Shown: positions 1-32,355 of the stretch, one piece after another | Layout of the letters: each line of letters begins with the position of its first letter | Position numbering within the stretch: position 1 is the stretch's first letter | From: a virus | Length of the DNA: 32,355 nt | Reading direction: 5' to 3' (one strand) | IMG/VR virus record: IMGVR_UViG_3300012931_000056 | Location: 1 to 32,355 of that record | Notes under the pieces: generated by a model | Databases searched by the model: none | Seen by the model: the letters and a program-made list of their open reading frames with translations, nothing else | What the model was told of the DNA's origin: nothing | Program-made: the position numbers and the translations under genes

Positions 1-87
1 AAAAGCGGCTGTTTAACTAAACAAGGAAGTCAATCAACACAAAAAATAATAGATACAATTCAACAACAAACAAAACTTAATAAATAG
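1..87 (+). CDS. C-terminal end of an unknown upstream protein (partial)
   Basis: An open frame enters from the left edge and stops at TAG 85-87, giving 28 residues rich in Gln, Thr and Lys (ending QQQTKLNK). The following RecT gene starts 12 bp later, so both probably lie in one operon. The last codons and the spacer hold the Shine-Dalgarno (AGAGGAAA) of recT. The fragment is too short to assign. In comparable phage early operons the gene before recT is often a small hypothetical protein. The frame being real is inferred from the operon spacing and the lack of any competing frame. Confidence 0.55.
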   Translation, partial: KSGCLTKQGSQSTQKIIDTIQQQTKLNK

Positions 88-99
88 AGGAAACAAACA

Positions 100-942
100 A
101 TGATTAATAATGAAGCGAAAGCTGAAAACAAAGAAACACAGCAAAAAGAAGTTGTTCAAACAGAAGCAAAGCAACAAACAATTGGACAGCTTTTATTAAG
201 TAAAAAAGCTCAAATAGAAAAAGCATTGCCGAAACACATGGATTCAGACAAGGTTCTACGCATCGTAATGACTGAAATAACTCGCAATCCTGATTTAAAA
301 AAATGTTCGTCAGAAAGTTTAATTACGGCTGTAATTCAGTCTTCACAATTGGGATTACATCCTGACAGTTTAACTGGAGAGGCTTATTTAATACCTTACA
401 ACAATTCAAAAAAAGGAATACATGAATGCCAATTTCAAGTTGGTTATAAAGGAATGTTGCGCCTTGCATATAATAGCGGTCAAATATTAAATGTTGACGC
501 GCAGGCAGTTTTTGAAAATGATACATTTGATGTTTGTTATGGAAGTAACCAATATTTAACTTTTATTCCTACTTTAAAAAATCGAGGAGCAATAAAATGT
601 TATTATGCAATAGCGCACATGAAGAATGGCGGCTATCAATTTATCGTTATGTCAAAAGAAGATGTAGACAAGCATAAAGCTTATTCGAAATCATCTGGTA
701 GCAGTTACTCCCCTTGGTCAACTCATTATGATGAAATGGCGAAGAAAACTTGTATCAAAGCGGTATTGAAATATTTACCGCGTAGTTCTGAAGACATGAA
801 TTTAATTATGGCTTCAAGTTTAGATGATCAAGCAGATCTTGGAATACAAGACAATTCTCATTTGTTAATTGACGGGGAAACAGGGGAAATTATTAAACAA
901 GAAAGTAGAGCTGATCAATTGGCCGGAGCATTGAAAAAATAA
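100..942 (+). CDS. recT: RecT-family single-strand annealing recombinase
   Basis: The 280-residue protein matches the RecT family over its whole length. A charged Gln/Lys-rich N-terminus leads into the core, with the hallmark stretches SSQLGLHPD (about 83-91), GEAYLIPYNN (about 94-103), CQFQVGYKGMLRLA (about 110-123) and SPWSTHYDEMAKKT (about 205-218). RecT proteins bind ssDNA and anneal complementary strands, usually after a 5'-3' exonuclease has resected the ends. The partner exonuclease follows 25 bp downstream, which is the usual recT-exo pairing in phages and prophages. A strong Shine-Dalgarno (AGAGGAAA) precedes the ATG. Length is typical for the family, and no key block is missing. Confidence 0.96.
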   Translation: MINNEAKAENKETQQKEVVQTEAKQQTIGQLLLSKKAQIEKALPKHMDSDKVLRIVMTEITRNPDLKKCSSESLITAVIQSSQLGLHPDSLTGEAYLIPYNNSKKGIHECQFQVGYKGMLRLAYNSGQILNVDAQAVFENDTFDVCYGSNQYLTFIPTLKNRGAIKCYYAIAHMKNGGYQFIVMSKEDVDKHKAYSKSSGSSYSPWSTHYDEMAKKTCIKAVLKYLPRSSEDMNLIMASSLDDQADLGIQDNSHLLIDGETGEIIKQESRADQLAGALKK

Positions 943-967
943 ATATTAATTTTAAGGAGAAATAAAA

Positions 968-1876
968 ATGATTGATGTAACAATAGAAAGAAACAAAGGC
1001 ATAGGTGGCAGCGAATGTGCAGCATCTATTGGATTATCAAGATATAAAAGTCCATTGCAGGTTTATCTTGATAAGACAACAGAAGATCACAGTAAACAAA
1101 CAACAATGCAAATGGAATTGGGAACGTATTTAGAGCCGTTTTTAATACATAAATATGAAGAAATTAGTGGCAATAAATGCGAAAAACCACAAGAAAGATT
1201 TGTTAATTCAAAATGTCCATGGTTATTTGCACATATAGATAGTTGGATTAAAGGAACTAATTTAATTCTTGAAGCAAAAACAACTCGCTTTTTCGATGAA
1301 GATTGGGGAGAAGACGGCACTGATTTAATACCTCAAGAATATTTAATACAAGTAGCTCATTACTGCATTGTTTGCGATGAATACAAAACTATTGAGGGAG
1401 CAGAAATAATAGCACTAAGCCGTTCTGATAGCACTTTAAGGCGTTATTTTTATAAGCGTAATAAAAGGTTAGAAGATTTAATAATCGAAAAAACAAAAGA
1501 TTTTTGGGAAAACAATGTATTAAAACAAGTAGCACCTGCGCCAAAAAATGCTGAAGATATTAAACGTCTTTATAAAACTGCAACAAAAGGATTAGAAATA
1601 ATTGCAGACAATCAAATATCTAATAAATGTAATGATTTATTTGATGTTCGCACTCAAATTCAAGAACTAGAAAAGCAAGAGAATATATTAAAAAGTGAGA
1701 TTCAAGAATTTATGAAAGATAGTGAAATATTAATTGATATTAATGGCTCAGTATTGGCAACTTGGAAAAACAGAAGCGCAACAAGAGTAGACACTAAGAA
1801 ATTGAAAGAAGAAAAACCAGAAGTTTATAATAACTTTTGTAAAACAAGTGAAAATAGAGTTTTTTTATTTAAATAA
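968..1876 (+). CDS. YqaJ-like phage exonuclease (lambda-exo type, RecE/RecB fold)
   Basis: A 302-residue protein with the YqaJ signature: GIGGSECAASIGLS at 11-24, a conserved ELGTYLEP segment at 50-57, an acidic catalytic set including D91 and ExK (E102-A-K104), and an IPQEYLIQVAHYC helix at 121-133. This PD-(D/E)xK family resects dsDNA from the 5' end and hands 3' ssDNA to RecT. The C-terminal part (about 215-300) is coiled-coil-like. It begins 25 bp after recT with a good Shine-Dalgarno (AAGGAGA), so the two form one recombination module. The nuclease assignment is firm. Polarity and processivity are known from the family only. Confidence 0.93.
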   Translation: MIDVTIERNKGIGGSECAASIGLSRYKSPLQVYLDKTTEDHSKQTTMQMELGTYLEPFLIHKYEEISGNKCEKPQERFVNSKCPWLFAHIDSWIKGTNLILEAKTTRFFDEDWGEDGTDLIPQEYLIQVAHYCIVCDEYKTIEGAEIIALSRSDSTLRRYFYKRNKRLEDLIIEKTKDFWENNVLKQVAPAPKNAEDIKRLYKTATKGLEIIADNQISNKCNDLFDVRTQIQELEKQENILKSEIQEFMKDSEILIDINGSVLATWKNRSATRVDTKKLKEEKPEVYNNFCKTSENRVFLFK

Positions 1877-1892
1877 TTAAAGGAAAAATAAT

Positions 1893-1994
1893 ATGAAAAT
1901 AATTAATTTAACAAATGATTATCAAATTTGGATTGAACTAGTTGATAGCAGCGGAACTGTAGGCGTGTTTATCGAAGACGGGGAGATAAAATGA
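1893..1994 (+). CDS. 33-residue hypothetical protein
   Basis: A short frame starts at ATG 1893 behind an AAAGGAAAA ribosome-binding site and stops at TGA 1992-1994, overlapping the next ATG at 1991 in an ATGA junction. That overlap and the good Shine-Dalgarno favour a real gene, either for its product or for translational coupling to the downstream membrane protein. The protein begins MKIINLTNDYQIW and is acidic at its end (IEDGEIK). No motif or membrane segment is visible and no function can be assigned. Confidence 0.6.
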   Translation: MKIINLTNDYQIWIELVDSSGTVGVFIEDGEIK

Positions 1995-2380
1995 ACAATA
2001 CGTTTTGGCAAACGACATTACAATCATTAACTACTGAAGCAATCCATGCTGGTAAAGATATTATAAGCTTTGTAGAGGCGCAAGCCCCAGATGTGTGCAA
2101 ACAATTAATAATAAAAAGTATTATTGGTGATATGTATATTATTATATCGATGGGCGTATTTATGTTTATTTCTACTTATATTTTAAATAAATGTATTAAG
2201 TTAGGAAATAAAAATGATTTTGATTTAGATCGTTATATTATAGGAATAATATTTGGCTGCGCTGGAATGATCGTTTTTGGATCAATAACTATATATAATT
2301 TATATGATTTAACAATAGCTATAGCAACTCCAAAAATTTATTTAATTAATTTATTAAAAGATTTTTTAACAACAAGGTGA
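1991..2380 (+). CDS. Phage membrane protein with two transmembrane helices
   Basis: A 129-residue protein with an amphipathic, mainly helical N-terminal part (1-45), one hydrophobic helix at about 47-67 and a second, longer one at about 82-108, then a short tail containing TPKIYLINLLKDF. Small two-helix proteins of this shape occur beside recT/exo/SSB genes in many phages, but no function is established. The segment ending NLYDLTIAIATPKIYL resembles that group. It overlaps the preceding small gene by 4 bp and precedes the SSB-like gene by 4 bp, so it is co-translated with the recombination genes. A holin role is unlikely because it lies far from the lysis cassette. Confidence 0.75.
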   Translation: MNNTFWQTTLQSLTTEAIHAGKDIISFVEAQAPDVCKQLIIKSIIGDMYIIISMGVFMFISTYILNKCIKLGNKNDFDLDRYIIGIIFGCAGMIVFGSITIYNLYDLTIAIATPKIYLINLLKDFLTTR

Positions 2381-2384
2381 TCAA

Positions 2385-2798
2385 ATGAAACATAGTTATG
2401 AAAATGAAGGCATAATAAGCGGTGATGTGGTTAATGTTAACAAAGAATTGAAAACTATCGGAAATTATAACAAAGGTTATATTAATTATGCAGTATTATT
2501 ACGACAAGAAAAGAGATATAAAGAAGAAATAAAAGAAAAATTTATACTTATTAATTTCTTTAGAAATGATGAATCAGAAGAATTAAATAATTTAAAAGAA
2601 GGCGACAATATTTTGGTTTATTTTAATGTTTTTTCCAATAAATCAAAAGACGGTAGATATTTCAGCAATATTAATGGAAGCAAATTTATAATGTTAATTC
2701 CGGCTGAGGATAAAACACAACAAACAACAAAAGATGAATATCAACAAAATATAGAAGCGATAAATAATAGTGTTGGCGATGACGATATTCCGTTTTAA
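2385..2798 (+). CDS. DUF3127-like single-stranded-DNA-binding protein
   Basis: A 137-residue protein. The first 105 residues look like an OB fold: beta strands, an EGDNILVYFNV strand at about 74-84, then a DGRYFSNINGSKF segment at about 90-102 that matches the DUF3127 pattern (often GRWYTDLRAWK). The last 30 residues are a disordered, acidic tail ending DDDIPF, the tip that bacterial SSBs use to recruit repair and replication proteins. It likely coats ssDNA made by the exonuclease and may dock host enzymes. Position next to recT and exo supports this. It is not a classical SSB by core sequence; the family is inferred from the motif pattern and the tail. Confidence 0.78.
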   Translation: MKHSYENEGIISGDVVNVNKELKTIGNYNKGYINYAVLLRQEKRYKEEIKEKFILINFFRNDESEELNNLKEGDNILVYFNVFSNKSKDGRYFSNINGSKFIMLIPAEDKTQQTTKDEYQQNIEAINNSVGDDDIPF

Positions 2799-2836
2799 AA
2801 TTTTGTTATATATCATAAAATTTTGTGATGTATAGT
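2797..2836 (+). repeat. Two 20-bp tandem repeats with a nested hairpin
   Basis: Right after the SSB-like gene the 10-mer AAAATTTTGT occurs at 2797-2806 and again at 2817-2826. The units continue similarly (TATATATCAT versus GATGTATAGT). The segments 2807-2815 and 2826-2834 can also pair with one G-U wobble, giving a 9-bp AT-rich stem. The rest of the 232-bp gap (2799-3030) holds no convincing gene on the plus strand. It contains a short hairpin around 2919-2931 (ACGA/TCGT) and a repeated ATAAGACAA (near 2865 and 2912). An operator or a processing signal is possible, but nothing in the sequence decides it. Confidence 0.45.
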
Positions 2837-3030
2837 TAAGTTGCGTAAACGCGTTGTATAGCAATAAGACAATAAATATATAACTTAGGCAACAATAAAT
2901 AATATGAGGTCATAAGACAACGAGAGTATCGTCGCGGTGAAATAAAGACTGTATTGGATTGATATATATTATAAAGAGTATTGTATAAGTAAAGGTTATT
3001 CATTTTTAAATAATAAAATAGAGAAAAATT

Positions 3031-3255
3031 ATGTCAAATCATTTATATCCATCTTTATCAGAAAAAGAAATAATGGCTGAACTATCAAGAGTTGCAGATC
3101 AAGAATTAAAAGATTTGATTTGGACTAAATATGTTTGTTTACTCGAGTGTATATCAACATCAAATTCTTTTGATGATGAAGCTTTTCACAAATTTATGAG
3201 CAGAACTTATCGAATATTTAAAGAAAAATTTCCTGAAAAATTTTCTGAGGATTAA
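3031..3255 (+). CDS. Small acidic hypothetical protein (74 aa)
   Basis: An all-helical-looking, acidic 74-residue protein (begins MSNHLYPSLSEKE, ends EKFPEKFSED). An AGAGAAAA ribosome-binding site precedes the ATG. It is the first gene after the 232-bp spacer, so a promoter may lie in that spacer, although no consensus -35/-10 pair stands out. The next gene starts 3 bp downstream. No recognisable domain is present. It probably belongs to the pool of small host-takeover or accessory proteins typical of phage early regions. Confidence 0.7.
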   Translation: MSNHLYPSLSEKEIMAELSRVADQELKDLIWTKYVCLLECISTSNSFDDEAFHKFMSRTYRIFKEKFPEKFSED

Positions 3256-3257
3256 AA

Positions 3258-3443
3258 ATGAAACGTATATCAATTGAAGTTAAATTAGAAGAATTAGAAT
3301 TGTGCTATAGATTACTGGATTATATGGAGTATGACTGGAATGACTATAAAGAACTTGTGTTTGGATATAATTCTGGAAAACTATTGAGAAAGATTATTAA
3401 AAAAATTGATAAGACCATTAATAATGAAAAGTCTAGTAATTGA
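3258..3443 (+). CDS. Small hypothetical protein (61 aa)
   Basis: A 61-residue charged protein (begins MKRISIEVKLEELELC), with an N-terminal beta strand followed by helices and a basic C-terminus (KLLRKIIKKIDKTI). It sits 3 bp after the previous gene, which indicates translational coupling. Its TGA stop (3441-3443) is one base before the left arm of the long inverted repeat at 3445, so the RNA structure forms immediately after its end. No family recognised. Confidence 0.65.
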   Translation: MKRISIEVKLEELELCYRLLDYMEYDWNDYKELVFGYNSGKLLRKIIKKIDKTINNEKSSN

Positions 3444-3444
3444 G

Positions 3445-3583
3445 TTTATTTACAGATGTGCTTAATGATGACAGTGATTTTTAGCTAATTTCATGATTCA
3501 TGAAAATGCGCATTTTCTTTTATTTTTGGAGAAGAGTAGGTTCGATTCCTACCTAATAAAACTTAAGTGCATCTGTAAATAAA
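3445..3583 (+). ncRNA. Structured tRNA-like element inside a 21-bp inverted repeat
   Basis: The arms at 3445-3465 and 3563-3583 pair over 21 positions; as RNA there are 19 Watson-Crick pairs and two G-U wobbles. Inside lie, in order: a perfect 8-bp palindrome with a 1-nt centre (3489-3505); an overlapping perfect 16-nt palindrome (3502-3517); and a hairpin at 3536-3552 with stem GTAGG/CCTAC and loop TTCGATT, which is exactly a tRNA T-arm. No standard cloverleaf fits: there is no D-loop GG, no U33-containing anticodon loop and no CCA. The element fills the gap between two small genes. It may be a phage non-coding RNA, a degenerate tRNA, a processing signal or an attachment site derived from a tRNA 3' end. 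The structure is seen directly; the function is unknown. Confidence 0.6.
3536..3552 (+). other. tRNA T-arm-like hairpin
   Basis: GTAGG, then TTCGATT, then CCTAC: five perfect pairs and a 7-nt loop obeying the TTCRANN pattern of tRNA T-loops. It is followed by CTAATAA and A, where a tRNA acceptor strand and discriminator would stand. A 5' partner for that strand with one mismatch (TTTTTAG) exists at 3478-3484, giving an 83-nt class-II-like span, but the D-arm and anticodon arm do not fit. Phage attachment sites often contain exactly this part of a host tRNA, so this is also a candidate attP. Confidence 0.55.
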
Positions 3584-3601
3584 TTAATAATGAGGATAAT
3601 A

Positions 3602-4183
3602 ATGAAACATCTAGCGATTAAAGTAACAAATAAGTATGAAAGCGAAGCAGTGCAAAAAGCGTTGTTTGATATGGGGTTTAAGTGGACTTTTGGAGAAGGT
3701 TATTATATTAGAGAAATAATAATTTGCTCATTTAATAATATGTCAATAACTGATTTTATTAGTTATAGAAAAAATCTTACTGATGAAATTAATTATAGTG
3801 ATTTTGAGGTTGAAGTTTCCTTCTCCGACTTTTTCTCAACGTACGCCGGACACATTGAACGGTTTCCTGATTATGTTGAGTCTAAGAAACAAGAACCGAA
3901 GTTTAAAGCTGGTGATTATTTATATCAGGTAACTCATGATTCTAGTTTAGATAGATTTTTAATAAATAAATTTCCAATAATAGAAATATCAAAAGATGAT
4001 ATATATGAAGTTAGCGTGTTATCTGAACATATAGCCAATAGCGAACGATCAATACTCTATAATACGTATTTAGCAAAAGGACCAATAATATTGGTAAAAT
4101 ATATAGACATTGATAAACCTAATGGAAGAATATTTTCAACCCCTGAACTAGCAGCTAAACGCTTTTTGGAGCTTAATAAATGA
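3602..4183 (+). CDS. Hypothetical phage protein (193 aa)
   Basis: The start at ATG 3602 is preferred over the in-frame ATG at 3590, because the Shine-Dalgarno AGGA (3593-3596) lies between them at proper distance from 3602. The N-terminal 45 residues (KYESEAVQKALFDMGFKW) resemble a small alpha/beta module repeatedly found at the start of phage early proteins. The central part (about 96-165) is beta-rich and begins KFKAGDYLYQV, like a small barrel. The C-terminus ends in a helix (FSTPELAAKRFLELNK). No catalytic motif is seen and no function is assigned. It overlaps the next gene by 4 bp. Confidence 0.75.
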   Translation: MKHLAIKVTNKYESEAVQKALFDMGFKWTFGEGYYIREIIICSFNNMSITDFISYRKNLTDEINYSDFEVEVSFSDFFSTYAGHIERFPDYVESKKQEPKFKAGDYLYQVTHDSSLDRFLINKFPIIEISKDDIYEVSVLSEHIANSERSILYNTYLAKGPIILVKYIDIDKPNGRIFSTPELAAKRFLELNK

Positions 4184-4413
4184 ATATAACGGCATTAACA
4201 GAAGCAAGAATTAAACTACTTATACCAATATGTAAAACATTAAATAGTTTTTATTCTAGAGATATTCAAGAATATGTAATGGATCATTGTAAAGAAATTC
4301 CGTACTCAAGTATAAATTATATACTTAGATGCATGGAATATAAAAAAATAATTAAAAATAATGGAAAGACACCCCAATCCTCTCGTATCAATTGGGTTTT
4401 TATCGAGGCTTAA
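4180..4413 (+). CDS. Small protein with winged-helix-like pattern (77 aa)
   Basis: A basic, helical 77-residue protein whose order of segments (helix, helix, SSINYILRCMEYKKIIKNNG, then a strand ending WVF) resembles a winged helix-turn-helix, with NNGKTPQSSRINWVF as the wing. This is a pattern-level inference only. It overlaps the upstream gene by ATGA and is 3 bp from the next. If it is a DNA-binding protein it could regulate early transcription. Alternatively it may be a structural or accessory protein with no DNA contact. Confidence 0.55.
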   Translation: MNITALTEARIKLLIPICKTLNSFYSRDIQEYVMDHCKEIPYSSINYILRCMEYKKIIKNNGKTPQSSRINWVFIEA

Positions 4414-4416
4414 TAA

Positions 4417-4638
4417 ATGAAATTTTTAGAATGTTTTGGAATAATTTTTATTGTATTAGTATGCATTTCTATTAGTTCTAATTTTTGCGTTTACATGGCT
4501 TTAAAAAAAGCGAAAATAGAATTTCCAGTTCTCGATAAAACAATGAGATACACTGGTTTTAAAGACAATAAACTTGTGACCGTAAAAGTTAGATGTAATT
4601 TACTTGATTTATTTGATTGCGAGGTTGTTAACAAATGA
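4417..4638 (+). CDS. Small single-helix membrane protein (73 aa)
   Basis: The N-terminal 27 residues hold one hydrophobic helix (about 5-27, with Cys at 6, 16 and 24), followed by a positively charged stretch (ALKKAKIEF) and a soluble beta-rich tail of about 40 residues. By the positive-inside rule the tail would be cytoplasmic. It is less likely to be a cleaved signal peptide because no clear cleavage site follows. It overlaps the methyltransferase gene by 4 bp. Function unknown; superinfection exclusion is possible but unsupported. Confidence 0.65.
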   Translation: MKFLECFGIIFIVLVCISISSNFCVYMALKKAKIEFPVLDKTMRYTGFKDNKLVTVKVRCNLLDLFDCEVVNK

Positions 4639-5243
4639 AAGATTGGAAAGGAAATAAAAAAACTACTTTTGTTACATTAGGAGCCAGTAATCATGTTAAT
4701 CACGAACGCGCGAACAGAGACTTTTATGCTACCGATCCTATAGCAATACAGGAATTATATAATAAATTTTGGTGCTTTCTTGAATTAAGCAATAGTGTAT
4801 GGGAATGCGCCTGTGGAAATGGACATTTAGTTAAAGGTTTAAAAGAAGTTGCGCCGCACATTGATATTTTTTGTTCCGATATAGTTCGAAGAGACTTCCC
4901 ATGCGAACAAATAGATTTTCTTAAAAGTAATACAAGTTACTACGGCGATATTATCACAAATCCGCCATATAAATACGCATTAGAATTTATAAGCCAAGGG
5001 TTAAGTCTTGTTCAGGGCAAGAGAAAGGTAATAATGTTTTTAAAGTTAACTTTCTTAGAAAGCCAAAAAAGAAAATTATTTTTTGATAAGTACCCACCTA
5101 AATATGTAATTGTTTTTAGTAAAAGAATTCAAGCTGCTATTAATGGGAATGAAGAGATGTTTAAAAAGAGTAGTGCGGCTTGTTATGCTTGGTTTGTATG
5201 GGAGAAAGGATATCATGAAGATGTAACTATCAAGTGGATTTAA
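4635..5243 (+). CDS. Phage DNA methyltransferase, NPPY type
   Basis: A 202-residue protein with the class I SAM-binding loop VWECACGNGHL (55-65), an acidic end of strand 2 (CSDIV, 80-84) and the catalytic NPPY at 109-112. This fits an amino-group (N6-adenine-type) DNA methyltransferase. Downstream segments KVIMFLKLTFLES (131-143), PPKYVIVFSKRI (154-165) and YAWFVWEKG (184-192) match a widespread phage methylase group. It probably modifies phage or host DNA to evade restriction or affect regulation. No restriction enzyme is adjacent, so it acts alone. The target sequence cannot be read from the protein. Confidence 0.88.
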   Translation: MKDWKGNKKTTFVTLGASNHVNHERANRDFYATDPIAIQELYNKFWCFLELSNSVWECACGNGHLVKGLKEVAPHIDIFCSDIVRRDFPCEQIDFLKSNTSYYGDIITNPPYKYALEFISQGLSLVQGKRKVIMFLKLTFLESQKRKLFFDKYPPKYVIVFSKRIQAAINGNEEMFKKSSAACYAWFVWEKGYHEDVTIKWI

Positions 5244-5272
5244 ATATTTATAACTAATAGAGACCTGAATAC

Positions 5273-5614
5273 ATGTTAAATATGATTGATTTCTGCAAAG
5301 AAATAAGTGATAACTTTAGATTTTTCAATTCAATAAAATGTACTATACATCAAATGTGGGAAATAGAATTATTACGTAAATCAGTTAATAAAAACACACA
5401 TATAGTTAATTGTGATATCAGTATAGCTCAACAATTATCTGAACAAGATCGTTTTAAATGCGAATCTTTACGTCAAGATATCGAATATAAATGCCAAGAA
5501 AATAGAATGAAACAAATGTATTTAGTTGGCGCTACTTTATTTAGTCAAGGTTGGCAATTAGAAAAAGATGATCGACTTGGCAAAAGAATGATAGCTCTTA
5601 GTTTGGAGCGATAA
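5273..5614 (+). CDS. Hypothetical helical protein (113 aa)
   Basis: A 113-residue, mostly helical protein. It contains CTIHQMWEIELLRKSVN (about 23-39) and a Gln/Glu/Lys-rich central helix, ending with GWQLEKDDRLGKRM. An AGAGA-type ribosome-binding site lies upstream; ATG 5273 and ATG 5282 are both possible starts. No domain recognised. The gap after it (5615-5684) is AT-rich and shows no gene or convincing terminator. Confidence 0.65.
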   Translation: MLNMIDFCKEISDNFRFFNSIKCTIHQMWEIELLRKSVNKNTHIVNCDISIAQQLSEQDRFKCESLRQDIEYKCQENRMKQMYLVGATLFSQGWQLEKDDRLGKRMIALSLER

Positions 5615-5684
5615 ATAAAAATCGAGTAAGACATTAGTAAACAATGTAGTTAATTTTTTTAATTTAATTTTGGAGAATAAACAA

Positions 5685-6020
5685 ATGATAAGTACTATAG
5701 CACAAACGATAGCCCTACAGGTTGCTAAAAATGAACCTAATTATACTAATTTAGTATGTAATATATTTAATAGTGATGAAGGAATGAGTATATTAAAAGC
5801 CGTACGTAATAATAGATACTTAATTAAGTGTAGCATCAAAGTTGATGAATATTCGCCAGAACTAAATACACTTAAATTAATTAAAAAATCCATAGAGTTT
5901 AGAATAGAAGAAAATAAATTTGCCAAAAATGGGGTGAAACAAAATTTCAAATTTTTTGAAGAATTACAAAAAGCTAGATTAGATCATTTTCAAGGAAAAT
6001 CATTTACCTTAGAGGGCTAA
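5685..6020 (+). CDS. Hypothetical protein (111 aa)
   Basis: The frame is open from a TTG at 5670, but the Shine-Dalgarno GGAG (5672-5675) lies inside that extension, 9 nt before ATG 5685, so translation starts at 5685. The product (MISTIAQTIALQVAKNE...) is alpha/beta with a basic C-terminal helix (FEELQKARLDHFQGK). No family is recognised. The next gene starts one base after the stop, so the pair is coupled. These are the last genes of the plus-strand operon before the terminator. Confidence 0.65.
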   Translation: MISTIAQTIALQVAKNEPNYTNLVCNIFNSDEGMSILKAVRNNRYLIKCSIKVDEYSPELNTLKLIKKSIEFRIEENKFAKNGVKQNFKFFEELQKARLDHFQGKSFTLEG

Positions 6021-6021
6021 C

Positions 6022-6252
6022 ATGAAGCAAATAAAAACATTAACTGAACTTTGTGCAGAAAGAATAATATCTAATTTTACTTTATTTAAAAGTAATGTTG
6101 ATTTATTGCCACAAGAACTACAAAAAAAGTTACAAAATAAACTTAATAAAAAAGAATTCGATTCTAAATACGAAAGAATAAATGGTAAGATTTATGCAAG
6201 ATGTCATAGCCCTATTATAGTTAGTTCCGATTGGGGTAATTATAAACAATAA
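6022..6252 (+). CDS. Small protein ending the plus-strand operon (76 aa)
   Basis: A 76-residue protein. Residues 5-40 follow the pattern LTELC-x4-I-x2-N, then LPQELQKKL, which loosely resembles short helical boxes that precede leucine-rich repeats or act as adaptor-binding boxes in eukaryotic proteins. The second half (KYERINGKIYARC) looks like a short beta hairpin. The resemblance is weak and may be chance. It is the last gene before the bidirectional terminator at 6253. No function assigned. Confidence 0.6.
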   Translation: MKQIKTLTELCAERIISNFTLFKSNVDLLPQELQKKLQNKLNKKEFDSKYERINGKIYARCHSPIIVSSDWGNYKQ

Positions 6253-6273
6253 AAAGGCGCTTAATGCGCCTTT
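6253..6273. terminator. Bidirectional rho-independent terminator
   Basis: AAAGGCGC and GCGCCTTT form a perfect 8-bp stem around the 5-nt loop TTAAT. A run of A precedes it and T's end it, so it works on both strands. It sits exactly between the convergent gene ends at 6252 (plus) and 6276 (minus). Confidence 0.9.
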
Positions 6274-6275
6274 AA

Positions 6276-6842
6276 TTACTTATTAACTACGGTACAAGTA
6301 GCTATTACAATTGGTGCATCATGTTGTATAGCGTCAGAACATGTTTTACCATCTTTTGTCGCACTACAACGCTCAGTTCTAACCCAAAATGATGGCTCCC
6401 AATCTGCACATTTATCTTTTTTTGCACATAATTTAATTGGAGCATCTTTAGTTAAAAATCCACTAAAATCAGAAATACAATCATTTGTATAATCATTATT
6501 ACTAGTAGCATCTCTTACATCGGCTAACATAAATATGCCGCCATCTCCTTTATATTCAGTTAGTAATTCAAATTGAGCGCTAGAGGTAGTACAATTATTA
6601 TCATCATCTAGCGTAAATGGTATATTAAATGAATATTCAGCATAAGGAGGGATATTCACTGGATTTCCATCACAAGTTAGCCCTGATTTAAGTCTATATG
6701 GTTGCTCGCCATTACTATAAGCTGTGGCGCTAGCTGTATTCATATTAGCGGCAGCAAATATTGCTAAATAAGCAGTTAGACATTTACTGGCCATATTGAA
6801 AAGACTTGTTACGGTTTTAAAACTTAATAAATCTCTTATCAT
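6276..6842 (-). CDS. Secreted cysteine-rich protein, moron-like
   Basis: A 188-residue protein with an export signal. A long N-region is followed by the hydrophobic stretch LTAYLAIFAAANM (about 22-34) and a small-residue cleavage zone (NTASATA). A second possible start, M17, would give a standard-length signal peptide but lacks a ribosome-binding site. The mature part has eight cysteines, an even number compatible with four disulfides in an oxidising compartment, plus acidic patches and a beta-rich look. A consensus -10 lies at 6873-6878 and a terminator follows at 6253-6273, so it can be an independent unit, as expected for a moron. No homologue recognised. It could act in lysogenic conversion, superinfection exclusion or interaction with the host surface; none of these is shown. 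Confidence 0.75.
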   Translation of the reverse strand: MIRDLLSFKTVTSLFNMASKCLTAYLAIFAAANMNTASATAYSNGEQPYRLKSGLTCDGNPVNIPPYAEYSFNIPFTLDDDNNCTTSSAQFELLTEYKGDGGIFMLADVRDATSNNDYTNDCISDFSGFLTKDAPIKLCAKKDKCADWEPSFWVRTERCSATKDGKTCSDAIQHDAPIVIATCTVVNK

Positions 6843-6872
6843 TTTTTTCTCTTATTATTAATAATGAAATTA

Positions 6873-6878
6873 ATTATA
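6873..6878 (-). promoter_or_regulatory. Putative -10 element of the secreted-protein gene
   Basis: On the minus strand TATAAT stands about 30 bp before the ATG at 6842. No good -35 is seen at 16-18 bp, and the region is very AT-rich, so chance is possible. Confidence 0.35.
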
Positions 6879-6897
6879 TACTACTAATATTAAGATA

Positions 6898-7059
6898 TTA
6901 TGATATGTACGAATTATTTATTTTTGATTTATTTGAAGAAAAAGACTGTATTTTTTTATAATTATCAAATTGATAGATATTGAAAATATTTAATATCCCA
7001 CATGATAAAATAAATAATACTAATAATTTAATGCTTATTACTTTTATTAACCTTAACAT
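6898..7059 (-). CDS. 53-residue candidate lipoprotein or membrane peptide
   Basis: An overlooked short frame begins MLRLIKVISIKLLVLFILSCG. Basic residues are followed by a hydrophobic core and an I-L-S-C lipobox with Cys20, as in short lipoprotein signal peptides. The remaining 33 residues are polar (YQFDNYKKIQSFSSNK). An AGAGA site (7068-7072) lies 8 nt before the ATG, and an extended -10 promoter lies just upstream (7091-7099). It precedes the secreted Cys-rich gene on the same strand, so both may form a two-gene exported cassette. AT-richness makes chance ORFs likely here; the lipobox, ribosome-binding site and promoter together favour a real gene. Confidence 0.45.
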   Translation of the reverse strand: MLRLIKVISIKLLVLFILSCGILNIFNIYQFDNYKKIQSFSSNKSKINNSYIS

Positions 7060-7090
7060 TAATTTTATCTCTATTATTATTTATAATAAA

Positions 7091-7099
7091 ATTATAACA
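7091..7099 (-). promoter_or_regulatory. Extended -10 promoter for the moron-like cassette
   Basis: On the minus strand the sequence reads TGTTATAAT, a perfect extended -10 (TGnTATAAT), about 32 bp before the 53-residue frame. Extended -10 promoters need no strong -35, and none is visible. It would transcribe the small lipoprotein frame and the secreted protein, ending at the 6253-6273 terminator. Confidence 0.5.
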
Positions 7100-7130
7100 G
7101 TAAATTATTAAGGTATTATTATGATAATAA

Positions 7131-7388
7131 TTATTCTAAAGGGGTAATAATATTTAATTCTTTTGCTATAGCAGTAACACATTTAGTGACAAAGGATATA
7201 TTTTGGTCAATTTTATCATATTGTATTTTTAACTTTTCATCTATCATTTCCGAAACTTCCTTTTTTGAAGTTTTTTCGGCTTTTAATGTTTTAATATCTC
7301 CATTGCTTTTAAGTATGTAACCAAACATTGCTAATATCATAGTTGCCATAACTGTTAAAATTGTAGTAATCAAGTTATTATCGCTCAT
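7131..7388 (-). CDS. Small membrane protein with coiled-coil tail (85 aa)
   Basis: One transmembrane helix at about 6-26 is followed by a charged helical region (KTLKAEKTSKKEVSEMIDEKLK, split over 34-55) likely to be a coiled coil, and a hydrophobic C-terminal helix. The layout recalls small phage accessory holin or hemolysin-type proteins, but with the helix at the N-terminus. It overlaps the four-helix membrane protein gene upstream by 11 bp, so the two are probably made together. It is the last gene of the lysis-side operon. Function unknown. Confidence 0.65.
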   Translation of the reverse strand: MSDNNLITTILTVMATMILAMFGYILKSNGDIKTLKAEKTSKKEVSEMIDEKLKIQYDKIDQNISFVTKCVTAIAKELNIITPLE

Positions 7389-7851
7389 TGTTTTTTATTG
7401 AATAAATTAATTTTCGCCTATAACCGTGATTTACTACGATACATAATGCCCATAATAAAGTAATTACGTTCCACCCTGCGTCGCAAACGTAATTATTAAC
7501 AGTACTAAAGTGATAAATATCATGTAAAAAATACATGAATAATGTACCACTCATAGTTGATATATTGATAATATTTAAATTTATAATAGTTATTCGATTT
7601 AAGAGCAAATCTAAAACTAATTTTAATCCATTCAAAATAAAACCATATTCACCACTATCTTTTATACTACTTAATAATATCCATACCATGGAAATAGTGA
7701 GTCCAATTGTTGCCATATAATCGGTTAAAATCCTTGAAATTTCCTGAATATTGTTATTACAATAATAATAAAGAAAAGACCCGATAATAAAAAAAATAAA
7801 TAAAAATAATATTGGTAATAAAATTGTGATAGTTATTATCTTTATTTTCAT
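7378..7851 (-). CDS. Multi-spanning membrane protein (157 aa)
   Basis: Four hydrophobic segments are seen at about 7-29, 45-62, 88-112 and 126-142, with a basic C-terminal tail (HGYRRKLIY). No family is recognised. It overlaps the phosphatase gene by 4 bp (ATGA) upstream and the coiled-coil membrane gene by 11 bp downstream, forming a tight three-gene set. Candidate roles are a second holin or antiholin, or a membrane component working with the phosphatase; the sequence does not distinguish these. Confidence 0.65.
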   Translation of the reverse strand: MKIKIITITILLPILFLFIFFIIGSFLYYYCNNNIQEISRILTDYMATIGLTISMVWILLSSIKDSGEYGFILNGLKLVLDLLLNRITIINLNIINISTMSGTLFMYFLHDIYHFSTVNNYVCDAGWNVITLLWALCIVVNHGYRRKLIYSIKNNER

Positions 7852-8480
7852 ATTCTACTTGTTATTAAATAATAAGGATCTGGTATTTTGATCTCGCATA
7901 GTGAGGTATCGCTATTTCCTTCGATTTCAGAATCAAAATCACTAGGTTGATCTCCTATATTAGCAATTATAGTATAACCATTAGCAATAATGTCTTTTCG
8001 GCAAGAGTATTTATATTGTTGTATTGTTCCATCATCATCGTCAGGTCTAAAATAATAAGTTAAATTATCAGGATAACCTGCATTTGACATTTCTTTCAGT
8101 GCAAACTGTTCAATATTTGCACGTTTGCTTGTTATTATAAAAACTGTTAATCCATTAGTTAAACAATAATTTAAAAAATCTTGTACCGGAGTAATTGCTG
8201 GAAATGATGTTATATATTGCGCGGCTTCAATTATATTAGCAGTCCACGCAAAATCATTTCTCAACATATAGTTATATTCAGAAATACATGTTTCATCAAT
8301 ATCAAATACAACGCAATTTAGACTATTATTTAAATATGACTGAATAAATTCTTGCGCATCATCTATTACATTTTGAATTTGTTTCATATATAAACCAGAT
8401 GAATGATATTCTTTTAAAATGTCTTTTAAAATATCTAAATTTTCAGGCTCATTTACTTTTATGATTTTTTTTCTAAGCAT
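7848..8480 (-). CDS. HAD-superfamily acid-phosphatase-like protein without signal peptide
   Basis: A 210-residue protein with all HAD landmarks. Motif I is DIDET (60-64; nucleophile D60 and D62), motif II Thr/Ser at 117-118 (IITSKR), motif III lysine around K157 or K162, and motif IV GDQPSDF (176-182). The cap and spacing match the class B/IIIB acid phosphatase and lipoprotein e(P4) 5'-nucleotidase group. Those proteins are normally exported or lipidated. This one begins MLRKKIIKVNEP, has no signal peptide, and cannot be extended upstream without running into the outer-membrane spanin gene. It probably dephosphorylates a small phosphate ester such as a nucleotide in the cytoplasm. Position between spanins and membrane genes is unusual. 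Confidence 0.8.
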   Translation of the reverse strand: MLRKKIIKVNEPENLDILKDILKEYHSSGLYMKQIQNVIDDAQEFIQSYLNNSLNCVVFDIDETCISEYNYMLRNDFAWTANIIEAAQYITSFPAITPVQDFLNYCLTNGLTVFIITSKRANIEQFALKEMSNAGYPDNLTYYFRPDDDDGTIQQYKYSCRKDIIANGYTIIANIGDQPSDFDSEIEGNSDTSLCEIKIPDPYYLITSRI

Positions 8481-8704
8481 TGTTTTTTATATATTTGATT
8501 AAAATTATTGATTTGGCGTTTACTTTCATATGTCATTATTTTTATTTCTTTTTCTGTTAGAGTAATTGGACGAGCCCATAGACAAAAACTATCAATTATC
8601 TTTACGCTCGAACTCACGCAACTCGTTATCAAGTTTACTAATATCAATACTATGATTACTTTCAGAACTTTTAATGATAGTCGATGCTGTTTTAATATTG
8701 TCAT
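8459..8704 (-). CDS. Rz1: Outer-membrane spanin subunit (Rz1-like lipoprotein)
   Basis: An 81-residue protein with a lipoprotein signal peptide ending in lipobox ITSC (Cys29), then a body with the phage o-spanin pattern DSFCLWARPITLTEKE and a C-terminal KRQINNFNQIYKKQC. The start lies out of frame inside the i-spanin gene (113-bp overlap) and the end runs 22 bp into the phosphatase gene. Together with the inner-membrane subunit it fuses inner and outer membranes at lysis. The body is longer than in lambda Rz1 and not proline-rich. The gene arrangement (overlapped but extending past the i-spanin stop) is a known class. Confidence 0.85.
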   Translation of the reverse strand: MTILKQHRLSLKVLKVIIVLILVNLITSCVSSSVKIIDSFCLWARPITLTEKEIKIMTYESKRQINNFNQIYKKQCLEKKS

Positions 8705-8819
8705 ATGTGGTCTCCTTATTAGCTACGCTTTTTCCAGAAATTTTACCCATAAAATAAAATGATAAACTTAATAAAATTACCAAAATTATTGCCCCGATAA
8801 CGGCTATACTAATTATCAT
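8592..8819 (-). CDS. Rz: Inner-membrane spanin subunit (Rz-like)
   Basis: A 75-residue protein with one N-terminal transmembrane helix (about 2-24) and a charged periplasmic helix (about 44-75), the minimal i-spanin plan. It is short compared with lambda Rz (153 residues). The o-spanin gene starts inside it in another frame, which supports the spanin assignment more than sequence alone. Its start overlaps the holin-like gene end by 11 bp. Confidence 0.75.
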   Translation of the reverse strand: MIISIAVIGAIILVILLSLSFYFMGKISGKSVANKETTYDNIKTASTIIKSSESNHSIDISKLDNELREFERKDN

Positions 8820-9051
8820 TTTTGCTCCCTATTTTTATATTTTCAAATACACTTATTCCTAATAAACCTCCTCCGGTATATAGAAATAAACTTATTATAT
8901 CGAGAGCAGTATTGCTATTGCCAATAGGAGAATATAAGCATTTATAAAATAAAATTATAGCCATTATTATCCCAACAAATAGAAGTAAAAAACCAGCTAA
9001 TCGTTTGGAACTTAAATCCCCACTATTGTCTTGTAAAAAACCATTATTCAT
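8809..9051 (-). CDS. Holin-like two-helix membrane protein
   Basis: An 80-residue protein with a polar N-terminus containing SSKRLAGF, a hydrophobic helix at about 18-38 and a second at about 49-68, then a short basic or polar tail. This is the size and topology of class II holins, and the N-terminal pattern (short polar lead, then SSxR) is common among phage membrane proteins next to endolysins. It lies directly between endolysin (next upstream, 0-bp gap) and spanins, where a holin is expected. Holin function is inferred from topology and position. Confidence 0.7.
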   Translation of the reverse strand: MNNGFLQDNSGDLSSKRLAGFLLLFVGIIMAIILFYKCLYSPIGNSNTALDIISLFLYTGGGLLGISVFENIKIGSKNDN

Positions 9052-9561
9052 TTAGCACCCATATTTATTAAAATTATCAATAAATTGTTGTTCTGTTGCC
9101 TTACCGCTTCTGTTATAATATGATTTATAATAATGCGCCAAGCCCTCAATATCATCTGCTGTTGGTAACGGTTCTGCTATACTTAAATATAAACATCTAG
9201 CAATCGCAGTAGCATAACGTAAATTAAATATTAATTCGTCATCAATTCCATTAGGATTATTTTCAGAACGTAACGCAATGATTTCATCGTAAAGATCTTC
9301 CTTGTTTTTTCTAGTCCAATTTAATACTAAAACATGTGTAGCGCTTTCAATCTGGTATATTCCAAAAGCACCGCCCTGGTAACCAGTAAATCCTTTTTGC
9401 CTTAGATATTCTCCCATGTTTGATTCTTGCGCTATAGTTCCTAAAAGTAATCGAACTTGGCTCTCGCTTTCAAAAGTTTTTTGTGCGCTGCTATCATCAT
9501 ATAATCCTAATATTTTACATGTAGGTATTATTATCCATTTTCTAAGATCTTTAGCATTCAT
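9052..9561 (-). CDS. Phage endolysin (lysozyme-like glycosidase)
   Basis: A 169-residue protein without a signal peptide. The catalytic region is IAQESNMGEYLRQ (43-55) with E46 as the likely acid, followed by the GAFGIYQIE segment (64-72) and TH at 75-76, the lysozyme/lytic-transglycosylase-like pattern seen in a phage endolysin group. It cuts the glycan strands of peptidoglycan at lysis. Export must depend on the adjacent holin-like protein. The gene is followed immediately by the holin-like gene and the spanins, so a complete Gram-negative lysis set is present. Confidence 0.87.
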   Translation of the reverse strand: MNAKDLRKWIIIPTCKILGLYDDSSAQKTFESESQVRLLLGTIAQESNMGEYLRQKGFTGYQGGAFGIYQIESATHVLVLNWTRKNKEDLYDEIIALRSENNPNGIDDELIFNLRYATAIARCLYLSIAEPLPTADDIEGLAHYYKSYYNRSGKATEQQFIDNFNKYGC

Positions 9562-9752
9562 ATTTTCTCCATTAGAAACATTGCTTTTGCTTCGTCAAAT
9601 GATACTTTATAACCATATTGATAGCATTCAATCATAAACTTACAATCTGTTTCACACTGTTTTGCATCTATTTCAGAATTAAATACATAATTACAATATT
9701 TACATGAATATGTTATAATATTGTCTTTGATGTCTTTTAATTTATTAGGCAT
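9558..9752 (-). CDS. Small putative zinc-ribbon protein (64 aa)
   Basis: A 64-residue protein with CKYC (about 17-20) followed by an aromatic strand and CETDC (about 33-37), a Cys4 arrangement likely to bind one zinc. The rest is helical (SFDEAKAMFLMEKI). It overlaps both neighbours (endolysin by 4 bp, nuclease by 8 bp). Such small zinc proteins are frequent in phage late operons; function is unknown. DNA or protein binding are equally possible. Confidence 0.65.
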   Translation of the reverse strand: MPNKLKDIKDNIITYSCKYCNYVFNSEIDAKQCETDCKFMIECYQYGYKVSFDEAKAMFLMEKI

Positions 9753-10116
9753 TATCTTTTAATTCTATTAAAATAATTTCTAAAAATTTCTTGTAACTTC
9801 TGCATTCATAAACTTCGTGACCTAATCCGGTAAGTTTTACAATATTCAATTTCTGTTCTGGACTAAATCTTCCAGTTTTAGATTTATTTTCAATGTATAC
9901 TGTTCTTCCTTTAGGTAACGCAATAACAAAATCAAGAAACCCTTTTTTATTAATTCCTCTACTTCGATCATGGAAATAATAAAAACCATGGTCTTCACAA
10001 TATTTAATTATTTTTCTATCAAGCTCGCATTCTAATCCATCATCCGGTTTATTATCAGATACAAGTTTATTATTACGAGCTTGATATTCAAGCAATCTTT
10101 CTTTAGACCAGCGCAT
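9745..10116 (-). CDS. VRR-NUC domain nuclease
   Basis: A 123-residue single-domain protein. E29 lies in an N-terminal helix, HDRSRGINKKGFLD (49-62) leads to the metal-binding D62, and IENKSK (75-80) gives the E76-x-K78 pair, followed by SPEQ (85-88). This is the VRR-NUC subgroup of PD-(D/E)xK nucleases, some of which cut branched DNA. In phages such stand-alone domains may resolve recombination or packaging intermediates. It starts in an ATGA-type junction with the giant fibre gene, an odd place for a DNA-processing enzyme. Fold assignment is firm; substrate is unknown. Confidence 0.87.
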   Translation of the reverse strand: MRWSKERLLEYQARNNKLVSDNKPDDGLECELDRKIIKYCEDHGFYYFHDRSRGINKKGFLDFVIALPKGRTVYIENKSKTGRFSPEQKLNIVKLTGLGHEVYECRSYKKFLEIILIELKDNA

Positions 10117-13100
10117 TATGACATAGTCGGTGTTTCAATATGCCCCCAGGTTTGAGTACCACTTAATTCATATGATATCGTAATTGGTGAACTCGCAGTA
10201 CTATACCCAAATACGATTATACCCAATTTATAAGCGGCATCTCCTACACTGAGATGTGCTAATGAAAAATTTACCGTTATTGGTTTTGGTATAATGCTAG
10301 TAATGTTTCCGGTGCTTAATTGCGTTATTTTTTGATATTTTTTAATAGCAACAGATGTTTCATTTACATAACCAGTCGGGACTGTTATTGTTACTTCAGA
10401 TGAAGATGTATAACTACTAACTGGATAAAACCCTGAAGGTGTTTGAACCCAGGAGGTTGCGGAAAGATCGGAATTATAATCATTATTATTAAAAAATGAA
10501 ACCGAACCGCCCGACACGGTTAATGTTCTTGTTGTGCCTGTTCCTGTTGTAGTCGCTAACCAAGAGCCACCCTCTCTTACACGCATTACATTGAATAGTA
10601 ATGCAGAAGTAGCAGTACCACTAACTGAATTAACGCTTGCAAATACTTTCAACGCCCATATCCCCGCCGCTATATCTGTAACTCCTAACGCAGTATCGTA
10701 TAAAAATGCACATGAAAATATAGGTGCCGAACTATAAGATATAACATTTTTAGAAGCTGATGTGACACTAGTATTTGGTAACGTTGTTAATGTACATAAT
10801 TGATTATCATTTATAGAACCCACACCTAATATTTGCGTGTTATCAATGCAAAATTGTCTGCTGCCGGCAAAAGATAATGCTAAGGCAGTTCCTGCGCTAA
10901 TAGCATCATCGTTTGAAAATCTTATCATACCATTGGTGGTCATTTCTTTTGAAATATAACTATCATCGGCAGTATTAACTGTAACAAGACATCCTGCTCC
11001 ACCCGCTTGTACTACACCCATTATTTTACCAGCAGTAATATAAGTTTGAGTTCCAGCTCGAGCATTTATTACATATGTACTTATAGAACCGCTAGACATT
11101 TCCCCTGCATCTATTGATAAATAACCGCCACTTGTCCAGTTTTGGAATAACGCCTGCGTTCCCGTATTATTATAAGCACGGTTACATTTAACGCTAGCAT
11201 GACCCGTATGTTCAAAAATAAATCCACCATCACTCGCGCCAGTATCAAATTGCATTGTGTTAAATACAAAATTATGCACTTCTGCAACAACTGAATATCC
11301 TTGACAAATAATATTTGCCATAGGTGCATAAACATCTATATACCAGTAATAATTGAATGGTTGATAATATGTAGCTGTATCTAGTACTAACGCCATATTC
11401 GGAAGCCCATGTTCTTGCCAACGAATGTAATTAGCCGCAGAAATACTACATAAACAAGTATTAACAGTTAAACCGTCTCTTTTATTCCACGTTGAAGTAC
11501 CACCATCCCACGCTATTTGGCAAGAGCCTGTAAAGGTTTGTTTTGTATTTGTTTTTGTAGCATCATTATCTGTAACAGTTACACCATGCGCAATTGCATA
11601 ACAATCCCCATGAGTTGGAGTTGCTGGAAAATCAGCGGCGACCGCTATAAATCCTGTGCCTGTTCCCGTCATCCATGTTAACTCAGCTTTGTCAACGCCA
11701 AATTTATGTACGTACAAGAAATTTGCAGAAGTAGTCGCATCATAAGGATTATCATTTATAAATCTTACACTATTGGAACCATAAGTTTGATTTTTTATAA
11801 TATAATTTTTATCTTGAATATCTATTGATACTCGACCTGAACCAGTTGGCTGAATAGTGCCTGTAATGTGTTTAGCTGTGATATGCAGATCGCTAGTGCA
11901 AGTTATGATTGTATTACCATCACTTATGCCATACATATTATCAACAGTTAAATAAATCTTGGAAGTTATCCCATCCCAGCATTGCAACAAATACACGTTG
12001 TTTTCTGTGTAAAAATTAGTAAAATTAAAATGTACATCAGTTGCACCGGCTTCCGTAATTATACTGCCAGATACTACGTTTACATTTGCGGCATTCCATA
12101 TTAAGTCGGAATATACTACTACAATGTTACCGGTTAAAACAAAACTAGCTAAAGGCGCATCAATACTGGAATAAATATGTGGGTCTACACCACTTGCTGT
12201 AGCTATATAATAAGTGGAATTGTCTAATACTTTGATCGGAGGATATACTGTTGCAGATGACCCACTATGAACGTACGCTAAATATTGCGCTGCTCCATAA
12301 CTACATACAGCAGTTTGTGGAGTTAATCCATCGCGAGGCTCCCATTTTGATATTGTACTATTCCACGCTATTTGTAGAGGCCCTTTAAAATCTTGTCCTG
12401 TATTTGTTTTTCCAGAAATAGAGTCAGTAACAGCTACTCCATTAGCGATCATATAACAATCGCCATTCGAAGGTGTGCCTGAAGTTGGAAAATCGGTTGC
12501 AGAATAAATAAAACCTGTTGCAGCTCCGTAATAGCCAAGTGGATAATAAAGCTCCGCCTTATCTGTTCCAAACTTTTTAACAAAGTATGGAGGAAATAGT
12601 CCAACTTGTCCGAAAGTATCACTTAAATCTTTATAATCAGCACTAAAATTAACCTTTCCACCAAAAAGAGTCGAATTACTGCTATCAATATAATTTATTC
12701 CAGTTCTATCAATAGTATTAACATTAACAACGCCATTTGTGGCGGCTAAAATTCTACCAATCATTTTATTTACAGTTACATATATAGTGCCATACGCTGT
12801 TATAGATTGGAAAAGGTTTGAAGTTCCTATTATTTCTCCAGCGTTAATAATTAGTGTAGCTCCACTAGCATTATTTTGAAACATGCCATTTGTGATAGTT
12901 CCAGCATATGCCTTATTGACAAATATCGTAGATATACCTGTCTGACCAGATGCAATAGTTAATCCAGAGTCGCTAACTCCAGCTTGAAATTGAATATTAT
13001 TACAATTAAGAATGTAGCCTTTTAAATATGCAGTGCCATAAACAACTAAAGTAGCCGAAGGAGCCTGCAAATTAAGATTAAATTCGGATGCCTCCTCAAT

Positions 13101-15446
13101 GTAATAAGTTGAGTCATCCAACACATTTGCGGCATATGTATTATAATAACGCGCATATGCAATATATAAAGCAGCGCCGACAGTACATAAAGCAGTTTGT
13201 TGGCTATAGCCATCTCTTGACACCCACTTGCTTGTACTAGTATTCCAAGCAATTTGTAAAGGTCCGGTAAAAGTTTGTCCCGTATTTGTATGACCAGAGA
13301 CATTATCTGTTACAGTCCAACCACTTGCTACCATGTAGCAATCGCCATTCGAAGGTGTGGACGTAGGAAAATCGGTATTACTTAAGATAAAACCAGTGGT
13401 TGCGCCGCTTCTACCTTCAACATAATGCAATTCTGCAATGTCGGTTCCAAATCTTTCAACGAATAAAACTGGAGCAATACCATTAAATGGTAGCGAAAGA
13501 TCGCTAATTGTTGGAACATCCCACACGGGTGCTGAGCCAACTGTACCATTTCCAGTCATAGCTAAGAATTTCTTAGTCGTAGTTGTGTTTGCCCCAACCC
13601 TAGACAATAACGCAGAAGCATTACGGTAATACATATCATAGGCAGCATCAGAACCTACCGCCATAACTGTACCACTTCCAATGATATCAGAATTTACCGG
13701 AATATAACCAGTACCAGAAACAGCACTTGAAACTGAATTTTTACTATAAATAGTCACGGCAGTACCACAGGCTATTGGTGCAGCGGAAGCCGTAGCAACA
13801 AAATTATTTGCAACGATATTAATTCTAGTTGTTCCATTTGCTCCGTTGTTACAAGATATGCCACCACCTGTACCTAAATTAGTAATTAGGCAATTGACAA
13901 CAATACAGGTCCCCCCTGTGGTAGAGGTAATTAAATAATTAGAATTACTTGTATTCCAGTTGCAATCTTCTGCAATAATTATCCCAGAGCCGGTTACTCT
14001 ACTTGTAAGAGTACAAGCAAGTAATAATAGTTGACACGGAGAGTTAACGGTTATGACACTATTTAGTAACGAAATGCTCTTAAAATCCGCTAAATTACCA
14101 TTTAAAGCAATATTTCCATTTAATGAACCGCCTTGAAATAAAATTTTACCTGTAGTTCCAGTTGAGGAAAAAACAACATTCCCGATGGTATTTAAATCGT
14201 ATCGTGCATAATTGCCATTAGGAAACGAAATGCCATCAGTAAATGTAATGGTTGCGCCGTTACCATAAATGACTGTAGGAACGTCAAACATTGTAATCGC
14301 ATGAGATTCCGTAAATACTCCGGGGGCTATGTGAATTGCCAAGCCGTCCGCAGGTTCGTTCATTTGAACAGTTAAATTATATAAGGATTTATACGGCTTG
14401 CCTATAGAGCCGTCCTCTAAATAAATATCGACACGATTTCCATCGACCCACACTTCTTGTGTATACTGAAATGTAACATTGTTAATATTTGTAGTTCTAA
14501 TAACTTGATCCACTTCAGACGCATCATTAATAAAATTTAAAGTACAATTACTTAACGAATCAGCATCAGCATATAGGTAGCAATTTGTCCCGCTTAACGT
14601 AATCGTCCCTGTTACATTCGAACTAGTTAAATATACATTGCTAATTATAGAAGACGAAGTACCACTAATAACCATTCCTTTGACAGTTGAATTTTTTATA
14701 TTAGCAGTAGTTGTTGATACTGTAGCCGCAATTGCTAATCCATTTTCAAAAATACAATTATCTGTATTTAACGTTCCGGTATCAAAAGTCATTGACCCTG
14801 TATTCGCACAATGAACATCATATAAATTCAAGGTATCTAAACTATCACCATAGGCATAAGTTCTTCCTTTGAATTTACAATCTCCAACAGAATAATAATT
14901 TTTTAAATTTATTATCGCACCCACGGTGGATCCGCCTAGCGCATATAAATCAAAGTTAAACCCATGAGCTCCTATCGTTCTAATATTTTCTAAGCCTATC
15001 TCTGTGTTACTACTTGCGAATGAACTCGCTAAAGTTAAATATGTAGAGTTGTTTATTAGCGTACTTTCAAACATATCACCCTGCAAATACAGATATGGTA
15101 AAAGCACAGGAGATTCATTTAAGCCCACTGGCGCTAAGTGTGCTAAATATCTAGCAGAACTTGCAGGTACGATGCTATGTGTTGCCATATATGAAACAAC
15201 ACCAGCATATGTCTTAAACGGCTTAGCCATATTGCCTACTGTTCCAGTTGTGTCATTACCTAATGTATCATCTATCCATGATTTATTTGTTTCTAAAGAC
15301 TCTGATGCAACGCTTGTAGCTAAATTCTCCAAAGCGTCATCCAAAGTACTTCCTGTTACCGTGCTAGTATTGTTTACAGCACTTGAATCTATTAATTCGT
15401 AAGCACCATCTGGATAAAATTTGCCCGTTATTTTTATGCCGCTCAT
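10116..15446 (-). CDS. Giant modular beta-helix tail fibre or tailspike (1776 aa)
   Basis: The largest protein of the window. After an N-terminal attachment region (begins MSGIKITGKFYPDG) come two parallel-beta-helix modules of pectate-lyase type, each introduced by a GxxxKPFKT-like segment (about 70-80 and about 346-353). A linker typical of tail fibres follows (about 600-660). Three tandem modules of about 290 residues then begin at V663, V956 and V1246. Each starts with (K/R)FG-x-D-x-AEL and contains NGDCYM/THGDCYA, TFTGPLQIAW-like and RDG segments, followed by an LDxxTYY strand and a beta-helix. A C-terminal part (about 1510-1776) is Ser/Thr-rich. It likely binds or degrades a host surface glycan. 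No DGR or invertase accompanies it. Confidence 0.88.
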   Translation of the reverse strand: MSGIKITGKFYPDGAYELIDSSAVNNTSTVTGSTLDDALENLATSVASESLETNKSWIDDTLGNDTTGTVGNMAKPFKTYAGVVSYMATHSIVPASSARYLAHLAPVGLNESPVLLPYLYLQGDMFESTLINNSTYLTLASSFASSNTEIGLENIRTIGAHGFNFDLYALGGSTVGAIINLKNYYSVGDCKFKGRTYAYGDSLDTLNLYDVHCANTGSMTFDTGTLNTDNCIFENGLAIAATVSTTTANIKNSTVKGMVISGTSSSIISNVYLTSSNVTGTITLSGTNCYLYADADSLSNCTLNFINDASEVDQVIRTTNINNVTFQYTQEVWVDGNRVDIYLEDGSIGKPYKSLYNLTVQMNEPADGLAIHIAPGVFTESHAITMFDVPTVIYGNGATITFTDGISFPNGNYARYDLNTIGNVVFSSTGTTGKILFQGGSLNGNIALNGNLADFKSISLLNSVITVNSPCQLLLLACTLTSRVTGSGIIIAEDCNWNTSNSNYLITSTTGGTCIVVNCLITNLGTGGGISCNNGANGTTRINIVANNFVATASAAPIACGTAVTIYSKNSVSSAVSGTGYIPVNSDIIGSGTVMAVGSDAAYDMYYRNASALLSRVGANTTTTKKFLAMTGNGTVGSAPVWDVPTISDLSLPFNGIAPVLFVERFGTDIAELHYVEGRSGATTGFILSNTDFPTSTPSNGDCYMVASGWTVTDNVSGHTNTGQTFTGPLQIAWNTSTSKWVSRDGYSQQTALCTVGAALYIAYARYYNTYAANVLDDSTYYIEEASEFNLNLQAPSATLVVYGTAYLKGYILNCNNIQFQAGVSDSGLTIASGQTGISTIFVNKAYAGTITNGMFQNNASGATLIINAGEIIGTSNLFQSITAYGTIYVTVNKMIGRILAATNGVVNVNTIDRTGINYIDSSNSTLFGGKVNFSADYKDLSDTFGQVGLFPPYFVKKFGTDKAELYYPLGYYGAATGFIYSATDFPTSGTPSNGDCYMIANGVAVTDSISGKTNTGQDFKGPLQIAWNSTISKWEPRDGLTPQTAVCSYGAAQYLAYVHSGSSATVYPPIKVLDNSTYYIATASGVDPHIYSSIDAPLASFVLTGNIVVVYSDLIWNAANVNVVSGSIITEAGATDVHFNFTNFYTENNVYLLQCWDGITSKIYLTVDNMYGISDGNTIITCTSDLHITAKHITGTIQPTGSGRVSIDIQDKNYIIKNQTYGSNSVRFINDNPYDATTSANFLYVHKFGVDKAELTWMTGTGTGFIAVAADFPATPTHGDCYAIAHGVTVTDNDATKTNTKQTFTGSCQIAWDGGTSTWNKRDGLTVNTCLCSISAANYIRWQEHGLPNMALVLDTATYYQPFNYYWYIDVYAPMANIICQGYSVVAEVHNFVFNTMQFDTGASDGGFIFEHTGHASVKCNRAYNNTGTQALFQNWTSGGYLSIDAGEMSSGSISTYVINARAGTQTYITAGKIMGVVQAGGAGCLVTVNTADDSYISKEMTTNGMIRFSNDDAISAGTALALSFAGSRQFCIDNTQILGVGSINDNQLCTLTTLPNTSVTSASKNVISYSSAPIFSCAFLYDTALGVTDIAAGIWALKVFASVNSVSGTATSALLFNVMRVREGGSWLATTTGTGTTRTLTVSGGSVSFFNNNDYNSDLSATSWVQTPSGFYPVSSYTSSSEVTITVPTGYVNETSVAIKKYQKITQLSTGNITSIIPKPITVNFSLAHLSVGDAAYKLGIIVFGYSTASSPITISYELSGTQTWGHIETPTMS
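11711..13460 (-). repeat. Coding tandem repeat of about 870-880 bp in the fibre gene
   Basis: Module starts are at 13460, 12581 and 11711 (minus strand), giving units of 879 and 870 bp; the third unit runs on to about 10920, beyond the listed span of starts. Copies 1 and 2 are closest: a 21-nt block is identical at 12457-12477 and 13339-13359, and surrounding blocks are near-identical. Copy 3 has diverged. This fits stepwise duplication followed by divergence. Confidence 0.8.
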
Positions 15447-15447
15447 A

Positions 15448-16308
15448 TTATGACACCACCATAGTTAATGTACTTGTTAAAGGATAAGTTGATCTGTAAA
15501 CACTATAATTGGTTACAACTCCGTAGATATTAGTTACCGAAACTGTAACGGCAGGTTGCATATCCACAGCAAAGCCAGTAGCACTATCGATAAAACTAGT
15601 TGGCTGCGTAAATGAACTTGGAATGCAAAAATATTTATAATTAGTTGCAGCGAAGGTAAATGTACCAGTTCCAACTGTAGAAAGATCGCTGCTCGTTAAA
15701 GCTAATATCTGAGCACTAGTCAAAGACGTATTGGCGCTAATTCCCCAATGTCTACGCCATTCCCAATTAACGGTTAAATTACGAGAAAAAGTCACAGATT
15801 CGGTGTTTGTTCCTTGTATTTTCCAAACATTAGATGCTGGAGTTTCATAAACAAGACCACTATCAGGATATTCATTAAAATCGTATGAGGCCGGACTTGT
15901 AACTGAATGCCCTGTAACTAGAGACAAAACATTCGTAACATCCGTAATATTAATACTATTTGCTTGTACATTATCAACTGTTGAAATTGCCCAGGTAAAA
16001 CTTTGTACACCAGATATTTTTTCGCCAACTTCTTGAGTAGAAATACCACTAAGCGCAAATGAAGTAAAAGCTGGGTTAATATAAGGAGATGTAATTTGCT
16101 GCAATATAGAGGCAACATTTTGATTAGTAATATTACTCCCAGCGGTTAATCCTCCAACTGTAACTGTAGTTACTCCTGTAGCCGAATAATTTACTCCTAA
16201 TATATTAGGATTTGTTCGTAAATTAACGCCACCTTGTACTATAGGTATAAAGTCACTTGCTCCACTTGTTGCAGCTGGATCCAATTGTGATATTTTTTTA
16301 TCTGCCAT
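15448..16308 (-). CDS. Tail-fibre-associated structural protein (286 aa)
   Basis: The N-terminus KKISQLDPAATSGASDFIPI followed by VQGG is a motif widely found at the start of phage tail fibre or baseplate-attached proteins. The middle (about 35-80) is a beta-rich Thr/Asn-rich repeat, and the C-terminal half looks like one or two Ig-like sandwich domains (WEWRRHWGI at about 180-188). It sits directly upstream of the giant fibre gene (1-bp gap), so it is probably an adaptor or a co-fibre. No enzymatic motif. Confidence 0.75.
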   Translation of the reverse strand: MADKKISQLDPAATSGASDFIPIVQGGVNLRTNPNILGVNYSATGVTTVTVGGLTAGSNITNQNVASILQQITSPYINPAFTSFALSGISTQEVGEKISGVQSFTWAISTVDNVQANSINITDVTNVLSLVTGHSVTSPASYDFNEYPDSGLVYETPASNVWKIQGTNTESVTFSRNLTVNWEWRRHWGISANTSLTSAQILALTSSDLSTVGTGTFTFAATNYKYFCIPSSFTQPTSFIDSATGFAVDMQPAVTVSVTNIYGVVTNYSVYRSTYPLTSTLTMVVS

Positions 16309-16312
16309 ATAT

Positions 16313-16474
16313 TTACTCCAAAAGAATTAAACTTCCATCTTCTAACAAAAAATCATCGCCAGTTTCGAGTAATAAATTATAAACTTCTCCCGAACCTGCA
16401 TCGCCTAATACATCAAATACAGTATCAATTTCTATTACGTCTGTAATTGTTTCTCCCACTAACAAATCTGGCAT
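16313..16474 (-). CDS. Short tail protein with LLLE-type repeats (53 aa)
   Basis: An overlooked frame of 53 residues (begins MPDLLVGETITDV). Its second half has two copies of an LLxE-D/G pattern (LLLETGDDFLLEDGSLILLE), commonly seen in short phage tail proteins and fibre linkers. An AGGTGAT ribosome-binding site precedes it, and its end (TTGGAG) supplies the Shine-Dalgarno of the next gene at 16308. Spacing to both neighbours is tight. Role is probably structural. Confidence 0.72.
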   Translation of the reverse strand: MPDLLVGETITDVIEIDTVFDVLGDAGSGEVYNLLLETGDDFLLEDGSLILLE

Positions 16475-16481
16475 ATATCAC

Positions 16482-16778
16482 CTATTGATAAATATCTGCA
16501 TTAACATTTGACGCTCCAGTAGAGCCTGTCAATGTTGCTCTAATTTGCATTCCTTGACCAAGACGGTTAACTAATCTAATTGTATTAGAAGTAAATATTG
16601 CAGGATTACCCCCGTACGTTAATGTTATCCAAGTATTACCGCCATCTGGGGAGCCTTGTATCGTCACAGATCCTCCACCAAAGTTATCAGCCCAAATTGA
16701 TAAAGTTTTTGAGCCTCCATCTGCATCTATTCCTGGACCATCTGTATCAACTGAAACATTGTCTAATAGTTTAGTCAT
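16482..16778 (-). CDS. Small beta-sandwich tail protein (98 aa)
   Basis: A 98-residue, Gly/Thr/Asn-rich, cysteine-free protein. The central VTIQGSPDGGNTWITL (about 38-53) is like an Asp-box/BNR-type hairpin found in carbohydrate-binding and virion proteins. It is the first gene after the attenuator-like terminator and starts the terminal fibre group. An AAAGGTATT ribosome-binding site precedes it. Likely a virion component; exact role unknown. Confidence 0.68.
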   Translation of the reverse strand: MTKLLDNVSVDTDGPGIDADGGSKTLSIWADNFGGGSVTIQGSPDGGNTWITLTYGGNPAIFTSNTIRLVNRLGQGMQIRATLTGSTGASNVNADIYQ

Positions 16779-16804
16779 AATCTAATACCTTTAAATTTTA
16801 AACA

Positions 16805-16847
16805 TAAAAAAAGCCAGCTATAATTAAATTAATAATTACGCTGGCTT
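16805..16847 (-). terminator. Rho-independent terminator between fibre gene groups
   Basis: On the minus strand AAGCCAGC (16847-16840) pairs with GCTGGCTT (16818-16811), followed by a U-rich run (16812-16806). The loop contains a second pairing of TAATTA with TAATTA, extending the stem. Two further upstream copies of the 5' arm lie at 16848-16854 and 16879-16886, so alternative pairings compete for the single 3' arm. Confidence 0.8.
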
Positions 16848-16889
16848 GCTGGCTACTTGATTTTTAAACCGTTTGCTTGCTGGCTTGCT
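16840..16889 (-). repeat. Repeated GCTGGCTTGCT motifs next to the terminator
   Basis: The 11-mer GCTGGCTTGCT (plus-strand spelling) is at 16840-16850 and 16879-16889, with an additional GCTGGCT at 16848-16854. The motif is GC-rich in an AT-rich genome and each copy can act as the terminator's 5' arm on the minus strand. Confidence 0.6.
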
Positions 16890-16891
16890 AT

Positions 16892-17059
16892 TTACAAATC
16901 TTTTTTATTTAATAATAATTTTGTATTCTCGTTATTTGCTTTTAAAATATATTCTTTTTTAATACCGTCTTTACATTCAAAAATAATTATAAGTGGAAGA
17001 TCGCTATATTTTAATATATGTTCCTTTATATTATTTTTTTTATTTACGTATTCTTCCAT
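16892..17059 (-). CDS. Small basic hypothetical protein (55 aa)
   Basis: A short frame starting MEEYVNKKNN, with a hydrophobic strand LPLIIIFECKDG (about 21-32) and a basic C-terminal half (KKEYILKANN). It starts 1 bp after the stop of the lectin-like fibre gene (TAA-T-ATG), so translation would be by re-initiation; no strong Shine-Dalgarno is present. It stops just before the repeat and terminator zone. No function assigned; moderate doubt that it is expressed. Confidence 0.5.
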   Translation of the reverse strand: MEEYVNKKNNIKEHILKYSDLPLIIIFECKDGIKKEYILKANNENTKLLLNKKDL

Positions 17060-17060
17060 A

Positions 17061-18062
17061 TTATGCATTAATTATAGATAATGATTTTATTTTAAAATTA
17101 GAAGCTGTTAATGCTGTTGAGTCATAATTATTACCCATTCTAAGTAATGCAATAGAACTACTTCTTGTTCCTGTTGCAGTATTTACTGAACCAAAAGTTA
17201 CATTATTTATTTTCACTAAAGTATTTCCAGTAGTTATATCAAAATGAATATTAAATATATAATCAGTTCCAGATAATGGACTCCAAGAGCCAAGCGAACC
17301 ACTAACTATAGGTGATCCGGCACTATCATTAATCAATAATTCTAAATTACCACTTGTACTTAAATGAGATAATTCTATTAAATTATCGCTATTAGAATTT
17401 GCTTTTGAAATAGCAATAAATGTTTGTTTTACCGATGGGGTCCCTGAATAATTTGGTTTTAATATAAATTGAATAGTTCCAATTTGTTGCATATCTGAGT
17501 TGCCCGTAGCTGAATAATTAACATATCTAACGTCGTTATGTGATAAATCTAAATAACCACTATTAATAACAGCTCCGCCAACTGAAGCTCCAGTTAAAGT
17601 TCCTAAACCAAAATCTAAATTTAAAATAGATGAATAAGAAGCTTGAGATAAAGTATTTAATTGATATGGTAAAGTTGGATATCCAGTAGAAGAATCATAG
17701 GCATTGACATCCTCGATAGTAGTTAAATTATAAATATTTTGATAATGTTCATCATATTTTTGAATACTAACATAACACAATTGGCTTACTGCTACGGAGA
17801 TTTTAGATAAATCTGTTTTTGTTAAAGATATAGGTGCGGCAGGATATGAATTATTCATCATTGAAAATCCAGTAGGAACATCACCAAAATAATCAACTAT
17901 ATCAAGAAATGCCTGTAAATGTTTACTAACAGCCATACCAGTTATTTCATTTTTACTCGGAAAATAATTTATTCCATATTGTATACTTATATTTGTTGCG
18001 TTATAAAAATAAGATCTGGCATTTGATGCAGCCATATCTTGAGCATCTGTTAAATCACTCAT
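17061..18062 (-). CDS. Tail fibre with C-terminal lectin-like (LamG/concanavalin) domain
   Basis: A 333-residue protein. The N-terminal 130 residues are helical and include YFYNATNISIQYGINYF, likely the attachment part. From about residue 145 to the end the strand pattern LNLDFG, YLDLSHNDVRYV, GTIQFILKP and YIFNIHFDITTG matches a LamG/concanavalin-like jelly roll, a fold used for sugar binding in phage receptor-binding proteins. A GAGGA ribosome-binding site precedes the ATG. It follows the 390-residue fibre gene by 19 bp. Receptor binding is inferred from fold and position. Confidence 0.75.
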   Translation of the reverse strand: MSDLTDAQDMAASNARSYFYNATNISIQYGINYFPSKNEITGMAVSKHLQAFLDIVDYFGDVPTGFSMMNNSYPAAPISLTKTDLSKISVAVSQLCYVSIQKYDEHYQNIYNLTTIEDVNAYDSSTGYPTLPYQLNTLSQASYSSILNLDFGLGTLTGASVGGAVINSGYLDLSHNDVRYVNYSATGNSDMQQIGTIQFILKPNYSGTPSVKQTFIAISKANSNSDNLIELSHLSTSGNLELLINDSAGSPIVSGSLGSWSPLSGTDYIFNIHFDITTGNTLVKINNVTFGSVNTATGTRSSSIALLRMGNNYDSTALTASNFKIKSLSIINA

Positions 18063-18081
18063 AAAAAATCCTCAAATAAAA

Positions 18082-19254
18082 TTATAAAACAATTAAATTA
18101 ACATAAGCGCCGTCGAATAGATGTGGTTGTTCGTCGCCATAATGAACTTTTGTTACTATTTCTACATATGAAACATTTTTACTATATGTTCCACAAAAAA
18201 AATTCTCATTATCATTCATTGATATATTAGTTGTTACTAATATAATATAACTAGTGTTATCAAAAGCAGTAGAGAATGTTAATTTAGCTAATCCCATATC
18301 TAATCTTGTAATAGAACTTATAATACCGCTTGTTGCTATTATATTAACACCGGTTGATGTGGTATAGTAATAAGCTGTTCCCTTTATTTTAATTAAATTG
18401 TTAATTGATGTATCAACATAACTCTTAACATCTGCGGGACGAGGAATTATATAACCTGAACCGTTTTCTATATCTGTTAATTGACTAAATACCAATGGTG
18501 ATAATTCCCAAGCATTTAAATCAGATCGAAACATCAATTTACTAGATGCTGCGGTTAATTCATTTCCTTGTAAAGAAATAATACTATTATTAGATGTGAT
18601 AGCATATATTGGATAAGCAACGCCACTATTAATAGATAAAGTAGCGGCCCCAGTATTAGAAGCATCAAAACTTACGTATAAGGTAGTACCTGTTGAAGGC
18701 GTGGTTAATTCTGAGGAAGTGATATTATAATTATTAGTAGTTACAACTTCTGCTCCAAATCTATTATATGTGGAATTTATTACTCCTTGTATTGTTGCAA
18801 AATTATTAGAACTAAATAATTCAAACCAACCGCCAGCTGATTCATTATAAATCAATTCAACAAAAGTATTTGAGGCTATATCACCGGCAGCAAGTTCAAG
18901 AGTTCCCATACTTTTTTTAATTGATTTAACACCAATTGAATTTACATTTATATCACAAGTTCCTGAGTTCGTATTTCCTGCGATAAAAACAACTCTCATT
19001 CCTGTTTTATAAGAAATTGGAGTTTCCATATCGCCAACAGGAGATAATATATAATGAACTGCCGTTCCTGTTTCATCATAATAACATCCTTGTGCTGCAT
19101 ATGTAGAAATGGCTTTTGCTAATTGATATAAATCTGCTGAATCAAAAGATTGCCCTGAAGATAATACAGCATTACCACATTCTTGTGTTGGCTCTTGATT
19201 CCATTCTGAAGCATCTAATTGATCACCATTTATTTTAACAACTGGTATTCTCAT
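18082..19254 (-). CDS. Tail fibre protein (390 aa)
   Basis: The protein contains a segment YKTGMRVVFIAGNTNSGT followed by CDINVN (about 82-105) and SYVDTS-type linkers (about 282-292), both recurrent in phage fibre proteins next to the gp48-like baseplate gene. The C-terminus ends in a beta-rich domain finishing YVNLIVL, resembling collar-type fibre tips. The gene lies 14 bp after the gp48-like gene, the usual place for the first fibre in Mu- and P2-like tails. A GAGG ribosome-binding site precedes it. Confidence 0.78.
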   Translation of the reverse strand: MRIPVVKINGDQLDASEWNQEPTQECGNAVLSSGQSFDSADLYQLAKAISTYAAQGCYYDETGTAVHYILSPVGDMETPISYKTGMRVVFIAGNTNSGTCDINVNSIGVKSIKKSMGTLELAAGDIASNTFVELIYNESAGGWFELFSSNNFATIQGVINSTYNRFGAEVVTTNNYNITSSELTTPSTGTTLYVSFDASNTGAATLSINSGVAYPIYAITSNNSIISLQGNELTAASSKLMFRSDLNAWELSPLVFSQLTDIENGSGYIIPRPADVKSYVDTSINNLIKIKGTAYYYTTSTGVNIIATSGIISSITRLDMGLAKLTFSTAFDNTSYIILVTTNISMNDNENFFCGTYSKNVSYVEIVTKVHYGDEQPHLFDGAYVNLIVL

Positions 19255-19268
19255 TTTTTTAACCTCGG

Positions 19269-19934
19269 TTATAGATCATCTGCATATTTGTAAATTATTT
19301 TTACATTAATAGGTTTCAACATATCAAAAACGCATTCCAAAAATGCAGTTCTATCATTTGTATCAAATGTTATTGGGAAAGTTAAAGGGAAAACATTTGA
19401 TGGTCTATTAATATCTAAAAATCTAACTATAACTACAAAATAAGCATTATCATCTGTTAATAATACTGGAAATGTAAAGGGAAAGACAGCATAATTTTTG
19501 GCACTTTCTATAGAAATATCAAATCCTAAAAAATTTGCTAATTTTATAAAATCTTCTCTATTAGTTAAATTCATTCTTGCCAATTTTGCTATAGCATAAG
19601 CTCTTCTATAATCTAATGGAGTTTCATCGTCTGGTGCAAAACAATCATCTGGAATACCTAAAAAAGATTCAAATTCTTCTATCAATTCAGTTGTGGACCA
19701 AAGATTATATTGATCTAATAATTCAATAAATTTTTCATCCGCTGCTGTAATTTGAGGACAAAATCCTAATAAATAATTTCTTAAATTGCTATCTTCAATA
19801 TTTTTTGCTTCATATAATTTCCCACTAGGTAAATATTGAATTAAAGACTGTAAATTTTGTTCATTAGTATTTGCCTTAAAATCAGTTTGTTTATTTATTC
19901 TAGTTGGATCTGTATAATAAGTAGGATATTTCAT
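19269..19934 (-). CDS. Baseplate wedge protein, Mu gp48/DUF2313 family
   Basis: A 221-residue protein with the family opening: residues around 30-56 include LIQYLPSGKLYEAK and NLRNYLLGF, then helices, a DYRRAYAIAKL segment (about 108-118) and a beta-rich C-terminal part (FTFPVLL, PLTFPITF). This family (functional counterpart of P2 gpI) joins the baseplate wedge and carries the fibre attachment. It overlaps the J-like gene by 4 bp. The order J, gp48, fibre is classical. Confidence 0.88.
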   Translation of the reverse strand: MKYPTYYTDPTRINKQTDFKANTNEQNLQSLIQYLPSGKLYEAKNIEDSNLRNYLLGFCPQITAADEKFIELLDQYNLWSTTELIEEFESFLGIPDDCFAPDDETPLDYRRAYAIAKLARMNLTNREDFIKLANFLGFDISIESAKNYAVFPFTFPVLLTDDNAYFVVIVRFLDINRPSNVFPLTFPITFDTNDRTAFLECVFDMLKPINVKIIYKYADDL

Positions 19935-21244
19935 GGTTGTGTTACCGTTCCTAATAATGCTAATTCTCCCGTACCTATAATTATATCTCCTATAGGTTCA
20001 GATAATGTAAAAGATTTAACTATTTGCCCATTACTTGGATCAATTGTTTGTTGAATTGCGGCTCTATAAGTATCTTCTGTTAAATTTTCGGCTATTTGTG
20101 GGGTTTCTAAGAATAATTGTTCTAAATTTGCAACAATAGCATTAAACATCGTTGATGTATTTGGACTCAAAGCTGTAAAAGTAAAATCTACATATATAGG
20201 AGTTGGGGCATACACAAATAAATCATTTTCATCATTATTTATTGGCTGTAATGGTAATATTGCATCTTTAACTTCTGCTATTTGAGAAATATCTGGGATT
20301 ACTGTTTCGCCGTTTTCTAATATTGTAAAATATATAGTAGCTTGTCCGACGATTGGAGTTATAGGCTGTACCCAAACTCTATCTACCCCACTAATTGATT
20401 TAGCTGCAATAGTAACTTGAGAAACATTATATTGAGAAACAGGATTTGCATTAGCATAATTTAATCTTATACTAAAATCTGAATCTGTTTCATTATCCTG
20501 ACCTCCTTCAATACCAATATAATCTACATAACCAACACTATTAACTCCTGATATTTGATTTAAAAATGAGATTTGGGCACCTGATGATTGATTATAATCA
20601 CTTCCAAAATCAGACGCTTCTATTGGTACTATCGCAATAGCCGCAGAGCAAATTATCGTACCAGTAGCAGGAGTAGTAGGGCTTCCGGTTACTGCATAAG
20701 TAAATGTATTTGCCCCTGTTACGGCTATTACAGTAGTTTTATTATAATCTGATTGATCCGCCCCGCTAATTGTTACTGTAATATTACTAGCTAATAAATG
20801 ATTTGATGCAGTTGTAGCATAAGCAATATTTCCAACTCTAGTCAATGATGAAATAATTATTGTTTGAGTATAAGCATATGAATCGGCTGTTGATGAATAT
20901 TGTAAATTAGTTAAAGATTGAACTATAGTCTCGTTTGGAACAAGAGTTCCACTAATTGCATTTACAACAAAATTCCCAGATGCCTCTGTTGCTGAATAGG
21001 GTTGCATACCTCTATAACTTCCCCAGATATATAAAAAACTTCCTTTGGCTGTATTTGGGAATAAATACGATTGTGATATTTCTAAGTTCGTATAATAATC
21101 ATACAATCTAGCACTGAATGCAATTATATCAGCACCAATCCATGATTCTCGTATTGTTGGTGCGGCTTCTGGAACTATTGCTTTAAAATCTGTTTCAGTT
21201 TTATTTACTATATCTTTTATTGAATCTGGATAGACTATTGACAT
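19931..21244 (-). CDS. Baseplate J-like protein with inserted beta module
   Basis: A 437-residue protein of the Baseplate_J family (P2 gpJ / Mu gp47): N-terminal helical part, LYIWGSYRGMQP (71-82), the GAQISFLNQISGVNSV segment (about 222-237) and GGQDNETDSDFSIRL (about 249-263). Between residues about 133 and 198 an extra module is inserted, with the core VTISGADQSDYNKT and TPATGTI. A similar module occurs in the protein at 29056-30291. J proteins form the inner baseplate wedge. The insert probably decorates the outside. Confidence 0.9.
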   Translation of the reverse strand: MSIVYPDSIKDIVNKTETDFKAIVPEAAPTIRESWIGADIIAFSARLYDYYTNLEISQSYLFPNTAKGSFLYIWGSYRGMQPYSATEASGNFVVNAISGTLVPNETIVQSLTNLQYSSTADSYAYTQTIIISSLTRVGNIAYATTASNHLLASNITVTISGADQSDYNKTTVIAVTGANTFTYAVTGSPTTPATGTIICSAAIAIVPIEASDFGSDYNQSSGAQISFLNQISGVNSVGYVDYIGIEGGQDNETDSDFSIRLNYANANPVSQYNVSQVTIAAKSISGVDRVWVQPITPIVGQATIYFTILENGETVIPDISQIAEVKDAILPLQPINNDENDLFVYAPTPIYVDFTFTALSPNTSTMFNAIVANLEQLFLETPQIAENLTEDTYRAAIQQTIDPSNGQIVKSFTLSEPIGDIIIGTGELALLGTVTQP

Positions 21245-21256
21245 AATTTTTATTTT

Positions 21257-21727
21257 TTAAGTAATATTTGTAAAAGTATTTTGCCACAATGAATATGTAT
21301 AACTGCCTATCGTATTTCTACCTTCTATTATTTGAATATTCAATATAATATCTGAATTTTTTAAAGTACCTGTTACATTAATATTTGTACATAAACCATC
21401 TTCGATCATCCATTGTAACGATTCATTAGCATACGTTATAGCTGCATTCAATGTCGTTATATTTGCTCTAGCTTGTTGCAAAAGCCATAATTTAGAACCT
21501 ATTTCAAAACCTGTTACATCATTTGATAAATTTCCCATCCATCCACGTTGTAATTGTGGTGTAGCTATTTCACTTGATGATGCTCTACGTTCACACATCA
21601 ATGACATTTTTATTGCAGTATCAAATCCTTTAGTTTTACCTAAGTCACCGTTTACCCAATAAATATCAAAATAGCCTTTATCATTTAATTTGACATCAAC
21701 ATCGACATAAATATCAGTATTACTCAT
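21257..21727 (-). CDS. Baseplate protein, Mu gp46 family (gp25/W-like)
   Basis: A 156-residue protein with DIYWVNGDLGKTKGFDTAI (about 21-39), CERRASSSE (about 46-54), QRGWMGN (about 61-67) and ESLQWMIEDGL (about 103-113). This is the GP46 family pattern, which plays the gp25/W lysozyme-like wedge role in Mu-type baseplates. It overlaps the spike gene by 4 bp. Length is typical. Confidence 0.87.
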   Translation of the reverse strand: MSNTDIYVDVDVKLNDKGYFDIYWVNGDLGKTKGFDTAIKMSLMCERRASSSEIATPQLQRGWMGNLSNDVTGFEIGSKLWLLQQARANITTLNAAITYANESLQWMIEDGLCTNINVTGTLKNSDIILNIQIIEGRNTIGSYTYSLWQNTFTNIT

Positions 21728-22260
21728 ATAGATGTATTACCCCCACCTGATGTTATCGTTCCTATTTCATTGCCAACTTTGACAGTGTCCCCAACACGGG
21801 CGATTGCCGAACCACCACTACCTAAATTAGTAGTTCCAGTTGTGTTAATTTGAACACCATTAATATTTACGTTTCCAGCCGCTGTTAAATTTATATCTTT
21901 TTCTGATACTATATTAATATCACCATTAGCTTTAAAAATAATATAACTACCAGTAGAAGGTGATCCTATAGCAACTTCTCCAGTTTCAAGTCCAGATATT
22001 CTTTCAGCTTGACAAAATGGAATACAGGCTTTATTTTCAATATGTCCATTAATAGCCCAATAAACTACTTTTGTACCTACTGGCGGATTGCTAAATAACC
22101 CATACGGACTTATTCGTTGTGCATTTGCTGCATTATCTCCCAACGTCGAAATTTGAGTCAGAGGGTTAGCAGTACTATCCCCTTTGTTAAAGGATATATA
22201 TGCATATTGAGTAAGTTGTTTTACTTTATTATGTAGACCTTGTAATATTTGTTTCATCAT
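21724..22260 (-). CDS. Baseplate spike protein, Mu gp45/gpV family
   Basis: A 178-residue protein. It has an N-terminal helix and an OB-like part (about 1-90), then EVAIGSPSTGSYIIFKANGD (about 95-114) and a regular beta-helical repeat (EKDINLTAAGNVNINGVQI), ending in GSGGSAIARVGDTVKV. This is the trimeric membrane-piercing spike of contractile tails. A terminal HxH metal site, common at spike tips, is not evident. Overlaps hub and gp46 genes by 4 bp each. Confidence 0.9.
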   Translation of the reverse strand: MMKQILQGLHNKVKQLTQYAYISFNKGDSTANPLTQISTLGDNAANAQRISPYGLFSNPPVGTKVVYWAINGHIENKACIPFCQAERISGLETGEVAIGSPSTGSYIIFKANGDINIVSEKDINLTAAGNVNINGVQINTTGTTNLGSGGSAIARVGDTVKVGNEIGTITSGGGNTSI

Positions 22261-23441
22261 GTTTTGCCTGTTTTATCAAAATATGCACTAGCATCAACTT
22301 GAGCTCCTTCTGTTTGTTTCTTTTTAGTATCTGATCCTGGTTTTGAAATAAAAGCATTTTTAGGTAGTAATGTTAAAGTTGTTTCAGAACCTCCATTTAA
22401 ATCATAACTATATTTAACGTCAGTTATTAATAAAGTATCATTTACATTTGAAAAACTGTCTATAACTTTTACATTTCTTCCTTGTTGCCAAATTATATTA
22501 TCTTGTAAGGCATAAAAACCTTCTAATACATATGTTTGTTTAAACGCATGGTATTTTCTAAAAAGCATTTCCCATTGAGCGCGATTCCCAATACCTGTTT
22601 GAGTATCTGATTGTTCAGAAACAAAATTATATATTCTACTAGTTCTTATTTCTGAATCTATAGAAGATGCAAAAACACTAACAGTATTTTTTACTGAATC
22701 AGTATCAGTTGAATCATCTTCCTCTTCTAGTGGTAAAGGACTTGGCGTTTGAACTAGATCAGAAAGATTTGTATTATTAGCGCTATCATTATCTTGAGTA
22801 CCTGCAATATACTTATAAAATCTTTTAGTATTATCATATTCAGCATTACAGCTTTTAATCATTGCATTTTGCGTACCATCAAATACTAAAACAGTATCAT
22901 ATAAAGGAACATTTTCAGCATTGGTAATTAATATATTGCTATCGGCATCTGTAGTTATAATTACTTGTCTCTTTTTAGCATATTTTTCTATTAATTCAAA
23001 AGCATTTATTCCAAATTCTCCACTTTCAATTTCACCAGATGAAAAAGGATCAATTGTTGTATCTTCTATAACTTTTATGTTAGTTATACCTAAAAAGGAT
23101 ATAATTTTTTCAATTATTTGTTTTAAAGTTGTAGGTGGAGAAAATTCTATAGCATTTCCTAAAGTACTATCGACAATATCACAAGATAAATCTCTTCCAC
23201 TCAATTTTATTGAATGAGAATTTGCACTATAATTAATATCTACTTTTTCAATAAAACCATTAATTAATGTAGTTTTATCAATTACGATTTGAATAGGATC
23301 TCCAACTTTTAATGGAAAAGTATTAACTGACGAATAAGTTGCTTCAAATTCAAAACTACCACAAAGTCTTTCAATACTTTTTTCAACTGAAACACTTTTC
23401 CAGTTTTCATATCTATTGCCATTTGCTATTAAATAAAACAT
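22257..23441 (-). CDS. Baseplate hub protein, Mu gp44/P2 gpD family
   Basis: A 394-residue protein. The start MFYLIANGNRYENWKSVSV and the body segments FEATYS, VGDPIQIVIDKTTLINGFI (about 46-64) and HSIKLSGRDLSCDIVDSTL (about 76-94) match the late-control D / Mu gp44 family. These proteins form the trimeric hub that holds the spike and begins the tube. The acidic linker PLEEEDDSTDTDSV at about 236-249 lies in the middle. It lies between the spike gene and the circularisation-type gene, as in Mu. Confidence 0.9.
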   Translation of the reverse strand: MFYLIANGNRYENWKSVSVEKSIERLCGSFEFEATYSSVNTFPLKVGDPIQIVIDKTTLINGFIEKVDINYSANSHSIKLSGRDLSCDIVDSTLGNAIEFSPPTTLKQIIEKIISFLGITNIKVIEDTTIDPFSSGEIESGEFGINAFELIEKYAKKRQVIITTDADSNILITNAENVPLYDTVLVFDGTQNAMIKSCNAEYDNTKRFYKYIAGTQDNDSANNTNLSDLVQTPSPLPLEEEDDSTDTDSVKNTVSVFASSIDSEIRTSRIYNFVSEQSDTQTGIGNRAQWEMLFRKYHAFKQTYVLEGFYALQDNIIWQQGRNVKVIDSFSNVNDTLLITDVKYSYDLNGGSETTLTLLPKNAFISKPGSDTKKKQTEGAQVDASAYFDKTGKT

Positions 23442-23444
23442 ATA

Positions 23445-24647
23445 TTAACTCGTTAGAATTTTAATATTACCAGATATTAAACTAGCATTTGTTATAGAAT
23501 TTAGACTTATAATATCTGAAGCATTATCTAAACTTCCATAATATTGATAAGTTAAGACATTAACAGGTATATTTTTAGCATTTATACTGGTTATTTTATT
23601 AATCGTCAAAGATTCATTGTCGAAAAAAGATTTTACATTTACTCTTAATTCTTGAATAGCATTTACCAGATCAGTTGACATATAAATATTTGTAGGATCA
23701 GAAAATAAATAACTATATGCAGTTTCTGTCTTTGTATTTATATTAGTTAATTCGTTTTCATTAGTTATAGTCAATTGAGTCGCTGAAAAATACATATTTG
23801 CTAAAAATAAAACATTTAAACAACCATTTATTAAAATTCTATCATTTTCTCTTTCAATTAATGATTCAGTTGTTTGTGGCACAGGAATATCATTCTCGCC
23901 AATTCCAAACATGTTATAATTCATATTAAATCTATCTTGTTCGCTATCTGAAATAGCATCAAATGTTTGTACTAAATTTACTGTATAATCAGCAAAATCG
24001 GTTGGCGATGAAACAATAGAATAAATATTTGCACTATAATCGGAAGAAGCTTTTGTAAAATTGTTTAAATCTACTTGATTCGGAGAACTAGTATTTTTAC
24101 TATAAGCATTAAATTGATTAGTAATATTAGTCATTTTTTGCGAAATATAATTAATATTATTATAATATTCTATAATATAATTAACTCCTAAATCGGAAAT
24201 TACAGTATCATAAACAGTATTAAATGTAGTTATAATATTTGTAAAATTATTTGTAGCCGGCGTTGGATAAACATTTGGTTGATTCTCTCTAAAAGTTATT
24301 TCATATACCGCACTACCAATATTTGTTGGTTCTTCAGTTACCGTCCAGTCGCCCATTACTACACAATTAACAACACCATAAAAAGGATGTATTAATATTC
24401 CAACAGAAGAATCGAGCAATGCACTTTCAAATTGCTGTCGATTTATTTCATAAGTTAATGTTCCACTGATTACTGCTGTTATTTTAAATTCTCTTAATTT
24501 CTTTCCTAAATCTTCAACAAAATCAAAATCCTTTCCTGGATATTCATGTAATACTTTTTTTCTTCCATGAGTTTTAGAGCCGGTTGCATAGAAGAATGAA
24601 ATTCCTTTATAAGAAGCTGGATATAATCTATCGAATAAAGTTAACAT
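23445..24647 (-). CDS. DNA-circularisation-type tail protein, Mu gp43 family
   Basis: A 400-residue protein whose first 90 residues (LFDRLYPASYKGISFFY, HGRKKVLHEYPGKD, LREFKITAVISG) match the DNA circularisation protein N-terminal family (Mu gp43 / Sf6-type nomenclature). Despite the family name, in contractile tails it is a baseplate or tube-cap component. The remaining part is helical and Asn-rich. It shares one base with the tape-measure stop and lies before the hub gene, the expected Mu order. Confidence 0.87.
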   Translation of the reverse strand: MLTLFDRLYPASYKGISFFYATGSKTHGRKKVLHEYPGKDFDFVEDLGKKLREFKITAVISGTLTYEINRQQFESALLDSSVGILIHPFYGVVNCVVMGDWTVTEEPTNIGSAVYEITFRENQPNVYPTPATNNFTNIITTFNTVYDTVISDLGVNYIIEYYNNINYISQKMTNITNQFNAYSKNTSSPNQVDLNNFTKASSDYSANIYSIVSSPTDFADYTVNLVQTFDAISDSEQDRFNMNYNMFGIGENDIPVPQTTESLIERENDRILINGCLNVLFLANMYFSATQLTITNENELTNINTKTETAYSYLFSDPTNIYMSTDLVNAIQELRVNVKSFFDNESLTINKITSINAKNIPVNVLTYQYYGSLDNASDIISLNSITNASLISGNIKILTS

Positions 24648-26350
24648 TAAAATGCACCTACTTGAGGCATATTATTACCTCTTTGAACAGATGAAGTAAG
24701 CGCATTATTTGGAGATTTCGTATGCACTGATCCAACTACATTATTTTTATCATTAACGTTTATATCAACTGCTATTTGCTGTGGTTTTGAAAAATGCTGA
24801 GCTAACATCATTATTAATGAGCCTATTGGGTTAACTGGCGCAGTGGCGATAGACATTCCTGTCATTGGTGTCATTGGATTAAATGATGTAGTTGATACGG
24901 ATTTTCCTTTGACGATTGCCGTTGTTGTGGCAGTAATCCCTAATGCGTTTGTAAGCGTAGCCATTTTTGCAATCAATCTATCAACAAAGTCATGAAATAC
25001 TTTACAATGTTTATATAGTTCATAAAATCCTAAACTTAAAGCTAAAACTCCAGTAACGGCTAATCCAATTGGACTTACTATTCCTGCTATTGTAAAACCA
25101 AATAATTTAAGTATGCCGACTATTACTTTTAATTTTTCTAAAAGAACAAATCCCATGTAAAAATGACCTAAGGCTATTAATGTCGGTCCTATAACCATAG
25201 CTATTAATGCAATCCATTTTATAAAAGAAAATAAAACAGGGCTACCTTCGGATATTTCATTTATTAAACCTATAATCCAATTCATAACTATATTCAATTT
25301 ATTGATCATATCTGGTTTAATGATCGCTAATTCTAAATTTTGATAAGCCTGATGTAATCTTTTAAGTTGATTGTTTAAGTCTCCATATTGTAATTCAACT
25401 AATTGCTGCGATATTTCACCTGATTTCTCTAATTCCTTATTAAAATTTTTCAATCCATCGGTATCGTTCATCATTCGAGTTAAAAACACTGTACTGCGTC
25501 CAAATGTTTTATACATTTCTCCTTGAGACATGTGTTTTTTATTAACTACATCAATGATATCGGATAAACTTTTTAATTTACCCGTATGAATACCTTGCTT
25601 TTCAAGAGCAAGAGATAATGTCTTGATCATTATATTCATACTACTTGCTGCGCCTTCAGCGGAACCTTGTATTCTTACGTAATATGCAAGATCGCTAGTG
25701 TATTCCTCCATGTTATAACCTGCTTTTTTCGCAACCGCAGCTCCTTCTTTCCACGCTTCATTAAAATCTTGTGCACTTGCTCCTGATTTTGAGGCGGCAG
25801 CTATTAATCTATTTGTTATATTTGGCAAATCATCGTAGCTTTTATTCCATAAATTCATCGCTGACATGGAAATATTTACCCCGTTAGTTAAATCAGTGCC
25901 GAGAGCAATATTTAATCTCGTGGCACTTGATAATATTTTATCCATTTGCTCAACTGTTTTAACTCCTCGCTGATACATAACAATTTCAGCTTTAGCTAAA
26001 TCGTCTTTAGTGCTTAGAGTTGTTTTACTTAATCTTTCATTTACATCTGCTAGATTATTCATTTGCTCTTCCGTAGCTCCTGTTATAATTTTTATCTTAT
26101 CCATAGAATTATAATATTCTGCTGCCGTATGAATTGCTACTCCTGTTACTGCGCCGCCTATTAATGAAAATTTTTTAGTTAAATCTGTGCCCATTCGAGA
26201 TAATTCACGACCAAATCTTGAAGTTGCATAGAATCCACGAGATAATTTAGTCATTTTTTCGGTCAATTCTTCGGCACTTCGTATTATTTTTTTTGTGACT
26301 GCCGTATATTGATCTATAATTTTAACAGTCCACGCTATATTAAAACTCAT
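24647..26350 (-). CDS. Tail tape-measure protein
   Basis: A 567-residue protein with a TP901-type core at about 75-310 (KIITGATEEQMNNLADVNE, then TTLSTKDDLAKAEIVMYQRG, then SGASAQDFNEAWKEGAAVAK), two hydrophobic regions at about 373-402 and 408-446 that could enter the host membrane during ejection, and a low-complexity tail. At roughly 1.5 Angstrom per residue the tail would be about 85 nm, short for a myovirus; this is an estimate. It directly follows the frameshifted chaperone pair. Confidence 0.9.
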   Translation of the reverse strand: MSFNIAWTVKIIDQYTAVTKKIIRSAEELTEKMTKLSRGFYATSRFGRELSRMGTDLTKKFSLIGGAVTGVAIHTAAEYYNSMDKIKIITGATEEQMNNLADVNERLSKTTLSTKDDLAKAEIVMYQRGVKTVEQMDKILSSATRLNIALGTDLTNGVNISMSAMNLWNKSYDDLPNITNRLIAAASKSGASAQDFNEAWKEGAAVAKKAGYNMEEYTSDLAYYVRIQGSAEGAASSMNIMIKTLSLALEKQGIHTGKLKSLSDIIDVVNKKHMSQGEMYKTFGRSTVFLTRMMNDTDGLKNFNKELEKSGEISQQLVELQYGDLNNQLKRLHQAYQNLELAIIKPDMINKLNIVMNWIIGLINEISEGSPVLFSFIKWIALIAMVIGPTLIALGHFYMGFVLLEKLKVIVGILKLFGFTIAGIVSPIGLAVTGVLALSLGFYELYKHCKVFHDFVDRLIAKMATLTNALGITATTTAIVKGKSVSTTSFNPMTPMTGMSIATAPVNPIGSLIMMLAQHFSKPQQIAVDINVNDKNNVVGSVHTKSPNNALTSSVQRGNNMPQVGAF

Positions 26351-26575
26351 TTATTTTCTCGAATTAACTTTAGACATTTCTTGTTTAATTTGTCGCTCTC
26401 TTTTATTTGCAAATTTATTGAGTTGGAACACTTTAGATAATGGAATTTGTTCCAACTCTAATATTGAAATAGCACCTTTATAATATATAGCTAGATTAGC
26501 GATTAATTCTTCAATTTCTTCTAATTCAAAATCACTAATCAATAGTTCAAAAAATTTGCGACATACTCTCCGCAA
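26351..26575 (-). CDS. -1 frame extension of the tail chaperone (gpT-like)
   Basis: The frame contains 74 codons but its only start is a TTG at 26575 within the upstream gene, with no ribosome-binding site. It lies in the -1 frame relative to the preceding gene and overlaps its end by 37 nt at a slippery site. It is therefore read as the C-terminal extension, giving a fusion of about 227 residues (161 from the first gene, then FELLISDF...). The extension is charged and helical (ELEEIEELIANLA) with a basic end. In lambda and Mu such extensions recruit the tape-measure protein to the chaperone. Confidence 0.83.
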   Translation of the reverse strand: MRRVCRKFFELLISDFELEEIEELIANLAIYYKGAISILELEQIPLSKVFQLNKFANKRERQIKQEMSKVNSRK

Positions 26576-27033
26576 ATTCTTTCATATAAAACGCTATCAG
26601 TTTCACAAATTGTCTGCCAAACTTCTTTTGTTAGTTTAGTGGTACCATTAACCAAACAACAACCATCACAAAATAAATCAATCAGTAATTGAAAAAATCT
26701 ATTATCGAAATTTTTATCAGATTGCAATTGATCAATTATTTCTTTCCAAGTAGCTCTTTTTTGCTCTTCATTAGTAGCTAATTGTTTTGCTCTATCGCTA
26801 AATGCTTTTAATTCTTCAGCGGTTTTCGACATTAATAATGGAGCAGCCAGAGAAGCTGAAATTGCTTGTGCGGATTTTAAATATTTTTTAATATCATTAA
26901 CTTTGCCATTTTGATAATGCTTATATGACGGAGCTAAAAGTATTAAATGGTCCGCCTCACTGTTCATCGCAGAAGGCGTATCCATATATTTAATTGATAC
27001 TTCTAAATCAAATCTAAATTGTTTTTCAGACAT
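26539..27033 (-). CDS. Tail assembly chaperone (gpG-like, Mu gp41 position)
   Basis: A 164-residue, mostly helical, charged protein (begins MSEKQFRFDLEVSIKY). It lies between the tube gene and the tape measure and is followed by an out-of-frame partner, the invariable location of tail assembly chaperones. Sequence similarity alone would not identify it; the place and the frameshift do. The zero-frame product ends VANFLNY. A GAGG ribosome-binding site precedes the ATG. It is not expected in the finished virion. Confidence 0.85.
   Translation of the reverse strand: MSEKQFRFDLEVSIKYMDTPSAMNSEADHLILLAPSYKHYQNGKVNDIKKYLKSAQAISASLAAPLLMSKTAEELKAFSDRAKQLATNEEQKRATWKEIIDQLQSDKNFDNRFFQLLIDLFCDGCCLVNGTTKLTKEVWQTICETDSVLYERICGEYVANFLNY
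26548..26557 (-). promoter_or_regulatory. Programmed -1 ribosomal frameshift site
   Basis: On the minus strand AAATTTTTTG is read in the zero frame as A-AAT-TTT-TTG. It contains a perfect X-XXY-YYZ heptamer (A-AAT-TTT) and a second overlapping one (T-TTT-TTG). Slipping -1 continues into the 74-codon frame, and the zero frame stops three codons later at 26539. A GATTAG/CTAATC pairing downstream may form a stimulatory hairpin, but this is weak. Confidence 0.85.
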
Positions 27034-27058
27034 TATAACCTCGTTATCTTAATTAATA

Positions 27059-27463
27059 TTATGCAACAGGAGAACCAGAAAATTCAATTTCAAATTCACC
27101 ATCTGAAGATGCTTTTATTTCTGCATTTGTTAATAGTGTCATTGTATTAAAATATCTCGAAAAAGTATCAGTTATTGAACCAACTTGTGTTCCAATTAAT
27201 GAACATGCTACAAAAATAGCATCTTTCCATTGATTATATAAATCAACCATATAATCAGTAGCCTCAACTGTACATTTTATTTTTGCAAGCTTTGATTCTG
27301 CGTCAACTGTATAAATAACATCTACAGCCCCACCACCAGCGGTCATTGCTCTGGTTTTGTATTCGCCTTTACCATCATTAAAACTTAATGAATTTGGTTT
27401 ATATGGAATTTGTACATTGTTTATAGTGAATACTAAATTATTTAGACCTATTCTATCAGCCAT
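27059..27463 (-). CDS. Tail tube protein
   Basis: A 134-residue protein: MADRIGLNNLVFTINNVQIPYKPNSLSFNDG (split around residues 5-31), then the central GEYKTRAMTAGGGAVDVIY (about 33-51) and a C-terminal strand region ending EFEIEFSGSP. This is the contractile-tail tube family and length. The inner tube is driven through the host envelope. It follows the sheath gene by 12 bp and precedes the chaperones, as in Mu. A GAGGTGA ribosome-binding site precedes it. Confidence 0.88.
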   Translation of the reverse strand: MADRIGLNNLVFTINNVQIPYKPNSLSFNDGKGEYKTRAMTAGGGAVDVIYTVDAESKLAKIKCTVEATDYMVDLYNQWKDAIFVACSLIGTQVGSITDTFSRYFNTMTLLTNAEIKASSDGEFEIEFSGSPVA

Positions 27464-27475
27464 TTTATCACCTCA

Positions 27476-29038
27476 TTAAATATTAAATGTTACTTGGATT
27501 ATGTAATCCATTTCACGTAATTGTGTAACTATAGGTAAAAGCATCGAAATTGTTGCTTTGCCTGAAGCATAATCTATAGTTATTGATCTATTATTTTTAA
27601 AAAACTTTGCAGCACTTAATCCATTGGTCAATGTTCCAGTAGGAACTAATGATTGTTGACCTAAATAACTAAAAACACCATCAACAAATGATCCTATCAT
27701 TTGTGCATTAGCCATATTATATCCGGGCAATGTATCACCTTGGGTCAAACGAGATTGCCTAAATGTAGATCTTGTTTGTACAACCAAATATTCACGACAA
27801 TTAACTTCAGTATCAACATATTCTAAATATTTAAAAGAATTATTTGGATTTCCCGAAACATCCGTTTTATAAGTCGTCAAAGTAGTAGATAAAATAACAT
27901 TATTATTATTTTGATCATTTCCGAATATTGATATTCCTGCGTCAACTAATTCATCTTGCTCATCTTGTGTCCAATATAAATTAGTATCACATGGAATATG
28001 ATTTAGCATTAAGGTGTTAAAATATGGAAATGAAGCCATATGCATTCCACCTAATGCATCATTTGATGTAACTGAAGCAGTAATAAATGAAGTTAAATTT
28101 GCACTATCTGTTAATTTAATTGCGCAAAAAGCAGCGAAACATGCAGAAGATTTTTCAGATATTTCAAGAATTAAACTACCTTTAAAAGTAGAACTTGTTT
28201 GTAAAGGACCGCCATTTAAAATAGTTAATGATTGTGAATTATAACTATTACCCAATGTTTTAAGATTTGCTAAAGTGTCGCTAGAAGTAATTATTGCAAC
28301 TCCGTCTTGTATAGAATTTACAGTATTAAATCTATTATCAAGAAAATCTACAACAGTATCTAAATCAAATTTATCAGACCAAACTATTCTTTGATATCTT
28401 GTAATACCAATTACATCAAATACATTAGTTAAAACAGGAGAACCCGTTCCTGGCGTAATTGTTAATGCGTATGTTACTCCGTCAACAGTTCCATCCATTT
28501 TTATTGATAAATTATTTCCAATAGTCCCCTTATGTATTGACTTGATTTTTACTGTTGCTGTATCTAATGTAGCAGTAAATGGAGCATTTGTATCGTCTGT
28601 TATAGCTGCAACTAAAGCGGTTGCTATATTAGCCGCTGTATCAGTATTAGATACATCTATAACATATTTATTGTCATTTTCCGACCCAATAATAAAAGTT
28701 AATTCTCCATCTTCAGTGGCTATTCCACTAAATACAATATCAGCTTCAAATTGAGTGCCAGAAGAAGGATCATCTAATGGAATAACATCAATACGAATTT
28801 TAGATAAAGCTAAGTCAAAAACGTTTTGTGTTGTTCTTAACATATTACTAATTATCGATCTTCTACCAAATAATGTATTGTAATCAGACATTAAAACATC
28901 TTTATATAAATCTCCAGCAGTAGCCGTACCAGTAGAAGCCATTTGATTTACTATTAAAATCTTTTGTTCTTCATTAGTTGATTGTGAATTAGCAGCAACT
29001 AAAGTAGCTGTAACACGAGGTTGTAAAATAGAACTCAT
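27476..29038 (-). CDS. Tail sheath protein
   Basis: The start is set at ATG 29038 because a GGGG Shine-Dalgarno (29051-29048) stands 9 nt before it; an upstream in-frame TTG would contain that site. The product is about 520 residues. The N-terminal part (about 10-90) has the LIVNQMASTGTATAGDL and DYNTLFGRRSIISNML segments. A Thr/Asp-rich insert domain follows, and the C-terminal part with TFRQSRLTQGDTLPG and SITIDYASGKATISMLLP is the conserved sheath core. The sheath contracts to drive the tube. Length agrees with Mu-type sheaths (about 495). Confidence 0.92.
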   Translation of the reverse strand: MSSILQPRVTATLVAANSQSTNEEQKILIVNQMASTGTATAGDLYKDVLMSDYNTLFGRRSIISNMLRTTQNVFDLALSKIRIDVIPLDDPSSGTQFEADIVFSGIATEDGELTFIIGSENDNKYVIDVSNTDTAANIATALVAAITDDTNAPFTATLDTATVKIKSIHKGTIGNNLSIKMDGTVDGVTYALTITPGTGSPVLTNVFDVIGITRYQRIVWSDKFDLDTVVDFLDNRFNTVNSIQDGVAIITSSDTLANLKTLGNSYNSQSLTILNGGPLQTSSTFKGSLILEISEKSSACFAAFCAIKLTDSANLTSFITASVTSNDALGGMHMASFPYFNTLMLNHIPCDTNLYWTQDEQDELVDAGISIFGNDQNNNNVILSTTLTTYKTDVSGNPNNSFKYLEYVDTEVNCREYLVVQTRSTFRQSRLTQGDTLPGYNMANAQMIGSFVDGVFSYLGQQSLVPTGTLTNGLSAAKFFKNNRSITIDYASGKATISMLLPIVTQLREMDYIIQVTFNI

Positions 29039-29055
29039 AATTATATGCCCCAATT

Positions 29056-30291
29056 TTAAGTTAAAGGCTCATCGTCTAAATCGACGTGAGCAGTCATCTC
29101 TGTTTTACCAGAGTTATAATTCTCTAATAAATTATTAAAATCATAATACACATCACGAAATGCTCGAGTATCAAGCCTATCAAATGCATCGGTAATATTA
29201 AGATAATAAGTAGATTGAAATGTAAATTTATGAATATAAAAAGCTTCTTGGTATTCGTAAGCTCCATGTTGATCTATTACCAAAGGATCACTACTAATTT
29301 CAGAAAAACCAGTAGGAAACTTTGATCTTAATAATGTTTTACAAATAGCAGGAGTTAAATCTTGTATAAAATCTCTTGCTTCAATACCACCTGAATATTT
29401 TTGTTCTTGTCCTGTTACATTTTTATAAGTTGTTGGAACAAAAACATAAAATGTAAATCCCTGTATCATTAATTGACGATAATAATTAGAACCACTTCTT
29501 GCCTGCATTATTGCATCATTTGGGGTCCCTCTATCTTTTGAAGCAACATCATTTTCCATAACTACAAAACCCCATATTTTATTTATGGAATGTTTTGTAT
29601 AAGCTAATACTGCGGTTTCAATTGTTAACGCTCCTGATATTCTAGGTATTGTACGTAAAATAATATCTCCAGCGGCAGTAACATCAGGAATATCTCCAGT
29701 TGCCTCGTAAGTAAAAGTATAATCGTCAACAACCGTAACTTTTACCCAACCATTAAATCCATAAATTAAATCTTGTAAGAAAGTAATATCGCCTGTGGCT
29801 GGAGTATCCGCATCATCAGACATTAAATAAACAAAATTCTCTCTATTTGATACTTGTAATAAATAATGTGTTCCGTTATATTCATCCTGATCCGCACCAC
29901 TAACTTGTACTTGCGTTTGCCAACCCATGGACAAATCATGATCAACGCTAGTAGTTGCGAAAGCGACTTTAGTCCCTAAATTCTCAACGGTATTTCCTGA
30001 TAATGCTCGATTCATGAATTGATAAATACCATTTACCAATATTCCGTTTATAGCGTCATAAACTATTTGCCCTTGATTATCATCAAATGTCAAAGTTGTA
30101 ATTGGAATTGGAACTAATGCACCACTTATAAAAACATAATCATTAGTTGTTAACCCATGCGCCGTAGAGGTAACACAAGTAATCACATTAGAAACGCTAG
30201 ATAAAGAAGTTACATCAAGCTCTTCGCTAAAATAGCCTGTATAATAAGGTAAATATGTTTGTAATCTTCTAACAACGTCTTGATACTTCAT
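29056..30291 (-). CDS. Modular virion protein next to sheath (411 aa), possible tail terminator
   Basis: The first 25 residues are helical. Residues about 35-60 (VITCVTSTAHGLTTND) and about 183-212 (TFTYEATGD, then AAGDIIL) look like two halves of one beta module, with a complete similar module at about 109-170 (VSGADQDEYNGT, TPATGDI) between them. The C-terminal 190 residues are a beta/alpha domain with no clear family (PTTYKNVTGQEQKYSGG, then RDFIQDLTPAICKTLL). It lies between the gp10-like protein and the sheath, where tail terminators are found. That role is inferred from place only. Confidence 0.6.
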   Translation of the reverse strand: MKYQDVVRRLQTYLPYYTGYFSEELDVTSLSSVSNVITCVTSTAHGLTTNDYVFISGALVPIPITTLTFDDNQGQIVYDAINGILVNGIYQFMNRALSGNTVENLGTKVAFATTSVDHDLSMGWQTQVQVSGADQDEYNGTHYLLQVSNRENFVYLMSDDADTPATGDITFLQDLIYGFNGWVKVTVVDDYTFTYEATGDIPDVTAAGDIILRTIPRISGALTIETAVLAYTKHSINKIWGFVVMENDVASKDRGTPNDAIMQARSGSNYYRQLMIQGFTFYVFVPTTYKNVTGQEQKYSGGIEARDFIQDLTPAICKTLLRSKFPTGFSEISSDPLVIDQHGAYEYQEAFYIHKFTFQSTYYLNITDAFDRLDTRAFRDVYYDFNNLLENYNSGKTEMTAHVDLDDEPLT

Positions 30292-30792
30292 TTATTTAAT
30301 ACCTATTGCTTTATTAACTTCATGAACAACAAATCCCTGACAATTTTTTTGTCTTGCTTCAATTGTCGGTTTTAAAAATGGTCTTGCAGCCATTCTTTTT
30401 GTTCCAATTTCTAAATATTTGCCGTAATCAACGCCATGCTTTGTATATTGATCTCTAGCACCAAACAACATTTCATCCCAGCCTTTAACTTCAAAATCTA
30501 TGCTATCATTCAATTTTCCAGTGAAATTTGCTGGAAATTGTCCTGGCGATGAAGCTTGATGTTTAACTTTTCTTATTTTTTTTATTCCCTTAACTGTTCT
30601 TTCTTTACTTAACATATATAAACGACCAGTTTTGCTTTTATCATTGATCATTCCTCGACAATAACGAACCATATCTTTTCCTGCAAAATAAAAACCTTGA
30701 CGCAATCCCCTCGCTACATTAACGTCAATGTTTTCCATAACCATAAATGATTGAGCATTTTGCGGATCAGCTTGTATGTCAAATTTAATCAT
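30292..30792 (-). CDS. HK97 gp10-like tail-completion protein
   Basis: A 166-residue protein with an N-terminal helix (about 23-48), a basic loop (about 50-80) and the family's C-terminal signature DYGKYLEIGTKRMAARPF (about 122-139), followed by LKPTIEA. This family forms the joint between head-closure and tail proteins. It overlaps the head-closure gene by 4 bp and lies directly before the modular protein. Function is known for the family; the match is clear. Confidence 0.87.
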   Translation of the reverse strand: MIKFDIQADPQNAQSFMVMENIDVNVARGLRQGFYFAGKDMVRYCRGMINDKSKTGRLYMLSKERTVKGIKKIRKVKHQASSPGQFPANFTGKLNDSIDFEVKGWDEMLFGARDQYTKHGVDYGKYLEIGTKRMAARPFLKPTIEARQKNCQGFVVHEVNKAIGIK

Positions 30793-31508
30793 GTATAGTT
30801 CGCTGTTACGTCGCCTGCGCCTCTTAAATTAGATGCTAATTTCAAAAATCTACCTTCAGTTCCAAAATTCATTACACTTAAAATATCGTAACAATATTGA
30901 TCGGGCATAAATTTATTTTGATAAAACACCCAATCTTGACTTGATATTCTTATAATTGGATATGCCAATATGCTCCAACTATCATTTACTGTATGTCCTG
31001 TAATACTTGCAAATGTAATAGAAACTCCATTGTCTAATAATTGTGCAGTACTTGTTATATCTACATTTTCAGCAATCCAAGTTGTTCCATTATCGATAGA
31101 CCATTTAAAAGTATCTACAGTTCCAATGCTATCAATTACTATTAAATATGTTTCTCTTATTATTCCTGAAAATGTCCCGCTAATAGTTAAATCATCAATT
31201 CCAGTTCCAGAAAAAATAGGTACGTTTATAATAGGGATTGCCGGAACTCCTCTAATATAAAAATTATGTGTAATAGGTCTTTCTACCGCTCCAAATTGAG
31301 TGCCAACATTAGTTTGATCAAAAATAGTTTCATCGCTTGTTGTTTCTATTGATGCCCAACATTCTAATTTTGGTGTAAAATTTTCAGTAAAACTAATTCC
31401 TCCTTGTAATGGAGGTAAAATATTTCTATCATAAATATAAATTCGACTATTCATTGACCCTATATCTACTCGATCAAATGTTTTTATATATGTCTTTAAT
31501 CTAGCCAT
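30789..31508 (-). CDS. Head-tail joining / head-closure protein with inserted domain
   Basis: The N-terminal part (IGSMNSRIYIYDRN at 17-30, ECWASIET at 49-56, NFYIRGV at 82-88) and the C-terminal part (QDWVFYQNKF at 191-200, YDILSVMN at 207-214, FLKLA) match the SPP1 gp16-type head-tail joining family, which is normally about 110 residues. Here residues about 97-184 are an extra module (LTISGTFSG, then YLIVID and FKWSIDNGTTWI). Similar beta-sandwich modules recur in phage structural proteins. The start at 31508 has a weak ribosome-binding site; M19 is an alternative start with AGGG in front. Confidence 0.83.
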   Translation of the reverse strand: MARLKTYIKTFDRVDIGSMNSRIYIYDRNILPPLQGGISFTENFTPKLECWASIETTSDETIFDQTNVGTQFGAVERPITHNFYIRGVPAIPIINVPIFSGTGIDDLTISGTFSGIIRETYLIVIDSIGTVDTFKWSIDNGTTWIAENVDITSTAQLLDNGVSITFASITGHTVNDSWSILAYPIIRISSQDWVFYQNKFMPDQYCYDILSVMNFGTEGRFLKLASNLRGAGDVTANYT

Positions 31509-31535
31509 ATTTAATTAAGTGAATAAATTAATATT

Positions 31536-32240
31536 TCAAATATTAGAAACATTAGTACTAAAAATCATACCGCCAAATATACTTACGGCTTTGTATTTTT
31601 CATAAACATCTAAAATCATTTGCGGAATTAAATTTGCTCCGCTTCCTGAATTTACTGCAACATCATTACCGCGATTTTCGTATAAGAATGCACAATGTTG
31701 TAATAAAGCAAATTTCAAATCTGGATAATGTTGTACAAAAATAGTTGATGTACTACTTAATCCTGATGTAAATTCGATAAGAATAGCGTTATCTTGAGCT
31801 TGTATTTTTTCATACGGAAATCTTTGATCACTCAATAATAGAATTTGTCCATAATATTCTTTTGATACTGCTTGATAAATTGTTGTATCAACATCAGTCC
31901 ATAACCCTGTATCAATATCTAAATATTGAAATTTTTCTAATGATCTAAAATAACCTTTTCTTAACTCAAAAGCATTTGCATCAAAATTATTTCGATACGT
32001 TCTCCATTTAGTAGGCAATAATGTCATGCTCATATATTCTTCTGCATAATGTATTGCTGCATAAATAATCATATTTAAATAATCTGTTTGCTCTAATGGC
32101 GCATCTATTCTTAAATGCTGTTGAAAGTCATTCATCGAAATAGGTGATGTAGGTAATGTACTAAGGCGTATATACTGAAACGCCTCAGTTTCATTAACAT
32201 TTTTATACGGAGCATAAGATGCTAAATATGGAGATTGCAT
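31536..32240 (-). CDS. Head-tail connector, gp6-like family
   Basis: A 234-residue protein. The region PISMNDFQQHLRID (33-46), followed by DYLNMIIYAAIHYAEEYM (53-70) and LLPTKWRTY (74-82), is the gp6-like connector pattern, with a C-terminal helix (PDLKFALLQHCAFLYENRG at about 173-191) and DVYEKYKAVSI. The protein forms the ring below the portal. It precedes the head-closure gene by 27 bp in transcription order. Confidence 0.87.
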   Translation of the reverse strand: MQSPYLASYAPYKNVNETEAFQYIRLSTLPTSPISMNDFQQHLRIDAPLEQTDYLNMIIYAAIHYAEEYMSMTLLPTKWRTYRNNFDANAFELRKGYFRSLEKFQYLDIDTGLWTDVDTTIYQAVSKEYYGQILLLSDQRFPYEKIQAQDNAILIEFTSGLSSTSTIFVQHYPDLKFALLQHCAFLYENRGNDVAVNSGSGANLIPQMILDVYEKYKAVSIFGGMIFSTNVSNI

Positions 32241-32245
32241 CGTTA

Positions 32246-32355
32246 TTAAACTAAACTCAATACAACACTATTATTATAAAAAATTTCCCATTGTGTAGCT
32301 GATTTATAACCAATGGTTAATTGATCGTTAACAGCATTAAACGTTGCAGTATTAT
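32246..32355 (-). CDS. C-terminal end of an unknown virion protein (partial)
   Basis: An open frame enters from the right edge and stops at TAA 32246-32248, with a second TAA directly after. It encodes 36 residues ending SVVLSLV, with a beta-rich look (TIGYKSATQWEIFYNN). The connector gene starts 6 bp later. In this position a capsid-associated or head-decoration protein is common, but the fragment is too short to identify. Confidence 0.6.
   Translation of the reverse strand, partial: NTATFNAVNDQLTIGYKSATQWEIFYNNSVVLSLV

Follow-up and report, generated by a model that had tools for sequence, protein, structure and literature searches.

Several described RNAs place a tRNA-like part inside a larger fold. 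According to a review (PMC8394870), YrlA spans 90-150 nt and combines a large terminal stem with a tRNA-like domain, which serves DusA and TruB as a substrate. In tmRNA, a T arm lies inside a larger RNA closed by long-range pairing, and processing stems cut by RNase III, as in phage and rRNA transcripts, place a long, unbroken helix between genes of the same operon. The locus compared here with these systems lies in IMG/VR record IMGVR_UViG_3300012931_000056, a virus record of 32,355 bases (31% G+C) that was analysed at full length, is referred to below as the window, and probably represents an incomplete genome, perhaps a fragment. PHROGs matches for tail sheath, baseplate hub, and tape measure identify a contractile-tailed phage, and its + strand early operon encodes RecT, RecE, SSB, and a DNA methyltransferase. 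The converging early and late operons meet at a bidirectional terminator-like hairpin (6253-6273). The element occupies a non-coding region between two early genes and has the following features.

3258-3443, + strand: upstream gene, 61 aa, no family; stop codon TGA (3441-3443) at the stem base
3443-3465, + strand: 5' arm of the outer stem, 23 uninterrupted RNA pairs; reaches 3441 with one mismatch
3489-3505, no strand assigned: palindrome 1, perfect, 17 nt, TTTCATGATTCATGAAA; weak RNA hairpin (-3.7 kcal/mol) or possible DNA-binding site
3502-3517, no strand assigned: palindrome 2, perfect, 16 nt, overlapping palindrome 1, GAAAATGCGCATTTTC; very weak RNA hairpin (-0.9 kcal/mol)
3513-3535, + strand: optional hairpin of 8 pairs with a 7-nt loop, adjoining the T arm; no better than chance
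3536-3552, + strand: complete tRNA-type T arm, stem GTAGG/CCTAC, loop TTCGATT
3563-3585, + strand: 3' arm of the outer stem; reaches 3587
3602-4183, + strand: downstream gene, 193 aa, true start at 3602; SD-like GAGGA just 3' of the stem

The outer stem had been described, in a sequence-only reading of this DNA, as a 21-bp inverted repeat at 3445-3465/3563-3583 with two G-U pairs. That repeat was found, and as RNA the stem in fact comprises 23 uninterrupted pairs (3443-3465/3563-3585), three of them G-U, which become 25 if one mismatch is allowed; it closes a 97-nt loop that carries the T arm. No longer stem of this kind is present anywhere in the window, and first-order Markov simulation of the window (60 copies, each searched on both strands) put the expectation for stems of 19 or more pairs at 0.1 and produced none that reached 20 pairs. 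The + strand fold of 3440-3588 reached -42.6 kcal/mol (z = -5.39), a value equalled by 0 of 200 shuffles, compared to -30.9 kcal/mol (z = -4.38) for the - strand, and the arm duplex gave -26.3 kcal/mol on the + strand versus -19.1 kcal/mol on the - strand. The - strand fold is weaker because the stem wobbles become A.C mismatches. When folded in a 280-nt context, the arms paired with a probability of approximately 1. This structure is far outside chance. All three non-Watson-Crick positions are G-U on the + strand and A.C on the - strand, and every difference between the arms is a + strand wobble. The earlier argument that two wobbles betray selection on RNA pairing had the right direction but little weight, as both would be + strand G-U by chance with a probability of ~ 0.1 (our own estimate under transition-biased drift). 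The T arm, the wobble pairs, and the direction of the operon all point to a + strand RNA.

The T arm, which had been read as exact, is indeed present at 3536-3552 and fully paired, with all of the loop invariants, the G53-C61 pair, and a stem of five pairs. Its core, GGTTCRANYCC, has a single occurrence in the window, where 0.02 was expected, and a fully paired T arm appeared in none of 60 simulated windows. From 3530 to 3555, 25 of 26 bases are those of a Cellulophaga phage tRNA-Phe over its variable loop, T arm, and first acceptor bases. The same T arm occurs in many other phage tRNAs and, therefore, the match cannot tell which tRNA is involved; at the level of sequence, the resemblance shows tRNA origin or mimicry, not a particular tRNA. 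The T-arm stretch likely stems from a real tRNA, and the variable-loop stretch preceding it is probably tRNA-derived as well. The remainder of a tRNA was not found. ARAGORN reported neither a tRNA nor a tmRNA at the element, the Rfam tRNA model scored 15.2 bits against a cut-off of 29 with the D and anticodon arms deleted in the alignment, and the element gave no acceptor stem, D arm, GG D-loop, or anticodon-arm signature, all in agreement with the earlier statement that no standard tRNA can be folded here. Rfam scans at gathering and relaxed thresholds returned, beyond this tRNA score, only snoRNA matches at chance level. The element, then, has a T arm with its invariant loop and lacks the cloverleaf formed by the acceptor, D, and anticodon arms.

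One explanation for such a partial tRNA is a phage tRNA gene, possibly of class II with Tyr/Leu/Ser-like spacing, that has decayed until only its 3' half is recognisable and was caught within an inverted repeat. TTTTTAG at 3478-3484 pairs at six of seven positions with CTAATAA 3' of the T arm, and their 51-nt spacing is a class II distance, which speaks for a decayed tRNA. The match of the variable-loop and T-arm stretch to phage tRNAs favours it too, as do the two tRNAs encoded by a phage with related tail genes. We nevertheless consider it quite unlikely: decay leaves the 23-pair stem unexplained, and the missing D-arm, D-loop, and anticodon-arm signatures and the low score of the tRNA model count against it. 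In comparison with phage tRNA genes, the T arm and the variable-loop bases before it are those of a tRNA, whereas the element is closed by a 23-pair helix with a 10-nt unpaired 3' linker in place of a 7-pair acceptor stem. The differences from tmRNA are similar, as the element contains no acceptor stem and no tag ORF and gave no Rfam match at the gathering threshold.

The interior of the element is far less structured than its outer stem. The stretch that separates the T arm from the 5' arm (3466-3535) does not fold better than shuffles (z = +0.13). Both of the overlapping palindromes noted previously are exact; as RNA hairpins they exclude one another because they overlap. An intrinsic terminator made of the hairpin at 3502-3517 and a U tract was rejected, its stability being merely -2.1 kcal/mol. 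The 'dense stack of symmetries' claimed for this region thus holds firmly for the stem and T arm; for the palindromes, which may be DNA-level features, it is doubtful at the level of RNA structure. The window holds six palindromes of this kind versus ~ 3.2 expected, and two of them within 20 nt of each other were seen in 0 of 100 simulations.

This close spacing argues for a DNA element, which might be an attachment site built on a tRNA-derived core, a small transposable repeat bounded by terminal inverted repeats, or operators formed by the two palindromes. T arms are common integration cores, which also favours such an element, as does a possible 4-bp flanking repeat, TAAT, at 3437-3440 and 3588-3591. 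Against it, no integrase (PF00589) is present in the 32-kb record, which is probably incomplete, and the sequence following the T arm is not credible as an acceptor strand; the attachment site offered by the sequence-only reading is, from the sequence, disfavoured. The arms and palindromes have no further copy in the window, and no element with the same arms at comparable spacing was found in the viral contigs, whereas a small transposable element would be expected in several copies with the same terminal repeats. The arms, moreover, differ solely by + strand wobbles. Taken with the homologue searches described below, these results make a DNA element improbable. The likeness of the arms to those of retrons also found no support, as reverse transcriptase (PF00078) is absent from the record.

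With RNase III processing stems the element shares a long, unbroken helix placed between genes of a single operon, although we know of no such stem that encloses an isolated T arm. RNase III substrates have an uninterrupted helix of about two turns, for which the 23 pairs present here suffice. The element could be an mRNA processing or stability element whose helix is a cleavage site for RNase III (or RNase P/Z) or a protector of the 5' end, such that the genes before and after it are expressed separately, the T arm is recruited or incidental, and no free RNA acts in trans. The upstream stop codon at the stem base, the downstream SD just 3' of the stem, the high stability of the helix, and the interior structure not exceeding chance all favour this explanation. 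It leaves the perfect T arm, a feature far outside what chance would give, unexplained, and we regard it as unlikely. The start of the downstream gene was placed at 3602 because the phrog_17589 match starts at residue 5 of the listed 197-aa ORF. The SD-like GAGGA (~ 3592-3596) lies outside the stem, and in the modelled fold its bases pair somewhat with downstream sequence, so that translational control is possible in the model. Promoter-like sites were at chance level.

The likeness to YrlA lies in a long terminal stem around a tRNA-like part with a T arm and in the length of the element, which is within the 90-150 nt range (PMC8394870). The order of parts differs: in the YrlA model (RF02553), the outer stem is followed by the T arm, an acceptor hairpin, and the D arm, whereas in the phage element the T arm comes last, on the 3' side, and both the acceptor hairpin and the D arm are missing. 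The RF02553 covariance model gave no match in the window at E <= 10. As a positive control, it matched clostridial loci at 43-51 bits, and the test can detect true Y RNAs because three of the four best clostridial matches adjoin a TROVE gene within ~ 0.3 kb. No TROVE (Ro) gene was found within the record, which is probably incomplete, and the motifs GNCGAA and UUGACC, which we take to be the Ro/Rsr-binding consensus, are absent from the element. A YrlA-type Y RNA was rejected on the basis of the missing model match, the order of parts, and the lack of a Ro motif and TROVE gene; by analogy, its function may partly resemble that of Y RNAs, though by these tests the element is not one. Separately, the clostridial YrlA-like RNAs in L028, L029, and L030 (~ 1501-1609), at 45-51 bits versus an Rfam cut-off of 69 and with TROVE within ~ 0.3 kb, are probably true Y RNAs missed by the Rfam threshold, and a further YrlA-like match of 43 bits (L031) is from a genome without a TROVE match.

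Among the options raised by the sequence-only reading, a phage non-coding or tRNA-like RNA fits best, given the strand-consistent stem, the exact T arm, and the early-operon orientation. Our best explanation, to which we give a little less than an even chance, is a tRNA-derived, stem-enclosed RNA within the early phage transcript that RNase III probably excises or cuts through and whose T arm host tRNA-handling proteins recognise. The stem, the T arm, the strand bias, and the location between two early genes are all directly observed; the function of the element is a guess. We counted in favour of this RNA the stem beyond chance, the fold (z = -5.4), the + strand G-U pairs, the T arm unique in the window, the 25 of 26 bases at 3530-3555 in common with a phage tRNA-Phe, the non-coding region, the downstream SD outside the stem, and a helix length adequate for RNase III. 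Counted against it were the single sequence with no homologue in the searches and no covariation, an interior that folds like shuffles, the missing acceptor, D, and anticodon arms, a promoter signal at chance, and the close perfect palindromes, which could indicate DNA instead.

As an RNA, the element is likely transcribed along with the early operon. RNase III could plausibly cleave the 23-pair helix, which would free a small RNA of ~ 100-140 nt and split the upstream from the downstream message. The T arm would be recognised by host tRNA-handling proteins, namely TruB and TrmA and possibly RNase P or a tRNA-targeting defence. It has the sequence that TruB and TrmA are known to need, and its modification by the two enzymes is plausible. 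The RNA would act as a tRNA-arm mimic or decoy, or would itself be stabilised; that it diverts a host tRNA factor or a defence nuclease as a decoy is speculative. Improbable in our estimate is a new phage regulatory or counter-defence RNA in which the long helix displays a lone T arm as a tRNA mimic that, early in infection, binds and occupies a host factor handling tRNA (TruB, TrmA, RNase P, or a tRNA-targeting defence nuclease). Such an RNA, if it is made, would be a phage-borne tRNA-arm mimic without a tRNA body, in a layout unlike that of tmRNA or Y RNA, and would offer an easy way to ask whether a T arm by itself suffices to engage host tRNA enzymes during infection. At present, it is one well-formed structure from an uncultured phage, with no relatives found.

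Searches of viral contigs, phages, plasmids, E. coli, and genome contigs yielded no homologue of the whole element or of the two flanking proteins tested. As a 151-nt query, the element was unmatched in plasmids and E. coli and in phages matched through its T arm only, which also counts against a DNA element, and scans of the viral-contig, phage, plasmid, and E. coli collections with the arm pattern and T-arm patterns gave no homologue. The 21-mer GGTTCGATTCCTACCTAATAA did not occur in the viral contigs. With the first 25 kb of the window as query, no DNA relative of the phage was found in the phage collection. Relatives of RecT, the methyltransferase, and the tail sheath (38-43% identity for the tail sheath in viral contigs) were found on contigs that lack a matching early module around the element, those of the tail-sheath relatives having the tail module in common with the window; a model of the element run on these contigs detected nothing homologous. 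No homologue was found in searches with the downstream 197-aa ORF or with the 74-aa protein, the other flanking protein tested. The arm pattern had four matches in 85,000 genomes, all of them unrelated to the element, three being an inverted repeat common to clostridial loci and one a chance match, and this too counts against a DNA element. An element-model match in L017 was not counted, as that locus had been fetched by the arm pattern itself. The clostridial inverted repeat (L015, ~ 6210-6380; L017, ~ 1671-1852; L018, ~ 6650-6815) has arms of ~ 20 bp or more, contains TACAGATGnnCTT, and encloses ~ 100 nt; in L018, it lies within a pilus operon of the tad type, where a TadE-like gene begins.

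Several minor observations were made around the element and elsewhere. A mini-ORF at 3424-3465, MKSLVIEFIYRCA, has its stop codon at the end of the 5' arm and a start like those of its neighbours (MKRISIEV, MKHLAIKV), and from its sequence is possibly the leftover of a gene cut by the element. A direct repeat (3398-3441/3576-3619), for which 4 of 300 shuffles were equally good, probably reflects the common gene-start wording MKxxxI. Antisense pairing to the phage was rejected, the one 10-nt match being a chance match. The second non-coding gap of the early operon (2799-3030, 230 nt) has a fold z of -1.77 and no Rfam match, and it contains an AT-rich hairpin of 12 pairs. Among the late genes, a 1776-aa protein is encoded on the - strand (10116-15446) and had 0 PHROGs matches at E <= 0.001. 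In Salmonella phage Akira (L037:1399-1526), a perfect T arm lies just 5' of a tRNA-Met and is accompanied by a Tyr-like anticodon loop (CTGTAAT) and, farther upstream, by a D-arm-like stretch; ARAGORN calls no tRNA there, and from its sequence the locus looks like an interrupted or decayed tRNA-Tyr.

Follow-up and report, generated by a model that had tools for sequence, protein, structure and literature searches.

Does the short gene that directly precedes the tape measure gene of this divergent, contractile-tailed phage yield one tail assembly chaperone, or two? We examined it in the window, by which we mean the whole stretch analysed, a viral record of 32,355 bases with 31% GC. We conclude that the locus is very probably a tail assembly chaperone gene with a programmed -1 frameshift, giving a 164-residue protein and a 227-residue fusion. 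A pair of this kind, like lambda G/GT, was what the initial annotation had proposed, and it is still the best reading, strengthened by a set of relatives that bear the DNA_circ protein.

Gene order and the place of the chaperone gene

The tail genes lie on the minus strand and follow the order found in annotated Mu-like phages: sheath, presumed tube, the 164-codon gene, tape measure, DNA_circ hub, gpP-like hub and then the baseplate genes (table 1). The 164-codon gene comes directly before the tape measure, where annotated Mu-like phages have their chaperone, and so lies between the tape measure and the presumed tube protein. The latter is placed by position only; it had no Pfam match, and its PHROG matches were no better than E 0.02.

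What does the 164-residue protein itself reveal? It had no Pfam match at the cut-off and a best PHROG match of E 0.0048; by these scans, and by the chaperone profile of its relatives, no homology of the short form to described chaperones could be recognised. An AlphaFold model had a mean pLDDT of 42.5 and was set aside. Membership of the tail chaperones is not known to need sequence similarity, and the gene diverges fast, so we base the assignment on position and on architecture, namely a zero-frame heptamer near the end of the gene and an open -1 frame that reaches the tape measure.

The phage has no near neighbours among the sequences searched. No close relatives appeared in viral contigs scanned with the chaperone, the tape measure and the baseplate J protein, nor in genome contigs scanned with the sheath and the N-terminal 93 residues of the hub protein. 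All tape measure and sheath matches in phage records were below 60% identity (22-28% among the matches listed), and the chaperone gave three matches there, all at E 3 or worse.

Elsewhere on the minus strand, a 210-residue HAD protein resembling class B acid phosphatases (7848-8480; PF03767, 3e-25) looks unusual as phage cargo. A presumed tail fibre of 1776 residues (10116-15446) had no Pfam match at E 0.001; by eye, its translation repeats a unit of about 100 residues three times (FGTDxAEL...NGDCYMxAxG...). Adjoining it is a gene for a protein with a VRR-NUC nuclease domain (9745-10116; PF08774, 9.2e-07).

Table 1. Features of the tail locus, in window coordinates.
Feature	Position	Strand	Remark
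Sheath	29053-27476	-	phrog_165, 2.4e-53
Presumed tail tube protein, 134 aa	27059-27463	-	position only
Tail assembly chaperone (probable), zero-frame product, 164 aa	26539-27033	-	lambda gpG-like role suggested by position
GGAGAG, candidate Shine-Dalgarno-like 5' stimulator	26566-26571	-	duplex -6.8 kcal/mol; putative role
Slippery decamer AAATTTTTTG	26548-26557	-	A_AAT_TTT (26557-26551) and T_TTT_TTG (26554-26548), zero frame
-1 frame extension, 65 codons and stop; putative T-like domain of fusion	26351-26548	-	adjoins tape-measure start
TTG overlapping the zero-frame stop (TTGA), possible reinitiation start	26540-26542	-	
Zero-frame stop TGA	26539-26541	-	third codon past the TTG of the heptamer
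Tape measure protein, presumed chaperone partner	24647-26350	-	PhageMin_Tail 1.7e-16; phrog_1533 5.2e-35
DNA_circ hub	24647-23445	-	
gpP-like hub	23441-22257	-	

The slippery site and its reading frames

The zero-frame codons at the 3' end of the chaperone gene are GCA AAT TTT TTG AAC TAT TGA. As the initial annotation had claimed, two overlapping heptamers stand here in the zero frame before the stop. From 26581 the -1 frame runs without a stop until 26353-26351, and the ATG of the tape measure follows at once at 26350. The extension, earlier put at 66 residues, is present as an open frame; its post-slip part comprises 65 residues, or 66 when the first Phe is counted, and the fusion would have 227. 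The +1/-2 frame is closed at this site.

Chance expectation and coding signal

How much weight can the motif bear? When the codons of the 14-codon overlap were drawn from the late genes, T_TTT_TTN arose in 2.2% of cases, any heptamer in 10.9% and a double one in 1.1%. With the peptide RICGEYVANFLNY held fixed and its codons redrawn, T_TTT_TTN appeared in 65% of draws and the double arrangement in 59%. The gp48-like baseplate gene has a second decamer, AAATTTTTTA, in its zero frame (19536-19527, minus strand). Since the T run is expected given the peptide and a similar decamer stands in another gene, the slippery motif alone is suggestive, not decisive.

Could the motif then be an accident, the chaperone simply stopping at its TGA and the downstream frame being non-coding or unrelated? 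The AT-rich genome, the likelihood of a T run wherever Phe-Leu is encoded and the second decamer all favour such an accident, as does the codon score of one antisense frame of the extension stretch, which exceeds that of the extension itself (0.339 versus 0.216). Against it stand the length of the open frame, 66 codons having a probability of 0.006 under a dinucleotide model, and its exact abutment on the tape measure, together with the gene order and the rank of the frame in the profile search described below. Codon usage also argues for coding: the extension exceeds 1656 of 1656 off-frame windows of the late genes, although its value is low for a true frame, equalled or undercut in just 4 of 828 such windows. 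We regard a chance motif as scarcely credible.

Were the extension not a gene part, it would leave a gap of 188 nt, one of three longer than 30 nt among the 18 gaps between late genes; the other two flank a 98-aa gene at 16482-16778.

The decamer in the gp48-like baseplate gene is possibly a natural negative control for frameshifting.

A comparable architecture in phages bearing DNA_circ

Is a comparable arrangement found in other phages? Loci were collected by a conserved DNA_circ motif, which gave at least 120 IMG/VR stretches, a sample; the 121 loci examined were the 120 listed IMG/VR matches and an annotated phage locus with the motif (L006). A tape measure was recognisable in 75 of the 121, and 59 of those had at least 600 nt upstream of it. 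Among the matches listed, 48 of the 59 have a -1 extension of 15-90 residues with a zero-frame heptamer in the overlap, the site being a T6 heptamer in 40 and of another type in eight; in the remaining 11 of the 59 no -1 extension with a heptamer was found. A +1/-2 extension of the Mu type accompanies a CGGGGGCG site in loci L034, L069 and L110, and L089 and L090 carry other +1/-2 candidates. L033 has extension candidates, none with a heptamer, and no candidate of suitable length turned up in L041, L046, L068, L095 and L126. A +1/-2 candidate occurs in 15 of the 59 (among the matches listed); as 10 of these 15 carry a -1 candidate also, the frame assignment made by the script has some ambiguity.

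In L090, at 2247-2390 (0-based, on the strand as oriented by the script), GGGTTTTTTC is followed by an open +1/-2 extension; either an error in the sequence or a -2 shift at the T run could account for this.

Clustering of the listed matches at 70% identity left 31 genes, and with Acetobacter phage phiAP1 (L004) we arrive at 32 non-redundant relatives. Their heptamers were picked by the script and may differ from the real sites, above all in L085, L103 and L117. Among the matches listed, T_TTT_TTN is the site in 25 of the 32, and the other seven use AAAAAAC, GGGTTTT, GGGAAAC (twice), CCCAAAG, GGGAAAG and GGGTTTC. An adjacent second heptamer accompanies the site in nine of the 32 (GGGTTTT in six, CCCTTTT in two and AAATTTT in one, among the matches listed), and L092 has the double arrangement as AAATTTTTTC. 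Since nine relatives share it, the double slippery site appears, as far as the sequences go, to be nothing special in the chaperones of DNA_circ-bearing phages. The 32 extensions (among the matches listed) are 44-86 residues long and end near the start of the tape measure.

Ten records were also searched with the hub protein, and four of these, L128-L131, were examined upstream. TTTTTTG with a continuing -1 frame occurs in L128 and L130; L131 combines GGGAAAA with a -1 frame, and in L129 the site could not be made out.

L099, whose tape measure matches that of the window better than that of any other collected locus does, carries G_GGA_AAG with a -1 extension (2610-2616). The slippery sites at this point thus seem to differ between related phages.

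If the fusion arises at the T run, need the ribosome be responsible? RNA polymerase might instead add a U on the T6 run, so that some mRNAs encode the fusion directly. The homopolymer and the 31% GC of the record would suit such transcriptional slippage. A run of six is short, though, against the runs of nine given for bacterial slippage in an excerpt from PMC5009743, and seven of the 32 relatives (among the matches listed) have no T6 run at the site. Moreover, slippage of the polymerase needs no codon register, yet over the final 120 nt of these 31 genes, among the matches listed, 24 of 24 T6 runs keep the X_XXY_YYZ register; the remaining 2481 codons of the same genes contain one T6 run. The register is a consistency check, not an unbiased test, since the set was picked for having some heptamer. 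We consider transcriptional slippage highly improbable.

Might the -1 frame be translated separately? By termination and reinitiation, ribosomes would stop at the TGA and restart at the TTG at 26542, making a separate 63-residue protein; the overlap of this TTG with the stop makes this conceivable, and five of the 32 relatives (among the matches listed) likewise have a -1 frame start codon overlapping the zero-frame stop. TTG is, however, a weak start codon, and the 23 nt that separate it from the upstream GGAGAG exceed the spacing of ordinary initiation. In 15 of the 32 relatives (among the matches listed) the -1 frame has no ATG, GTG or TTG from the heptamer to 40 nt past the stop, and all 32 have the heptamer, though they were picked for having one. 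Separate translation by reinitiation therefore seems very unlikely. The initial annotation had held that the extension has no usable start of its own. This is borne out for the TTG at 26575, which has no Shine-Dalgarno-like stretch (best -0.2 kcal/mol), but is too strong for the TTG in TTGA.

Possible homology of the extension

The extensions of the 32 relatives were built into a profile and searched against the 803 stop-to-stop segments of the window. The -1 frame of the window ranks first, as a weak match (E 0.089, 8.2 bits), and the next segment has E 1.3; none of 2000 shuffles scored as high. Comparison by hhalign gave P 0.00046 with a probability of 33% over 39 columns in local mode, and P 0.0039 with a probability of 3.6% in global mode. 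In leave-one-out tests, 30 of the 32 members scored above 20 bits. At 8.7 bits, the window extension would therefore be an outlier of the family. The chaperone profile from the same 32 relatives did not match the 164-residue protein, and tblastn against the collected loci found nothing better than E 0.15 for that protein and no match for the extension.

The upstream stretch and RNA structure

What might promote slippage at this site? The hexamer GGAGAG ends 11 nt before T_TTT_TTG and 8 nt before A_AAT_TTT. Its duplex energy, like the others here, was calculated against a typical anti-Shine-Dalgarno sequence that may not be the host's; none of the 145 background in-frame sites of the chaperone gene reaches so low a value, which is near those of the phage's own starts (-6.9 for the tube, -6.6 for the chaperone). 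A stretch of -6.6 or below at a distance of 8-12 nt occurs at 95 of 6881 in-frame sites of the late genes (1.4%). An excerpt from PMC5009743 places the Shine-Dalgarno-like stimulators of -1 shifts at 9-14 nt. The relatives give a borderline result, seven of 25 lying in the top tenth of their own gene (Wilcoxon p 0.052, among the matches listed); similar 5' stretches are found in some relatives (L064, L071, L078, L082 and L088) and are absent from others. Downstream of the slippery site, no stable RNA structure was predicted (z +1.10 and +0.16). It is possible, if somewhat short of probable, that the frameshift is driven by GGAGAG at 11 nt without a 3' RNA structure, in which case the tail gene would carry half of a dnaX-like cassette.

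Proposed mechanism of the -1 frameshift

How, then, might the two products arise? Most ribosomes would read on to the TGA and make the 164-residue, gpG-like protein. A minority would slip back by one base, either at T_TTT_TTG or at A_AAT_TTT, which overlaps it, producing the fusion with its C-terminal domain of 65 residues. On T_TTT_TTG the P-site Phe-tRNA could re-pair with UUU, as at other U-run sites, while GGAGAG probably pairs with 16S rRNA and aids the backward slip. The junction peptide VANFFELL, named earlier as the one to look for, is one possible product: it would follow from a slip on A_AAT_TTT or from P-site slippage alone, whereas a tandem slip on T_TTT_TTG would give VANFLELL. 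Either route would yield 227 residues, as 162 + 65 or as 161 + 1 + 65. By analogy with lambda, the short form would coat the tape measure and the long form would also recruit tail-tube subunits.

Comparison with known systems

How does this locus compare with the systems already described? As in lambda G/GT, the gene stands before the tape measure, the -1 shift would fall near the end of the zero-frame gene and a C-terminal extension follows. Unlike lambda, the window phage has a tail sheath gene, and its site is T_TTT_TTG where that of lambda is G_GGA_AAG; the Pfam and PHROG scans of the window matched none of the lambda G/T families. The lambda shift, according to an excerpt from PMC5009743, occurs at a low level that gives gpG and gpGT in a molar ratio of 30:1, the gpG part binding the tape measure and the T part the tail subunit.

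The further likening of the locus to Mu 41/42 does not hold beyond the gene order, which from sheath to gpP-like hub is that of annotated Mu-like phages. PMC2628397, citing Xu et al. 2004, reports that tail chaperones shift by -1, or by -2 in Mu. In four Mu-like phages a +1/-2 extension stands at a CGGGGGCGA site. In the window the -1 frame is the open one. A Mu-type -2 shift at a G-run site is ruled out here because the +1/-2 frame is closed.

With E. coli dnaX the locus would share a Shine-Dalgarno-like stretch ahead of the slippery heptamer, at a spacing within the range excerpted above. It differs in having no predicted downstream stem-loop and in its U-rich site, against A_AAA_AAG in dnaX.

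The site resembles those of the DNA_circ-bearing phages, the IMG/VR contigs and phiAP1, with their prevalent T_TTT_TTN and, in the nine double cases, XXXTTTTTTZ (among the matches listed); the window differs from them in its divergent extension and in a chaperone that their profile does not match. Family scans name neither the chaperone part nor the extension in the window phage, and the analysis yields a candidate 5' stimulator and a comparative set of sites. The mechanism is already well known in tailed phages, the SEA-PHAGES genomes having 2397 annotated joined tail-chaperone genes according to an excerpt from PMC10885494. To these the window phage is a divergent but ordinary addition, one that appears to set the ratio of its two chaperones by ribosomal slippage.
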